From NCBI RefSeq assembly GCF_005876855.1, contig NZ_QLAE01000022.1:16141-80140 (forward strand): a DNA stretch of 64,000 nucleotides. The letters are read 5' to 3'. Below are positions 1-64,000 of this stretch, in pieces. How positions within the stretch are numbered: position 1 is the first letter of the stretch; each line of letters opens with the position of its first letter. The position numbers and the translations under genes are program-made. This stretch comes from Stutzerimonas nosocomialis (GTDB taxonomy: Bacteria; Pseudomonadota; Gammaproteobacteria; Pseudomonadales; Pseudomonadaceae). A model generated the notes under the pieces. That model was given only the letters and a program-made list of their open reading frames with translations, had not been told where the DNA came from and did not search any database.

Positions 1-913
1 CCAGGGTGGTCTTGAGCACACCCCGGTCGACCAGCTCGCTGACGCGGTTGAGCAACTGGTGCTGCTCGATCATGTCCGGCGTCTCGAACAGCGAGCGGGT
101 GAACATCAGTTCCCAGTGCAGCGACAGGCTCTTGCGCTTGAGCTTCATCACGTCCAGCGGCTGCTCCGGATCGTCGATCAGCGCCAGGCGTCCCTGGGGC
201 ATCAGGGCCTCGACCAGCTGATCGAAGTGCCGGTCGGTCTGGGTCAGGCTGGCGACATGGCTGACCGACTCGATACCGGCGGCCTGCAGCGCCTGGTGCA
301 GCGGCTGGCGGTGGTCGACCACCTCATGGGCGCCCAGCTCGCGGGCCCAGGCCTGGGTTTCGGGGCGCGAGGCGCTGCCGATCACCCTGACCTGGGTGAG
401 CTGGCGCGCCAGCTGGGTGAGGATCGAACCGACGCCACCGGCCGCGCCGACGATCAGCAGGCGCTGGTCCTGGCCCTCGCCTTCGCGGACCTGCAGCCGC
501 TCGAACAGCAGCTCCCAGGCGGTGATGGAGGTCAGGGGCAGCGCCGCCGCCTCGGCGAATCCGAGGCTCGTGGGCTTGCGTCCGACGATGCGCTCGTCGA
601 CCAGATGCAGCTCGCTGTTGGCGCCGGCACGGGCGATGGAGCCGGCATAGAACACCTCGTCGCCCGCCTTGAACAGGCTCACCTGCTCGCCCACCGAGCG
701 AACCACGCCGGCCACGTCCCAGCCCAGCACCTTGGCCTCGCCGTTCTGCGGCGCGGCGTTGCGGCGCACCTTGGTGTCGACCGGGTTGACCGAGATCGCC
801 CGGACCTCGACCAGCAGGTCGCGGGGGCCTGGCGTCGGCGCCGGCAGTTCGACGTCCTGCAGGGCGTCGGGGTTGTCGATGGGCAGGCTGTTGAAGTAGG
901 CGACGGCTTTCAT
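1..913 (-). CDS. zinc-type alcohol dehydrogenase / quinone oxidoreductase family protein (3' end outside window)
   Basis: The minus strand reads open from an ATG at 913 to the window edge, giving 304 codons; the family is about 335-340 residues, so the last ~35 are missing. It starts MKAVAYFNSLPID, typical of the zinc-type alcohol dehydrogenase-like (MDR) family. It then has a GroES-like N-terminal part (SVNPVDTKVR, GWDVAGVV) and a Rossmann NADPH site LIVGAAGGVGSILTQLARQL near residues 150-170. The canonical cysteine-rich structural zinc loop is absent, so it is probably a zinc-independent NADPH:quinone/enone reductase. It is divergent from the LysR gene at 1022, from which it is separated by 108 bp holding a perfect palindrome; regulation by that LysR protein is inferred. 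The substrate is unknown. Confidence 0.85.
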   Translation of the reverse strand, partial: MKAVAYFNSLPIDNPDALQDVELPAPTPGPRDLLVEVRAISVNPVDTKVRRNAAPQNGEAKVLGWDVAGVVRSVGEQVSLFKAGDEVFYAGSIARAGANSELHLVDERIVGRKPTSLGFAEAAALPLTSITAWELLFERLQVREGEGQDQRLLIVGAAGGVGSILTQLARQLTQVRVIGSASRPETQAWARELGAHEVVDHRQPLHQALQAAGIESVSHVASLTQTDRHFDQLVEALMPQGRLALIDDPEQPLDVMKLKRKSLSLHWELMFTRSLFETPDMIEQHQLLNRVSELVDRGVLKTTL

Positions 914-995
914 CGGGCATCTCTCCGGTTGGCAAGGGATGCGACCATCCTGGTGCATTTGACTTGATGGAAAAACCGCGCAATAAGCGACGCTC

Positions 996-1014
996 TTTCA
1001 ATGGAATATTGAAA
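996..1014. promoter_or_regulatory. perfect palindrome TTTCAAT-N5-ATTGAAA, candidate LysR operator
   Basis: This 7-5-7 perfect inverted repeat lies 7 bp before the LysR start codon and about 80 bp before the divergent dehydrogenase start. The AT-rich, dyadic form suits a LysR autoregulatory site. That the neighbouring LysR protein binds it is inference. Confidence 0.5.
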
Positions 1015-1021
1015 ATCCTCC

Positions 1022-1960
1022 ATGCTGCATTTCGACGACCTGAACCTGTTCGTACGCACCGCCGATGCCGGCAGCCTGTCGGCGGCGGCGCGTGAGCTGG
1101 ACGTCTCGCCGGCGGTGGCCAGCGCCGCGCTCAAGCGGATCGAAGCCGCGCTCGAGGCTCGCCTGTTCGCCCGCTCGACCCGCAGCCTGCGCCTGACGCC
1201 CGAAGGCGAGGCGTTCCTCGCCCATGCCCGCGCGGCCACCACCAGCCTGCTCGAAGGCCACCGGCTGCTCGCCGGCGGCAAGGCGACCATCGGCGGCATG
1301 CTGCAACTGTCCGCGCCCTCGGATTTCGGCCGGAACGTGCTGATGCCCTGGCTGGACGAATTCCAGGCCCAGCACCCGCAACTGCAGGTGCGCCTGCTGC
1401 TGGGCGACCGGGTCAGCGACCTGTTCCGCCAGCCGGTGGACATCGCCCTGCGCTACGGCACGCCCGAGGACTCCAGCCTGGTCGCCCTGCCCCTGGCCGA
1501 ATGGAACCGCCGCGTGCTTTGCGCGGCGCCGGCCTACCTGGCCCGCTTCGGCGCGCCGCAGCGCGTCGAGCAGCTCGGCGAACACAACTGCCTGCTGTAC
1601 ATGCTCGGCGGCCGCCCCCATGACCAGTGGCGCTTTTACGAAGGCCGCCGGGAAGTGCGGGTGAAGGTCGGCGGCGACCGCACCAGCGACGACGCCGATG
1701 CGGTGCGGCGCTGGGCGGTGGACGCCAAGGGGCTCGCCTACAAATCCTGGCTGGACGTGGCCGGCGACGTGCGCGCCGGCCGCCTGAAGGTGCTGTTCGC
1801 CGACCGGCTGGGCGAGCCGACGCCGCTCAACCTGATCTGCGCGCACCGCGCCCAGTTGAGCAAGCCGGTGCACCTGCTGCGTGAATTCGTCCAGGCGCGC
1901 TGTGCCGAACTCCGGCGGGACGCGCCCTGGATGACTCAGGCCGGTGCGGCGCAGCGATAG
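1022..1960 (+). CDS. LysR family transcriptional regulator
   Basis: This is a 312-residue protein of normal LysR length. The N-terminal winged helix-turn-helix (about residues 1-60) reads MLHFDDLNLFVRTADAGSLS followed by AARELDVSPAVASAALKRIE. The effector domain is of the periplasmic-binding type found in the CrgA/DsdC-like LysR group (LQLSAPSDFGRNVLMPWL, DIALRYGTPEDSSLVALPL). It is divergent from an oxidoreductase gene and its 3' end overlaps the convergent SDR gene by 25 bp. A palindrome at 996-1014 probably serves its autoregulation. The effector is unknown. Confidence 0.9.
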   Translation: MLHFDDLNLFVRTADAGSLSAAARELDVSPAVASAALKRIEAALEARLFARSTRSLRLTPEGEAFLAHARAATTSLLEGHRLLAGGKATIGGMLQLSAPSDFGRNVLMPWLDEFQAQHPQLQVRLLLGDRVSDLFRQPVDIALRYGTPEDSSLVALPLAEWNRRVLCAAPAYLARFGAPQRVEQLGEHNCLLYMLGGRPHDQWRFYEGRREVRVKVGGDRTSDDADAVRRWAVDAKGLAYKSWLDVAGDVRAGRLKVLFADRLGEPTPLNLICAHRAQLSKPVHLLREFVQARCAELRRDAPWMTQAGAAQR

Positions 1961-2742
1961 CGGTCGGCGGCCTGGCGGTGGGACAGGTTCGGCCCCAGCG
2001 CCGCGCGCGCCGCGAGAAAGGCGTCCCAGTCGGCGGCATCGGGCAATGACGGCAAGGTAACCGGCTCGCCCTGGTCGAGGCCGGCCAGCGCCGCGTCCAC
2101 CATCTCGTCCGCCTCCATGATCATCGACTCGGGCAGGCTGCCCGGCGCCACCCCGCTGCGCGCCCAGATTTCGGTGCGGGTCATGCCCGGCAGCACCGCC
2201 TGGACCCGCACGCCACGCTTGCCCAGCTCGGCCTGCATGGATTGGCTGAGGCTGAGCACGTAGGCCTTGGTGGCGGCGTAGACGGCGCTGAAACGCTCGG
2301 GCAGGAGCGAGACCACCGACCCGAGGTTGATCACCGTGCCCCGCCCGCGCGCACCGAAGTTGGCCGCGGCGGCAGCGGCCAGGTGGGTCACCGCGACGAG
2401 GTTGAGCGCGATCATCCGATCGGCGAGGGCCAGGTCGGCCTCGGCGAGCGCGCCGGTCATCGACATGCCGGCGTTGTTGACCAGCACCTCGATCGAGCCG
2501 TCGCCGCGCAGGCGTTCTTCGAGGCGCCGCAGCGCAGCGGGATCGGTCAGGTCGGCCGGCAAGACCTCGACCTCCACGCCATGGCGCGCGGTCAACCGCT
2601 CGGCCAGCGCCTGCAGCCGCGCCACGTCGCGCGCGACCAGCAGCAGGGGATGCCCGCGCCCAGCCAGCCGATCGGCATAGACCGCGCCGATGCCCGTCGA
2701 CGCGCCGGTGATCAGCGCAGTGCCCTTGATCGATGCATTCAT
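1936..2742 (-). CDS. short-chain dehydrogenase/reductase (SDR)
   Basis: A classical SDR of 268 residues. The cofactor motif TGASTGIG is near residue 12, NNAG near 90, and the catalytic Tyr/Lys is in YAATKAY, with the serine in NLGSVVS. The reading frame stays open upstream, but the first good start is the ATG at 2742, preceded by an AG-rich stretch (GGAGGAGAGACGG on the minus strand) that serves as ribosome-binding site; the extended N-terminus has no SDR similarity. The 3' end overlaps the convergent LysR gene by 25 bp. The MFS gene lies 124 bp upstream on the same strand. The substrate cannot be read from the sequence. Confidence 0.88.
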   Translation of the reverse strand: MNASIKGTALITGASTGIGAVYADRLAGRGHPLLLVARDVARLQALAERLTARHGVEVEVLPADLTDPAALRRLEERLRGDGSIEVLVNNAGMSMTGALAEADLALADRMIALNLVAVTHLAAAAAANFGARGRGTVINLGSVVSLLPERFSAVYAATKAYVLSLSQSMQAELGKRGVRVQAVLPGMTRTEIWARSGVAPGSLPESMIMEADEMVDAALAGLDQGEPVTLPSLPDAADWDAFLAARAALGPNLSHRQAADRYRCAAPA

Positions 2743-2866
2743 TTCCCGTCTCTCCTCCAGGCAGCCCTGGCTCGTGTGTGAGGGTGACTCAGGCCTGCAT
2801 GGCCCGTTCGTGGATATCCTGAGCTCGCCCCTGGAGCGGTTCGGGAACGGCCCAGAGAGGATCGCG

Positions 2867-4096
2867 TCATTGCGAAGCTCCTCTGCCGCTATCGGCCGGC
2901 TGGGGCGCCGGCAGGCCGCCGGCGCGCAGGAAGTGGAACAGCCCCAGGCCGGCCAGGGCGAACCCCAGGCTGACCCGCAGCATCGGCTCGGCGCCGCCAT
3001 CGGCCAGGGCGCTGAGCAGCAGCCCGCTGCAGGTGGCGCCGAGCATCTGGGCGAAGCCCATGAAGCCCGCGGCAAGTCCTGCGCGGTGCGCGTTGGGTAT
3101 CACCGCGCCGGCGATGGAGGCTGGCAGCACCATGCCGCCCCCCAGGGTCACCAGCAGCTGCGGCAGCGACAGGCCCGCCACGGAAAGCCCGAACAGCTGG
3201 TGGACGAGCAGACTGAGCAGCGCGCCGCTGGCGACCAGCAGGAGGCCGCGCGCCACCAGCCGCCGAGGCCCGAGCCGGGCGATGGTGCGCTGGGTGTAGT
3301 AGGCGCCGGCCACCAGCCCCACGACGATGCTGCCGAAGGTCAGCCCATACTGGGCCGGGCTCAGCTGCAGGCGTCCGACATAGACGGCCGAGGAACCGGC
3401 GATGACCGCGAACATCGCCCCGTAGGTCCCGGCGATGGCGAACACCAGCGACGGGAAGCCCGGGCTGCGCAGCAGGTCGGCGTAATCCCGCGCGAGGCTA
3501 CCCAGATGCCCGGCGCGCGGATCGGGCTGCAGGTTGCTCTCGCGCATCAGCCACACCACGGCCGCCAGCGCGCCGAGCCCCAGCAGCAGCGAGGCCACGA
3601 TCGGCGCCCGCCAGCCGCCGTAGGCGTGCAGCAGGCCGCCGAGCATCAGCGCGAACATCACCGCGCTGAGCATGCCGATCACCGATTTGGCCAGCGCCGG
3701 GCCGGCCTCGGCTTTCCAGACGTCGCGCACCGTGGTCCGCGCCAGCACCATGCAGGCGCAGGCCCCCAGCCCCTGCAGAACCCGGGCACCGATGAACTCG
3801 CCCAGGCTGCCCGCCAGCAGCATCGCGCCAGTGCCGAGCAGGTAGGTCAGCAACCCGCCGATCAGCACCGGGCGACGACCGATGCGATCCGACAGCGGCC
3901 CGAGCAGCAGCTGCCCGAGACCGAAGGCCGCGACGAACGCCGAAAGCGCGTGGACGCCGGCGCCGGGGCGGGCTCCCAACGCCGCCTCCACCGCGCCGAG
4001 GCTGGGCACGATCAGTTGCGTGGAGGCTTCGCCAAGGGCGGTCAACAGCATCACCAGCGCCAGCAGCTGGCGGGATGGAAGGGGAATGGCGGGCAT
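2867..4096 (-). CDS. MFS transporter, Bcr/CflA-type drug:H+ antiporter family
   Basis: A 409-residue, very hydrophobic protein with about 12 predicted membrane helices. It carries the MFS loop 2-3 signature in the form GPLSDRIGRRPVLIGG and the RVLQGLGACACMVLARTTVRD segment typical of the Bcr/CflA group. The frame extends further upstream, but MPAIPLPSRQLLALVMLLTA at 4096 is the first start that leads directly into helix 1. It is divergent from a thioesterase gene, and a TetR regulator gene follows that thioesterase; an ATGACGACCA motif occurs before both transcription units. Export of a small toxic molecule under TetR control is inferred. Confidence 0.87.
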   Translation of the reverse strand: MPAIPLPSRQLLALVMLLTALGEASTQLIVPSLGAVEAALGARPGAGVHALSAFVAAFGLGQLLLGPLSDRIGRRPVLIGGLLTYLLGTGAMLLAGSLGEFIGARVLQGLGACACMVLARTTVRDVWKAEAGPALAKSVIGMLSAVMFALMLGGLLHAYGGWRAPIVASLLLGLGALAAVVWLMRESNLQPDPRAGHLGSLARDYADLLRSPGFPSLVFAIAGTYGAMFAVIAGSSAVYVGRLQLSPAQYGLTFGSIVVGLVAGAYYTQRTIARLGPRRLVARGLLLVASGALLSLLVHQLFGLSVAGLSLPQLLVTLGGGMVLPASIAGAVIPNAHRAGLAAGFMGFAQMLGATCSGLLLSALADGGAEPMLRVSLGFALAGLGLFHFLRAGGLPAPQPADSGRGASQ

Positions 4097-4131
4097 GACG
4101 TCGGTCTCGTGCAGGCGGGCTTGCCTTTTGT

Positions 4132-4151
4132 ATGACGACCATAATATCGTC
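4132..4151. promoter_or_regulatory. candidate TetR operator, ATGACGACCA with dyad GACGA-N8-TCGTC
   Basis: In the divergent MFS/thioesterase intergenic region the motif ATGACGACCA (4132-4141) is the left part of a dyad GACGA-N8-TCGTC (4134-4151). The same ten bases recur at 4779-4788, just before the TetR gene. Two copies next to a TetR gene and a transporter suggest a shared operator half-site; binding is not shown. Confidence 0.4.
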
Positions 4152-4199
4152 TTTACATGTTGTCCATCATTTAAAAACAACACACCTGGAGAAACCCCG

Positions 4200-4739
4200 A
4201 TGACCACCCTCACCCGCGCTGAAAAACTCGCCGCCTGGCAGCAGGAAGAACAGGACGTTCGCGCCCGCCTCGCCCCCGTCGGCACGCTGCCGCTCGCCGA
4301 GGTGGCGGGCATGGACCCGAAGGACTTCTTCGGCGGCATCGGCCGTGGCGAATTGCCCCGCCCGCCTATCGGCGAGCTGCTCGGTTTCGTGCCGATCCAC
4401 TGGGACGATGGCCTGTTCGTCTTCCAGGGCTGGCCCAACGCGACCCACTACAACCCGCTGGGCAGCGTGCACGGCGGTTACGCGGCGACCCTGCTCGACT
4501 CCTGCATGGGCTGCGCGATCCACACCCGCCTCAAGCCCGGCCAGGGTTACACCACCACGGACCTGCGCATCAGCTACATCCGCGCCCTGCGCGACGAAGT
4601 CGGCCCGGTGCGCGCCGAGGGCCGCATCGTCCACGTGGGCCGCTCGACGGCGTTGGCCGAGGGACGGCTGTACGACATCGACGACAAGCTGTATGCGACC
4701 GGCTCGACCACCTGCCTGATCCTGCAGCTGGATCGCTAA
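4200..4739 (+). CDS. PaaI-family hotdog-fold thioesterase
   Basis: This 179-residue protein carries the hotdog-fold acyl-CoA thioesterase core: NPLGSVHGGYAATLLDSCMG, whose HGG-x-x-x-x-x-D pattern is the usual catalytic surface, then TTDLRISYIRAL and AEGRIVHVGRSTALAEGRLYD. An extra N-terminal segment of about 60 residues precedes the domain. The ATG at 4200 has CTGGAGA upstream. It is divergent from the MFS exporter and 71 bp before a TetR gene in the same direction, so it may be co-regulated with them. The acyl substrate is unknown. Confidence 0.88.
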   Translation: MTTLTRAEKLAAWQQEEQDVRARLAPVGTLPLAEVAGMDPKDFFGGIGRGELPRPPIGELLGFVPIHWDDGLFVFQGWPNATHYNPLGSVHGGYAATLLDSCMGCAIHTRLKPGQGYTTTDLRISYIRALRDEVGPVRAEGRIVHVGRSTALAEGRLYDIDDKLYATGSTTCLILQLDR

Positions 4740-4778
4740 AGACGACGGCGCGTGGGAGGCCCGGCAAAACGCGTTAGG

Positions 4779-4788
4779 ATGACGACCA
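4779..4788. promoter_or_regulatory. second ATGACGACCA copy before the TetR gene
   Basis: This is an exact ten-base repeat of the motif at 4132-4141, lying 22 bp before the chosen TetR start. A second arm is not obvious here. It is a candidate autoregulatory half-site. Confidence 0.3.
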
Positions 4789-4810
4789 GCATATGAGACG
4801 CGAGGTACCC

Positions 4811-5383
4811 ATGCGCTATTCCGAAGATCACAAGGCCCAGACCCGTCAGCGCATCATCGAAGAGGCCGCGCGGCGGTTTCGTCGCGACGGCGTCGAGGCC
4901 ACCGGCCTGCAACCGCTGATGAAGGCCCTCGGCCTGACCCACGGCGGTTTCTACGCGCATTTCAAATCCAAGGACGAACTGGTCGAGACCGCGCTGCAGT
5001 ACTCGGCCGAGCAGATACGCGAGCGCGCCGAACGGGCACTCTCAGGCGAGAAGCCGCTGCGGACCTTCATCGATCGTTACCTGTCGCCCGCCCACCGCGA
5101 CAACGCCGCCGAAGGCTGCCCGCTGCCGACCCTCTGCGCCGAGCTCGGCCAGCGCGGCCAGCCGAGCCCGCTCACCGACGCCTCGCTGCGCGACCGGCTG
5201 GGCGGGATCGAAGCCTGCCTGCCGGGCGAGGACGCCGCGGACAGGAGCGTGACGCTGCTCTGCACGCTGGTCGGCGCCCTGCTGCTCTCGCGCAGCGTCA
5301 GCGACCCCGAGCTTTCGGCGCAGCTGCTTGGCAGCGCTCGCGCGCAGTTGAAGAAGCAGTACGTCGAGCAGGACGCCTCCTGA
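4811..5383 (+). CDS. TetR/AcrR family transcriptional regulator
   Basis: This regulator has 190 residues from the ATG at 4811 (MRYSEDHKAQTRQRIIEEAA), which has GCGAGGT upstream; an in-frame ATG at 4793 would add six residues. The TetR helix-turn-helix is at about residues 10-55 (GLQPLMKALGLTHGGFYAHF). The ligand domain is of the TetR_C_33/YxaF-like type. It follows the thioesterase gene and probably represses the MFS/thioesterase pair and itself through the ATGACGACCA elements. The ligand is unknown. Confidence 0.88.
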   Translation: MRYSEDHKAQTRQRIIEEAARRFRRDGVEATGLQPLMKALGLTHGGFYAHFKSKDELVETALQYSAEQIRERAERALSGEKPLRTFIDRYLSPAHRDNAAEGCPLPTLCAELGQRGQPSPLTDASLRDRLGGIEACLPGEDAADRSVTLLCTLVGALLLSRSVSDPELSAQLLGSARAQLKKQYVEQDAS

Positions 5384-5462
5384 CCCTTCGCCAGGGGTCT
5401 GTCCACTTCGGCAATCCAATCGGCTAGCATCGAGCGCCATTGTCACCCGATGGATGATCCCG

Positions 5463-6341
5463 ATGCAGCTCGAAGACCTGCGCCTGTTCGTCACCACCCT
5501 CGACCAGCAGAGCTTCACCGCGGCGGCGGAGCGCCTGGGCCTGTCCAAGCAGTACGTCAGCCGCCGCATCCAGGCACTGGAGGCCGAGCTCGGCGTGCGC
5601 CTGCTCAACCGCACCACCCGCCGGCTGCGCCCGACCGAACTGGGCACCACGCTCTACGAGCGCGCCACGCGCATCCTCGACGAAGTCAGCGAAACCCGCG
5701 AACTGCTCGCCAGCCAGAGCGCGACGGCGCGCGGCACCCTGCGCATCAGCGCGCCGATGACCTTCGGCACCCTGCACCTGAGTCCGATCCTGCCGTTGTT
5801 CCTTGAGGAACACCCCCTGCTCAAGGTCGAGCTGGAGCTCAACGACCGGCCGGTGGACCTGATTCGCGAGGGCTTCGACATGGCCATCCGCGGCGGCATG
5901 CTGGAAGACTCGACGCTGATCGCCAGGCGTCTGGTCGAGATCCGCATGGTCGCCTGCGCCAGCCCCGTCTACCTGGAACGACATCCCGCCCCGCGAGCAC
6001 CCGAAGACCTTCATCAGCATCGCTGCCTGCTGTACGGCCATGGCCGGGGCGTCGAGTGGCGCTTCCAGCGCGACGGCAAGCCGTTCGGCGTGCCGGTCGA
6101 CGGCCAGCTGCTGACCAACAACGGCGAGGTGGTACGGGACGCCGCCATCGCCGGGCTCGGCATCACCCTGCTGCCCACCTTCATCGTTGGCCAGGCACTG
6201 GCGCAAGGCGCGCTGGTTCCGGTGCTCGAAGCCTTCCAGTGCCAGCCGGCCGCGTTCCATGCGGTCTATCCCCAACATCGCCAGGGTTCGCGGGCGGTCC
6301 AGTTGTTCATCGAATTCCTGCGCCAGCAGCTACGGGCCTGA
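5463..6341 (+). CDS. LysR family transcriptional regulator
   Basis: The protein has 292 residues from the ATG at 5463 (MQLEDLRLFVTTLDQQSFT); an in-frame ATG at 5454 would add three. The winged helix-turn-helix spans residues 1-60 (AAERLGLSKQYVSRRIQALE), followed by the CrgA-like effector domain (LRISAPMTFGTLHLSPILPL, DMAIRGGMLEDSTLIARRL). It reads into a DoxX-pirin pair in the same direction, which may be its target; no operator stands out. The effector is unknown. Confidence 0.88.
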   Translation: MQLEDLRLFVTTLDQQSFTAAAERLGLSKQYVSRRIQALEAELGVRLLNRTTRRLRPTELGTTLYERATRILDEVSETRELLASQSATARGTLRISAPMTFGTLHLSPILPLFLEEHPLLKVELELNDRPVDLIREGFDMAIRGGMLEDSTLIARRLVEIRMVACASPVYLERHPAPRAPEDLHQHRCLLYGHGRGVEWRFQRDGKPFGVPVDGQLLTNNGEVVRDAAIAGLGITLLPTFIVGQALAQGALVPVLEAFQCQPAAFHAVYPQHRQGSRAVQLFIEFLRQQLRA

Positions 6342-6473
6342 TTATTGTCACCCTGAAGCCGACAGTCTTACCAATCCCAGCTACTTAATCACCCGCCCGG
6401 TTTACCCTAATCTGCGCCTCACAACGTCGCCATCCGGCACGACCGATACACCATCCACCTGTGAGGACATGAC

Positions 6474-6884
6474 ATGAACGCTTCGATCCAGACCTACTCC
6501 GCTACCTCCGGCCGCCTGCTGCTGGGCCTGCTGTTCCTCTTCAGCGGCATCGGCAAGCTGGCCGCCCCGGCAGCGACCAAGGGCTACATCGCGGCCATGG
6601 GCATGCCCTTCGTCGACCTGGCCTACCTCGGCGCGCTCGTCGTCGAGCTGGGCTTCGCCGCGGCGCTGGTGCTGGGCTATCGGGTGCGTCTGGTGGCGGC
6701 GGTCATGGCCCTGTTCACCCTGGTCACGGCCCTGATCTTCCACAACCAGCTGGGCGACCAGAACCAGCTGATCCACTTCCTGAAGAACATCGCCATCGTC
6801 GGCGGCCTGTTGCAGGTGGTGGCCTTCGGTGCCGGCGCGCTCAGCCTCGACGCCCGACGCGCACGCCGCACTGCCCTGGCCTGA
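6474..6884 (+). CDS. DoxX family inner-membrane protein
   Basis: A 136-residue protein with four predicted hydrophobic helices and the DoxX signature (GRLLLGLLFLFSGIGKL at the first helix, then a glycine/alanine-rich core and HNQLGDQNQLIHFLKNIA). Families of this kind are membrane proteins often linked to thiol or oxidative stress, with a poorly defined role. A pirin gene follows after 56 bp in the same direction, a common pairing, and a strong hairpin terminator follows the pirin gene. Start ATG 6474 has GTGAGGAC upstream. Confidence 0.88.
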   Translation: MNASIQTYSATSGRLLLGLLFLFSGIGKLAAPAATKGYIAAMGMPFVDLAYLGALVVELGFAAALVLGYRVRLVAAVMALFTLVTALIFHNQLGDQNQLIHFLKNIAIVGGLLQVVAFGAGALSLDARRARRTALA

Positions 6885-6940
6885 TTCGTACCCCATTGCC
6901 ATCGCCGGCCATGCCTGGCCGGCCCATCAGGAGAAACGCC

Positions 6941-7645
6941 ATGCTGACCCTTCGCAAAAGCCACGAACGCGGCGCTGCAGACCACGGCTGGCTGCAATCG
7001 CGCCATACCTTTTCCTTCGCCTCCTACTACAACCCGCGGGAGAACGGTTTCTCCGACCTGCTGGTGATCAACGACGACCGCGTCGCACCGGCCAAGGGCT
7101 TCGGCAGGCACCCGCACCGCGACATGGAGATCTTCAGCTACGTGCTCGAAGGTGCGCTGGAGCACAAGGACTCGCTCGGCACCGGCTCGGTGATCCAGCC
7201 CGGCGACGTGCAACTGATGAGCGCCGGCACCGGCGTGTCCCACAGCGAGTACAACCACTCGCCCAGCGAGCCGGTGCACTTCCTGCAGATCTGGATCCTG
7301 CCATCCGAGAAAGGCGCCACGCCGCGCTACCAGCAGCGGCACTTCGGGACGGCGGACAAGCGGGGGCGGCTGGCGCTGATCATCTCGCCGGACGGTGCCG
7401 GGCAGTCCTTGAGCATCCGCCAGGATGCCCGCGTCTATGCCGGTCTGTTCGACGGCGACGAGACGGCCAGCCTGGACCTGGCCGACGGCCGCGCCGCCTA
7501 CGTGCACGTGGCCCGCGGCGAGATCGAGCTGAACGGCCAGCGCCTGGGCACCGGTGACGGGGTCAAGGTACGCCAGGAACGCCAGCTGGTGCTGGCCAAC
7601 GGCAACGACGCCGAGGTGCTGGTGTTCGACCTGCGCGACGCGTGA
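6941..7645 (+). CDS. pirin family protein (bicupin)
   Basis: A 234-residue pirin. The N-terminal cupin holds the metal-site segment GFGRHPHRDMEIFSYVLEG (His, His, Glu) and the partner HSEYNHS; the C-terminal cupin is shorter. Bacterial homologues such as YhhW have quercetinase activity in vitro, while others bind partner enzymes, so the physiological function is open. The ATG at 6941 is chosen because CAGGAGAAACGCC precedes it; the frame is open to 6896 without family similarity. It is probably co-transcribed with the DoxX gene and ends at the terminator at 7652. Confidence 0.88.
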   Translation: MLTLRKSHERGAADHGWLQSRHTFSFASYYNPRENGFSDLLVINDDRVAPAKGFGRHPHRDMEIFSYVLEGALEHKDSLGTGSVIQPGDVQLMSAGTGVSHSEYNHSPSEPVHFLQIWILPSEKGATPRYQQRHFGTADKRGRLALIISPDGAGQSLSIRQDARVYAGLFDGDETASLDLADGRAAYVHVARGEIELNGQRLGTGDGVKVRQERQLVLANGNDAEVLVFDLRDA

Positions 7646-7651
7646 CCAACG

Positions 7652-7680
7652 GGCGCGGCACCCTCAGTGCCGCGCCTTTT
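7652..7680 (+). terminator. Rho-independent terminator after the pirin gene
   Basis: A perfect 10-bp stem (GGCGCGGCAC / GTGCCGCGCC) with a 5-nt loop is followed by TTTT. It overlaps the last codons of the convergent antiporter gene, so the two transcription units share this end. Confidence 0.8.
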
Positions 7681-9328
7681 CCTTCAGATCACCCACCAGC
7701 CAGCGCGCGGCGAAGTCCGCCGCGTCGGTGAAGGGGTTCAGGACCAGCTCGACCCCGGCGGCCTCCAGCGCCTGCCCATGCGGGTCATCGCGCACCACGC
7801 CGGCGATCCGGCCGGTGAAGCCCGCCATGCGCAAGGCATGCAGCAGCGCGCGGTTCGATTCCCACTGCGCCAGGGTGGTCACGACCCAGTCCACGTGCTG
7901 CAGCGGCAGGCTTTCCAGCAGGCTCGGGTCCTCGCCATCGCCGAAGCGCACGTTGCGCCCTTCCCGCGCCAGCGACCGCACCACTTCGGGATCGAAGTCC
8001 ATCCCCATCACCGCGACCCCGGCATCGTCCAGCTGCTGCAGCAAACGCGCGCCGTAACGGCCGAGCCCGAACACCAGCACCCGCGGCTGACCTTCGGGGC
8101 GCACCGGCTGCTCCACTTCCAGCTCGCGAAACGGGTGCTTGCGCTCGAACACACCCAGCCAGGGCGCCAGGCGCTCATAGAGCGATTGCGAGAAGAGGAT
8201 CATGTAGGTCGACAGCATGATGGTCACCAGGCCGACCAGGGTGGTGAGCCCCAGCGCCTCGCCGCCGACGTGCCCGAGGGTGATGCCCATCGCCACGAAG
8301 ACGATGGAAAACTCGCTGATCTGCGCCACGGTCAGGCCGGCCAGGAAACCGGTGCGCTTGCGATAGCCCATGAAGCCCATGATCGCCATGACGATCAGCG
8401 GGTTGCCGATCAGCACGAACAGCGAAAGCACCACCGCCGGCAGCAGTTCGCCACCCAGGGTGGAAAAGTCGAGCCGCGAGCCCAGGTCGATGAAGAAGAA
8501 CAGCAGCATGAAGTCGCGGATGCCGGTCAGGCGCGCATTCATCGCCTCGCGGTACGCCGTCGAGGCCAGGGAGAAGCCGGCCATGAACGCGCCCGCCTCC
8601 TTGCTGAAACCGGCCCACTCGCCCAGCGCCGCCAGCCCGCAGCCCCAGGCGATGGCGAAGATCAGCAGCAGCTCCTGGGAGCGCGCCATGGCCGCCACCA
8701 CCTTCGGCAGTATGTAGCGCATCAGGACGAACATCAGCAGCGCCGCGAGCCCCAGCCGCAACACCAGCGAGCCCGCCACCTCCAGCTCGCCGGATTCGCC
8801 GGCACCGCGCAACGCGCTCATGGTCATCATCGCCAGCACCACGGCCAGGTCCTGGACGATCAGGAAGCCCACCGCGATGCGCCCGTGCAGCGAGTCCAGC
8901 TCGCGTTTGTCGGAGAGCAGCTTGACGATGATGATGGTGCTGGAAAAGGTCAGCGCGACGGCGATGTAGAGCGCTTCCACCGCGCTCTTGCCCATCGCCA
9001 GCGTCAGGATGAAGCCGAAGATGATGGTGAAGGTCAGCTGGCCGAGGCCGGTGGCCAGCGCCACCGGGCCTATGTTGCGGATGTGCTGCAGGTCGAGCTT
9101 GAGGCCGACCACGAACAGCAGCACCGTGACGCCGATCTCCGCCAGCAGGTTGATCTGCTCGTGCGCCCGCACGAGGCCGAACGCCGCAGGCCCCACCAGG
9201 ATGCCGATCACGATGTAGGCGATCAGTACCGGCTGGCGCAGCCGCACGGCCACCGCACCGGCGACCGCCGAGACCATCAGCAGCACCGCGAATTCGACAT
9301 AAGGCCCGTGGGCCAGCAACGCATCCAT
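7664..9328 (-). CDS. KefB/YbaL-type monovalent cation:proton antiporter (CPA2) with TrkA-N domain
   Basis: The 554-residue protein has an N-terminal membrane domain of about 12 helices (residues 1-385) with CPA2 features: IGILVGPAAFGLV, an aspartate in FLIVQDLAVVLA, and FSKEAGAFMAGFSLAST. A cytosolic RCK/TrkA-N nucleotide-binding domain follows (about 410-530, VLVFGLGRYGARLLQQL). The layout matches Kef-type potassium efflux systems and the YbaL group. No KefF/G-like partner gene is adjacent. A role in K+/H+ homeostasis is inferred from the family. Confidence 0.88.
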   Translation of the reverse strand: MDALLAHGPYVEFAVLLMVSAVAGAVAVRLRQPVLIAYIVIGILVGPAAFGLVRAHEQINLLAEIGVTVLLFVVGLKLDLQHIRNIGPVALATGLGQLTFTIIFGFILTLAMGKSAVEALYIAVALTFSSTIIIVKLLSDKRELDSLHGRIAVGFLIVQDLAVVLAMMTMSALRGAGESGELEVAGSLVLRLGLAALLMFVLMRYILPKVVAAMARSQELLLIFAIAWGCGLAALGEWAGFSKEAGAFMAGFSLASTAYREAMNARLTGIRDFMLLFFFIDLGSRLDFSTLGGELLPAVVLSLFVLIGNPLIVMAIMGFMGYRKRTGFLAGLTVAQISEFSIVFVAMGITLGHVGGEALGLTTLVGLVTIMLSTYMILFSQSLYERLAPWLGVFERKHPFRELEVEQPVRPEGQPRVLVFGLGRYGARLLQQLDDAGVAVMGMDFDPEVVRSLAREGRNVRFGDGEDPSLLESLPLQHVDWVVTTLAQWESNRALLHALRMAGFTGRIAGVVRDDPHGQALEAAGVELVLNPFTDAADFAARWLVGDLKEKARH

Positions 9329-9423
9329 CTCCGATCCCCTTTAGCGACGCGCCGTGGGCCCGCGCCCGTCTCGCCTGCAGGAGTCTAGTTAAAGCGGCAA
9401 CGTCGCGAGCTGACCGGGCGCAA

Positions 9424-10401
9424 TCAATCGTCGCCGGCGGGCCTGACCTCGGGGTTGGCGAGCACGCAGGGTTCGCCGGCGAAGAAGCGCGCCACGTTGG
9501 CGAAGGCATCGCCGAAATACAGCTCGTAGCCATGACGTTCGACGTAGCCCAGGTGCGGCGTGCAGAGCACGTCGGGGTGCTGCAGCAGCGGGTGTTCGGC
9601 GTCGGTGATCGGCTCCTGCTCGAACACGTCGAGCGCGGCGTAGCCGGGGCGTCCCTGGTTCAGCGCCTCGAGCAGCGCGCCGGGGGCGATCAGCTCGGCG
9701 CGGCTGATGTTGACCAGGAGCGCCGTCGGCTTCATCCGGGCCAGGTCCTGGGCGGTGACGATGTGCCGGGTCGCCTCGACCAGGCGCAGGTTCAGGCTCA
9801 GCACATCGGCCTCGGCGAAGAACGCCTCGCGGCTTTCGGCGGCGCGATGACCGTCGCGCTCGGCGGCTTCGCGCGAGCCTTCGCTGCCCCACACCAGCAC
9901 CGGCATCTCGAAGGCCTGGGCGTAGCGGGCCAGGCGCTGGCCGATCTTGCCGTAGCCCCAGATGCCCAGGGTCTGCCCGTACAGGCGCTCGCCCAGGTTG
10001 ACCTGCCATTGCCCGGCATAGAGCGCCTGCATCGCCGGCAGCAAGCGGCGCCGCGCCATCAGGATCAGCCCCCAGGCAAGTTCCGCCGGCGCGATCGGCG
10101 AGCCTCGCCCTTCCATCACCGCGACGCCGTGCCGCGTGCAGGCGTCGAGGTCCAGGTGGGCGGCCACCTTGCCGGTCTGGCTGATCAGCTTGAGGTTGGG
10201 CAATTGCGCCAGCAGCGCCTCGTCGACCAGGGTCCGTTCGCGGGTCAGCACCAGCGCGTCGGCGTCGGCGAAGCGCTCGGCCAGCACCTGCCGGTCGCTG
10301 ACCGCGTCGTGGTAGACCGTGACCCTGTGACCGTCGAGCTGCGCGAAGCAGTCCAGCGAGCGGATCACGTCCTGGTAATCATCGGGAATGACGATGTGCA
10401 T
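9424..10401 (-). CDS. D-isomer-specific 2-hydroxyacid dehydrogenase family protein
   Basis: This enzyme has 325 residues. The NAD(P)-binding motif GIWGYGKIG lies near residue 145. The catalytic residues are recognisable: Arg in LVNISRAELI, Glu in FEQEPI, and His in TPHLGYVERH. The family includes D-3-phosphoglycerate dehydrogenase and hydroxypyruvate/glyoxylate reductases, but this copy lacks an ACT domain and its substrate is not evident. It is a single gene on the minus strand, 68 bp after tcuB, and may be read with the tcu genes. Confidence 0.85.
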   Translation of the reverse strand: MHIVIPDDYQDVIRSLDCFAQLDGHRVTVYHDAVSDRQVLAERFADADALVLTRERTLVDEALLAQLPNLKLISQTGKVAAHLDLDACTRHGVAVMEGRGSPIAPAELAWGLILMARRRLLPAMQALYAGQWQVNLGERLYGQTLGIWGYGKIGQRLARYAQAFEMPVLVWGSEGSREAAERDGHRAAESREAFFAEADVLSLNLRLVEATRHIVTAQDLARMKPTALLVNISRAELIAPGALLEALNQGRPGYAALDVFEQEPITDAEHPLLQHPDVLCTPHLGYVERHGYELYFGDAFANVARFFAGEPCVLANPEVRPAGDD

Positions 10402-10469
10402 GCCGCAGTCTCCTCGAGGCGCGGCATGGGCCGGCCGGTGGTCGTTGTGGTCGCCGCCGGCCGCGCCGC

Positions 10470-11678
10470 TCAGCGGCCGCCCGTGGCCGGCTCCGAGCGT
10501 TCGCTGCCCAGCTGCAGCCGGTCCGGCTGGCGTTTCTCGATGGCATGCTTGAGCAGCGCCGCGCTGCGAAAGATGCCGTGGGCGAATTTACCGTACGGCA
10601 TGGTCAGAAAGAACGCCATCACCACGCCCAGGTGCACCGCGAGCAGGATCGCCATCGCCGCGGTGTCGCGCAGCGCCAGCAGCGCAAGGCCGGTGACGCT
10701 GATCAGCAGCAGCAGCGCGATGAAGGCGCGGTCCATCGGCCGCTGGGCCACATCGCCCTGGGCCGGGTCGCGGCGATAGCTCATCACCAACAGCCCCAGC
10801 GGCCCGATGATCAGCCCGATGCCGCCGGCCGTGCCGAGCATGACCGGCAGGCTGAAGAACGGATACGGCGCTTCGGCCCCCAGCAGGTAGTGATACAGCG
10901 TGGCGACGCTGGTCGAGGCCAGGCAGAGCATGAAGCCGTAGAAGGTGAAGTGGTGGAAGCGCCGCCGCCACAGGGTGTAGCGGTCGCTCTCGTTGTTGCA
11001 GCCCTGCCCGTGACCGCCGTCGAGGTATTTGAGCTTGAGCACCGCGCCCGAGGCCTCCAGCGCCGCGGCCGTGCTGGCGCTTTCCCGCGCCTCGGCGGGG
11101 GTGATGCGCTTCCAGAAGCGCCGCACGCCGATGCCCAGCGCCAGCACGGCGAAGCCGAACGCAGCGCCGAACATCAGCGCCAGGGTGTTGTGGGGGAACA
11201 CCGCATAGAAGTCCCCGGCCAGACGCCCCGGCAACAGCGTGCCGTTGATCAGCATCGCCAGCAGCAGGAACAGCACCAGGCCCGCCGAGGTCGCCAGCGA
11301 CAGGGTCAGCCCGTTGCGCCGGTAGAGGCCGCCGAGCGCCGCCGGCCAGGCGAAATCGGTGTAGGTGTCCAGCCGCACCTTGGCCAGCGATTGCGGCACG
11401 TTGACCGCGAACTCGTGGGGCGCGGCGTACTGGCAGGCATGCAGGCAGGCGCCGCAGTTGTGGCAGAGGTTGGCCAGGTAATGGATGTCGGCCTTGCCGA
11501 ACTCCAGCCGCCGGGTCATCGCCGGGAACACCGCGCAGAAACCTTCGCAGTAACGGCAGGCGTTGCAGATGTGCATCTGCCGGTCGACTTCGGCCTCGTC
11601 GAGGTTGAGCAGGGAAATCAGCGGGTAGGGCTCGGCGGCGGCGCAGGTCTGCGCATCCAGGGGTTCATGCAGTTGCAT
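10470..11678 (-). CDS. tcuB: tricarballylate utilisation membrane protein TcuB (4Fe-4S)
   Basis: The protein has 402 residues. Two [4Fe-4S] motifs lie in the N-terminal third (Cys 38/41/44/48 in [11 protein letters not shown] and Cys 72/75/78/82 in [11 protein letters not shown]). About six membrane helices follow, several carrying histidines that could ligate haem. This is the TcuB/CitB layout; TcuB reoxidises the FAD of TcuA by passing electrons to the quinone pool. Its start overlaps the end of tcuA by 14 bp, so the two are translationally coupled. Confidence 0.92.
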
Positions 11679-13116
11679 GGCGTTGTCCTTCGCTCGAAAG
11701 AGTGGGATGGCGCGCGGCCTCGGCGGCGCGGCTGCCGGCGATGCGGCCGAACGCGGTGCCGATGCTCATGCCGACGCCGGCGGTATAGCCCTTGCCGAGC
11801 ACGTTGCCGGCCATCATCTCGCCGGCGACGAAGAGGTTCGGGCTGGGCTGGCCGTCGAAGTGCACCGCCGCGTGTTCGTTGGTCTTGAGGCCCAGGTAGG
11901 TGAAGGTCACCCCCGGTTTCAGGGCATAGCCGTAGAACGGCGGCGTATCGAGCGGCCGGGCCCAGTGGGTCTTGGCCGGCGCCAGCCCCTCGGTGTGGCA
12001 GTCGTCGAGCTGGGTGTGATCGAAGGTGCCGACCCGGCAGGCGCGGTTGTAGGCCTCCACGGTCCGGACGAAGGTTTCCTCGGGCAGCCCCAGCTGGCGC
12101 GCCAGTTCGTCGAGCGTGTGGGCGACGGTGCCGGGAAAGACCGGCGGCATGAAGCGGCCGATGGCCTTCTGGTCGATGATCGAGTAGGCGATCTGCCCCG
12201 GCTGGCCGGCGACCAGGCGCCCCCAGATGGCGTAGCGCTTGGGCCAGAAGTCCTCGCCCTCGTCATAGAAACGCTCGCCCTCGCGGTTGACCACCACCCC
12301 CAGCGACACGCAGTCGATCCGCGTGCAGATGCCGCCGTCGTACAGCGGCGCACGGGCGTCGATGGCGACCATGTGCGCCTGGGTCGGGTCGCCGATGGCA
12401 TCGGCGCCGGCCTCGAGCATGCTGCGCAGCAACACCCCGGTGTTGAAGCGGGTGCCACGGATCAGGAAGTTGTCCGACGGCCACTCGCCGCGCTCGTTCT
12501 GGCCCCAGGCCTCGCGCAGCCACTCGCGGTTGGACTCGAACCCGCCGGCGGCCAGCACGCAGCTGCGGGCCTCGATGCGCTCGGCCGGCAGCCGGACCCC
12601 GTTCACCTCGCGGGCCGGGACCCGGGCGGCGACGAAGCGTCCGCCGTCGAGCTCGACCGATTCGACCGGCGTGTCGTAGCGGATTTCGACCCCGAGCCGC
12701 TGCGCACTGCGGTAATAGGCGTTGACCAGCGCCTTGCCGCCGCCCATGAAGAAGGCGTTGGTGCGCGCCACGTGCAGGGCGCCGGAGAGCGGTGGCTGGA
12801 AGTGCACGCCATGCCGGCGCATCCAGTCGCGGCAGGAGGAGGACGCGCGGATAGCGATGCGCGCGAGCTTCTCGTCGGTGATGCCGCCGGTCACGCGCAG
12901 CAGGTCCTGCCAGAATTCTTCTTCGGGGTAAGCCTCGACCAGCACGTCCTGCGGGGCGTCGTGCATGCAACGCAGGTTGCGGGTGTGCTGGGAATTGCCG
13001 CCACGCCATTCGCGCGGCGAGGCTTCGAGCAGCAGCACGCTGGCCCCGGCCTCGCGCGCCATCAGGGCCGCGCAGAGGGCGGCGTTGCCGCCGCCAATGA
13101 CAAGCACATCGATCAT
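11665..13116 (-). CDS. tcuA: FAD-dependent tricarballylate dehydrogenase TcuA
   Basis: A 483-residue flavoprotein of the fumarate reductase/succinate dehydrogenase superfamily. The FAD site is at the very N-terminus ([20 protein letters not shown]) and the C-terminal FAD segment [20 protein letters not shown] is intact. In Salmonella TcuA oxidises tricarballylate to cis-aconitate, which enters the TCA cycle. It overlaps tcuB by 14 bp; a LysR gene lies 110 bp upstream in the same direction. A 23-bp element about 95-120 bp before its start recurs before the binding-protein gene at 15497. Confidence 0.92.
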
Positions 13117-13211
13117 CGAGACTCCTCGTCAGCGGAGGCTTCGAGCGCCTCCTCGTCTGGGCGAGGACTTTAGGCAGCCGTCGGGAGGGCCGAAAGCGCC
13201 CGGCCTGGCTG

Positions 13212-13234
13212 GGGTGTTTAGTTTCGCTAAAGGC
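13212..13234 (-). promoter_or_regulatory. candidate LysR (TcuR) site before tcuA
   Basis: This 23-bp element includes a TTTAG-N5-CTAAA dyad and matches 20 of 23 positions at 15654-15676, upstream of the binding-protein gene. It overlaps the stop codon of the LysR gene and lies about 100 bp before tcuA. The dyad is compatible with a LysR box. Binding is inferred. Confidence 0.5.
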
Positions 13235-14180
13235 TTTCCGCCTCGCCGCTTTCGTCCGCCTCGTGCAGGCGCGCGCCCGGCCAGCGTCCCTGGCGCACCA
13301 GGCTGCGCGCCACGTCGAGGATCACCACCCGCGCGGCCAGCGCCGCCGGCGAGAGTTCGTCGTCGCTGAGCGTCACCAGCAGGTTGCGCCGTGCGACATC
13401 GCTGTCCTCGATCTGCGCCACCACCAGCCCCGTCTCGCCGGAACGCGCCGCAGCGGCGCCCGGCTGGATGGTGGCGGCGTAACCGGCCCGCACCGTCTCC
13501 ATCAGCAGCGCCAGCCCGTCCACTTCCATGACGATGTTCGGCTCGATGCCGAAGCGCTCGAAGGTCGCCATCAGGGTACTGCGCAGGCCGTGCTGCGGGT
13601 TGGGCAGCACCAGGGGCAGCCGCCCGAGTTCGGCCAGCCGCACGCTCTTGCCGAGCGGCGCGCCGGCCAGCGACGGCGGCGCGATGACGAAGAGCTTTTC
13701 ATCGAGCAGGGGCTGCACGTTCCAGCGCTTGCCGGTGTCGGCCTGGAACAGGATCGCCAGGTCGAGCTGGCGCGCATTGAGCTGGTTGGCGAGGTAGCCC
13801 GACAGCATTTCCACCAGATGCAGTTGAATGTCGGGGTAGCGCTGGCGCATCGCCTCGATCAGCGGCAGCGCCAGCACCGAAGCGGTGGTCGGCGGCAGCC
13901 CGACGCTGACGTAACCACTCATGCGCCCCCGCTGCGCCGCCTGGATGGCGTTCTCCGCCTGGCGCAGGGTGAGCTGGGCATGGTGCTGGAAGGCGATGCC
14001 CGCGCTGGTCAGCACCACGCCGGTGCTGGTGCGGCTGAGCAGCCGGGTGCTGAGTTCGCTTTCGAGCTTGCTGATCTGCTGGCTCAGGGCCGAGGTGCCG
14101 ATCCCCAGCTCCAGCGCGGCACGGCCGAGACTCTTGTGTTCGACCGCGGAGAGAAAATAGCGTAACTGCCTCAGTTCCAT
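13227..14180 (-). CDS. tcuR: LysR family regulator, probable tricarballylate regulator TcuR
   Basis: A 317-residue LysR protein: N-terminal MELRQLRYFLSAVEHKSLGR with the recognition helix region GIGTSALSQQISKLE, then an effector domain similar to Nac/Cbl/TcuR-type LysR proteins (PPTTASVLALPLIEAMRQRY). It lies directly upstream of tcuA and tcuB on the same strand. In Salmonella TcuR activates tcuABC. The name rests on position and family. The likely binding element overlaps its own stop codon. Confidence 0.78.
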   Translation of the reverse strand: MELRQLRYFLSAVEHKSLGRAALELGIGTSALSQQISKLESELSTRLLSRTSTGVVLTSAGIAFQHHAQLTLRQAENAIQAAQRGRMSGYVSVGLPPTTASVLALPLIEAMRQRYPDIQLHLVEMLSGYLANQLNARQLDLAILFQADTGKRWNVQPLLDEKLFVIAPPSLAGAPLGKSVRLAELGRLPLVLPNPQHGLRSTLMATFERFGIEPNIVMEVDGLALLMETVRAGYAATIQPGAAAARSGETGLVVAQIEDSDVARRNLLVTLSDDELSPAALAARVVILDVARSLVRQGRWPGARLHEADESGEAESL

Positions 14181-14516
14181 CGGGACCCGATCCTTCTACT
14201 GGCCTGTGACCGAGCCGGCGCGGCGCGGATGAACAAGCCTAAGCGACCGTCGGGCTCTTGTGGAAACCACTGCAGGCCTGGGTGATCACGGCCTGATCGG
14301 GGACAGACGGAACCGGGGGACAGGGCTGTGACCGGCGCAAGCTCTCTCCCAGAGCCGGCCGCCCCTCTCCCTGCCAGCCCGCACACCCGTGGGAGTTGCG
14401 TAGGGTGGATGGCGCTCTTTCCATCCACCGTCCCGTCGAAAAATGGTGGATCGGTGAAGCGTGATCCACCCTACGAAACTGCCAACGGCACACCCGTGGC
14501 AGCCCGATCGGCCCCG
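14181..14516. other. intergenic region tcuR / binding-protein gene
   Basis: In this 336-bp gap I see no gene. The only structure is the pair of hairpin repeats at 14399-14475, described separately. Confidence 0.6.
14399..14475. repeat. paired GTAGGGTGGA/TCCACCCTAC hairpins
   Basis: Two hairpin units face each other: CGTAGGGTGGATGG...CCATCCACC (14399-14430) and ATGGTGGATC...GATCCACCCTACG (14443-14475). The outer ends CGTAGGGTGGA and TCCACCCTACG are exact complements. It is a member of a family found at about ten places in this window. Confidence 0.8.
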
Positions 14517-15497
14517 CTATTGCTGCTGCACCAGCCCGAACTCGCTGGCCAGCGACTTGTATTGCTCGACCTGCTTGTACACGTACGCCTGCAGGTCCTC
14601 GCCGGTGAGCGCGAGGGGCAGCAGGTCGCGCTGCTCGCGCATCTTTGCGAATGTGTCGTCGGCCAGCAGGGCATCGAACTGCTGCTTCCACCAGGCATAG
14701 TCCTCGTCGCTGACGTCAGGCCCCAAGTAGAAGCCCCGCGCGATCGGCCAGGTGACATCGAACCCCTGCTCCCTGGCGGTCGGCAGTTCGCCGAGCTTGC
14801 CCGGCAGGCGCTCGTCGGAGAGCACCGCCAGCACCCGCACCTTGCCGGCTTCGAGCTGCGCGGTCGCTTCGCCGATGCCGCTGGTGATGACCTGGACATG
14901 CCCGCCGAGCAGCGCGGTCATCGGTTCGCCACCGCCTTCGAAGGCCACGTAGCGAAGCGTCTTGGGATCGACGCCCGCCGCGCGGGCGACCAGCGCGGCC
15001 TGCATCCAGTCCTGGCTGCCGACGGTGCCGCCGGCGCCGATCACCGTACCGGTCGGGTCCTTGCGCAGGGCATCGATGAGGTCGTCGAAATCCTTGAGCG
15101 GCGAGTCCTCGCGCACCGTGATCGCACCGTAGTCCGTGCCGATCGCGGCCAGCCAGCGCACCGCTTTCTCGTCATAGCGGCCGAACTTGCCCTGGGCGAG
15201 GTTGAGCAGCGAGCCGCTGGACCAGGCGGTGAGCGTGCCGGGCTCGCCGGGGCGCTGCGCGACGATGGCGTTGTAAGCCACCGCGCCGATGCCGCCGGGC
15301 ATGTAGGTCACGCGCATCGGCGCCTTGAGCAGGCCGGTGTCGTGCAGGCCCCCCTGGGCCAGCTTGCAGGTGATGTCGAAGCCGCCGCCGGGTTTGGCCG
15401 GCGCCAGGCACTCGGGGCGCTTGGGTTCGGCCATCAGCTGGGTACAGAGCAACAGGCCTGAAGCGGCCAGGGCAATCCGGGTGATGCGAGTGCTCAT
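14517..15497 (-). CDS. Bug/TctC-family tripartite tricarboxylate transporter substrate-binding protein
   Basis: The protein has 326 residues with a Sec signal peptide (MSTRITRIALAASGLLLCTQ, cleavage after LMA). The Bug signature is visible in the mature part (KPGGGFDITCKLAQ, MPGGIGAVAYNAIV, TVGSQDWMQAALVARAAG). Family members bind carboxylates in the periplasm and hand them to a TctAB-type permease. No TctA or TctB gene is in the window, so the permease must be elsewhere. ATG 15497 has CAGGAGAAC just upstream. The shared element before tcuA and this gene points to tricarballylate or a similar tricarboxylate as ligand. Confidence 0.88.
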   Translation of the reverse strand: MSTRITRIALAASGLLLCTQLMAEPKRPECLAPAKPGGGFDITCKLAQGGLHDTGLLKAPMRVTYMPGGIGAVAYNAIVAQRPGEPGTLTAWSSGSLLNLAQGKFGRYDEKAVRWLAAIGTDYGAITVREDSPLKDFDDLIDALRKDPTGTVIGAGGTVGSQDWMQAALVARAAGVDPKTLRYVAFEGGGEPMTALLGGHVQVITSGIGEATAQLEAGKVRVLAVLSDERLPGKLGELPTAREQGFDVTWPIARGFYLGPDVSDEDYAWWKQQFDALLADDTFAKMREQRDLLPLALTGEDLQAYVYKQVEQYKSLASEFGLVQQQ

Positions 15498-15653
15498 GCA
15501 GTTCTCCTGTGGAGTCTTGTTGTGATCAGGCATCGCCTGCCGGCAGCGGTCATTGGCCGGGCCGATGGAAGGCAGCAGGCGCCACCCGCAGCGAAGCGGG
15601 TCTGGAGAACATACGGACCGAGGGGCGTGGCTCGATAGACCCCATCGGGCATG

Positions 15654-15676
15654 GGGTCTTCAGTTTTGCTAAAGGC
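15654..15676 (-). promoter_or_regulatory. second copy of the tcuA-upstream element
   Basis: This stretch is identical at 20 of 23 positions to 13212-13234, in the same orientation, about 160-180 bp before the binding-protein start and just beyond the phhR stop codon. It is a candidate TcuR site that would tie the binding protein to the tcu regulon. Confidence 0.45.
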
Positions 15677-15682
15677 GCGCGA

Positions 15683-17236
15683 TCATTTTTCGGCGCGGAT
15701 GCCGTACTCGCGCAGTTTGTTGGCGATGGTGGTATGGGAAACCCCCAGGCGCTTGCCCAGCTGGCGGCTGCTGGGGAAACGGGCGAACAGCTCTTCGAGC
15801 ACGGCCTTCTCGAAACGTCCGAGGATGGCGTCCAGGTCGCCCTCCAGCGAGAAGTCGCCCAGCGGCTGGGGCGCGCCATAGTCGGGCAGACGGATATGCT
15901 CGGGCCGCACCTCGCCTTCGCACAGCGACACGGCCTGGAACAGGGTGTTCTCCAGTTGGCGCACGTTGCCCGGCCAGTGATAGCCGGCCAGCCGCGCCAG
16001 CGCCTGCGGCGCCAGCCGCGGCAGCGGGCAGCCGATCTGCCGGCTGGCCTGGTCGAGAAAGTGGGCCACCAGAGGCTCCAGACCATCCATGCATTCGCGC
16101 AGCGGCGGGATGTGCAGCGAAAGCACGTTGAGCCGGTGGTAGAGGTCCTGGCGGAATTCGCCGCGCGCGCAGAGTTCGGACAGATCGACCTGGGTCGCGC
16201 AGATCACTCGCACGTCGAGGTAGACCTCCTCGTCGCTGCCGACCCGGCGGAAACAGCCGTTCTGCAGGAAGCGCACCAGCTTGGCCTGCAGCCGGGTGCT
16301 CATCTCCCCTACCCCGTCGAGAAACAGGGTGCCGCCGGCGGTCAGCTCCAGCAGCCCGAGCTTGCCCTCCGGACGCGCGCCCTCGAAGGCGCCCGGGCCG
16401 TAGCCGAACAGTTCGGTCTCGGCCATCGACTCGGGCAAGCCGGCACAGTTGAGCGCCATGAACGGCGACTGCCCGCGCGGGCTGGACAGGTGGCAGGCGC
16501 GCGCCAGCAGCTCCTTGCCGGTGCCGGTTTCGCCCTCGATCAGCAGCGGCGCGTCGAGCGGCGCCATGCGCCGGGCCTCGCGCACCACGGCGGCCATCAC
16601 CTTCGAACTCTGGAAGATGCTGTCGAAGCCACGCAGCTCCTGCTTGCGTACGTTGTAGATGCGCTCGCCAACGCGGTCGGCGCGGTGCAGGGTGAGCACC
16701 GCGCCGGCCAGGGCCTCGCTGTCGTCGTGTTCCGATTGCAGCGGCGCGATGTCGGCGAGGAACACGTCGCCCTTGATGGTCACCCGCAGGCCGTTGATCC
16801 GCGCGCGGTTGGCCCGCACCAGCTCGGGCAGGTCGAAATCCTCGGCGTAGCGCGACAGGCTCATGCCGGGCACCTCGTCGACCCGGACGCCCAGCAGCTG
16901 CGCCGCGGCCCGGTTGGCCGCGACGATGCCGCCGGCCATGTCGATCGACAGCACCGGGAACTCCAGCGCGCCGAGCAGCGCGTTGAGTTCCAGGTGATGG
17001 CGCTCGCTGGGCATCAGCGACACCCGCTTGACCTCGAACACGCCAGGCAGCGCCTCCATCTTCGGCCGCAGCGCCTGCAGCTGGAGGTTCATCAGGTTCG
17101 GGCACAGAAGGTAGACGGCATTGCCATGTTCGCCGCCGACTTCGCCACGGGCGACGTTGATGCCGTAGTCGACGAGCAGGTTGAGCATGTCGCGCAGGAT
17201 GCCGACACGGTTCTGGCAGAGGATCTTGATGCGCAT
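15683..17236 (-). CDS. phhR: PhhR/TyrR-type transcriptional regulator of aromatic amino acid catabolism
   Basis: This 517-residue regulator has the domain order ACT (1-70), PAS (about 80-150), AAA+ (205-440) and a Fis-like helix-turn-helix at the end (RQLGKRLGVSHTTIANKLRE). Walker A is GETGTGKE at 234-241. The sigma-54 contact loop reads GAFEGA (282-287) instead of GAFTGA, as I recall for PhhR proteins. The frame is open to 17356, but MRIKILCQNRVGILRD at 17236 is the conserved start. It is divergent from phhA, and the gap carries two TyrR/PhhR-box-like sites. It probably activates phhABC in response to Phe/Tyr. Confidence 0.93.
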   Translation of the reverse strand: MRIKILCQNRVGILRDMLNLLVDYGINVARGEVGGEHGNAVYLLCPNLMNLQLQALRPKMEALPGVFEVKRVSLMPSERHHLELNALLGALEFPVLSIDMAGGIVAANRAAAQLLGVRVDEVPGMSLSRYAEDFDLPELVRANRARINGLRVTIKGDVFLADIAPLQSEHDDSEALAGAVLTLHRADRVGERIYNVRKQELRGFDSIFQSSKVMAAVVREARRMAPLDAPLLIEGETGTGKELLARACHLSSPRGQSPFMALNCAGLPESMAETELFGYGPGAFEGARPEGKLGLLELTAGGTLFLDGVGEMSTRLQAKLVRFLQNGCFRRVGSDEEVYLDVRVICATQVDLSELCARGEFRQDLYHRLNVLSLHIPPLRECMDGLEPLVAHFLDQASRQIGCPLPRLAPQALARLAGYHWPGNVRQLENTLFQAVSLCEGEVRPEHIRLPDYGAPQPLGDFSLEGDLDAILGRFEKAVLEELFARFPSSRQLGKRLGVSHTTIANKLREYGIRAEK

Positions 17237-17295
17237 GGAAGGCACGGCCCTGATTGTTGTTATGGGGCAGGTGCGGCGTGGGCGCCGCATTTGTT

Positions 17296-17313
17296 CGTCA
17301 AGATTATTTGACG
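17296..17313. promoter_or_regulatory. PhhR-box-like site, CGTCAA-N6-TTGACG
   Basis: This perfect 6-6-6 dyad in the phhR-phhA gap matches the TyrR/PhhR consensus TGTAAA-N6-TTTACA at eight of twelve arm positions. It is 60 bp from the phhR start and 173 bp from phhA. Its start is exactly 62 bp from that of the next site. Confidence 0.55.
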
Positions 17314-17357
17314 CCTTCGAGCTTGAACAGGCCGCAGCGGTGGGGCAACGGCCCATT

Positions 17358-17375
17358 CGTCAGCAATTGTTTACG
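17358..17375. promoter_or_regulatory. second PhhR-box-like site, CGTCAG-N6-TTTACG
   Basis: Its right arm TTTACG matches the TyrR box at 5 of 6 positions; the left arm is weaker. The 62-bp spacing from the first site is close to six helical turns, which would place two dimers on the same face of the DNA. Confidence 0.5.
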
Positions 17376-17486
17376 CCCACGGCGAATCCGGCGCGCCGAC
17401 AGCGATTTCGCGACGCTCCACGCGCGCGCGAGGTCGGGGTATTGATGGCACACAACAACGACAAGACGCCTCAGCCAGGAGGACCG

Positions 17487-18272
17487 ATGAAAACCACGAA
17501 ATACGTCGCCCGCGAACCGGACGCCGAGGGCCACATCGCCTATGGCGCCGAGGAAGATGCCGTCTGGCAGACGCTGATCGAGCGCCAGCTCAAGCTGCTC
17601 GACGGCCGCGCCTGCGATGAGTACCTGGACGGCCTCGCCCGCCTCGATTTGCCGCGCACGCGCATCCCGCAGCTCAGCGAGATCAACCAGGTGCTCGGGC
17701 AGGCCACCGGCTGGCAGGTCGAGCGCGTCCCGGCGCTGATTCCGTTCCAGACCTTCTTCGAGCTGCTGGCGAGCAAGCGCTTTCCGGTCGCCACCTTCAT
17801 CCGCACGCCCGAGGAGCTGGACTACCTGCAGGAGCCGGACATCTTCCACGAGATCTTCGGTCACTGCCCGCTGCTGACCAACCCCTGGTTCGCCGAGTTC
17901 ACCCACACCTACGGCCGGCTCGGCCTGGCGGCGAGCAAGGAGCAGCGCGTCTACCTGGCACGGCTGTACTGGATGACCATCGAATTCGGCCTGGTCGACA
18001 CCCCGGCCGGTCGGCGCATCTACGGCGGCGGTATTCTCTCCTCGCCCAAGGAGACGCTCTACTGCCTGTCCGACACCCCCGAGCACCAGCCCTTCGACGC
18101 GCTCGAGGCGATGCGCACGCCCTATCGCATCGACATCCTGCAGCCCCTGTACTTCGTGCTGCCGGACCTGCATGCACTGTTCGATCTGGCGCAGCAGGAC
18201 ATCATGGCCCTGGTCGAACGCGCCCGGGCGCTGGGCCTGCATGCGCCGAAGTTTCCGCCCAGGGCGGCGTAG
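17487..18272 (+). CDS. phhA: phenylalanine 4-monooxygenase (phenylalanine hydroxylase)
   Basis: The enzyme has 261 residues, the usual size of the single-domain bacterial enzyme. The iron ligands are all visible: His121 and His126 in DIFHEIFGHCPLL and Glu166 in WMTIEFG. It hydroxylates phenylalanine to tyrosine using tetrahydropterin, which PhhB recycles. The ATG at 17487 follows CAGGAGGACCG. The operon continues with phhB and phhC; a hairpin-repeat pair fills the phhA-phhB gap and starts at the phhA stop codon. It is likely activated by the divergent PhhR. Confidence 0.96.
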   Translation: MKTTKYVAREPDAEGHIAYGAEEDAVWQTLIERQLKLLDGRACDEYLDGLARLDLPRTRIPQLSEINQVLGQATGWQVERVPALIPFQTFFELLASKRFPVATFIRTPEELDYLQEPDIFHEIFGHCPLLTNPWFAEFTHTYGRLGLAASKEQRVYLARLYWMTIEFGLVDTPAGRRIYGGGILSSPKETLYCLSDTPEHQPFDALEAMRTPYRIDILQPLYFVLPDLHALFDLAQQDIMALVERARALGLHAPKFPPRAA

Positions 18273-18358
18273 GGTGGATAACGCCGAAGGCTTGTCCACG
18301 CGTTACTCAGGCCGCCGAAACCGATACGTGGAAAACGCTGCGCGGTTTTCCACCCTAC
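18268..18358. repeat. paired hairpin repeats within the phhA-phhB gap
   Basis: Two units, CGTAGGGTGGA...TCCACGCG (18268-18302) and CGTGGAAAACGC...GTTTTCCACCCTAC (18327-18358), form a head-to-head pair as at 14399. They sit inside the phh operon and overlap the phhA stop codon, so they may form structures in the polycistronic mRNA. Confidence 0.75.
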
Positions 18359-18392
18359 CCTTACCCAACCGCATTCTCGACAAGGACCGACC

Positions 18393-18749
18393 ATGACCGC
18401 TCTGAACCAAGCCCACTGCGAAGCCTGCCGCGCCGACGCCCCCCAGGTGTCCGACGAGGAACTGGCGCAGCTGATCAAGGAAATCCCGGACTGGAACATC
18501 GAGACCCGCGACGGTCATCTGGAGCTGGAGAAGACCTTCCTGTTCAAGAACTTCCGCCATGCGCTGGCCTTCACCAACGCCGTCGGCGAGATCGCCGAGG
18601 CCGAGGGCCATCACCCCGGCCTGCTCACCGAATGGGGCAAGGTCACGGTGACCTGGTGGAGCCACTCGATCAAGGGCCTGCACCGCAACGACTTCATCAT
18701 GGCGGCACGCACCGACCAGGTCGCGGCCCGCGCGGAGGGACGCAAGTGA
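18393..18749 (+). CDS. phhB: pterin-4a-carbinolamine dehydratase
   Basis: A 118-residue protein with the family signature [20 protein letters not shown] and [20 protein letters not shown], including the catalytic histidines in the AEGHHP segment. It dehydrates the 4a-hydroxypterin released by PhhA so that the cofactor can be reduced again. The stop codon overlaps the GTG start of phhC (GTGA), indicating translational coupling. Confidence 0.95.
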
Positions 18750-19945
18750 AGCACTTCGGCCAGGTCACGCGGGTCCCGGGCGACCCGATTCTCGGCTTGC
18801 TGGAGCAGTTTCGCGCCGACCCGAACCCGACCAGGCTCGACCTCGGGGTCGGCGTCTACAAGGATGCCGCCGGGCGCACCCCCGTCCCCCGGGCGGTGAA
18901 GCTTGCCGAGCAGCGCCTCGGTGACAGCGAGCAGACCAAGACCTACGTCGGCGGCCATGGCGATCCGCTGTTCGCCGAGGGTCTGCTGCGCCTGGTGCTG
19001 GGTCAGGAATCGACCGTGCTCGGCGCCGGCCGTGCCGGCTGCACCCAGGCGCCGGGCGGCACCGGCGCGCTGCGTCTGGCCGGCGAGTTCATCGCCCGCT
19101 GTCTGCCGGGACGAGCCATCTGGCTGAGCCAGCCGACCTGGCCGATCCACGAAACCCTGTTCGCCGCCGCCGGCCTTGAGGTTCGCCACTACCCCTACGT
19201 CGGCACCGACAACCGCCTCGACGTCGAGGGCATGCTCGCCCAGCTCGCACGCATCCCGGCGGGCGACGTGGTGCTGCTGCACGCCTGCTGCCACAACCCG
19301 ACCGGCTTCGACCTGAGCCCCGACGACTGGCGCCAGGTGCTGGAGGTGGTGCGCGCCCGCGAACTGCTGCCGCTGTTCGACTTCGCCTATCAGGGCTTCG
19401 GTGATGGCCTGGAGCAGGACGCCTGGGCGGTGCGGCTGTTCAGCGAGGCCTTGCCCGAGGTGCTGGTCACCAGCTCGTGCTCGAAGAATTTCGGCCTCTA
19501 CCGCGAACGCACCGGTGCCCTGATCGCCATCGCGGCCGACGCCGGGAGCCTGCTGGACGTGCGCAGCCAGCTGGCCGCCCATGCCCGCAACCTGTGGTCG
19601 ACGCCGCCGTCCCACGGCGCCGCGGTGGTCGGCCTGATCCTCGCCGACGACACCCTGCGCGGCTGCTGGCACAACGAGCTGGACGGCATGCGCAGGCGCA
19701 TCGCCGGGCTGCGCACCGGCCTGGTCGAGGCCCTCGGCGCCCATGGCCTGGCCCAGCGCTTCGCGCACATCGCCGAGCAGCGCGGGATGTTTTCCTACAC
19801 CGGACTCGGCGCCGCCCAGGTGCTGCGCCTGCGCGCCGAGGATGGGGTCTACCTGCTGGAAACCGGGCGGGCCAACGTCGCCGGGCTCGATGCCGAACGC
19901 CTCGACCAGCTGGCCGCGGCGATTGCCCGGGTGGTCGCCGACTGA
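18746..19945 (+). CDS. phhC: aromatic amino acid aminotransferase
   Basis: This class I PLP aminotransferase has 399 residues from the GTG at 18746, which overlaps the phhB stop; GGAGGGACGCAA supplies the ribosome-binding site. The PLP lysine lies in [18 protein letters not shown], the Asn/Asp/Tyr pocket in [10 protein letters not shown] and DFAYQGFG, and the carboxylate Arg near the C-terminus. It starts at [20 protein letters not shown], matching the family N-terminus, so the longer open frame upstream is not used. It converts tyrosine to 4-hydroxyphenylpyruvate, the Hpd substrate. Confidence 0.94.
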
Positions 19946-20057
19946 TCCCGGCCAGCGCGGCCCCGCTGCGCTGGCTGCACGTTCATCGGGCGGGCAGAAC
20001 TTGTGCCGCGCCGCGCTCTTCTACTGCACGAGATTCCTCGCGCGGTGCGAGGGCGCG

Positions 20058-21083
20058 ATGACGACCGACTCCATGACCCCAGACACCCACGATCCCCGTG
20101 CGCCGCTGCCCAAGGGCGACGATGCCGAGCAGGCCGACGTCGACTGCCTGATCGTCGGCGGCGGCCCGGCGGGCCTGACGGCGGCGATCTACCTGGCACG
20201 CTTCAAGCGCTCGTGCCTGGTCATCGACTCGCGCGACAGCCGCGCCGCGCTGATTCCCACCAGCCACAATTACCCCGGCTTTCCGCCGGGGATCGCCGGC
20301 CCTTCGCTGCTGGAAAAGCTCCGCCAGCAGGCCGATTGCTATGGCGCGCGCGTCGAGTACGGCACGGTCGACGACATCCAGCCGCACATCCTCGGTTTTC
20401 TGGTGCGCTACGGCGACCGCCAGTGCATCGCGCGCCGGGTGATCATCGCCAGCGGCATCAAGGATGCCCTGCCCGAACTGCCCAATGCCCGTGAAGCGAT
20501 CGCCGCCGGCGCCCTGCGCCTGTGCGCGATCTGCGACGGCTACGAGGTCGACGGCGACAACGTCGCGGTCTATGGCGAGGCGGAAAACGCCATCCGCCAC
20601 GCGGTGTTCCTGCGCACCTTCACCGACCGGGTCACGGTGGTGGTCCACGGCGAGCCCGCCGCTTGCGACGAAGCCATGGCCCTGGCCGAGCACTACGACA
20701 TCCGCTTCATCGGCGAATGCGTGCGCGCGCTGCGTTACCACGAGGGCGAAGGCATCGAACTGGTCACCGAAAGCGGCGCGGTGCACCACTTCGACATCAT
20801 CTACCCCAGCCTCGGCGCCCGCGCCCGTTCCGACGTCGCGCTGCGCCTGGGCGCCGAATGCGACGACTGCGGCGCGCTGGTGGTCGACGAGCACCAGCAG
20901 ACCAGCGTGCGCGGGCTCTACGCGGCAGGCGACGTGGTCACCGGCCTCAAGCAGATGAGCGTCGCCATCGGCCATGCCGCGCAGGCCGCGACAGCCGTGC
21001 ACAACAGCCTGGAGTCCAACCCCTGGAAGCGCAGCGAACCGCCACCCCAGCCCGAAACGCAACCGGCGCAGGCCGCGCACTGA
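20058..21083 (+). CDS. thioredoxin reductase-like FAD-dependent oxidoreductase
   Basis: A 341-residue class II flavoprotein disulfide reductase. The FAD site is [20 protein letters not shown] (about 28-47), the redox pair is CAIC (Cys156/Cys159) in CAICDGYE, and the second FAD motif is in [10 protein letters not shown]. The NADPH-site glycine motif, GGGxSA in typical thioredoxin reductases, reads VYGEAENA here, so cofactor use is uncertain. It has a polar 25-residue N-terminal extension and a proline-rich tail. No thioredoxin gene is adjacent; it follows phhC in the same direction after 112 bp and ends at a bidirectional terminator. Confidence 0.85.
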
Positions 21084-21094
21084 CAGGCGAATAC

Positions 21095-21125
21095 GAAAAA
21101 AGGCGCCCGAGGGCGCCTTTCTTTT
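21095..21125. terminator. bidirectional Rho-independent terminator
   Basis: An 8-bp stem AGGCGCCC / GGGCGCCT with a two-base loop has A6 on its left and TTTCTTTTT on its right. It therefore works for the plus-strand reductase gene and for the minus-strand chemoreceptor gene that converges on it. Confidence 0.85.
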
Positions 21126-21140
21126 TCAGAGGGAGCGGGA

Positions 21141-23030
21141 TCAGATCCGGAAGCTGCCCACCAGCTGCGACAGCCGTGCGGCCTGCTGCTGCAGGTCGGC
21201 GCAGGCATTCAGGGTCGATTGCAGGTTGTGCACCCCTTCCTGGTTCAGCGTGTTGATTTCGGTGATGTCCATGTTCAGCGTCTCGATCACCGCGGTCTGC
21301 TCCTCGGTGGCCGCGGCGACCGACTGGTTCATCGCGTCGATCTCGCCGATGCTCTGGGTCACGCTGCCCAGACGCTCGCCGGCACGGTCGGCGATGGCGA
21401 CGCTCGATTCGCTCTGGCGCTGGCTCTCGGTCATGGTGCCGACCGACGCCTGGGCGCCAGCCTGCAGCTCCTCGATCATCAGGTTCACTTCCTGCGCCGA
21501 GGACTGGGTGCGATGCGCCAGGTTGCGCACCTCGTCGGCCACCACCGCGAACCCGCGTCCGGCTTCCCCGGCGCGCGCCGCTTCGATGGCGGCGTTGAGC
21601 GCCAGCAGGTTGGTCTGCTCGGAGATGCCCTTGATCACCTCGAGGATGTGCCCGATGTTCACCGTCTTGCTGTTGAGCGCCTCGATCTGGGTGCACGACT
21701 CGCTGATCTTGCCCGACAGCTGCTTCATCGCCTGAATGTTCTGCTCCACCACGTGACGGCCGTCCTCGGCCTGCAGCCGCGCGCCGGAGGCCTGCTGCGA
21801 GGCGTCGGCGGCGTTGCGCGCGATCTCCTGCGCGGCGGCGCCGAGCTGGTTGATCGCCGCGGCCACGCTGTTGGTGCGGCTGGCCTGCTCGTCGGAGTTG
21901 AGCATCGACGAGTTGGACGCGGCGAGCACGCGCTGGGCGACTTCGTTGACCAGGGACGTGGTCGAGGCCACCTCGCGGATCGAGCCGTGAATACGCTCGA
22001 CGAACTGGTTGAAGGCCGTGGCCAGCTCGCCGAACTCGTCGCGCGACTGCACCTCTAGGCGCCGCGTCAGGTCACCTTCGCCCTGGGCGATGTTCTGCAT
22101 GGCGCGGCCCATGTCGTGGACCGGGCGCATCAGCACGCGAATCAGCATGCCCAGCAACAGCAGGATGAACGCCACCGCGACCAGGGTGGCCACCACCGCC
22201 GAGGCGCGGAAGCTCGACAGCATCGAATAGGCCTTGGCCTTGTCCACCGAGACGCCGAGGTACCAGTCCACCGAGGGCAGGCCCGGGACCTTGGTGAAGG
22301 TCAGGATTCGCGTCTGTCCGTCCAGCTGCGCTTCGCTGAAGGCGTTGCCGAGCGCCGGCGTGTTCTGCGGGTAGATGTCCCTGAGCGTCTTCATCACGAA
22401 GCGCTTGTCCGGGTGGACCAGCACCTTGCCGTCGCCGCTGACCAGGAAGGCATAGCCCATGCCGTCGAAATCCAGCGCGTTGATGATGCCGACCAGGGAC
22501 TGCAGGCTCAGGTCGCCGCCCACCACGCCGAGCAGCTGGCTGCCCTGGCGTGCCGGCGTCGCGGCGGTGATGATCAGCTCGTTGGTGGCCGCATCCAGAT
22601 AGGGCTCGGTGAGCGTGGTGCTGCCGGCGCGCACCGCGTCCTGGTACCAGGGTCGCTGGCGCGGGTCGTAACCGGCGGGCAGTTCGAAGCGCGGGTGCAC
22701 GACGAACTCGCCGTCGTTGCGCCCCAGGTAGCTGAAGGCGAAGGTCGAGCTCAGCGCCGGCTGCTTCATCAGCGCCTCGACGGCCGGGGTCGAGCTGTTG
22801 CCGGCCAGCGTCTGGGCGGTGCTTTCGAGCAGCAGCAGGCGCCCGGACAGCCAGTTCTCGATGTTGTGGGCGGTCACGTCGCCCATTTCCCGCAGGTAGT
22901 TTTCGAGGTCGTCGCGGATCGCGTTGCGCTGCAGGTAATCGTTGTAGAGGGTGAACAGCGAAAAGGCGGCGATCACCACCGCAGACGCGGCGAGGAGAAT
23001 CTTGTGGCTGAACGTGAGGTTCTTCGACAT
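21141..23030 (-). CDS. methyl-accepting chemotaxis protein, PctA-type amino acid receptor
   Basis: The protein has 629 residues, exactly the length of PctA. Order: membrane helix (about 10-30), periplasmic dCache domain (35-275), second helix (about 280-300), HAMP, and an MCP signalling domain with the hairpin tip [20 protein letters not shown]. The amino-acid-binding residues of dCache_1 receptors are all present: Tyr121, Arg126, Trp128, Tyr129, Tyr144 and Asp173. The frame is open further upstream, but [20 protein letters not shown] at 23030 matches the family. Its place between phhC and the transporter and catabolic genes suggests sensing of amino acids used here; the exact ligands are not predictable. 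Confidence 0.93.
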
Positions 23031-23339
23031 GGCGATACCCGGACGGTCTGAAGGTGCCATCCCTGGCCGAAGCAGCCGTCTTGGCCTGTAATGCGTATCG
23101 GCTGTGACGCAGTTCACTTTAACCGAGCCAAGCGCTCGGTCTTCGCCCGTGCCGGCGGCGTAGAACCCGCGTGGCAGCAGGGCCGCAGCGGTTTTCAGCG
23201 GCGTCGACCTGAAAGACCGGCGCGCGCATCCGACGGACGGTTCGCCGCTGGGGCGAGGCGCTACCCGGGGGGTGGGGAGGAAGTGGGCAGGCCCGCTGCT
23301 CCTCTCCCGAAGACGAGAGGAGCAGCGAGGGGACGGCGT
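23031..23339. other. intergenic region chemoreceptor / NSS transporter
   Basis: This 309-bp gap holds no convincing gene. Its only clear structure is the 12-bp perfect hairpin at 23295-23326 near the transporter 3' end. Confidence 0.6.
23295..23326. terminator. 12-bp perfect hairpin after the NSS transporter gene
   Basis: GCTGCTCCTCTC-N8-GAGAGGAGCAGC lies 14 bp beyond the transporter stop codon (minus strand). There is no T-tract on either side, so it could be a Rho-assisted or mRNA-stabilising end rather than a classical terminator. Confidence 0.45.
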
Positions 23340-24800
23340 CTAGCGCCCTGCCAGGGCCGGCATCACGCGGGGGCGCAGGCCTTCGCCAAGGACGGTCAGC
23401 AGGCCGATGGCGCCCGCGATCCAGTACCAGCGTTGCAGCGGATCGAAGCCCAGCCAGCCGAGGGCGTGGAGGAATACCATCAGGATCAGCACCGGGCAGA
23501 CGTAACGCACCATGAACAGCCAGAGCGCATACCCCAGCGGCGGCAGGTCCAACTCGTCACGCATGATTTCGCAGCGCAGCGCGTAACCGGCGAAGACCAC
23601 GATGAAGATCCCGCCCAGCGGCATCATCCAGCGCGAGGTGAGGTAATCGAGCCAGTCGAAGAAATTCTTGCCCAGCGGCGTCCAGCCAGCCATCAGGTTG
23701 AACGAGAGCATCGCCAGCATGCTGATGATCAGCAGTACCGTGCCCGCGCCGATGGCCGCCTTGAAACGGCTGATGCCGTGCTTCTCGTTCAGGTAGGCCA
23801 CGGTCGCCTCGATCATCGAGATGGCCGAGGTCAGCGCGGCGATGGACACCATCGCGAAGAACAGCACGCCGAAGGCGGTACCGAACGGCATCTGCTGGAA
23901 GGCCAACGGCAAGCTCATGAAGATGAGACCCGGCCCGGCGGTCGGGTCCATGCCATTGGCGAAGATGATCGGGAAAATGGCGAGCCCCGCCAGCAGTGCC
24001 ACGCAGGTATCGGCGATCGCGACCATGAAGGTGGTGCGGGCGATCGACTGGCCATCGGGGATGTAGGAGCCGTACGTGAGGATCGCCCCGGAGGCCAGGC
24101 TGAGGGTGAAGAAGGCATGGCCGAGCGCCGCCAGCAGGGCCTCGCCGGTGAGCTTGGAGGTGTCGAAGCTGAACAGGAAGGCGAAGCCCTCATCGAAACC
24201 ACCGCTGGTGAACGCGTAGCCGACGAGGACCACCAGCATGACCGCCAGGCCCGGCATCATCCAGCGCACCGCCCGCTCGATGCCCGCCTGAACGCCCTTG
24301 GCCACGATCCACAGCGTCAGCAAGGCGACCAGGACACTCCAGCTCCCGAGCTGCCAGGGGTTGGCGTTGTGCGCCTCGAACACCTGCGCCAGGCCCTCGA
24401 CCGACGTGGCGGCAAGCGAGCCGTCGAGCATCTTCACCGTGTAGGCGAAGGCCCAGCCCGCAACCACGACATAAAAGCAGAGGATCAGGAAGCCCGCCAT
24501 CATGGCCATGCCGCCCACGCCCTTCCACAGCGGGTTGCCGCCGTTCTCGCGAACGGCACGGCCGATGGCGTCGATGGGGCTGCCGCGACCACGCCGGCCG
24601 ATGGCGATCTCGGTCATCATCACCGGAATGCCGATGGCCAGGATGCACGCCAGGTACATCAGCACGAAGGCGCCGCCGCCGTACTCGCCGGTGATGTAGG
24701 GGAATTTCCAGATATTGCCCAGGCCAACGGCCGAGCCGGTTGCCGCGAGGATGAAACCCCAGCGGGAGAGCCAGAGGTTCTTGGGTTTTTCACGAGTCAT
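23340..24800 (-). CDS. sodium-dependent amino acid transporter (NSS/SNF family)
   Basis: The 486-residue protein has 11-12 hydrophobic helices and NSS hallmarks: LAATGSAVGLGNIWKFPYIT in helix 1 with the unwound Na+/substrate site, NGG in a loop, and the helix 6 region FFTLSLASGAILTYGSYIP. NSS members import amino acids with Na+; bacterial Tyt1 carries tyrosine and MhsT carries hydrophobic amino acids. The placement next to homogentisate-pathway genes suggests tyrosine, phenylalanine or leucine. It lies upstream of nothing in its own direction except the chemoreceptor, after a 309-bp gap. Confidence 0.9.
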   Translation of the reverse strand: MTREKPKNLWLSRWGFILAATGSAVGLGNIWKFPYITGEYGGGAFVLMYLACILAIGIPVMMTEIAIGRRGRGSPIDAIGRAVRENGGNPLWKGVGGMAMMAGFLILCFYVVVAGWAFAYTVKMLDGSLAATSVEGLAQVFEAHNANPWQLGSWSVLVALLTLWIVAKGVQAGIERAVRWMMPGLAVMLVVLVGYAFTSGGFDEGFAFLFSFDTSKLTGEALLAALGHAFFTLSLASGAILTYGSYIPDGQSIARTTFMVAIADTCVALLAGLAIFPIIFANGMDPTAGPGLIFMSLPLAFQQMPFGTAFGVLFFAMVSIAALTSAISMIEATVAYLNEKHGISRFKAAIGAGTVLLIISMLAMLSFNLMAGWTPLGKNFFDWLDYLTSRWMMPLGGIFIVVFAGYALRCEIMRDELDLPPLGYALWLFMVRYVCPVLILMVFLHALGWLGFDPLQRWYWIAGAIGLLTVLGEGLRPRVMPALAGR

Positions 24801-24919
24801 GCGTCACCTGTTTTTGTTGTTTTGGACGAAGCGTCAGAGCCCGCTGCGTATGCAGCGCAAGGAACAACAAAGTGGAGGCGCGGGATTCTACCGATCCGGT
24901 GGCAGATGCCCAGCCTCGA

Positions 24920-25576
24920 TTATGTTGCGTCGGGTTGCACCTCCGGAGCGGCCTGGGCGAAGGCATCGAGCGATTCGCAGCGCGCCGCCATCTCCAGCAC
25001 CCGCGGGTAGCCCGACAGGTCGCAGTCGAAACGGCGGGCGTTGTAGACCTGCGGAACCAGGCAGGCTTCCAGATAACCGGGGCGATGGCCGAGCGACAGG
25101 CGCCCGTCGAAGTGCGCCAGCCCCTGTTCCACCGCGGCCAGCCCGACGCTCACCCAGTGCCGGTACCAGGCGTTCTTGGCCGAGTCATCGACACCGAGCG
25201 TAGCGCTCAGGTATTGCAGCACCCGCAGGTTGTTCAGCGGATGGAGGTCGCAGGCGATATGCAGCGCCAGCGCCCTCACCTGGGCGCGGTCGGCCGGCTC
25301 GACCGGCAGCAGCGCCGGCACCGGAAACACCTCGTCGAGGTATTCCAGGATCGCCAGCGACTGGGCGATGCGCACCTCGCCGGCACCGCTGTCGGTGTCG
25401 ACCAGCAGCGGCACCAGGCCCTGGGGGTTGAGCGCGCAGTAGTCGGCGCTGCGCTGCTGGCCGCCGTCCTTGACCAGATGCACCGGCACCTGCCGGTACG
25501 CCAGCCCCTTCAGGTTGAGCGCGATCCGCACGCGGTAGGCCGCGCTGGAGCGCCAATAGGAATAGAGCGTCAGCAT
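24920..25576 (-). CDS. maiA: maleylacetoacetate isomerase
   Basis: A zeta-class glutathione S-transferase fold of 218 residues. The N-terminal thioredoxin-like domain carries the zeta signature SSAAYRVRIALNLKG (normally SSCxxR), here with alanine instead of cysteine in SSAAYR. The C-terminal helical domain has HPLNNLRVLQYL. It isomerises 4-maleylacetoacetate to 4-fumarylacetoacetate with glutathione. It follows the FAH-family gene and the homogentisate dioxygenase gene on the same strand, in pathway context. The Ser-Ser pair that activates glutathione is kept. Confidence 0.92.
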   Translation of the reverse strand: MLTLYSYWRSSAAYRVRIALNLKGLAYRQVPVHLVKDGGQQRSADYCALNPQGLVPLLVDTDSGAGEVRIAQSLAILEYLDEVFPVPALLPVEPADRAQVRALALHIACDLHPLNNLRVLQYLSATLGVDDSAKNAWYRHWVSVGLAAVEQGLAHFDGRLSLGHRPGYLEACLVPQVYNARRFDCDLSGYPRVLEMAARCESLDAFAQAAPEVQPDAT

Positions 25577-25682
25577 CGAGTCAGAACTCCATTGGCAGGT
25601 CGCGGCCGTGCCCCGGGGAACCCGTGACGGCCCCGCAGGGATCGTCTCGCGTGGATACGGGGCCGGCCGTTCGGTGTCGGCA

Positions 25683-25713
25683 CGTGGATGTGAAGAGCGA
25701 CATCCACCCTACG
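25683..25713. repeat. hairpin repeat between the FAH gene and maiA
   Basis: One unit CGTGGATGTGAAGAGCGACA with right arm TGTCGCTC... variant ending in CATCCACCCTACG. Same family as 28042-28194. Confidence 0.7.
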
Positions 25714-26692
25714 CCTCGTACTTTTCCACCACCTGGTCGATCGCGCCGAAGATGCTCTGCCCGCCGGCCTCGAACATCTCGATGCGCACCCGGTCGCCGA
25801 ACCGGAGAAAGGGCGTCCTGGCCTCGCCATGCTCCAGCACCTCGAGCATGCGCTGCTCGGCGAGGCAGGCGGAGCCCGCGCTGCGGTCGTAGTTCGAGAC
25901 CGTGCCCGAGCCGATGATGGTGCCGGCGCCCAGCGCGCGCGTCTTGGCCGCGTGGGCGATCAGCGTCGGGAAATCGAAGGTCATGTCGACGCCGGCGTTG
26001 GGCTGGCCGAACAGCGCGCCGTTGATGTGGGAAACCAGCGGCCGGTGGACCTTGCCGTCCTTCCAGCTGTCGCCGAGTTCGTCCGGCGTGACCGCGACGG
26101 GGGAGAAGCTCGACGACGGCTTGCTCTGGTAGAAGCCGAAGCCCTTGCCCAGTTCGCCCGGGATCAGGTTGCGCAGCGACACGTCGTTGACCAGCATCAG
26201 CAGCCGGATGTGCCCGGCGGCCTGGGCCGGCGTCGCGCCCATCGGCACGTCGTCGGTGATGACCGCGATCTCGCCTTCCAGGTCGATGCCCCAGGCTTCG
26301 TCGGCCAGGCGGATCGGCGCCTGGGGCGGCAGGAAGGTATCGGCGCCGCCCTGGTACATCAGCGGGTCGTGCCAGAAGCTTTCCGGCATCTCGGCACCGC
26401 GCGCCTTGCGCACCAGCTCGACGTGGTTGACGTAGGCGCTGCCGTCGGCCCAGTGATAGGCGCGCGGCAGCGGGCTGTGGCACGCCGCCTGGTCGAAGGG
26501 GAAGGCGGCGCTTTCCAGACCGTCGTTCAGGTGCTGGTAGACCGCCTCCAGCCGCGGCCGCGCATGGGCCCAGTCATCCAGCGCCGCCTGCAGGGTCGCG
26601 GCGATCGCCGGAACCTTCACCGCACAGGTGAGATCCCGCGAAACCACCACCAGCACACCGTCACGGCCTTGATTCAGAGATGCGAGTTTCAT
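25709..26692 (-). CDS. fumarylacetoacetate hydrolase family protein (short form)
   Basis: A 327-residue FAH-fold protein. The metal-site acidic residues are visible in GIDLEGEIAVITDDVP (Glu-x-Glu) and the HINGALFGQPNAG and GSGTVSNYD segments are typical. It is shorter than the ~430-residue FahA of P. aeruginosa, belonging to the single-domain-plus-extension type found in many proteobacteria. Position between maiA and the homogentisate dioxygenase gene makes fumarylacetoacetate (cleaved to fumarate and acetoacetate) the likely substrate. A hairpin repeat overlaps its last codons. Confidence 0.87.
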   Translation of the reverse strand: MKLASLNQGRDGVLVVVSRDLTCAVKVPAIAATLQAALDDWAHARPRLEAVYQHLNDGLESAAFPFDQAACHSPLPRAYHWADGSAYVNHVELVRKARGAEMPESFWHDPLMYQGGADTFLPPQAPIRLADEAWGIDLEGEIAVITDDVPMGATPAQAAGHIRLLMLVNDVSLRNLIPGELGKGFGFYQSKPSSSFSPVAVTPDELGDSWKDGKVHRPLVSHINGALFGQPNAGVDMTFDFPTLIAHAAKTRALGAGTIIGSGTVSNYDRSAGSACLAEQRMLEVLEHGEARTPFLRFGDRVRIEMFEAGGQSIFGAIDQVVEKYEA

Positions 26693-26796
26693 CGTAGATC
26701 CTTGTGAATTTTCATAGAGCTAAAGCCAGCCCCTGCGACGACCCGGCGGGGCATCGCAAAGGCGCACATCCATACGTGGTCGAGACCAAACGCACC

Positions 26797-26819
26797 GTGG
26801 GAACGGTCTCGACCGCGAA
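26797..26819. repeat. REP-like palindrome GTGGGA...GACCGCGAA
   Basis: One copy of a palindromic element beginning GTGGGAACGGTC and ending CGACCGCGAA lies between the FAH-family gene and the homogentisate dioxygenase gene. Related copies are at 51204-51273 and 61288-61310, with a partial one near 41155. The form resembles Pseudomonas REP sequences. Confidence 0.65.
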
Positions 26820-26863
26820 AGGCTCCCCGCCACCCGCCAGACATCCAAACGAGCCGACCACCC

Positions 26864-28000
26864 TCACCCCTTGCCCGGCGACTGCCAGGACTTCACATAG
26901 CCGGGCACGTCCACCGCCGCGACGGCCTCGCCAATCTCCAGCGCGCGGCGGGTGTCGATCATCACCGCCACCTCGTCGGCGAAGGTCGCCGGGTCTTCCT
27001 GGCTCTTCTTCAGCGCCTTCGGGTGCGGGCCGTGGGGGAAACCGCAGGGGTGAAAGGTGACCATGCCCTTCTCGATGTTGTCCCGGCTGAAGAAGTTGCC
27101 CCGGTGATAGAACAGCACCTCGTCGTAGTCGTCGTTGTTGTGGAAGAACGGAACCTTCAGCGCGCCGGGGTCGGACTCCACCGGGCGCGGCGTGAAGGTG
27201 CAGACCACGAACCCATTGGCGACGAAGGTGGTGTGGGCCGACGGCGGCAGGTGGTAGCGATGGCTCACCAGCGGCCGGATGTCGCGCCAGTTGAGCTGCA
27301 CCACGGTGTTGTCGCCGTGCCAGCCGACCACGTCCAGCGGGTTGTACGGGTAGGTCACGGTAGTGATCCGGTTGCGCCGCTTGATGCGGATCTGCCAGGT
27401 GTTCTCGTCCTGCTGCGCGCGGAAGGCGTCGTCGAGCTTAGGATGATCGAGCACCGCCGCGTCGAAGATCGCGTGGGGGCCGAGCAGCCCCTTGTCGGGC
27501 AGCTGGTAGGCGCCGTCGCTGTTCTCGATCAAGAGCATGAACACCGGCTCGCTCGCCTCGATACGCCAGGCGGTGCCGCGCGGCACCACCAGGTAGTCAC
27601 CGTCGCGAAAGCTCAGGTGGCCGAAGTCGCAATAGAACTCGCCGGCGCCCTCGTGGATGAACAGCAGGTCGTCGCCGTCGGAGTTGCGCACCAGATGGCG
27701 CATGGCGCCGTTGGTCTTCCACAGGCGCAGCTTCAGGTCGGCGTTGTGCAGCGCCAGCGGCGCCTCGAACGGACAATCGTGCTCGCTGGGTATGCGGTTG
27801 AAGTCGAAGGCGTGCGGCCGCAGCGGGCCGTCCCAGTCGATCCAGCCGGTCGGCGGATGCTTGTGATGCAGGTGGGCCGCGGGCCCGAAGAAGCCCTCGC
27901 GGCCCATTTCACGCTCGTAGGTGCCCTGCGGAAAGTCGCAGTGCGCCTGGCGCGAACACTCACCCTCGCGGAGGGGGAAACTGATCCATTTGCGGCTCAT
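26864..28000 (-). CDS. hmgA: homogentisate 1,2-dioxygenase, short cupin form
   Basis: A 378-residue HmgA-family (COG3508) protein, clearly shorter than the ~430-440-residue HmgA common in Pseudomonas. It opens MSRKWISFPLREGECSRQAH; the frame is open to 28042 but this start has AGGAGAGCCAC just upstream. The C-terminal cupin shows YHRGNFFSRDN and HPCGFPHGPHP, which give His ligands; the glutamate ligand present in the canonical enzyme (SEF motif) is not at the equivalent place. Context (hpd upstream, FAH and maiA downstream) supports ring cleavage of homogentisate to maleylacetoacetate. Confidence 0.82.
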   Translation of the reverse strand: MSRKWISFPLREGECSRQAHCDFPQGTYEREMGREGFFGPAAHLHHKHPPTGWIDWDGPLRPHAFDFNRIPSEHDCPFEAPLALHNADLKLRLWKTNGAMRHLVRNSDGDDLLFIHEGAGEFYCDFGHLSFRDGDYLVVPRGTAWRIEASEPVFMLLIENSDGAYQLPDKGLLGPHAIFDAAVLDHPKLDDAFRAQQDENTWQIRIKRRNRITTVTYPYNPLDVVGWHGDNTVVQLNWRDIRPLVSHRYHLPPSAHTTFVANGFVVCTFTPRPVESDPGALKVPFFHNNDDYDEVLFYHRGNFFSRDNIEKGMVTFHPCGFPHGPHPKALKKSQEDPATFADEVAVMIDTRRALEIGEAVAAVDVPGYVKSWQSPGKG

Positions 28001-28041
28001 GTGGCTCTCCTCGTGATACCGCGTCATCTCGGGGCCGGTCA

Positions 28042-28074
28042 CGCGTGGATGTGCTGCGCGACATCCACCCTACG
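28042..28074. repeat. hairpin repeat unit 1 before hmgA
   Basis: CGCGTGGATGTGCTGCGCG followed by ACATCCACCCTACG, imperfect hairpin. First of three units in the hpd-hmgA gap. Confidence 0.8.
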
Positions 28075-28095
28075 TACCTCCAACCCCCGAACCTG

Positions 28096-28130
28096 CGTAG
28101 GGTGGAAGACGGCGAAGCCTCTTCCACGCG
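28096..28130. repeat. hairpin repeat unit 2 (inverted orientation)
   Basis: CGTAGGGTGGAAGACGGCG...CTCTTCCACGCG. It is oriented opposite to units 1 and 3. Confidence 0.8.
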
Positions 28131-28161
28131 TGTGTCCCCACGCGCCGTGTTGGCCGCCAAG

Positions 28162-28210
28162 CGCGTGGATGTGCTTCGCGACATCCACCCTACGTGACAT
28201 CCACCCTACG
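28162..28210. repeat. hairpin repeat unit 3 plus partial copy
   Basis: Unit 28162-28194 differs from unit 1 (28042-28074) by one base over 33. It is followed directly by a second CATCCACCCTACG end (28198-28210), as if the right arm had been duplicated. Confidence 0.8.
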
Positions 28211-28229
28211 TGACCTCGACCCTTACGGC

Positions 28230-29315
28230 TTACTCGTCCGCCTTGATCACGCCGCGGCGCACCTGGTCTTCCTCGATGGATTCGAACAGGGCCTTGAAGT
28301 TGCCCTCGCCGAAGCCCTGGTTGCCCTTGCGCTGGATGATTTCGAAGAAGATCGGGCCGATGACCGTGTTGGTGAAGATCTGCAGCAGGATGCCGTCATC
28401 GCCCGGCGCGCCATCGATCAGGAGGTTCAGCTCGCGCAGCACCTCGGTGGGCTCGCCATGGCCGGCCACGCGGGTGTCGACCTTCTCGTAGTAGGTGTCC
28501 GGGGTGCTCATGAACTCGACGCCGTTGGCGCGCAGCTGGCGCACGGTGGCGTAGATGTCGTCGGTGGCGAGGGCGATGTGCTGGATGCCCTCGCCGTGGT
28601 ATTCGCGGATGAATTCCTCGATCTGCGACTTGTCGTCCGCCGACTCGTTGATAGGGATGCGGATCTTGCCGCAGGGCGCGGTCATGGCGCGGGAGAACAG
28701 GCCGGTGAGCTTGCCCTCGATGTCGAAGTAGCGAATCTCGCGGAAGTTGGCGATGCGCTCGTAGAAGCCGGACCAGACGTCCATCTGCCCGCGGCGCACG
28801 TTGTGGGTCAGGTGGTCGATGCACAGCAGGCCCACCGCGTTGTCGTTGGGCGAGCGGCCTTCGATGTATTCGAAGTCGACGTCGTAGATGCTCTTGTCGC
28901 CGTAGCGGTCGACGAGGTACAGCAGCGAGCCGCCGATCCCTTCCACGCAAGGGATGTTCAGCTCGCCGAAGTTGGCGTGGCTGCCGACCAGTTTGGCGCC
29001 CTGGGATTCGACATAGGCGGCGGCCTGGGCGGCGTTCTTCACCCGGAAGGCCATGGCGCAGGCGCTGGGGCCGTGCTTTTCGGCGAACTCATGGACATGG
29101 CCGGTGGGGCTGCCGTTGAGCACGATGTTGATGTCGTGCTGCTGGAACAGCCAGACCTCCTTGGAGCGGTGCTTGGCCGTCTCGGTGAAGCCCATCTGCT
29201 TGAACAGCGTGCGCAGCTGCTCGATGCCCTCGGCATTGGGCGCGGTGAATTCGACGAATTCGAAGCCGTCGGTTCCGATGGGGTTGTGCTGCTCGATCTT
29301 GTTCACGGCGTTCAT
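28230..29315 (-). CDS. hpd: 4-hydroxyphenylpyruvate dioxygenase
   Basis: A 361-residue enzyme of the vicinal-oxygen-chelate fold. The Fe(II) ligands are all visible: His168 in CIDHLTHNV, His246 in GIQHIALATDD and Glu325 in FFEIIQRKGNQGFGEGNF. It converts 4-hydroxyphenylpyruvate to homogentisate. It is first in a minus-strand series hpd, hmgA, FAH, maiA. A PhhR-box-like dyad lies about 125 bp upstream at 29440. The gap to hmgA carries three hairpin repeats, so the genes may have separate promoters. Confidence 0.96.
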   Translation of the reverse strand: MNAVNKIEQHNPIGTDGFEFVEFTAPNAEGIEQLRTLFKQMGFTETAKHRSKEVWLFQQHDINIVLNGSPTGHVHEFAEKHGPSACAMAFRVKNAAQAAAYVESQGAKLVGSHANFGELNIPCVEGIGGSLLYLVDRYGDKSIYDVDFEYIEGRSPNDNAVGLLCIDHLTHNVRRGQMDVWSGFYERIANFREIRYFDIEGKLTGLFSRAMTAPCGKIRIPINESADDKSQIEEFIREYHGEGIQHIALATDDIYATVRQLRANGVEFMSTPDTYYEKVDTRVAGHGEPTEVLRELNLLIDGAPGDDGILLQIFTNTVIGPIFFEIIQRKGNQGFGEGNFKALFESIEEDQVRRGVIKADE

Positions 29316-29439
29316 CGCGCGCTCCTCTTGTCATTGTTCTGGGCCGCCGGCGCGGCGGGGATACGTTCATCTGAGCCCAGCGGCACACGCGCCACAAGCG
29401 GGCCGGGGGCGCCATTGGCAGCCCTGCCGCGCCCTGGCC

Positions 29440-29457
29440 TGTACAGTTTTCATGACA
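29440..29457. promoter_or_regulatory. PhhR-box-like dyad TGTACA-N6-ATGACA before hpd
   Basis: The arms match TGTAAA-N6-TTTACA at 9 of 12 positions. It lies 125 bp upstream of the hpd start, a plausible place for a PhhR site controlling 4-hydroxyphenylpyruvate breakdown. Confidence 0.4.
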
Positions 29458-29566
29458 GCCTTGCGAGGTACCGATGACGGCACCATCCTGCCCGGCCGCG
29501 TGTAACGAAAAACTGACAGCGGGGTGCGGCATCCCGCCACGCCTGATCGCCAGGCGCACCGCCCAA

Positions 29567-29598
29567 CGTAGGGTGGATGTCGCGCAGCACATCCACCG
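29567..29598. repeat. hairpin repeat CGTAGGGTGGATGT...ACATCCACCG
   Basis: A single unit of the window-wide family, 42 bp beyond the stop codon of the Leu/Phe dehydrogenase gene. Confidence 0.75.
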
Positions 29599-29639
29599 AT
29601 ACCCCATCCGAATCCACCCCGATACCGCCCGCCAGCCCC

Positions 29640-30689
<1,050 letters not shown>

Positions 30690-30803
30690 GATGGTTCCTC
30701 TTGTTCTTGTTCGTGTGCTCTTGTTCGTGAGCCATGCCCTGGGGCCAAGGCGCGACGGGCGCGCGGGCACGCCGCGACAGGGTCGCAGCGCACCCGTTCG
30801 GAC

Positions 30804-33800
30804 TCAGGCCGCCGGCTGGAACAACCGGACCGGCTGGACCTCGTCGCCCCGCTCGAGCTGCTCCATGAGCACCTCTCGCTGCTGACGCACCTTGGCCACC
30901 GCGCGCTCCTTGACCGGGCCGTAACCGCGGATCTGCTCGGGCAGCGCGGCGATGGCCACGGCGGTGCGGTAGTTGTCCGGGCGCAGCTGGCCCAGCAGGT
31001 GCTCGACGGTGTTCCGGTAGTCGGCGATGAGCTCGCGTTCGAGCCTGCGGTCGTGCCCGTAGCCGAACGGATCGAGCGGCGTGCCCCGCAGGAAGCGCAA
31101 ACCGGCGAGCACGCCGAAGGCCTTGAGCATCCAGGGACCGAAGGTGCGCTTGCGCGGCTCGCCGGTGACCGGGTCGGGCTTGCTCAGCCAGGACGGGGCG
31201 AGGTGGAATTGCAGCCGGTAGTCGCCGTCGAACTGCGCCTGGAGCTGACGCACGAAGTTGCCGTCGCTGTACAGACGGGCCACTTCGTATTCGTCCTTGT
31301 AGGCGAGCAGCTTGAAGTAGCTGTGGGCGACCGCGTGGGTCAGGGCCTTGTGCGGATCGCTGTCAACTGCCCGCACACGCTCGACCAGATCGCGATAGCC
31401 CCGGGCATAGCGAGCGTTCTGGTAACGGGTGAGGAACTCGGCGCGGTAGTCGATGACCTGGGCGAGGGTTTCGCAGCGCGGCTCGGCCAGCACGTTCGGC
31501 GCGGCGACCTTCTCCACCGCCTGCTGGTCATGGGCGGCGCGGCGGCCCCAGAGAAAGGCCTGCTTGTTCAACTCCACGGCCACGCCGTTGAGTTCGATGG
31601 CCTTTTCCAGCGCCTGGGCGGTGACGGGCACCAGCCCTTTCTGGTAGGCGAAGCCGAGCATGAACAGGTTGGTGGCGATGCTATCGCCGAGCAGCCGGGT
31701 GGCCAGGCGGGTGCCGTCGATGAAATGGATCTTCTGCTGGCCGACCGCCCGGATCAGCGCCTCGCGCATGGCCGCGCCCGGGACATGGGCATCGGGATTG
31801 CGGGTGAACTCGGCGGTCGCCGATTCGTGGCTGTTGACCACCGCGTGACTGATCTGCTCGTTGAGCTTGGCCAGCGCCTCCTCCCCGGCCGCCACCACCA
31901 GGTCGCAGCCGAGCAGCAGGTCGGCCTCGCCGGCGGCGATACGCACGGCATAGATGTCGTCCTGCCGGGTGGCGATACGGATGTGGGTGTTCACCGGGCC
32001 GAATTTCTGCGCCAGGCCCGCCTGGTCCAGCACCGTGCAGCCCTTGCCTTCGATATGCGCCGCCATGCCCAGGAGCGCGCCGACGGTGGTCACGCCGCTG
32101 CCGCCGACACCGGGCAGCAGGATGTTCCAGGGCCGCTCGAGGCTCGGCAGGCGGGGTTCGGGCAAGGCCACGAACAGCGCCTTGGCGCCCACCGCCTCGG
32201 GCTTGCGCAGGCCGCCGCCGTGCACGGTGACGAAACTCGGACAGAAGCCCTCGACGCAGGAGAAATCCTTGTTGCAGGCGTTCTGGTCGATCTCGCGCTT
32301 GCGGCCGAACTCGGTTTCCAGCGGCAGCACCGACAGGCAGTTGGATTTGACGCTGCAGTCCCCGCAGCCCTCGCACACGGCCGGGTTGATGAAGGCGCGC
32401 TTGGCCGGATCGGCCAGCTTGCCGCGCTTGCGCCGGCGACGCTTCTCGGTGGCGCAGGTCTGGTCGTAGATGATCACCGAGACGCCCTTGAACTCGCGCA
32501 GCTCACGCTGCACCGCATCGAGTTCGCGGCGGTGGTGGAAGGTCACGATCGGCGCGAAGGTCTCGCGGGTCGGGTACTTGTCCGGGTCGTCGCTGACCAG
32601 CGCGATGCGCTTCACGCCCTCGGAGAAGACCTGCTGGCTGAGCTGGTCGACGCGCAGCTCGCCGTCGATCGGCTGGCCGCCGGTCATGGCCACCGCGTCG
32701 TTGTAGAGAATCTTGTAGGTGATGTTGACGCCCGCCGCGACCGCGGCACGCAGCGCCAGCTGGCCGGAGTGGAAGTAGGTGCCGTCGCCCAGGTTCTGGA
32801 ACACGTGGGGCGTTTCGGTGAAAGGCGCCTGGCCGATCCAGGTCGCGCCCTCGCCGCCCATCTGGGTGAAGGTCTCGGTGCTGCGGTCCATCCACTGGGT
32901 CATGTAGTGGCAGCCGATGCCGCCCATCGCGCGGCTGCCCTCGGGCACCTTGGTCGAGCTGTTGTGCGGGCAGCCGGAACAGAAGTGCGGGGTGCGCACG
33001 GTGTCGTAGCCGCGCTCGGCCAGCGCCTTTTCCTTGGCCGCGAGGAAGGCCAGGCGGGCCTGGATGCTCTCGCTGGTGTAGATCGGCGCGAGGCGTTTGG
33101 CGATCACCCGGGCGATCATCGCCGGGGTCAGCTCCGAGAGGTTCGGCAGCAGCGAGGCGCCCGCCTCGTCGAACTCACCGACCACCCGTGGACGCTTGCC
33201 CACCGGCCAGTTGTAGAGCTGCCCGGTGACCTGATCCTCGATGATGCTGCGCTTTTCCTCGACCACCAGGATCTCGTCCAGTCCCTCGGCGAACTCATGC
33301 ACCGAGACCGGTTCGAGCGGCCAGCTCATGCCCACCTTGAGCACCCGCAGGCCGATCCGGGCGCAGAGTTCGTCGTCCAGCCCGAGGTCATCCAGCGCCT
33401 GGCGCACATCCAGGTAGGACTTGCCGGTGGTGATGATGCCCAGGCGCGGGTTGGGCGAGTCGAGCATCACGCGGTTGAGGTTGTTGGCGCGGGCGAAGGC
33501 CCGCGCGGCGTAGATCTTGTAGACGTTGAGGCGTTTTTCCTGCTGCAGCGGCGGGTCGGGCCAGCGGATGTGCACGCCGTCTTCGGGCAGCTCGAAATCG
33601 GTGGGCAGGGTGATCCGGACCCGCAGCGGATCGACGTCCACCACGGCCGAGGAGTCGACGTTCTCGGCGATGGTCTTGAGCGCCACCCAGCAGCCGCTGT
33701 AGCGCGACAGCTCCCAGCCGATGATGCCGTAGTCGATGATCTCCTGGACGTTGGCCGGGTTGAGCACCGGGATCGAGGCGGCGATGAAGGCGTGCTCGCT

Positions 33801-34274
33801 CTGGTGGGCGATGGTCGAGGACTTGCAGCCGTGGTCGTCGCCGGCCAGCAGCAGCACGCCGCCGTGGCGCGAGACGCCGGCCGAGTTGCCGTGCTTGAAC
33901 ACGTCGCCGCAGCGATCGACCCCCGGCCCCTTGCCGTACCACATGGCGAACACGCCGTCGTACTTGGCGCCTGGAAACAGGTTGGTCTGCTGGCTGCCCC
34001 ATACCGCCGTGGCCCCGAGTTCTTCGTTGACGCCCGGCTGGAAGTGGATGTGGTGTTCCTTGAGGAAGTCCCGCGCTTCCCACAGGCTCTTGTCGAGCCC
34101 ACCCAAGGGCGAGCCGCGATAACCGGAAATGAAACAGGCGGTGTTCAGGCCATGGGCCGTGTCGCGCTGTTTCTGCAGCATCGGCAGGCGGGTCAGCGCC
34201 TGGGTGCCGGTGAGGTAGAGATGACCGGTCGCGAGCCGGTACTTGTCGTCCAGGCTGATCTCGGCAAGGGTCAT
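30804..34274 (-). CDS. indolepyruvate ferredoxin oxidoreductase family protein (fused subunits)
   Basis: A 1156-residue single-chain 2-oxoacid:acceptor oxidoreductase. The N-terminal half contains ThDP-enzyme domains (YRGSPLGGLDKSLWEARDFL; FCSGCPHNSSTKVPEGSRAM), then a ferredoxin-like cysteine cluster CEGCGDCSVKSNC, and the C-terminal gamma-type domain ILLPGVGGSGVTTVGALLGM. It oxidatively decarboxylates aryl- or branched-chain 2-oxo acids to acyl-CoA. It is followed by the Leu/Phe dehydrogenase gene and is divergent from an Lrp regulator, with a perfect 7-7-7 palindrome in between. The substrate is inferred only from these neighbours. Confidence 0.9.
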   Translation of the reverse strand: MTLAEISLDDKYRLATGHLYLTGTQALTRLPMLQKQRDTAHGLNTACFISGYRGSPLGGLDKSLWEARDFLKEHHIHFQPGVNEELGATAVWGSQQTNLFPGAKYDGVFAMWYGKGPGVDRCGDVFKHGNSAGVSRHGGVLLLAGDDHGCKSSTIAHQSEHAFIAASIPVLNPANVQEIIDYGIIGWELSRYSGCWVALKTIAENVDSSAVVDVDPLRVRITLPTDFELPEDGVHIRWPDPPLQQEKRLNVYKIYAARAFARANNLNRVMLDSPNPRLGIITTGKSYLDVRQALDDLGLDDELCARIGLRVLKVGMSWPLEPVSVHEFAEGLDEILVVEEKRSIIEDQVTGQLYNWPVGKRPRVVGEFDEAGASLLPNLSELTPAMIARVIAKRLAPIYTSESIQARLAFLAAKEKALAERGYDTVRTPHFCSGCPHNSSTKVPEGSRAMGGIGCHYMTQWMDRSTETFTQMGGEGATWIGQAPFTETPHVFQNLGDGTYFHSGQLALRAAVAAGVNITYKILYNDAVAMTGGQPIDGELRVDQLSQQVFSEGVKRIALVSDDPDKYPTRETFAPIVTFHHRRELDAVQRELREFKGVSVIIYDQTCATEKRRRRKRGKLADPAKRAFINPAVCEGCGDCSVKSNCLSVLPLETEFGRKREIDQNACNKDFSCVEGFCPSFVTVHGGGLRKPEAVGAKALFVALPEPRLPSLERPWNILLPGVGGSGVTTVGALLGMAAHIEGKGCTVLDQAGLAQKFGPVNTHIRIATRQDDIYAVRIAAGEADLLLGCDLVVAAGEEALAKLNEQISHAVVNSHESATAEFTRNPDAHVPGAAMREALIRAVGQQKIHFIDGTRLATRLLGDSIATNLFMLGFAYQKGLVPVTAQALEKAIELNGVAVELNKQAFLWGRRAAHDQQAVEKVAAPNVLAEPRCETLAQVIDYRAEFLTRYQNARYARGYRDLVERVRAVDSDPHKALTHAVAHSYFKLLAYKDEYEVARLYSDGNFVRQLQAQFDGDYRLQFHLAPSWLSKPDPVTGEPRKRTFGPWMLKAFGVLAGLRFLRGTPLDPFGYGHDRRLERELIADYRNTVEHLLGQLRPDNYRTAVAIAALPEQIRGYGPVKERAVAKVRQQREVLMEQLERGDEVQPVRLFQPAA

Positions 34275-34402
34275 GGGGCGCTCCTGTTTGTTGTTATCGG
34301 AGTCGGGGCGGCCCGGTCGGCCACCCGCCTTTGCGCCGGCGGAGGATCACCTCGCGCGACGTGCACTGATCTCAAGCATGGCCGTGACGGCGAGCGATTT
34401 TC

Positions 34403-34423
34403 TTTCTACTTTTGCTGTAGAAA
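34403..34423. promoter_or_regulatory. perfect palindrome TTTCTAC-N7-GTAGAAA, candidate Lrp-family operator
   Basis: This 21-bp perfect dyad lies in the 200-bp divergent gap between the oxidoreductase gene and the Lrp gene, 52 bp before the lrp start. The size and form fit Lrp/AsnC-family sites (about 15-21 bp dyads). Control of both directions is inferred. Confidence 0.6.
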
Positions 34424-34474
34424 CGTAAAGACGCGCATGAACAATTCACCAACAACAATAAAACGGAATCAAAC

Positions 34475-34942
34475 ATGCAAACGCCGCTGAGCAGCCTCGA
34501 TCGCAAGATCCTCATGCTGCTGCAACACAACGCCGACCTTTCCGCCGCCGAGATCGCCGAAAAGGTCGAGCTGTCCCAGTCGCCCTGCTGGCGCCGCATC
34601 CACCGCATGCAGGAGGACGGGCTGATCGAACGCAAGGTCGCCCTGCTCAACCCCAAGCGCCTGGGCCTGACGATGACCGTGTTCGTCGACATCAAGCTCT
34701 CGGCCCATGGCCGCAACAACCTGGCCGAGTTCGAGGCGGCCATCGTCGGCTACCCCGAAGTGCTCGAATGCCACACCATGGCCGGCGCCTCGGACTATCT
34801 GCTCAAGGTGGTGGCCCGCGACATCGACAGCTACGAGCGCTTCCTGCGCGATCACCTGCTGCAGCGCCCCCATGTCCAGGAAGCCCACTCCCACATCGCC
34901 ATGAGCGAGGTCAAGCGCACCACCGAATTGCCGCTGGACTGA
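34475..34942 (+). CDS. Lrp/AsnC family transcriptional regulator
   Basis: A 155-residue protein with the N-terminal helix-turn-helix (LDRKILMLLQHNADLSAAEI, then VELSQSPCWRRIHRMQEDGL) and the C-terminal RAM/ligand domain (VLECHTMAGASDYLLKVVAR). Lrp-type regulators sense amino acids. It is divergent from the oxidoreductase/dehydrogenase pair and followed by liuR in the same direction. It probably controls the divergent pair through the palindrome at 34403, with leucine or an aromatic amino acid as possible effector. Confidence 0.92.
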   Translation: MQTPLSSLDRKILMLLQHNADLSAAEIAEKVELSQSPCWRRIHRMQEDGLIERKVALLNPKRLGLTMTVFVDIKLSAHGRNNLAEFEAAIVGYPEVLECHTMAGASDYLLKVVARDIDSYERFLRDHLLQRPHVQEAHSHIAMSEVKRTTELPLD

Positions 34943-34957
34943 CGACCGCTCCGGCGG

Positions 34958-34994
34958 TTGACAGCCTTCCGGCGGCAGGCTTACGTTAACGTAA
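34958..34994 (+). promoter_or_regulatory. liuR promoter with TTACGTTAACGTAA operator
   Basis: A perfect 14-bp palindrome TTACGTTAACGTAA (34981-34994) lies 23 bp before the liuR start. A consensus -35 TTGACA is at 34958-34963, exactly 17 bp before the palindrome, whose first bases TTACGT would be the -10 region. MerR-type regulators bind such dyads in the promoter; LiuR sites described for proteobacteria have a similar ACGTNNACGT core as I recall. Confidence 0.65.
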
Positions 34995-35017
34995 AGGTAA
35001 AGCACGACGGAGCCGAC

Positions 35018-35401
35018 ATGGCGCTGAGCTACAGCATTTCCGACCTCGCCCGCGAGCTCGACATCACCCCGCGCACCATCCGTTTCTACGAGGAACAGGG
35101 GATGCTGAGCCCCGAACGGCGCGGCCAGGAACGCATCTACTCGGCGCGGGACCGGGTCACGCTCAAGCTGATCCTGCGCGGCAAGCGCATCGGCTTCTCG
35201 CTCGCCGAATGCAAGGAGCTGATCGAGCTGTACGACCCGGAGAGCGGCAACCGCCGCCAGCTCGAAACCTTCCTGCAGAAGATCGGCGAACGCCGGGCAC
35301 AGCTCGAACAGCAGCTGCTCGACATCCGCCAGATGCAGCTGGAACTGGATACCGCCGAGGAGCGCTGTCGCGCCGCCATGGCACGGACCGAGACCTGTTG
35401 A
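35018..35401 (+). CDS. liuR: MerR family regulator of the leucine/isovalerate operon
   Basis: The protein has 127 residues from the ATG at 35018; the open frame upstream includes the operator and is not used. The MerR helix-turn-helix is at the N-terminus ([20 protein letters not shown] and [13 protein letters not shown]), followed by a coiled-coil dimerisation helix ending in a short tail with two cysteines. It heads the liu genes in the same direction. LiuR senses intermediates of leucine degradation in related bacteria and represses the operon. Confidence 0.93.
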
Positions 35402-35456
35402 CGCGAGATCCGAGCCGCCAAGCCATCACCTGAACAAGAACAATCAAAGGTGCCCC

Positions 35457-36620
35457 ATGAGCTATCCCAGCCTCAACTTCGCCCTCGGCGAAACCCTGGA
35501 CATGCTGCGCGAACAGACCCGTGCCTTCGTCGCCAGCGAGATCGCGCCCCGCGCCGCCGCCCTGGACCGCGACAACGCGTTCCCCATGGACCTGTGGCGC
35601 AAGTTCGGCGACATGGGCCTGCTCGGCATCACCGTCGATGAATCCTACGGCGGCGCCGGCCTCGGGTATCTCGCCCATGTGATCGCCATGGAGGAAATCA
35701 GCCGCGGCTCGGCCTCGGTGGCCCTCTCCTACGGCGCCCACTCGAACCTCTGCGTCAACCAGATCCACCGCAACGGCACCGCCGAGCAGAAGGCGCGCTA
35801 CCTGCCCAGACTGGTCTCCGGCGAGCACGTCGGCGCGCTGGCGATGAGCGAGCCGAACGCGGGCTCCGACGTGGTCTCGATGAAACTGCGCGCCGACAAG
35901 CGCGGCGACCGCTACGTGCTCAACGGCAGCAAGACCTGGATCACCAACGGGCCGGACGCCAACACCTACGTGATCTACGCCAAGACCGACCTGGACAGGG
36001 GCGCGCATGGCATCACCGCCTTCATCGTCGAGCGCGACTGGGCCGGGTTCAGCCGCGGCAACAAGTTCGACAAGCTCGGCATGCGCGGCTCCAACACCTG
36101 CGAGCTGTTCTTCGACGACGTCGAGGTGCCCGAGGAAAACGTGCTCGGCGCGGTCAACGGCGGCGTCAGGGTGCTGATGAGTGGCCTGGATTACGAACGC
36201 GTGGTGCTCGCCGGCGGCCCGGTGGGAATCATGCAGGCGTGCCTGGACGTGGTGGTGCCCTACATCCACGACCGCAAGCAGTTCGGCCAGAGCATCGGCG
36301 AGTTCCAGCTGATCCAGGGCAAGGTCGCCGACATGTACACCCAGCTCGCCGCCAGCCGCGCGTACCTCTACGCCGTCGCCCAGGCCTGCGACCGCGGCGA
36401 GACCACCCGCAAGGACGCCGCCGGGGTGATCCTCTACAGCGCCGAACGCGCGACGCAGATGGCGCTGGAGGCCATCCAGATCCTGGGCGGCAACGGCTAC
36501 ATCAACGAATTCCCCACCGGCCGCCTGCTGCGCGACGCCAAGCTCTACGAGATCGGCGCGGGCACCAGCGAGATCAGGCGGATGCTGATCGGGCGCGAGT
36601 TGTTCAACGAGACCAAATGA
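35457..36620 (+). CDS. liuA: isovaleryl-CoA dehydrogenase
   Basis: An acyl-CoA dehydrogenase of 387 residues. FAD/substrate segments are [20 protein letters not shown] and the C-terminal [20 protein letters not shown]. The catalytic glutamate of isovaleryl-CoA dehydrogenases lies in [13 protein letters not shown]. It oxidises isovaleryl-CoA to 3-methylcrotonyl-CoA and passes electrons to ETF. First enzyme gene after liuR; a hairpin repeat separates it from liuB. Confidence 0.95.
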
Positions 36621-36626
36621 CTCACC

Positions 36627-36661
36627 GGTGGAAAACCGCTTCGCGGGTTTTCCACCCTACG
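36627..36661. repeat. hairpin repeat in the liuA-liuB gap
   Basis: GGTGGAAAACCGCTTCGCG with right arm GGTTTTCCACCCTACG, close to the second unit at 18327. It sits seven bases after the liuA stop codon, 10 bp before liuB, inside the operon and just upstream of the liuB start. Confidence 0.75.
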
Positions 36662-36670
36662 GGAGCCCAC

Positions 36671-38278
<1,608 letters not shown>

Positions 38279-38303
38279 CGCCCGCCGCCCGAAGGAATCC
38301 CCC

Positions 38304-39107
38304 ATGACCGACTTCCACAGCCTGCAACTGGAACGAGACCCGCGCGGCTTCGCCACGCTCTGGCTCGACCGCCCGGACAAGCACAACGCCTTCGACGCCG
38401 AGATGATCCGCGAGCTGATCTTGGCGCTGGACGAGATCCAGGCCGACAGCGCCCTGCGCTTCCTGCTCCTGCGCGGGCGCGGCAAGCACTTCTGCGCGGG
38501 GGCCGACATCGGCTGGATGCAGCAGTCGGCGCGCCTGGACTACCAGGCCAACCTCACCGACGCCCGCGAGCTGGCCGAGGTGATGCACAACCTCCACGGA
38601 CTCAGGCTGCCCACCCTGGCGGTGGTGCATGGCGCGGCCTTTGGCGGCGCGCTGGGGCTGATCGCCTGCTGCGACATGGCCATCGGCGCCGGTGACGCGC
38701 AGCTGAGCCTGTCCGAAGTGCGCATCGGCCTCGCGCCCGCGGTGATCAGTCCCTTCGTGGTCCAGGCCATCGGCGAACGCGCGGCGCGCCGCTATGCGCT
38801 GAGCGGCGAGCGCTTCAGCGGCGAACGCGCCCACCAGCTGGGGTTGTTCGCCGAGTGCTATCCGGCCGACCAGCTCGACGACGAAGTCGCCGGCTGGATC
38901 GACACCCTGCTGCTCAACAGCCCGCAGGCGATGCGCGCCACCAAGGACCTGCTGCGCGAAGTGGGCAGCGGGGTCCTGACGCCTGCGCTACGGCGCTACA
39001 CCGAGAACGCCATCGCCCGCCTGCGGGTGAGTCCGGAGGGCCAGGAAGGGCTCAACGCCTTTCTGGAAAAGCGCACGCCGCGCTGGCGCGAGCGATCGCG
39101 GGAATAG
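38304..39107 (+). CDS. liuC: methylglutaconyl-CoA hydratase
   Basis: A 267-residue crotonase-family enzyme. The oxyanion-hole segments are FCAGADIGWMQQSARLDYQA and VVHGAAFGGALGLIACCDMA. It hydrates 3-methylglutaconyl-CoA to 3-hydroxy-3-methylglutaryl-CoA. The ATG at 38304 follows GAAGGAATCCCC; the frame is open upstream into liuB but this is the family start. Confidence 0.93.
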   Translation: MTDFHSLQLERDPRGFATLWLDRPDKHNAFDAEMIRELILALDEIQADSALRFLLLRGRGKHFCAGADIGWMQQSARLDYQANLTDARELAEVMHNLHGLRLPTLAVVHGAAFGGALGLIACCDMAIGAGDAQLSLSEVRIGLAPAVISPFVVQAIGERAARRYALSGERFSGERAHQLGLFAECYPADQLDDEVAGWIDTLLLNSPQAMRATKDLLREVGSGVLTPALRRYTENAIARLRVSPEGQEGLNAFLEKRTPRWRERSRE

Positions 39108-39206
39108 CCGATGCCGGGCGCCCTGCCCTCTCGGAAGGACCGGCCTTCTCCGAGGAGCAGGTGAAACATTGAAGAACACCCTCAACGACCACCCAGGAGC
39201 GACGCC

Positions 39207-41111
39207 ATGATCACCACCCTGCTGATCGCCAACCGCGGCGAGATCGCCTGCCGGATCATGCGTACCGCCCGCGCGCTGGGCATTCGCACCGTCGCCGTGC
39301 ACAGCGCCGTTGACCGCGACGCCCGCCACGTGCGCGAGGCCGACCTGGCCCATGACCTGGGCGGCGCCAAGCCGGCCGACAGTTATCTGCGCATCGACCG
39401 CCTGATCGAAGCGGCCAGGGCCTGCGGCGCCCAGGCGGTCCATCCCGGCTATGGCTTTCTCTCCGAGAACGCAGCCTTCGCCCGTGCCTGCGAAGAGGCC
39501 GGGCTGGTGTTCATCGGCCCGCCGGCGTCGGCCATCGAGGCGATGGGCAGCAAGTCCGCCGCCAAGGCGCTGATGGAGGCCGCCGGCGTGCCGCTGGTGC
39601 CGGGCTACCACGGCGAAGCCCAGGACCTGGACACCTTTCGCGAGGCCGCCGCCCGCATCGGCTATCCGGTGCTGCTCAAGGCGGCGGCCGGCGGTGGCGG
39701 CAAGGGCATGAAGGTGGCCGAGCGCGAAGCCGACCTCGCCGAAGCCCTGGCCTCGGCCCGGCGCGAGGCGCAATCCGCGTTCGGCGACGCGCGCATGCTG
39801 GTCGAGAAGTACGTGCTCAAGCCGCGCCACGTCGAGATCCAGGTGTTCGCCGACCGCCATGGCCGCTGCCTCTACCTGAACGAGCGCGACTGCTCGATCC
39901 AGCGCCGGCACCAGAAGGTCGTCGAGGAAGCGCCGGCGCCGGGACTTTCGCCCGCGCAGCGCAAGGCCATGGGCGAGGCCGCGGTCAAGGCGGCCCAGGC
40001 GATCGGCTATGTCGGTGCCGGCACCGTGGAGTTCCTGCTGGACGAGCGCGGCGAGTTCTTCTTCATGGAGATGAACACCCGCCTGCAGGTCGAGCATCCG
40101 GTCACCGAGGCGATCACAGGCCTCGACCTGGTGGCCTGGCAGATCCGCGTGGCGCGGGGCGAGCCGCTGCCCCTCGAGCAGTCGCAGGTTCGCCTCGACG
40201 GCCACGCCATCGAGGTGCGCCTGTACGCCGAGGACCCGGCCAACGATTTCCTGCCGGCCACCGGCACCCTGCATCTGTACCGCGAGCCCGCGACGGGCCC
40301 GGGGCGTCGCGTCGACAGCGGCGTGCGCGAGGGCGACAGCGTGTCGCCGTTCTACGACCCCATGCTCGGCAAGCTGATCGCCTGGGGCGGGAACCGCGAA
40401 GAGGCGCGCCTCGCCCTGCTGGCGATGCTCGACGAGATGCGCGTGGGCGGCGTGCGCACCAACCTCGCCTTCCTGCGTCGGGTGCTGGCGCATCCGGCCT
40501 TCGCCGCCGCCGAACTGGATACCGGCTTCATCGCCCGCCACGAAGCCGAACTGCTGCCGCCGGCGAGCGAGCTGGCGCAGAGCTTCTGGCAGCGGGCCGC
40601 CGACGCCTGGGTGCAAAGCGAACCGCTCCGGGTCAGGGCGGACGACCCCCACTCGCCCTGGTCCCAGCCCAGCGGCCTGCGCCTCGGCCTGCCCGCCGAG
40701 GCCGACCTGCACCTGGCGTGTCAGGGCATCCGGCAAAGGGTACGGCCGCGCCTGGCGGGCCGCCTGGGCGCAGAACGTCCCGACCCGCACGGCCAGGCCA
40801 TCCGCCAGGACGACACCCTCTACCTGCCCTGGGAAGGCGAGCTGCACGCGGTCACCCGCGTCGACCCCATCGCCGACGCCGAAGCCAGCCACACCCACCC
40901 GGGCGGCCTGACCGCGCCCATGAACGGCAGCATCGTCCGGGTCCTGGTCGAAGCCGGCCAGCACGTCGAAGCCGGCACCGCACTGGTGGTGCTGGAGGCG
41001 ATGAAAATGGAACACAGCATCCGCGCCCCGGCTGCCGGAGTGGTCACGACAATCCACTGCGCCGAGGGCGACATGGTGGCCGAAGGGACTGCGCTGGTTG
41101 AGATCGAGTGA
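39207..41111 (+). CDS. liuD: methylcrotonoyl-CoA carboxylase biotin-containing (alpha) subunit
   Basis: A 634-residue protein with biotin carboxylase domain (about 1-450: LIANRGEIACRIMRTARALG; GGGGKGMKVAERE; FFFMEMNTRLQVEHPVTE) and a C-terminal biotinyl domain with the modified lysine in LEAMKMEHSI. It carboxylates biotin with ATP and bicarbonate for LiuB. It lies 99 bp after liuC in the operon. All catalytic motifs seem intact. Confidence 0.96.
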   Translation: MITTLLIANRGEIACRIMRTARALGIRTVAVHSAVDRDARHVREADLAHDLGGAKPADSYLRIDRLIEAARACGAQAVHPGYGFLSENAAFARACEEAGLVFIGPPASAIEAMGSKSAAKALMEAAGVPLVPGYHGEAQDLDTFREAAARIGYPVLLKAAAGGGGKGMKVAEREADLAEALASARREAQSAFGDARMLVEKYVLKPRHVEIQVFADRHGRCLYLNERDCSIQRRHQKVVEEAPAPGLSPAQRKAMGEAAVKAAQAIGYVGAGTVEFLLDERGEFFFMEMNTRLQVEHPVTEAITGLDLVAWQIRVARGEPLPLEQSQVRLDGHAIEVRLYAEDPANDFLPATGTLHLYREPATGPGRRVDSGVREGDSVSPFYDPMLGKLIAWGGNREEARLALLAMLDEMRVGGVRTNLAFLRRVLAHPAFAAAELDTGFIARHEAELLPPASELAQSFWQRAADAWVQSEPLRVRADDPHSPWSQPSGLRLGLPAEADLHLACQGIRQRVRPRLAGRLGAERPDPHGQAIRQDDTLYLPWEGELHAVTRVDPIADAEASHTHPGGLTAPMNGSIVRVLVEAGQHVEAGTALVVLEAMKMEHSIRAPAAGVVTTIHCAEGDMVAEGTALVEIE

Positions 41112-41324
41112 GCCCCGATGGAGCCTTTCGAGGGAACGGCCGGGGACTCCGAGTCTCGACCGCGAAGGGGCGCCGCCAGGCCCCCGGGCTATCCAAGCAA
41201 TGCATCAAGGCTCGCGGTCAAAACTCGCACGCCCGACCACAACAACAACCACAACCCGATCGACCACACATATGCGCCACCCCACGCCACCCTATAACCC
41301 CCTCGCCCCAGGGAGCAGCACCTG

Positions 41325-42233
41325 ATGACAGCCGATCTCCCACGCCAGGTACGCCTGGTCGACGTCGGGCCGCGCGATGGCCTGCAGAACGAGAGCCAGC
41401 CCATCGCGGTGGCCGACAAGGTTCGTCTGGTCGATGACCTGACCGACGCCGGCCTGCGCTACATCGAGGTCGGCAGTTTCGTCTCGCCCAAGTGGGTGCC
41501 GCAGATGGCCGGCAGCGCCGAGGTGTTTGCCGCGATCGCGCGCAGGCCGGGCGTCACCTATGCCGCGCTGACGCCCAATCTCAAGGGCTTCGAGGCCGCG
41601 TTGGCGGCGGGCGTGCGGGAGGTGGCGGTGTTCGCGGCGGCGTCCGAGGCCTTTTCGCAAAAGAACATCAACTGCTCCATCGCGGACAGCCTGGCGCGCT
41701 TCGCGCCGCTGATGGAAGCGGCAAGGGCCGAGGGCATCCGGGTGCGCGGCTACGTCTCCTGCGTGCTCGGCTGCCCCTATGAGGGCCAGATCGCCCCCGA
41801 ACAGGTCGCCTGGGTGGCGCGGGAGCTGCACCAGATGGGCTGCTACGAGGTTTCGCTCGGCGACACCATCGGCACCGGCACGGCCGGCAGCACCCGCCGG
41901 CTGATCGAGACGGTCGCCAGCGATGTTCCCCGCGAGCAGCTCGCCGGGCACTTCCACGACACCTATGGCCAGGCGCTGGCGAACATCCACGCCAGCCTGC
42001 TCGAAGGGATTTCGGTGTTCGACAGCTCCGTCGCCGGTCTCGGCGGATGCCCCTATGCCAAGGGCGCGACGGGCAACGTGGCGACCGAAGACGTGCTCTA
42101 CCTGCTCGACGGCATGGGTATCGAAACGGGCGTCTCGATGCCGAAGCTGGTCGCCGCCGGCCAGCGGATCAGCCGGGTGCTGGGGCGGGAAAACGGCTCG
42201 CGCGTCGCCCGTGCCCTGCTCGCCCGCGGTTGA
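41325..42233 (+). CDS. liuE: hydroxymethylglutaryl-CoA lyase
   Basis: A 302-residue HMG-CoA lyase: VRLVDVGPRDGLQNESQPIA at the N-terminus (catalytic Arg and Asp), the metal histidines in GHFHDTYGQALANIHASL, and the glycine-rich loop with the catalytic cysteine in GLGGCPYAKGATGNVATED. It cleaves HMG-CoA to acetyl-CoA and acetoacetate, the last step of the pathway. A 213-bp gap separates it from liuD and contains part of a REP-like palindrome (CGACCGCGAA at about 41156), so it may also have its own promoter. Confidence 0.95.
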   Translation: MTADLPRQVRLVDVGPRDGLQNESQPIAVADKVRLVDDLTDAGLRYIEVGSFVSPKWVPQMAGSAEVFAAIARRPGVTYAALTPNLKGFEAALAAGVREVAVFAAASEAFSQKNINCSIADSLARFAPLMEAARAEGIRVRGYVSCVLGCPYEGQIAPEQVAWVARELHQMGCYEVSLGDTIGTGTAGSTRRLIETVASDVPREQLAGHFHDTYGQALANIHASLLEGISVFDSSVAGLGGCPYAKGATGNVATEDVLYLLDGMGIETGVSMPKLVAAGQRISRVLGRENGSRVARALLARG

Positions 42234-42312
42234 TCGAACGAGCGCACCGGCCGCCCTACGACCGCTGCCGATCGCGCTGTCACGCTAAGAAGGCCCGCTT
42301 GCTGTCGACGCG

Positions 42313-42744
42313 CTAGCGCACCGGCGGCAGCCCCTCGACCCGGTCGCCGATGGCGATGCCGCGCTGCTCGAACCAGCCCTGATTGGCTTCCAGGGCAAAA
42401 CGCGAGGGGCGGCGCGCGCAGCGAATGTCCAGGCTCAGGGGCTGCAGGTCGAGGATATCGACGATGCGCCCCTGGTCGTCCATGAAGGCGGCGGACAACG
42501 GCAGCGGCGTGTTCTTCATCCACAGGCAATGCGTGCCGAGCTGCGGGAAGCGAAACAACATGCCCTGCTCCTGCGGCAGCTCGCGCCGGTGCATCAACCC
42601 CTGGCGGCGCTCATCCTCCGTGTCGGCGAATTCGGCCTGTATGACCGCCTCGCCGATGCGCAGCGGCAACAGCGACGCGGCCTGCAGCGACGGCGCGCAG
42701 GCCAGGGCCAGCCCCAGCAGAGACAGACGTAACCCATCCTTCAT
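42313..42744 (-). CDS. DUF192 family protein, exported
   Basis: A 143-residue protein from the ATG at 42744 (MKDGLRLSLLGLALACAPSL, a signal peptide with likely cleavage at LQA); a GTG nine bases earlier is possible. The DUF192 domain shows RRQGLMHRRELPQEQGMLFR and the MKNTPLPLSAAFMD core. Its function is unknown. It converges on liuE and is divergent from the AtoE transporter gene. Confidence 0.85.
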   Translation of the reverse strand: MKDGLRLSLLGLALACAPSLQAASLLPLRIGEAVIQAEFADTEDERRQGLMHRRELPQEQGMLFRFPQLGTHCLWMKNTPLPLSAAFMDDQGRIVDILDLQPLSLDIRCARRPSRFALEANQGWFEQRGIAIGDRVEGLPPVR

Positions 42745-42857
42745 CGAACCCACCTTCCATCAAGGAACGCCGCTCAAGCACGGCACTCATAAGCGAAGCG
42801 GCGACCCCCGCCGACGATGCGACCGATCGACAACAAGAACGACAGGAGGATCACACC

Positions 42858-44198
42858 ATGCTGAACAGGATAACCGGCGCGAGCGTGTACCTGGTGCAAC
42901 GCTTCCTGCCTTCCCCCTTCGTCTTCGCGCTGCTGCTGAGCTTCATCGTGCTCGTCGCGAGCATGCTCAGCACCGGCCAGGGCCTGCCGGCGATGGCCAC
43001 GCACTGGGGCAACGGCTTCTGGAACCTGCTCTCCTTCACCATGCAGATGGCGCTGATCCTGGTCACCGGACACGCCCTGGCGCGGGCGCCGATGGTCAAC
43101 CGCCTGCTCGACCGCCTGGCCCGGGTACCGCGAACGCCGGGCCAGGCGATCATCACCGTGACCCTGGTCGGGCTGGCCGGCGCCTGGATCAACTGGGGCT
43201 TCGGCCTGGTGATCGGCGCGGTGTTCGCCCGCGCGCTGGCGCGCCAGGTGCGCGGGGTCGACTACCCGCTGCTGGTGGCCGCGGCCTACTCGGGCTTCCT
43301 CATCTGGCACGGCGGTTTTTCCGGCTCCATCCCCCTGTCGCTGGCCAGCGGCGGCGCGGACCTGGAGCGCATGAGCGGCGGCGTGCTGACCGCGCCGATC
43401 AGCGTCGGCCAGACGCTCTTCGCACCGTTCAACCTGATCATCATCGCGGTGCTGGTGGTGGGCCTGCCGCTGCTCAACTGGGCGATGCAGCCCAAGCAGC
43501 CGACGGTGGCCGACCCGGCGCAACTGGCCGAACCCGAGCCCGCGGCGCTGCCCCGCGAGACCGCCACCCAGCGCCTGGACGACAGCCGCATCCTCGGTTT
43601 GCTGACCGTGGCGCTGGCGGCGATCTTCTTCGTCGGCTACTTCGCCAGCAGCGGCTTCGTGCTCAGCCTGAACATCGTGATCATGCTGTTCCTGTTCGCC
43701 GGCCTGGCGCTGCACGGTACCCCGGAGCGCTACACCCGCGCGGTGCAGGAGAGCATCGGCGGCATCAGCGGGATCGTCATCCAGTTCCCCTTCTACGCCG
43801 GCATCATGGGCATGATGGTGGGCGCCAACGCCGAGGGCATCTCCCTGGGCCGGCAGGTGACCGACACCTTTGTCGCCTGGTCGTCGACCGACAGCTTTCC
43901 GGTGCTGGCCTTTCTGAGCGCGGGGCTGGTGAACGTGTTCGTGCCCTCCGGCGGCGGGCAATGGGCGGTGCAGGGCCCGATCATGCTGCCGGCCGGTGCC
44001 GCGCTGGGCGTCGCGCCCGAGGTGACCGCCATGGCCATCGCCTGGGGCGATGCCTGGACCAACATGATCCAGCCGTTCTGGGCGCTGCCGCTGCTGGGTA
44101 TCGCCGGGCTCGGCGCGCGCGACATCATGGGCTATTGCCTGATCACCCTGGTGTTTTCCGGCCTGGTGATCGCCGGCGGCTTCTACTTTCTGGTATGA
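42858..44198 (+). CDS. atoE: AtoE-family short-chain fatty acid transporter
   Basis: A 446-residue protein with 11-12 hydrophobic helices. It has the AtoE family core: FLIWHGGFSGSIPLSLASGG, GLVNVFVPSGGGQWAVQGPI and IAWGDAWTNMIQPFWALPLL. AtoE is thought to import short-chain fatty acids such as butyrate or acetoacetate. A strong ribosome-binding site (CAGGAGGATCACACC) precedes the ATG. The sigma-54 activator gene follows after 29 bp, in the same direction. Confidence 0.9.
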   Translation: MLNRITGASVYLVQRFLPSPFVFALLLSFIVLVASMLSTGQGLPAMATHWGNGFWNLLSFTMQMALILVTGHALARAPMVNRLLDRLARVPRTPGQAIITVTLVGLAGAWINWGFGLVIGAVFARALARQVRGVDYPLLVAAAYSGFLIWHGGFSGSIPLSLASGGADLERMSGGVLTAPISVGQTLFAPFNLIIIAVLVVGLPLLNWAMQPKQPTVADPAQLAEPEPAALPRETATQRLDDSRILGLLTVALAAIFFVGYFASSGFVLSLNIVIMLFLFAGLALHGTPERYTRAVQESIGGISGIVIQFPFYAGIMGMMVGANAEGISLGRQVTDTFVAWSSTDSFPVLAFLSAGLVNVFVPSGGGQWAVQGPIMLPAGAALGVAPEVTAMAIAWGDAWTNMIQPFWALPLLGIAGLGARDIMGYCLITLVFSGLVIAGGFYFLV

Positions 44199-44227
44199 AG
44201 CCCTGCTCCGACGACCAGAGGACCGCC

Positions 44228-45694
<1,467 letters not shown>

Positions 45695-45751
45695 GAGACA
45701 GCCTCAAAGGTGCTGTTCATGCTGGTTCCGGCTGAAAATTCCTGCACCCTT

Positions 45752-45767
45752 GTCTCAAGAAAGAGAC
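45752..45767. promoter_or_regulatory. activator site 3, GTCTC-N6-GAGAC
   Basis: The third copy lies 65 bp upstream of the -24/-12 promoter at 45832. With sites 1 and 2 it forms an upstream activating sequence of the kind used by sigma-54 activators. Confidence 0.7.
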
Positions 45768-45831
45768 AAACGCCCTGACACACCACCTCAAGGACACATA
45801 AAAAACCAGTTAAATCAATGACTTGTGTTTC

Positions 45832-45847
45832 TGGCACAGAACTCGCT
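45832..45847 (+). promoter_or_regulatory. sigma-54 (-24/-12) promoter TGGCACAGAACTCGCT
   Basis: The GG and GC dinucleotides are ten bases apart and the -24 part TGGCAC is consensus; the -12 part is TCGCT instead of TTGCT. It lies 112 bp before the GntP-family permease gene and downstream of three activator sites, which is the expected arrangement. Confidence 0.75.
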
Positions 45848-45959
45848 ATGGCTTCCGAGCGGGCCAACCGCATCCGAAAACAACAACAAGATCAGCTGCG
45901 ACGACCTGCTGCCGGTTCACCGGCGCAGCCATCGATCGTCGCGGCGCCTGGAGACCATC

Positions 45960-47351
45960 ATGAGCGTTCTCATCGCCCTTGCCGCACTCGCCCTGCTGAT
46001 GCTGGCGGCCTACCGCGGCTACAGCGTCATCCTCTTCGCCCCCATCGCCGCCCTCGGGGCCGTGCTGCTCACCGATCCGTCGGCCGTCGCGCCGGCATTC
46101 ACCGGCATCTTCATGGACAAGATGGTCGGCTTCATCAAGCTCTACTTCCCGGTATTCCTGCTCGGCGCGGTGTTCGGCAAGCTCATCGAGCTGTCCGGCT
46201 TCTCCCGCTCCATCGTCGCCGCCGCGATCCGCCTGCTGGGCACCAGCCAGGCGATGCTGGTCATCGTGCTGGTCTGCGCGCTGCTCACCTACGGCGGCGT
46301 GTCGCTGTTCGTGGTGGTGTTCGCGGTCTACCCGTTCGCCGCCGAGATGTTCCGCCAGAGCGGCATCCCCAAACGACTGATCCCGGCGACCATCGCGCTC
46401 GGCGCCTTCACCTTCACCATGACCGCGCTGCCCGGCACGCCGCAGATCCAGAACATCATCCCCACCACCTTCTTCAACACCAACGCCTGGGCCGCGCCCT
46501 GGCTCGGGGTGATCGGCACCCTGTTCGTTTTCGCCTTCGGCATGCTCTACCTCAAGCGCCAGCTGGCCAAGGCGCAGCGCGCCGGCGAGACCTACGGCAC
46601 CGAGCTGCGCAACGAGCCGGAGACGCCGGACGACATCCGCCTGCCCAACCCCTGGCTCGCGCTTTCGCCGCTGCTGCTGGTGGGCGTCTCCAACCTCCTG
46701 CTGACCCGCTGGATTCCCGAGTGGTACGGCCCGAGCCACACGCTGCAGCTGGCCGGCATGGCGACGCCGCTGCAGACCAACGTCACCCAGCTGACCGCCA
46801 TCTGGGCGGTGCAGGCCGCGCTGCTGCTGGGCATCCTGCTGGTGCTGGTCGCCGCCTTCGGCACCGTGCGCAACAAGCTCGCCGAGGGCACCAGGACCGC
46901 CGTCGGCGGCTCGCTGCTGGCGGCGATGAACACGGCCTCCGAATACGGCTTCGGCGCGGTCATCGCCGCCCTCCCCGGCTTCGCCGTGGTGGCCGGCACG
47001 CTGGAGCGCATCCCCAATCCGCTGGTCAACGAGGCGATCACCGTCAACCTGCTGGCCGGCATCACCGGCTCGGCTTCGGGCGGCATGAGCATCGCGCTGG
47101 CAGCCATGTCCGACAGCTTCATCGCGGCCGCCAACGCCGCCAACATCCCGCTCGAGGTGCTGCACCGGGTCGCCTCCATGGCCAGCGGCGGCATGGACAC
47201 CCTGCCGCACAACGGCGCGGTGATCACCCTGCTGGCGGTGACCGGGCTCACCCACCGGGAGGCCTACAAGGACATCTTCGGCATCACGCTGATCGCCACC
47301 GTCGCGGTGTTCTTCGTGATCGGGGTCTATTACCTCACCGGCATCGTCTGA
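45960..47351 (+). CDS. GntP-family permease (probable 3-hydroxybutyrate permease)
   Basis: A 463-residue membrane protein with about 12 hydrophobic helices and GntP-family features (LLTYGGVSLFVVVFAVYPFA, LPGTPQIQNIIPTTFFNTNA, GITGSASGGMSIALAAMSDS, LPHNGAVITLLAVTGLTH). The family transports gluconate and other hydroxy acids; bdhA directly downstream (48 bp) and the sigma-54 promoter upstream make 3-hydroxybutyrate the likely substrate. The ATG at 45960 has CTGGAGACC upstream. Confidence 0.9.
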   Translation: MSVLIALAALALLMLAAYRGYSVILFAPIAALGAVLLTDPSAVAPAFTGIFMDKMVGFIKLYFPVFLLGAVFGKLIELSGFSRSIVAAAIRLLGTSQAMLVIVLVCALLTYGGVSLFVVVFAVYPFAAEMFRQSGIPKRLIPATIALGAFTFTMTALPGTPQIQNIIPTTFFNTNAWAAPWLGVIGTLFVFAFGMLYLKRQLAKAQRAGETYGTELRNEPETPDDIRLPNPWLALSPLLLVGVSNLLLTRWIPEWYGPSHTLQLAGMATPLQTNVTQLTAIWAVQAALLLGILLVLVAAFGTVRNKLAEGTRTAVGGSLLAAMNTASEYGFGAVIAALPGFAVVAGTLERIPNPLVNEAITVNLLAGITGSASGGMSIALAAMSDSFIAAANAANIPLEVLHRVASMASGGMDTLPHNGAVITLLAVTGLTHREAYKDIFGITLIATVAVFFVIGVYYLTGIV

Positions 47352-47399
47352 ACGGCTCTGACAACAAGAAAGCTGCCGCGGGCAGCACAGGAGAATGGC

Positions 47400-48170
47400 A
47401 TGAACCTCACGGGCAAGACCGCACTGGTCACCGGCTCCACCAGCGGCATCGGGCTGGGCATCGCGCTGAAGCTCGCCGAAGCGGGCGCCAACCTGGTGCT
47501 CAACGGCTTCGGCGACAGCCAGGCCGCCGTGGCACAGGTCGCGCAGCACGGCGGCAAGGTGATCCACCACCCGGCCGACGTGTCCCGCGCCGAGGACATC
47601 GAAGCGCTGTTCGAAGCCGCCGAGCGCACCTTCGGCACGGTGGACATCCTGGTCAACAACGCCGGCATCCAGCATGTCGCGCCGGTGGAGGCCTTCCCCG
47701 TCGAGCGCTGGGACCAGATCATCGCCATCAACCTGACCTCGGCCTTCCACACCACCCGCCTGGCGCTGCCGGGCATGCGCGCGCGCAACTGGGGACGGAT
47801 CGTCAACATCGCCTCGGCCCACGGCCTGGTGGCCTCGGCGAACAAGAGCGCCTACGTGGCGGCCAAGCACGGGCTGGTCGGCCTGACCAAATCCGTGGCC
47901 CTGGAAACCGCCACCACCGGCATCACCTGCAACGCCCTCTGCCCCGGCTGGGTGCTGACGCCGCTGGTGCAGCAGCAGATCGACAGCCGCGCCCAGGCCA
48001 GCGGCAATGCCGAACAGGCCCGTCACGACCTCCTGGCCGAAAAGCAGCCCTCGCTGGAATTCGTCGAACCCGCCCAACTGGGCGAACTGACGCTGTTCCT
48101 CTGCAGCGAGGCCGCAAGCCAGGTACGCGGCGCGGCCTGGAGCATGGACGGCGGCTGGACAGCGCAATGA
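47400..48170 (+). CDS. bdhA: 3-hydroxybutyrate dehydrogenase
   Basis: A 256-residue SDR. Cofactor motif TGSTSGIGLGIALKLAEAG, NNAG in VNNAGIQHVAPVEAFPVERW, catalytic Ser in NIASAHGLVASANKSAY and Tyr/Lys in SAYVAAKHGLVG. The GIQHV and AHGLVAS segments are characteristic of D-3-hydroxybutyrate dehydrogenase. It oxidises (R)-3-hydroxybutyrate to acetoacetate with NAD. It lies between the permease and acetoacetyl-CoA synthetase genes in one operon. Confidence 0.94.
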   Translation: MNLTGKTALVTGSTSGIGLGIALKLAEAGANLVLNGFGDSQAAVAQVAQHGGKVIHHPADVSRAEDIEALFEAAERTFGTVDILVNNAGIQHVAPVEAFPVERWDQIIAINLTSAFHTTRLALPGMRARNWGRIVNIASAHGLVASANKSAYVAAKHGLVGLTKSVALETATTGITCNALCPGWVLTPLVQQQIDSRAQASGNAEQARHDLLAEKQPSLEFVEPAQLGELTLFLCSEAASQVRGAAWSMDGGWTAQ

Positions 48171-48288
48171 TGGCCCTGTACCCCCACCGCTCCCACGGTT
48201 GCGAGGTGGCTGCGGCAACCCTGGCACCGAAACAGACTCGAACCTGACAACATCGTCGCCGCCCAGGCGGTAAGCGCGAGGACACGAC

Positions 48289-50244
<1,956 letters not shown>

Positions 50245-50254
50245 ACCCAAGGCG

Positions 50255-50291
50255 CGCCGGCTCCCGTGCCCGGGCGCGGGCTCAGCCGGCG
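50255..50291. terminator. hairpin between aacS and nei
   Basis: CGCCGGCT...AGCCGGCG forms an 8-bp stem around a GC-rich loop between the convergent genes, covering the nei stop codon. It lacks a T-tract, so terminator function is uncertain. Confidence 0.3.
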
Positions 50292-51064
50292 TCATCCTCC
50301 AGCGGCGCTTCCGGCGGCCCGGCATCCGGGTCGGCGTAGCGCTTCTGGCAGCGCTCGCAGTAGAAGCTGCGCCGCTTGCTGCGGCCCAGCGCCTTGGCAT
50401 AGGTGAAGGGAATCCGGCAGCGCGGGCAGGTCTTCTTCGTGTGGGCCAGCCAGTGCGCCTTGAGCACCCCGGCGCGCTTCCACTCGAGAAAGTCGAAGCT
50501 GTACTGACGCGCCTCGGCCACCAGTTCGCGCAGCTTCGCCGCGGGCAGCGCACCGAGGGTCGACAGCGGGTGCACGCGGATGCGAAACAGCACCTCGTTC
50601 TTGATGATGTTGCCGGAGCCGGCGAACAGGGTCTGGTCCAGCAGCGCGTCGCAGGCCAGCAGGTTCGGCCGGGCCCGCAGCTTTTTCAGCGCAGCGCGGG
50701 GATTCCAGGCATCGCTCAGCAGATCGGCGCTCCAGTCGTAGGCGTCGTCCAGCAGGCCTTCGATGACCTGCACCGAGCAGCCGTAGAAATTCAGCTCGCC
50801 GTTGGCAAAGCCCAGGCTCAGGCGCGGGGTGGACTCCTTGCGCTCGTTGATCCGGTAGCTGCCGAAGAGCAGCAGGTGGATGCGCAGGGAGACATCGTCC
50901 AGCTCGATCAGGAAGTGCTTGCCCCAGCTGCGCACGGTATGAACCTTCTGGCCGACCAGCCGCTGCTTGTCGAGCCTGGCGCTGCCCTCGGCGCGCTCGA
51001 TCCGCTGTCCGGTGAACGGGGCGGCTTCTTCGCGAAGAATGACGATCGATGGACCTTCGGGCAT
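50282..51064 (-). CDS. nei: endonuclease VIII (DNA glycosylase/AP lyase)
   Basis: A 260-residue Fpg/Nei-family glycosylase. The catalytic Pro2 and Glu3 follow the start (MPEGPSIVILREEAAPFTGQ); the ATG at 51064 must be the start because Pro2 is the nucleophile. The H2TH segment is DQTLFAGSGNIIKNEVLFRI and the zinc finger CPRCRIPF...YCERCQKRY is complete. It removes oxidised pyrimidines. It stands alone on the minus strand, converging on aacS. Confidence 0.93.
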   Translation of the reverse strand: MPEGPSIVILREEAAPFTGQRIERAEGSARLDKQRLVGQKVHTVRSWGKHFLIELDDVSLRIHLLLFGSYRINERKESTPRLSLGFANGELNFYGCSVQVIEGLLDDAYDWSADLLSDAWNPRAALKKLRARPNLLACDALLDQTLFAGSGNIIKNEVLFRIRVHPLSTLGALPAAKLRELVAEARQYSFDFLEWKRAGVLKAHWLAHTKKTCPRCRIPFTYAKALGRSKRRSFYCERCQKRYADPDAGPPEAPLEDDAG

Positions 51065-51203
51065 GGCGATGCGCTTTGCTGGGGTGTCATCGATATCGAC
51101 TGAGCCCAGCGGCGAAGGTGCGGTCAGGGTGACCGGGTGCGTGCCGACTCGGCGTACGGCGGCGGTAGTATTTCTGGTTAAGGTAGTCATGACGTCGAGC
51201 CGT

Positions 51204-51273
51204 TTCGCGGTCAAGACTGGGCGCCCCTACCACGGGGTGCGCGTTGTGCGTGCGCCTCGGTCCTGACCGCGAA
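51204..51273. repeat. inverted REP pair (BIME-like) in the nei/pseudouridine-synthase gap
   Basis: TTCGCGGTCA at 51204-51213 and its exact complement TGACCGCGAA at 51264-51273 flank a GC-rich stretch that contains CCCCTACCACGGGG. The arms are the same as in the REP-like copies at 26797 and 61288. The 224-bp gap holds no gene. Confidence 0.6.
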
Positions 51274-51288
51274 CGCCGGTCATGGGCC

Positions 51289-52176
51289 CTACCAATCGAG
51301 CTGTAGCCGGCTCTCGAATTGCCGGGCCTCGCCGGTCAGCGGGTCGCGAAACGCCAGCCCGCGCGCCAGCAGCTTCAGCGGTTGGCTGTAGTCGTCCTGA
51401 TCGCGGCGCCCGCGTTCGAGCAGCTCGGGATAGAAGGGGTCGTTGCAGATCCCCGCACCGAGCGTGGCCATCTGCAGGCGCAGCTGATGCTTGCGACCGG
51501 TCACCGGATGCAGCGCATAGCGCCAGAACCCGTCCCGCCGTTCGAGCACCTCGATGCGCGTCTCGCTGTTGGGCTCGCCATCGCCGCGCTTCATCAGGAA
51601 GAACGGTTCGCCCTCGACCATGTGCAGACGCTCCACCCGCGGGAAATCGAGATGCGGCAGCGCCGGGCAGATGGCCTCGTAGCGCTTGTCGATCATCCGT
51701 TCCCGAAACAGCGCCTGGTAGCGACCCCGGCTGTCGGGGTTGGTGGAGAACAGCACCAGCCCGGCGGTGAGCCGGTCGATGCGATGGATGGGCACCAGAT
51801 CGGCATTGCCCACCTGCCTGCACAGGCGCGCCAGCAAGGTCTCGCTGACGTACTCCCCCGCCGGCATCACCGGCAGGAAGTGCGGCTTGTCGGCGACCAG
51901 CAGGTGCTCGTCCAGATGCAGCACCTGCGCCGCGAAGGGGATTGGCTTCTCGTCCGGTACTTCACGGAAGTAGTGGACCTTCAGCCCGACCCGATAGGGA
52001 TGCGTGGCCCCCAGCGGCTGGCCATCGGCACCCAGCACGCGACCCCGGGCGAAGCGATCGACCCAGGTCGCGCGGTCGATCGCCGCGAAGCGTGCGCACA
52101 GGCAGTCGAGCACCGTCGTCCAGTCGCCCTGGGGCAGGTGCAGGGTGCTGGGGCGATCGGAAGGTCGTGAGGACAT
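51289..52176 (-). CDS. RluA-family pseudouridine synthase
   Basis: The protein has 295 residues. The catalytic aspartate lies in VPIHRIDRLTAGLVLFSTNP, the RluA motif II, followed by RYQALFRERMIDKRYEAICP and HPVTGRKHQLRLQMATLG. No S4 domain is visible at the N-terminus. The RNA target (rRNA or tRNA position) cannot be deduced. It lies on the minus strand, with the ThDP enzyme gene divergent after 181 bp. Confidence 0.9.
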   Translation of the reverse strand: MSSRPSDRPSTLHLPQGDWTTVLDCLCARFAAIDRATWVDRFARGRVLGADGQPLGATHPYRVGLKVHYFREVPDEKPIPFAAQVLHLDEHLLVADKPHFLPVMPAGEYVSETLLARLCRQVGNADLVPIHRIDRLTAGLVLFSTNPDSRGRYQALFRERMIDKRYEAICPALPHLDFPRVERLHMVEGEPFFLMKRGDGEPNSETRIEVLERRDGFWRYALHPVTGRKHQLRLQMATLGAGICNDPFYPELLERGRRDQDDYSQPLKLLARGLAFRDPLTGEARQFESRLQLDW

Positions 52177-52357
52177 GGGCGGGCCGAGGTGAAAGCGAAG
52201 CCCCCATGATACCCAAGCCGGCCCGACCCCGGCTTCGGCGCGCGCCGATCGGCGCCACCAAACTCTTGGGCCCCCGTCCGGTCAAGACCTATAGCCACAA
52301 GCGCCTTCACGCCCGGCCTGCGCATCGGGCGGCGCCACCACAGCTGCGAGGTTCTCC

Positions 52358-54157
52358 ATGTCCATGACGGTTGGTGATTTCATCGTCGAACGCCTCTATC
52401 AATGGGGCGTCCGACGCATCTACGGCTACCCCGGCGACGGCATCAACGGCGTGTTCGGCGCGCTGAACCGGGCCAACGGCAAGATCCGCTTCATCCAGGC
52501 GCGTCACGAGGAAATGGCCGCGTTCATGGCCTCGGCCGATGCCAAGTTCAGCGGCACGCTGGGCGTGTGCATCGCCACCTCCGGCCCGGGCGCCAGCCAC
52601 CTGCTGACCGGCCTGTACGACGCGCGCCTGGACCACATGCCGGTGCTCGCCATCACCGGGCAACAGGCGCGCACCGCCATCGGTGGGCATTACCAGCAGG
52701 AAGTCGACCTGGTCTCGATGTTCAAGGATGTCGCCGGCGCCTTCGTCCAGCAGGCCAGCGCCCCGGCGCAGGTGCGCCACCTGGTGGACCGCGCGATACG
52801 CACCGCGATCGGCGAGCGCCGCGTCACGGCCATCATCCTGTCCAACGACCTGCAGGAAGAACCCTACAGCGAGCCGCCGCGCGCCCACGGCACCGTGCAT
52901 TCGGGCATCGGCTACAGCCAGCCGAAGGTGGTGCCCTACGAAGCGGACCTGCAGCGCGCCGCCGAGGTGCTCAACAGCGGCAGCAAGGTGGCGATCCTGG
53001 TCGGCGCCGGTGCGCTGGGGGCGGCCGAAGAGGTCACCCAGGTCGCCGAGAAACTCGGCGCCGGGGTCGCCAAGGCGCTGCTCGGCAAAGCGGTGCTGCC
53101 CGATGCCCTGCCCTGGGTCACCGGTTCGATCGGCCTGCTGGGCACCGAGCCGAGCTACAAGCTGATGACCGAGTGCGACACCCTGCTGATGATCGGCTCG
53201 GGCTTCCCCTATTCCGAATTCCTGCCCGAGGAAGGCCAGGCCCGTGGCGTGCAGATCGACCTCAAGCCCGACATGCTCAGCCTGCGCTACCCGATGGAGG
53301 TGAACCTCGCCGGCGATGCCGCCGAAACGCTGCGTGCGCTGCTGCCGCTGCTCGAGCCCAAGACCGACCGCGGCTGGCGGGAGAAGGTCGAGGGCTGGCG
53401 CGCCGACTGGGACAGGACGCTGGAGGAACGCGCGCTGGAATCGGCCAACCCGATCAACCCGCAGCGCGTGGCCTACGAGCTGTCGCCGCGCCTGCCGGAC
53501 CGGGCCATCATCACCAGCGACTCGGGCTCCTGCGCCAACTGGTTCGCCCGCGACGTCCAGATCCGCGCCGGCATGATGTGCTCGCTGTCCGGCGGGCTTG
53601 CCTCGATGGGCGCCGCGGTGCCCTACGCGATCGCCGCCAAGTTCGCCCACCCGGACCGCCCGGTGGTAGCCCTGGTGGGCGATGGCGCCATGCAGATGAG
53701 CAACATGGCCGAGCTGATCACCGTCGCCAAGTACTGGCGCGAGTGGAGCAACACGACCTGGATCTGCGCGGTGTTCAACAACCAGGACCTGAACCAGGTG
53801 ACCTGGGAGCAGCGGGTGATGGAGGGCGACCCCAAGTTCGAGGCCTCGCAGAGCATTCCCGACGTGCCCTATCACCGCTTCGCCGAATCCATCGGCCTCA
53901 AGGGCATCCATGTGTGCCGCGAAGACGCCGTGGCCGCCGCCTGGGAAGAGGCCCTGGCGTCCGACCGGCCGGTGCTGATCGAATTCAAGACCGACCCCGA
54001 CGTGCCGCCGTTGCCGCCGCACTTCAAGCTCGAACAGGCCAAAAAGTTCGCCTCGGCCCTGTTGCAGGGCGACCCGGACCAGATGGGCATCATCAAGCAG
54101 ACGGCCAAGCAGGTGCTGAGCAAGGTGCTGCCCGGGTGCGGCAAGGAAAAGGACTGA
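52358..54157 (+). CDS. thiamine diphosphate-dependent enzyme, pyruvate oxidase-like
   Basis: A 599-residue member of the POX/acetolactate synthase family. The ThDP-activating glutamate lies in QARHEEMAAFMASAD (Glu51 or 52), the central domain in VAILVGAGALGAAEEVTQVA, and the ThDP/Mg motif starts at GDGAMQMSNMAELITVAKYW and ends with VFNNQDLNQVTWEQR. It most resembles PoxB-like enzymes, which turn pyruvate into acetate or acetyl-phosphate; the substrate and acceptor are not certain. It is a single plus-strand gene; the terminator just beyond it points the other way. Confidence 0.87.
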   Translation: MSMTVGDFIVERLYQWGVRRIYGYPGDGINGVFGALNRANGKIRFIQARHEEMAAFMASADAKFSGTLGVCIATSGPGASHLLTGLYDARLDHMPVLAITGQQARTAIGGHYQQEVDLVSMFKDVAGAFVQQASAPAQVRHLVDRAIRTAIGERRVTAIILSNDLQEEPYSEPPRAHGTVHSGIGYSQPKVVPYEADLQRAAEVLNSGSKVAILVGAGALGAAEEVTQVAEKLGAGVAKALLGKAVLPDALPWVTGSIGLLGTEPSYKLMTECDTLLMIGSGFPYSEFLPEEGQARGVQIDLKPDMLSLRYPMEVNLAGDAAETLRALLPLLEPKTDRGWREKVEGWRADWDRTLEERALESANPINPQRVAYELSPRLPDRAIITSDSGSCANWFARDVQIRAGMMCSLSGGLASMGAAVPYAIAAKFAHPDRPVVALVGDGAMQMSNMAELITVAKYWREWSNTTWICAVFNNQDLNQVTWEQRVMEGDPKFEASQSIPDVPYHRFAESIGLKGIHVCREDAVAAAWEEALASDRPVLIEFKTDPDVPPLPPHFKLEQAKKFASALLQGDPDQMGIIKQTAKQVLSKVLPGCGKEKD

Positions 54158-54187
54158 CGCCGCGCCGGATGCCTTTTCCGCAGGGAT

Positions 54188-54218
54188 AAAAAAAAAGGGC
54201 TGACGCCTGCGTCAGCCC
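54188..54218 (-). terminator. Rho-independent terminator of the PepSY gene
   Basis: A perfect 10-bp stem GGGCTGACGC / GCGTCAGCCC with a two-base loop is followed on the minus strand by nine T. It lies 20 bp after the minus-strand PepSY stop codon and also separates it from the convergent ThDP enzyme gene. Confidence 0.88.
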
Positions 54219-54238
54219 GTTCGGTCAGGCCCGCTCGA

Positions 54239-54502
54239 TCAGTCGGGCTTGTCCTTGGTCAGCTCACCGGAGCGCCCGTCGACCTTGAACTCGTGCTTGC
54301 GGCCGTCCTGCTTCTCGCCCTCGCCTTCCCAGCCGTCGCGGTCGGCTTCGATGCCGTAGACGGTCGTGTAGCCCGCCTGCTTCACCTTGGAAATGGCTTC
54401 CTCGATGCTGATCCAGTCCGTGCCAGGCTTGCTGGCGGCGAACGCGGTTCCGGAGCTGAGCAGAATGGCGGCAAAGGCCGCACTCAAAGTCTGTTTGTAC
54501 AT
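54239..54502 (-). CDS. PepSY domain protein, secreted
   Basis: An 87-residue protein: signal peptide MYKQTLSAAFAAILLSSGTA with cleavage at AFA, then one PepSY-like domain (SIEEAISKVKQAGYTTVYGI; KHEFKVDGRSGELTKDKPD). Such small periplasmic PepSY proteins often accompany metal- or cation-responsive two-component systems. The CusF-like gene lies 119 bp upstream on the same strand. A strong terminator follows. Confidence 0.85.
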   Translation of the reverse strand: MYKQTLSAAFAAILLSSGTAFAASKPGTDWISIEEAISKVKQAGYTTVYGIEADRDGWEGEGEKQDGRKHEFKVDGRSGELTKDKPD

Positions 54503-54621
54503 GGCGTAATCCTTCTTCCGAGTAAGAAAAAAGTCGAAGCTGCAAGTACAGCCGACACAGTGTTACGAGCCGGGCGGGCTCGCCGAGTTCCCTCTCTCGT
54601 GCCGCGCTGCAACAGGTTGAA

Positions 54622-54975
54622 TCAACGTTTCTCGATCGCGACCAGCGCGGCGCCCGAGCCATCGGCCTGAAAACTGAACGCCACCCGGTCACCGACCTTC
54701 AAGTCGTGCAACTGCTCGGGCCGGGCACGAAAGGCCGTGCGGTTCTCCGGCCACTTCAGCGAGGGCACCGGCCCATGGGCGATGGTGACCCGCTCCCTGG
54801 CGGCGTCGATGGCGGTGATCTCGCCCTCGGCGGTCACGGCGGTATCGGCCTCCAGCGCCTGGTCGGAAACGTTCTCGACCAGCGGCTGCTGATCGGTGGG
54901 CTTGAGCAGATCCTGGGCGTGGCTGGGCAGATTGAAGCAGAGCAGCACGAGGCTGGCGGCAACGAGCGGTTTCAT
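54622..54975 (-). CDS. CusF-like periplasmic protein lacking the methionine ligands
   Basis: A 117-residue protein with signal peptide MKPLVAASLVLLCFNLPSHA. Its C-terminal half is a CusF-type OB fold (GEITAIDAARERVTIAHGPV, then WPENRTAFRARPE, VGDRVAFSF). CusF binds Cu(I)/Ag(I) with one His, two Met and a Trp in a WPxMxM pattern. Here the His (IAHGP) and Trp are kept, but WPEMTM is WPENRT, so both Met are missing. It may bind another ligand or none. It is divergent from the PepSY/two-component operon, 170 bp away. Confidence 0.8.
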   Translation of the reverse strand: MKPLVAASLVLLCFNLPSHAQDLLKPTDQQPLVENVSDQALEADTAVTAEGEITAIDAARERVTIAHGPVPSLKWPENRTAFRARPEQLHDLKVGDRVAFSFQADGSGAALVAIEKR

Positions 54976-55078
54976 GGTTCACCCTCCGGTGAGGTAGCTC
55001 ATCTGTTTCGAACACCAAACCCCGCCGTCGTTACCGCCCCCGCCCCGCGCAAAGCGGAAATCCGAACCTGACCGTCCA

Positions 55079-55110
55079 TTCAGCTTCGCTTAAGCAGCGC
55101 TGCGTAGTCT
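55079..55110 (+). promoter_or_regulatory. BqsR-box-like direct repeat TTCAG-N6-TTAAG and -10
   Basis: The reported BqsR box is TTAAG-N6-TTAAG; here the left half has one mismatch (55079-55094). A -10-like TAGTCT (55105-55110) follows exactly ten bases after the box, the arrangement used by PhoP-type class II promoters. It lies before the first PepSY gene of the operon. Confidence 0.5.
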
Positions 55111-55145
55111 TGGAATCGTCAAACGGATCAACGGAGAACGACACC

Positions 55146-55454
55146 ATGAAAACCCTGACTACCCTGCTCACCGCCGCCAGCCTCGCCCTGACCGCCAACC
55201 TGGCCCTGGCCCGCGACCTCGGCCCCGACGAGGCGATGCGCCTGCGCGATGCCGGCACCATTCAGTCCTTCGAGAAACTCAACGAGGCGGCGCTGGCCCA
55301 GCACCCGGGCGGCAAGATCGAGGAGACCGAGCTGGAAGAGGAATACGGCCGCTACATCTACCAGGTCGAGGTACGCGACACCAACGGCGTGCAGTGGGAC
55401 ATGGACATCGACGCCACCAGCGGCGAAGTGCTGAAAAACCAGCAGGACGACTGA
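55146..55454 (+). CDS. PepSY domain protein, first gene of a bqs-like operon
   Basis: A 102-residue exported protein: signal peptide MKTLTTLLTAASLALTANLA (cleavage LALA), then a PepSY domain (LGPDEAMRLRDAGTIQSFEK; LDATSGEVL-like DIDATSGEVLKNQQDD). It is followed by a paralogue, a response regulator and a sensor kinase. The order recalls bqsPQRS of P. aeruginosa, whose kinase senses Fe(II). The acidic face (ETELEEEYG) could bind cations. The name bqsP is plausible but not proven. Confidence 0.85.
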   Translation: MKTLTTLLTAASLALTANLALARDLGPDEAMRLRDAGTIQSFEKLNEAALAQHPGGKIEETELEEEYGRYIYQVEVRDTNGVQWDMDIDATSGEVLKNQQDD

Positions 55455-55538
55455 CCGGCCTGCGTTAGGCTATGGGCACCGAGCGCCACCCAGGCGCCGC
55501 GGTGCCCTGAACCGAATCGACACGACGATGGTCACTTG

Positions 55539-55841
55539 ATGCGCAAATTCCTTCCTGCCCTTCTGTGCCTGACCCTGGTGGCGGCGCCGACCGGTGCCCG
55601 CGATCTGGACCAGGACGAGGCCCTGCGCCTGCGCCGCGAGGGGCGCATCCTGCCGCTCGAGCAGCTGCTGCAGCTCACCCTGGAGCGCTATCCGGGCGCC
55701 CACCTGCTGGAGGCCGAGCTGGAGGAAGAGGACGGAGTCTTCGTCTATGAAATCGAATTGCTGACGCCCGAGGGCGTGGCCCGGGAGATCGAGCTCGATG
55801 CCAGCACCGGCCAACTGCTCAAGGACGAGGTGGATGACTGA
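55539..55841 (+). CDS. PepSY domain protein, second copy
   Basis: A 100-residue paralogue of the previous protein: signal peptide [20 protein letters not shown], then [20 protein letters not shown] and an acidic stretch EAELEEEDG, ending [18 protein letters not shown]. The two PepSY proteins align along most of their length, pointing to tandem duplication. Its stop codon shares one base with the ATG of the response regulator gene (TGATG), so the genes are coupled. It corresponds to bqsQ by position. Confidence 0.85.
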
Positions 55842-56509
55842 TGCGCCTGCTGCTGGTCGAAGATCACGTACCCCTGGCCGATGAACTGGTGGCCACCCTC
55901 AACCGCCACGGTTACGCCACCGACTGGCTGGCCGACGGGCGCGACGCCGATTACCAGGGCGCCAGCGAGCCGTACGACCTGATCGTTCTCGACCTCGGCC
56001 TGCCCGGCAAGCCGGGGCTGGAGGTACTGGCGAGCTGGCGCGAGCGCGGCCTCGGCACCCCGGTGCTGATCCTCACCGCGCGCGACTCCTGGGCCGAGCG
56101 CATCGAGGGCCTGAAGGCCGGCGCCGACGACTACCTGACCAAGCCCTTCCATCCGGACGAGCTGCTGCTGCGCATCCAGGCGCTGCTGCGGCGGACCAAG
56201 GGAGCGGCCGTCCAGCCGTTGCTCGAAGCCGGCGGGCTGGCGCTGGACGAGGCGCGCCAGACCTGCCGCAAGGACGGCCAGGAGGTCGAACTCACCACCG
56301 GCGAATTTCGCCTGCTGCGCTACCTGATGCTGCACCCGGGGCAGCTGCTGTCCAAATCCCAGCTGGCCGAGCACCTGTACGACGGCGAAACCGAACGTGA
56401 CTCCAACGTCATCGAAGTGCACATCAACCGGCTGCGCGGCAAGCTCGGCCGCGACCTGATAGAGACCCGTCGGGGCCAGGGTTACCGCCTGGCCAGCAAC
56501 GCCTCGTGA
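55841..56509 (+). CDS. OmpR/PhoP-family response regulator (bqsR-like)
   Basis: A 222-residue regulator: receiver domain (1-118) with the acidic pair in LLVEDH, phospho-acceptor Asp51 in [10 protein letters not shown] and Lys in [14 protein letters not shown], then an OmpR winged helix ([20 protein letters not shown] and [17 protein letters not shown]). The stop overlaps the GTG start of the kinase gene (GTGA). The TTAAG-type repeat before the operon suggests autoregulation. Confidence 0.93.
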
Positions 56510-57837
56510 AATCCATCCAGCGCAGCCTCAGCCTGGGGCTGGTCGCGACGCTGGTGGTGGTCGGCGTGGTGCTGCTGCAGACCAGCCTCTGGCTGTTCGA
56601 GGCCGGATTGCGGCGCAACCTGCAAGCGAACCTGCAGGCCGAGGCCGAAGGCCTGCTGATGGCCATCGTCCGCGGGCCGGACGGTCAGCAACTGGACATG
56701 CAGCGCGTCGGCCCACGCTACCAGCGCGCGTTTTCCGGCCACTACTTCCTCATCTCGCTGCCCGACCGCACCTGGCGCTCGCGCTCGCTGTGGGACGCCT
56801 CGCCCCAATGGCCCGAAGCGCCAGGACTCGGCGAGGCGCTGATCGACGGCCCGCGCGAGCAGCGCCTGCTAGTCTACCGCGCCGACTACCAGCGCGGCGG
56901 CCAGACCATCGAAATCAGCGTGGCGCAGGACTACACCGCCATCGCCCAGAGCTTCGATCGCGTGCGCCTGAGCGGCCTGGGGCTGGTCGGCGCGGCCCTG
57001 GCGGTGCTGCTGTTGCTGCAGCGGTATGCGGTGACCATCGCCCTGCGCCCACTGGAACGGGCGCGCCAGCAGATCGTCCAGCTTCAACGCGGCACCCGCC
57101 AGCAGCTCGACAGCCAGGCGCCGGTCGAGCTGCAACCCCTGGTGGAGCAGATCAACCACCTGCTCGCCCATACCGACGACAGCCTCAAGCGCTCGCGCCA
57201 TGCGCTGGGCAACCTGGGCCACGCCCTGAAGACGCCGCTCGCGGTGCTGCGCAGCCTGAGCCTGCGCGAGGAGCTGGCGCAGCACCCCGAATTGCAGGCC
57301 AGCCTGCGGGAGCAATTGACGCTGATCGAACAGCGCGTGGCGCGTGAACTGGCGCGGGCGCGCCTGGCCGGCGAAGCCATCCCGGGGGCCGGCTTCGCCT
57401 GCGACGCGGAGCTGCCCCCGCTGCTCGATACCCTGGCGATGATCCACCGCCAGGGCCTCGACCTGCGCTGGCAGGCCCCGCCGGGCTGCCGGTTGCCGTG
57501 GGATCGCGAAGACATGCTGGAACTGCTCGGCAACCTGCTGGACAACGCCTGCAAGTGGGCCCACGCCCAGGTCCGCCTGGACATCAGCGAGACCAGCGGC
57601 GGCTACTGCCTGCTGGTGGACGACGACGGCCCCGGTATCGACGCCTCCCACCGCGACGAAGTGCTCGGTCGCGGCACCCGGCTCGACGAACAGCAGGCCG
57701 GCCACGGACTCGGCCTGGGTATCGTGCGCGACATCGTCGCCGCCTGGCATGGCACGCTGCACCTGGAAGACAGCCCCCTCGGCGGCCTGCGCGTGCGCCT
57801 CGAACTGCCACCACCCGCCTTGCGCGGCCTTGGTTGA
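56506..57837 (+). CDS. PhoQ/BqsS-like sensor histidine kinase
   Basis: A 443-residue kinase starting at GTG 56506. Membrane helices are at about 8-30 and 156-178, enclosing a periplasmic sensor of about 125 residues rich in charged groups; HAMP follows. The phospho-histidine is His239 in [16 protein letters not shown], the PhoQ-type H-box. N-box [10 protein letters not shown] and G-boxes DDDGPGI and GHGLGLGIV are intact. The RExxE motif reported for Fe(II) sensing in BqsS is not complete: Arg117-Glu118 occurs in PREQRLL without the second Glu. The signal is probably a metal or divalent cation. Confidence 0.9.
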
Positions 57838-57883
57838 ATCAACCCCGAGCAGCGCGGCGCCTAGCCTGGGTACGGCATAGCGT

Positions 57884-58099
57884 CTACAACGCCGCTTCCT
57901 GAACCGGATCGCTGGTTTGTGGCGAACCCTCGTCCAGGCTTTCCAGCGCCTCGATCAACTGATCGGCATCGGGCGCCTGGTCGTCGAGTTCGCTGTCGGC
58001 ATCGTCCATGTCGTTGAGCGGCGACTCGTCGGCGCGCCACACCGGATTCAGCCCCGGATACCACCGGGCCGGCTGCTGGGATTCGATCATGCTGTTCAT
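57884..58099 (-). CDS. small acidic hypothetical protein
   Basis: A 71-residue, strongly acidic protein (MNSMIESQQPARWYPGLNPV followed by Asp/Glu-rich sequence). I do not recognise the family. The ATG at 58099 has GAGGAGTGCAAAGG upstream; a longer frame begins at 58129. No signal peptide or membrane helix is visible. It converges on the kinase gene and is divergent from the aldo/keto reductase gene. Confidence 0.55.
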   Translation of the reverse strand: MNSMIESQQPARWYPGLNPVWRADESPLNDMDDADSELDDQAPDADQLIEALESLDEGSPQTSDPVQEAAL

Positions 58100-58271
58100 G
58101 CCTTTGCACTCCTCGGCTTCGCTGGACATTCGAAAGCCGGACGAAGGCGCCGTTCAGGCACGCCGACGGGATGACATCGGAGGTTGCATTTGTCCCGGGC
58201 GAACCCGGACCCTGTGACGGTCCAATCCGAACCCCTTGCGTCCAGCCACCGCCGCCAGCACAGGAGCCGCC

Positions 58272-59192
58272 ATGAATGTCTCGCTCACCCGCGCCGAATT
58301 CCTCCGCCTCTGCGCAGCCGTCGGGCTCTGCGCCATGAGCCCCCTTTCCCTCGCCCAGGGCCCCGACGCCAGCCAGCCGATGCGCCGACGCCCGATCCCG
58401 GCCACGGGCGAGCAACTGCCGGTGATCGGCTGCGGCACCTACCGCGGCTTCGATATCCGATCCCAGAGCGGCAAGGACTGGGAAGACTGCGCCCAGGTGC
58501 TGCGCGAACTCTTCGCCGCCGGCGGGTCGGTCATCGACAGCTCGCCCATGTACGGCGAGGCCGAGGCCACCACCGGGGCCCTGCTGGAAAAGCTCGACGC
58601 CCGTGAGCAGGCCTTCATCGCCACCAAGGTCTGGACCCGTGATGACGCCGCGATCCAGATGCAACGCTCGCTGGAGCTGCTTCGCACCGACCGGGTCGAC
58701 CTGATGCAGATCCACAACCTGGTCGAATGGCGCACCCACCTGCCCACCCTGCGCCAGTGGAAGGAAGAAGGCCGCATCCGCTACATCGGGATCACCCACT
58801 ACACCGCCAGCGCCTACGACGAGGTCGAGGCGATTCTCCAGGCCGAGCCGCTGGACTTCCTGCAGATCAACTATTCGGTTGATGAGCGCACCGCCGAGCA
58901 GCGCCTGCTGCCGCTGGCCGAAGAACGTGGCGTCGCCGTGCTGATCAACCGCCCCTTCGGCGGCGGCGGCCTGCTCAGGCGGCTGCTGCGCGAGCCGCTG
59001 CCCGAATGGGCGAGCGACTACGACTGCCAGAGCTGGCCGCAACTGCTGCTCAAGTACGCCCTCAGCCACCCGGCCGTGACCTGCGTGATCCCCGGCACCG
59101 GCAACCCGCGCCACATGCTGGACAACCTGGCCGCCGGCCGCGGACGCGAGGCGGATGCGGCGTTCCGCGAACGGCTGCGCGCGCAGCTGTGA
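58272..59192 (+). CDS. exported aldo/keto reductase
   Basis: A 306-residue aldo/keto reductase with an N-terminal export signal. The catalytic tetrad is Asp89, Tyr94 (IDSSPMYGEAE), Lys119 (IATKVW) and His148 (MQIHNLVEW). The signal reads LTRAEFLRLC and then a hydrophobic run; relatives have a twin-arginine RRxFLRL motif, but the second Arg is Ala here. The ATG at 58272 has AGGAG eight bases upstream. The substrate is unknown; it is followed by an acetyltransferase gene after 35 bp. Confidence 0.87.
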   Translation: MNVSLTRAEFLRLCAAVGLCAMSPLSLAQGPDASQPMRRRPIPATGEQLPVIGCGTYRGFDIRSQSGKDWEDCAQVLRELFAAGGSVIDSSPMYGEAEATTGALLEKLDAREQAFIATKVWTRDDAAIQMQRSLELLRTDRVDLMQIHNLVEWRTHLPTLRQWKEEGRIRYIGITHYTASAYDEVEAILQAEPLDFLQINYSVDERTAEQRLLPLAEERGVAVLINRPFGGGGLLRRLLREPLPEWASDYDCQSWPQLLLKYALSHPAVTCVIPGTGNPRHMLDNLAAGRGREADAAFRERLRAQL

Positions 59193-59227
59193 CACACTGG
59201 CCACCCCATTCCGCACAAGGTCGCGCC

Positions 59228-59722
59228 ATGGAGCCGCTGATCACCTACTACCTGGAAATGACGAGTTCGACCGAGCTGAAGGCCAAGGCCCTGCCAGCGG
59301 AGCTGTCCGTCGTCGAATGCGAACGCAAGCAGTACCCCTTCAACCGCTTCCTCTACCAGCTCATCGGCGGCCCCTGGGGCTGGACCGACAAGCTGTCACT
59401 GACGGATGCGCAGTGGCAGCGCCAGATCGAAACCCCCGACCACCGCACCTGGGTCGCCTATCACCGTGGGGCGATCGCCGGCTACTACGAGCTGCAGCGT
59501 CAGGGCAACGAGGTGGAGATTCTCTATTTCGGTCTGGTGGAGCAGTGCTTCGGGCGGGGGTTCGGCGGGCCGCTGCTCAGCCATGCCATCGAGCAGGCCT
59601 GGGGCTGGGACGGCTGCGAGCGGGTCTGGGTACATACCTGTTCACTGGATCACCCCAGCGCACTGCTCAACTACCAGGCGCGAGGCTTGCGGCTCTATCA
59701 CGAGCAGGTCGAGGGCGCCTGA
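59228..59722 (+). CDS. GNAT family N-acetyltransferase
   Basis: A 164-residue acetyltransferase. The acetyl-CoA pyrophosphate loop is EQCFGRGFGGPLLSHAIE, with VWVHTCSLDHPSALLNYQAR as the C-terminal motif B. The substrate is unknown. It lies 35 bp after the aldo/keto reductase gene and may be in one operon with it. Confidence 0.87.
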   Translation: MEPLITYYLEMTSSTELKAKALPAELSVVECERKQYPFNRFLYQLIGGPWGWTDKLSLTDAQWQRQIETPDHRTWVAYHRGAIAGYYELQRQGNEVEILYFGLVEQCFGRGFGGPLLSHAIEQAWGWDGCERVWVHTCSLDHPSALLNYQARGLRLYHEQVEGA

Positions 59723-59765
59723 TCGGGCCGGCGGGAGGCACCAACCGTCGCGCAGGGCCGCGTCA

Positions 59766-59981
59766 TCATCGCGGGCGGGACAGTTCGTTGCGGATGTCTT
59801 CGAGCAGGGTTTCGACCAGCAGCTCGTTCTGCACCTGAGCGTTGGTCATCATCCGTGTGGTCTCTGTGCCATTGATCGGATATCCGACGCGAACAATCAA
59901 CTTGCCATCGTCCTGGGGCTCGACGCGGGTGTTGTATTGCGCGGTGAAATTATCGGCAAGGTGACGGGACAGGGTTTTCAT
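59766..59981 (-). CDS. conserved small hypothetical protein
   Basis: A 71-residue protein from the ATG at 59981 (MKTLSRHLADNFTAQYNTRV); a longer frame to 60017 has no support. It contains a beta-rich middle (DDGKLIVRVGYPINGTET) and a helical end (ELLVETLLEDIRNELSR). No membrane segment or known family is recognised. It converges on the acetyltransferase gene. Confidence 0.6.
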   Translation of the reverse strand: MKTLSRHLADNFTAQYNTRVEPQDDGKLIVRVGYPINGTETTRMMTNAQVQNELLVETLLEDIRNELSRPR

Positions 59982-60155
59982 GGAGCATCTCGAGCGGCAG
60001 ACCTGACAAAAAGACCGCACCCGGATGATTTAGATTCCACGGCACCCACCAGCAAACGGACATACACCACATAAATGTTACGGAAATCCGACAGACGGCA
60101 CCGGTTTGTCAGATTTCATTGACCTGGCTCTATCCGACGCGCTCGACGGCGCCGT

Positions 60156-60260
60156 TCATTTACGCTTGATCTCCCGCTCGGCGTAAGCCAGCCAGGCCAG
60201 CAGAACCATCACCACGAGGGTTCCGGCGGAAAACGCCAACGCATTCAGAATCAGGGGCAT
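60156..60260 (-). CDS. 34-residue single-pass membrane protein
   Basis: A short gene of 35 codons: MPLILNALAFSAGTLVVMVL, then LAWLAYAEREIKRK. A hydrophobic run of about 22 residues is followed by a charged, Lys/Arg-rich tail, which predicts one inner-membrane helix with a cytosolic C-terminus. The ribosome-binding site GAGGAG lies ten bases before the ATG at 60260. It is divergent from the WYL regulator gene, 118 bp away. I do not recognise a family; its function is unknown. Confidence 0.6.
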   Translation of the reverse strand: MPLILNALAFSAGTLVVMVLLAWLAYAEREIKRK

Positions 60261-60327
60261 AGGGGCCACTCCTCAAGAGTCTCTCGGCTTGATCGGTAGC
60301 TCGAATATATGTAGCTTCAGGCGACAC

Positions 60328-60342
60328 GTCGACTCACTCGAC
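60328..60342. promoter_or_regulatory. dyad GTCGA-N5-TCGAC before the WYL regulator gene
   Basis: This 15-bp perfect inverted repeat lies 36 bp before the WYL regulator start and 67 bp before the divergent small-protein start. It is a candidate autoregulatory site. Confidence 0.4.
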
Positions 60343-60378
60343 ATTGGCATATCAAGTTTTCAGGCAGGTTCCGGCGCA

Positions 60379-61251
60379 ATGAAAAGAAAGCAGTCCCTGA
60401 GTCAGATTCGCTGGGATCTCGCCCTGCGCTATCGCCTGATCGAGACCATCGCCTGGTGGGAAGGCCGGCTGACCACGGGCCACCTGATGCAGAGTTTCGG
60501 CATCAGCCGCCAGCAGGCGTCCAAGGACATCAACACCTACCTGAACGAGCATGCGCCGAAAAACCTTACATATGACCGCCACCTGAAGGGCTACAAGCCG
60601 GCCAAGGGCTTCCAGCCGCTGTTCATCGACGGCAGCGCCAGCGCCTATCTCCACCTGCTCGACCAGAACCGCGAACGCGCCCCCCATATCGAAGGGCTCG
60701 CGCTGGCCTACGCCCACACCGAACTGCTCAAGGTGCCCGACCGCAGCATCCGCCCCGAAGTCCTGCGCCCTATCCTCCAGGCCTGCCGGGAAGGCCGGCG
60801 CCTGGAGGCCGAGTACATCTCGCTGACCACCCCCGAGATCGAAATCCGCGTGATGGCCCCGCACGCGCTGGTCTATACCGGCATGCGCTGGCACGTGCGC
60901 GCCTACTGCGAGAAGCACCGCGACTACCGCGACTTCGTCCTCAGCCGCTTCCGTGGCGAACCGGACCTGATGGACGAAACCGAACACCCGCGCGACGACG
61001 ACACCGCCTGGAACACCCCGGTGACGGTGATCATCGAACCGGACGCGCGCCTGTCCGCCGAACAGAAGGCGATCATCGAAAGCGACTACGGCATGGAGGA
61101 CGGCCAGCTGCCGGTGCACACCCGGGGCGCGCTGGTGCAGTACGTCCTGCAGCGCTACCGGATCGACCCGAACACCGTCCAGGCCAACGCCATCGCGCAA
61201 CAGATCCAGGTGCAGAACCTGCAGGCGCTCAAAGGCTGGCTGTACTCATGA
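60379..61251 (+). CDS. WYL domain transcriptional regulator (BrxR/CapW-like)
   Basis: A 290-residue protein: N-terminal winged helix-turn-helix (about 15-65, LTTGHLMQSFGISRQQASKD) and a WYL domain (about 120-205) with the core WHVRAYCEKHRDYRDFVLSR, then a C-terminal WCX-like extension. The length and layout match BrxR/CapW-type regulators, some of which control phage-defence operons, but no such operon is next to it here. The neighbours are a small membrane protein (divergent) and sbcDC (downstream, 256 bp). Confidence 0.85.
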   Translation: MKRKQSLSQIRWDLALRYRLIETIAWWEGRLTTGHLMQSFGISRQQASKDINTYLNEHAPKNLTYDRHLKGYKPAKGFQPLFIDGSASAYLHLLDQNRERAPHIEGLALAYAHTELLKVPDRSIRPEVLRPILQACREGRRLEAEYISLTTPEIEIRVMAPHALVYTGMRWHVRAYCEKHRDYRDFVLSRFRGEPDLMDETEHPRDDDTAWNTPVTVIIEPDARLSAEQKAIIESDYGMEDGQLPVHTRGALVQYVLQRYRIDPNTVQANAIAQQIQVQNLQALKGWLYS

Positions 61252-61287
61252 AAGGCACAAAAAGCCTCCACAGGAGACCGCCACTCC

Positions 61288-61310
61288 GTGGGAGCGATCT
61301 TGACCGCGAA
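61288..61310. repeat. REP-like palindrome before sbcD
   Basis: GTGGGAGCGATC followed by TTGACCGCGAA is the clearest single copy of the REP-like family in the window, in the 256-bp gap between the WYL gene and sbcD. It differs from the copy at 26797 in only four of 23 positions. Confidence 0.7.
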
Positions 61311-61507
61311 TCGGCCGCACCACCCACCGCAGCCCCGCAGCAGCCCCAAGCACGCGCCACGCACCACAAGCACCCAGCGCTCGAACACCCGATGCCAGCG
61401 CAACCCCCTGCACGATCAAGACCATCGCCCCCACGAGTGGCTGCATCGTTTCCACGGCGACCGCTCAGAGGCGGCCGCCGTCCATCCCTTCAAGAAAGCC
61501 CATCGCC

Positions 61508-62743
61508 ATGCGCCTGATCCACACTTCCGACTGGCACCTCGGCCAGACCCTCCACGGCCAGGACCGCGACTACGAGCACGCGCAGTTCCTCGCCTGGCTG
61601 CTCGAGCAGCTGGTGCAGCAGCGGCCCGACGCCCTGCTGATCGCCGGGGACATCTTCGACACGATCAACCCGCCGCTCAAGGCCCAGGAGCGCCTCTACG
61701 ACTTCATCGTCCGTGCCCACGAGCAACTGCCGCAGCTGGACATCGTGATGATCGCCGGCAACCACGATTCCGGCGGGCGCATCGAACTGCCCGGGCCGCT
61801 GATGAAGCGCCTCAACGCCCACGCCATCGGCCGTATCAGCTGGGTCGCGGAAAACCAGCTCGACCACGGCCGGCTGCTGGTGCCGCTGCACGATGCCAAG
61901 GGTGACATCGCGGGATGGTGCCTGGCGCTGCCCTTCCTGCGCCCGGCGGAGGTCACGGGCGGCGAGGCCGGCGAGGACTACATGCTCGGCATCCGCCAGG
62001 TACACCAGCACCTGATCGCCGCGGCCGAAGCCCGGCGCCAGCCCGGCCAGGCGCTGATCGCCATGAGCCACGCGCACATGGCCGGCGGCGCGGTGTCCGA
62101 GGACTCGGAGCGCAACATCGTCATCGGCAACGCGGAAGCGCTGCCGGCGAGCCTGTTTCCCGAGCCCATCGCCTACGTCGCCCTCGGCCACCTGCACAAG
62201 CCGCAGAAGGTCGCCAGCCAGGAGCGCATCCGCTACAGCGGCTCGCCCCTGCCGCTGTCGTTCGGCGAGATCAACTACCCGCACCAGGTGCTGCTGGTCA
62301 GCTTCGAGGGCGACCGGCTCGCCAGCGTCGAGTCCCTGCCGGTGCCCCGTGCGGTGGAGATGATCCGCGTCGGCCGCGCGCCGCTGGCCGAGGTGATCGG
62401 CCAGCTCGAGGCCTTGCCGGCGGTGGGCCTGTTCGCCGAGAACCTGCCCTGGCTGGAAGTGCGCGTGCAGCTCGACGAGCCGCTGCCGGACCTGCGCCAA
62501 CGCATCGAAACGGCGCTCGCCGGCAAGGCCTGCCGGCTGGTGCGCATCGCCAGCGAATACCGGGGCGCGCGGGGCGAGGCCGAATCCGAGGTGCTGCTCG
62601 GCCTCGACCAGATCACCCCGCAGGAACTCTTCGCCCGCGCCTGGGAAGAACAGTTCGGCAACCCGCCCGACGAACAGGCGCTGGACGACTTCGCCAGCCT
62701 GCTGCAGCAGGTCGAGTTCGCCGGTGAAGGAGATGCCCGATGA
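61508..62743 (+). CDS. sbcD: exonuclease SbcCD, subunit D (Mre11-like)
   Basis: A 411-residue metallophosphoesterase nuclease. The five motifs with metal ligands are visible: SDWHLGQ, AGDIFDTIN, AGNHDSGG, MSHAHMAGG and ALGHLHKPQ. With SbcC it cuts hairpins and palindromic DNA and processes double-strand ends. The stop codon overlaps the sbcC start (ATGA), the usual arrangement. The family length is about 400-420. Confidence 0.96.
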   Translation: MRLIHTSDWHLGQTLHGQDRDYEHAQFLAWLLEQLVQQRPDALLIAGDIFDTINPPLKAQERLYDFIVRAHEQLPQLDIVMIAGNHDSGGRIELPGPLMKRLNAHAIGRISWVAENQLDHGRLLVPLHDAKGDIAGWCLALPFLRPAEVTGGEAGEDYMLGIRQVHQHLIAAAEARRQPGQALIAMSHAHMAGGAVSEDSERNIVIGNAEALPASLFPEPIAYVALGHLHKPQKVASQERIRYSGSPLPLSFGEINYPHQVLLVSFEGDRLASVESLPVPRAVEMIRVGRAPLAEVIGQLEALPAVGLFAENLPWLEVRVQLDEPLPDLRQRIETALAGKACRLVRIASEYRGARGEAESEVLLGLDQITPQELFARAWEEQFGNPPDEQALDDFASLLQQVEFAGEGDAR

Positions 62744-64000
62744 AGATCCTCGCCATTCGCCTGAAGAACCTCGCCTCGCTAGCGGGCGAGCAGGTCATCG
62801 ACTTCAGCGCCGAGCCCCTGGCCAGCGCCGGCCTGTTCGCCATCACCGGGCCCACCGGCGCCGGCAAGAGCACCATCCTCGATGCCCTGTGCCTGGCGCT
62901 GTTCGGCAGCACGCCCCGACTCGACGGCGCCTCGCTGCTGAGCAAGGTGCCCGACGGCAGCGACGAGATCGGCAGCGGCGACGAGCGCAACCTGCTGCGC
63001 CGCGGCTGCGGCAGTGGCTACGCGGAGGTCGATTTCGTCGGCGTCGACGGTCACCGCTACCGCGCCCGCTGGGAAGTCAAACGGGCCCGCGAGAAGGTCG
63101 ACGGACGCCTGCAGGCCAGCAACCAGAGCCTGCTGGACCTGGACAGCGAACAGCTGCTGGCCAGCGGCAAGAAACGCGAATTCAAGGAACTGCTCGAAGC
63201 CCGGCTCGGCTTGACCCTGCCCCAGTTCACCCGCGCCGTGCTGCTGGCCCAGAGCGAGTTTTCCGCCTTCCTCAAAGCCGACGACAACGATCGCGGCACC
63301 CTGCTGGAAAAGCTCACCGACACCGGCCTCTACAGCCGGCTCGGCCAGGCCGCCTTCGACGCGGCCAAGCGCGCCCGCGAAGCGCTCGCCACCCTGCAGC
63401 AGCAGGCCGGCGGCGTGCAGCCCCTGGACGCCGAGGCGCGCCAGGCGCTGGAGACGCAACACCAGGCGCAGCAGGCCGAACTCAAGGCCCTGCAGGCGCA
63501 GCTCGAGGCACTCAAGCAGCAGCGCCAGTGGCTCGTGGACCTCGCGCGTCTGCAGGGCGAACGCGACAAGGCGCGGCACCTGCTCGCCGAGGCCGAAGCC
63601 GAGCAGGAAGGCCTGGCCGACGCCCGGCGCATCCTCGGGCTGTTCGAACAGCTGGCACCGCAACGCCACCGTTTCCTTCGCGAGCGCGAGCTGGCCCCGC
63701 TGCTGGCGAAGGTCGACGAAACCCTCGCCCGCCACGGCCGCGAGCATGCCGCCGTGCAGGAACGGCTCGGGGAACTGGAACAGGCCTGCCAGACCTCGAC
63801 CGAAGCGCTGAAGGCCGCCGAACAGGCCATCAGGACCGCCGAGCCGGCGCTTTCCCGGGCGCGCAGCGAAGAGGAGCGCCTGAGCCATCTCGCCAACGAC
63901 CTGCGTGAAGCGCGGGTGCAGGCCGAACAGGCCGAGGCGGCGAGCAAGGCTGGCGAGACGACGCTGACCCAACTGCGCCAGCAGCAGGAACAGGCGGCCA
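62740..64000 (+). CDS. sbcC: exonuclease SbcCD, subunit C (Rad50-like), 3' end outside window
   Basis: The first 420 codons of SbcC are present. Walker A is GPTGAGKST (37-45) in the N-terminal ATPase lobe, the Q-loop region is VLLAQSEFSAFLKADDNDRG, and from about residue 215 the protein becomes a long coiled coil rich in Gln, Glu, Ala and Leu. The family is over 1100 residues, so most of the coiled coil, the zinc hook and the second ATPase lobe lie beyond the window. Translation is coupled to sbcD through ATGA. Confidence 0.95.
   Translation, partial: MKILAIRLKNLASLAGEQVIDFSAEPLASAGLFAITGPTGAGKSTILDALCLALFGSTPRLDGASLLSKVPDGSDEIGSGDERNLLRRGCGSGYAEVDFVGVDGHRYRARWEVKRAREKVDGRLQASNQSLLDLDSEQLLASGKKREFKELLEARLGLTLPQFTRAVLLAQSEFSAFLKADDNDRGTLLEKLTDTGLYSRLGQAAFDAAKRAREALATLQQQAGGVQPLDAEARQALETQHQAQQAELKALQAQLEALKQQRQWLVDLARLQGERDKARHLLAEAEAEQEGLADARRILGLFEQLAPQRHRFLRERELAPLLAKVDETLARHGREHAAVQERLGELEQACQTSTEALKAAEQAIRTAEPALSRARSEEERLSHLANDLREARVQAEQAEAASKAGETTLTQLRQQQEQAA

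Follow-up and report, generated by a model that had tools for sequence, protein, structure and literature searches.

A candidate HbcR-activated enhancer and sigma-54 promoter ahead of the 3-hydroxybutyrate operon in Stutzerimonas and other Pseudomonadaceae

In Pseudomonas aeruginosa, PA2005 (HbcR) and RpoN have been reported to regulate (R)-3-hydroxybutyrate metabolism (Lundgren et al., 2015). HbcR, a sigma-54 activator with a PAS domain, switches on (R)-3-hydroxybutyrate catabolism, a pathway to which bdhA belongs, and is also named in P. fluorescens, where it is described as being activated by (R)-3-hydroxybutyrate (PMC10482368). From an architectural perspective, a close parallel is GcsR of P. 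aeruginosa, also a sigma-54 activator, which was shown by EMSA to bind, ahead of an RpoN site, three sites of 18 bp whose arms are palindromic; it differs in its site (TGTAACG-N4-CGTTCCG), in its ligand, glycine, and in being TyrR-like (PMC4894688). As for DNA recognition, the reference is Escherichia coli Fis, which shares the Fis-type HTH and in which Arg85 touches a G close to the outer end of the 15-bp binding site; unlike what is proposed below, Fis reads mostly DNA shape, and its residue aligned to the Lys/Arg position of HbcR contacts phosphates (PMC4784862; PMC3711457). The regulator and the pathway, including the link to RpoN, are already known; that the regulator and its RpoN link had been described before was missed by a sequence-only reading of the DNA analysed here. 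In the literature searched, the full text of Lundgren et al. (2015) lying outside it, no HbcR binding motif, IHF-type site, helix/arm covariation or enhancer swap was seen. These four elements are what is added here to a switch made of a known regulator and a known pathway.

The locus under study lies in the window, that is, the whole stretch of 64,000 nucleotides that was analysed. As in the HbcR system of P. aeruginosa, the activator is of the PAS-containing sigma-54 kind, and here it neighbours a permease gene and bdhA; the locus differs in belonging to a Stutzerimonas-type genome, in having an acetoacetate--CoA ligase gene after bdhA, and in the dyads and the IHF-type site defined here. 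The following genes are all on the + strand. A short-chain fatty acid transporter of the AtoE type (42858..44198; PF02667, 524.5 bits) is encoded by the gene preceding the activator. The activator itself (44228..45694; 488 aa) is an HbcR-type sigma-54 enhancer-binding protein with the Pfam domains PAS, Sigma54_activat, AAA_lid_14 and HTH_8, and its translation has a GAFTGA motif in the AAA domain, in agreement with the Fis-type sigma-54 activator with GAFTGA named in the sequence-only reading. The operon begins with a permease of 463 aa (45960..47351), whose orthologues, at least 78% identical, are linked to bdhA; Pfam and NCBIfam matches at E 0.001 are absent, though the protein is strongly conserved among the orthologues fetched. 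The most likely start of this gene is 45960, about 100 nt past the predicted transcription start, since the longer ORF from 45825 would begin ahead of the predicted transcript. There follow bdhA, for 3-hydroxybutyrate dehydrogenase (47400..48170; TIGR01963 and NF009093 above cut-off), and the gene for acetoacetate--CoA ligase (48289..50244; TIGR01217, 915 bits with a cut-off of 520.9). The activator gene is linked to the permease gene and bdhA in the window, and the gene order is shared with other genera; on the basis of this synteny and of 67-80% identical family relatives, some of them from named Pseudomonas species, the adjacent activator fits HbcR/PA2005. Just upstream, a biotin-carboxylase-like protein (named by sequence alone) and hydroxymethylglutaryl-CoA lyase are encoded at 39207-42233, so that acetoacetate formation adjoins its activation.

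Three perfect copies of GTCTC-N6-GAGAC, with zero mismatches and with spacers that are all different, are found at 45666-45681, 45684-45699 and 45752-45767, followed by a -24/-12 element, exactly where the sequence-only reading had placed them. Dyad 1 (GTCTCATTACAGAGAC, 45666..45681), with its centre at about -184.5 from the predicted start, lies within the 3' end of the activator gene; dyad 2 (GTCTCCAATAAGAGAC, 45684..45699), centred at about -166.5, includes the stop codon of the activator gene; dyad 3 (GTCTCAAGAAAGAGAC, 45752..45767), the proximal one, is centred at about -98.5 and begins 80 bp before the T of TGG, none of the three being assigned to a strand. Because this stop codon falls within dyad 2, the final sense codons of the activator gene lie in dyad 1 and in part of dyad 2. 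The C-terminal tail ASLITETGLQ (45660-45694) is mostly encoded by dyads 1 and 2, and most of the orthologues listed stop earlier than the window activator.

The search of the whole genome (4,755,882 bases) that had been proposed for this motif returned three exact copies only, all within 102 bp in this control region. Since three copies of the reversed control pattern are likewise present in this genome, it is the clustering of the exact dyads that is extraordinary, while their total count is ordinary. Looser patterns gave 62 one-mismatch dyads versus 48 for the reversed control, and 17 matches to GTCT-N8-AGAC versus 15. Within the window, a scan allowing up to 2 mismatches returned 14 dyad matches, fewer than the shuffle mean of 33, and the 11 besides the exact three all had 2 mismatches. 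A second genomic target was not found among the places looked at, and the two one-mismatch places picked from the matches listed have no good -24/-12 nearby. One such dyad, elsewhere in the genome (ATCTCAAGAAAGAGAC; L322, 1973-1988), has the same spacer as dyad 3, again with no good -24/-12 promoter near it.

The promoter element TGGCACAGAACTCGCT (45832..45847, + strand) has the GG-N10-GC pattern and a TGGCAC core; its earlier assignment is borne out by a comparable element in 188 of the 191 control regions described below. From the -12 position, transcription is predicted to start at 45858 (+ strand), 12 bases after the C of GC, and the promoter would be dependent on RpoN. Between the proximal dyad and the promoter there is an IHF-type site (AATCAATGACTTG, 45813..45825, + strand), overlooked in the sequence-only reading, that agrees at 9/9 positions with the IHF consensus WATCAANNNNTTR used for scoring. 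Sites with at least 8/9 positions are present in 169 of 188 regions versus 7.8% of shuffles, and in 153 regions they stand at the same offset. With a consensus site between enhancer and promoter, the element has the arrangement of an IHF-assisted sigma-54 promoter, the binding of IHF itself being predicted.

Activator orthologues (E <=1e-170) are present in 189 of 398 genomes of the family Pseudomonadaceae, and a search of the order at E 1e-160 matched 8 of 293 genomes, all 8 of them Pseudomonadaceae and none outside the family. In an open count of palindromes over 137 control regions, GTCTC-N6-GAGAC was the commonest gapped palindrome with arms of 5 letters (84 regions, 8 genera), and the runner-up (21/137) was the same dyad in another register; the dyads are thus conserved upstream of orthologous permease genes, as the sequence-only interpretation requires. 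Named genomes were then added to this set, giving 211 control regions, 191 of them distinct by sequence. Of the 80 named loci, six were omitted for want of an HbcR orthologue at the locus, and L275 was included without a helix; in the helix read-out, four loci (genomes G070, G259 and G138) had no helix match, G070 coming back helix-less in the control-region set. Three of the 191 regions, with a weak promoter or site and no readable -24/-12, were excluded, so that 188 were scored. Counts are over sequence-distinct regions, with kinship unweighted except in the column profile of the IHF analysis, and sites were scored on the six other, neutral letters only, arm position 4 being excluded.

Every one of the 188 regions whose promoter could be read has a proximal match with at least 5/6 neutral letters, and 161 have one with 6/6. 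Counted from the T of TGG, this site lies at -77 to -81 in 165 regions and at -66 to -71 in the other 23, about one helical turn closer to the promoter, while pairs of distal sites are mostly 18-21 bp apart. While 39 regions have three full 6/6 sites, 109 have two, 33 have a single one and 7 lack any, so that three full dyads, as in the window, are not the rule. Altogether, 368 full sites lie upstream of the promoters versus 1 in 40,743 downstream control positions; a chance origin of the dyads is ruled out by this control scan together with the genome-wide count and the conservation in relatives. The dyads sit about 80-200 bp upstream of the promoter, with the position and conservation expected of upstream activating sequences, for which they are candidates. 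Where an OprD-like porin gene (named by sequence alone) stands ahead of the permease, the dyads are upstream of the porin (5 loci read). They also stand upstream of the permease in G003 and G014, two genomes that have the activator gene at another place. A helical phasing of the distal sites is not claimed, the best vector length being 0.48 at 11 bp with 8 periods tried and relatedness unweighted.

From these elements we consider it highly probable that the region is an HbcR-activated enhancer coupled to the sigma-54 promoter of the 3-hydroxybutyrate operon, working by the full mechanism that follows. HbcR-type dimers would use their Fis-type HTH to bind each of the GTCTC-N6-GAGAC dyads, the activator sites being the distal pair, 18 bp apart, and the proximal site closer to the promoter, and the DNA would be bent by IHF at 45813-45825. 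In the presence of (R)-3-hydroxybutyrate, the probable inducer, the activator ring would assemble, and its GAFTGA loop would touch sigma-54 RNA polymerase at 45832-45847, with ATP used for promoter opening. The permease, bdhA and acetoacetate--CoA ligase genes would then be transcribed, presumably as a single transcript over the three genes.

The letters of the dyads vary together with the recognition helix of the activator. In the window this helix segment is LGLGRSTLYKKM (45596..45631, + strand), in which Lys466 (codon 45623-45625), replaced by Arg in other lineages, aligns to Lys90 of Fis in a PDB sequence search, the number being obtained by counting along the alignment. Most orthologues have the helix RSTLYKK, while RSTLYR is found in G003, G014, G064, four Azotobacter-type genomes (g17) and a g15 group, and the dyads of the RSTLYR genomes are mostly NTCCC-N6-GGGAN, a variant code absent from the sequence-only reading. 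In a locus of A. beijerinckii (L282), helix and sites match those of the g17 Azotobacter-type genomes. Over 186 regions (173 Lys and 13 Arg), arm position 4 of the proximal half-sites is 323 T, 22 C and 1 A with Lys, and 25 C and 1 T with Arg; in the half-sites of full distal sites it is 363 T and 15 C with Lys, and 27 C and 5 T with Arg. The view that the dyad is the motif of this very activator is supported by the covariation, although the independent events may be few.

In Fis, Lys90 touches phosphates and not bases (PMC3711457); base contacts in that protein can come from Asn84, at position 4, and from Arg85, at the outer G (PMC4784862). For this reason, it is a matter of inference which HbcR residue reads arm position 4. 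An explanation to be taken seriously, and to which we give somewhat less than even weight, is that the match of Lys/Arg with T/C reflects shared ancestry, a few lineages carrying both with no direct contact. It would agree with the backbone contact made by Fis Lys90 (PMC3711457) and with the fact that other HTH columns correlate too, the next-best being Glu at column 39 (phi 0.56); however, among 43 HTH columns the Lys/Arg one predicts T/C at arm position 4 best (phi 0.69, 186 genomes), and at no other position is there a residue that all 13 Arg rows share and that is uncommon among the Lys rows. The trees also point both ways. On the activator tree (130 activators with the HTH removed, 14 of 144 loci having no full activator and being left out), 2 Lys/Arg changes are needed and a single Arg clade is not rejected, the Arg-together tree being slightly better (AU p 0.53); this tree was consequently set aside as proof of many independent changes, and since one Arg origin is not rejected on it, the covariation may rest on few events. 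On the permease tree (55 rows), by contrast, 4 changes are needed and one Arg clade is disfavoured (AU p 0.026, for a group named post hoc). One Arg row of this tree is also oddly placed: the permease of the Azotobacter-type locus L074 (G096) falls, on a long branch, among those of Stutzerimonas, while its activator helix and sites are Azotobacter-like.

Within the genus Stutzerimonas, the dyads vary also with the regulator that is present. HbcR orthologues (78-100% identity) are found in 5 of 56 genomes, the window genome included, while the operon permease is found at 86-100% identity in 28 of the 56, a 29th match reaching only 44%. The five HbcR genomes have GTCTC- or TCCC-type dyads, two of them also with one site fitting a looser GTCC-N8-GGAC; of the 23 operon genomes without HbcR, 22 have a nearly identical -24/-12 that is preceded, at a distance of 55-104 bp, by between one and three GTCC-N8-GGAC sites, and the other one (G004) was unreadable, its locus being incomplete. 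An HbcR paralogue with 52% identity and the recognition helix SRASLYSK is present in full length in 20 of these 23 genomes and in part in 2, and the full-length form was not found in G019. G003 and G014 have both HbcR and the paralogue. From 42 full-length matches, 25 paralogue loci were fetched, of which 24 were readable (L033 being without helix); in 16 of them the paralogue gene is closely followed by a -24/-12 that has, 146-168 bp ahead of it, a pair of GTCC-N8-GGAC sites spaced 20 bp from each other, and in 8 no promoter with GTCC dyads was found within about 1.5 kb. These 24 loci exclude the smaller clade described next, represented by G015 (no helix match), G007 and G044. In the paralogue locus L292 (4700-9131), the paralogue adjoins DoxX-like, esterase-like and porin-like genes, all named by sequence alone, and there are two -24/-12 promoters with GTCC dyads upstream of both. 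On the permease tree, for which 15 of the 22 GTCC-dyad genomes were used, these 15 form two clades, and a single clade is rejected (p 5e-5, post hoc).

The simplest reading of these data is that the paralogue took over the operon twice by enhancer replacement, although the whole operon may instead have been transferred. It could also be supposed that the GTCC-N8-GGAC sites at the permease in Stutzerimonas genomes without HbcR belong to an activator other than the 52% paralogue, which appears to us doubtful though not far-fetched. The paralogue gene sits elsewhere in the genome than the operon, the 8 loci without a GTCC promoter and the lack of a full-length paralogue in G019 would suit another activator, and the support from paralogue neighbourhoods does not extend to the second GTCC group. 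Set against this, the same dyad pair stands upstream of the adjoining -24/-12 promoter in two thirds of the readable paralogue loci (16/24), and nearly all HbcR-less operon genomes have a match to the paralogue, full-length or partial (20 and 2 of 23). If the takeover by the paralogue is accepted together with a role of the helix Lys/Arg in setting the reading of GTCTC versus GTCCC, the same operon and promoter would have passed at least twice to the paralogue in Stutzerimonas by exchange of the enhancers alone, from GTCTC to GTCC-N8-GGAC, and the family would offer a natural series of enhancer-code switches, a combined claim for and against which we find the balance to be even.

Two further explanations concern the dyads of the window themselves. 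That they bind a different regulator, either a repressor or a second activator, HbcR using other sites, is very improbable: repressor operators are also typically symmetric 16-bp dyads, but the dyad letters track the HbcR recognition helix, HbcR-less genomes carry another dyad, and a distance of about 80-200 bp to a downstream -24/-12 fits enhancers more readily than operators. That they are RNA hairpins ending the activator mRNA, as terminator or attenuator, and not protein sites can scarcely be maintained, since, in spite of the location of dyads 1 and 2 at the activator 3' end, there are 0 terminator-like sites in 42600-46000 versus 1.8 in shuffles, the distance from proximal dyad to promoter is nearly constant, and the dyads stay with the operon promoter also in G003 and G014, upstream of a permease whose activator gene is elsewhere.

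On the preferred reading, that of an HbcR-activated enhancer, the region very probably lets one regulator turn on the use of 3-hydroxybutyrate. A known metabolic activator thereby receives a concrete candidate binding motif and, because this motif comes with an IHF-type site and a fixed geometry, the complete sigma-54 switch becomes directly testable. Moreover, the covariation of helix and arm provides a clear prediction, at the level of a single residue, of the choice of enhancer by these activators. Regulator change in the same activator family is also pursued by laboratory rewiring studies (PMC10482368). The pattern observed in Stutzerimonas suggests a route by which an operon may change its regulator while its promoter is kept, a question that belongs to regulatory evolution.
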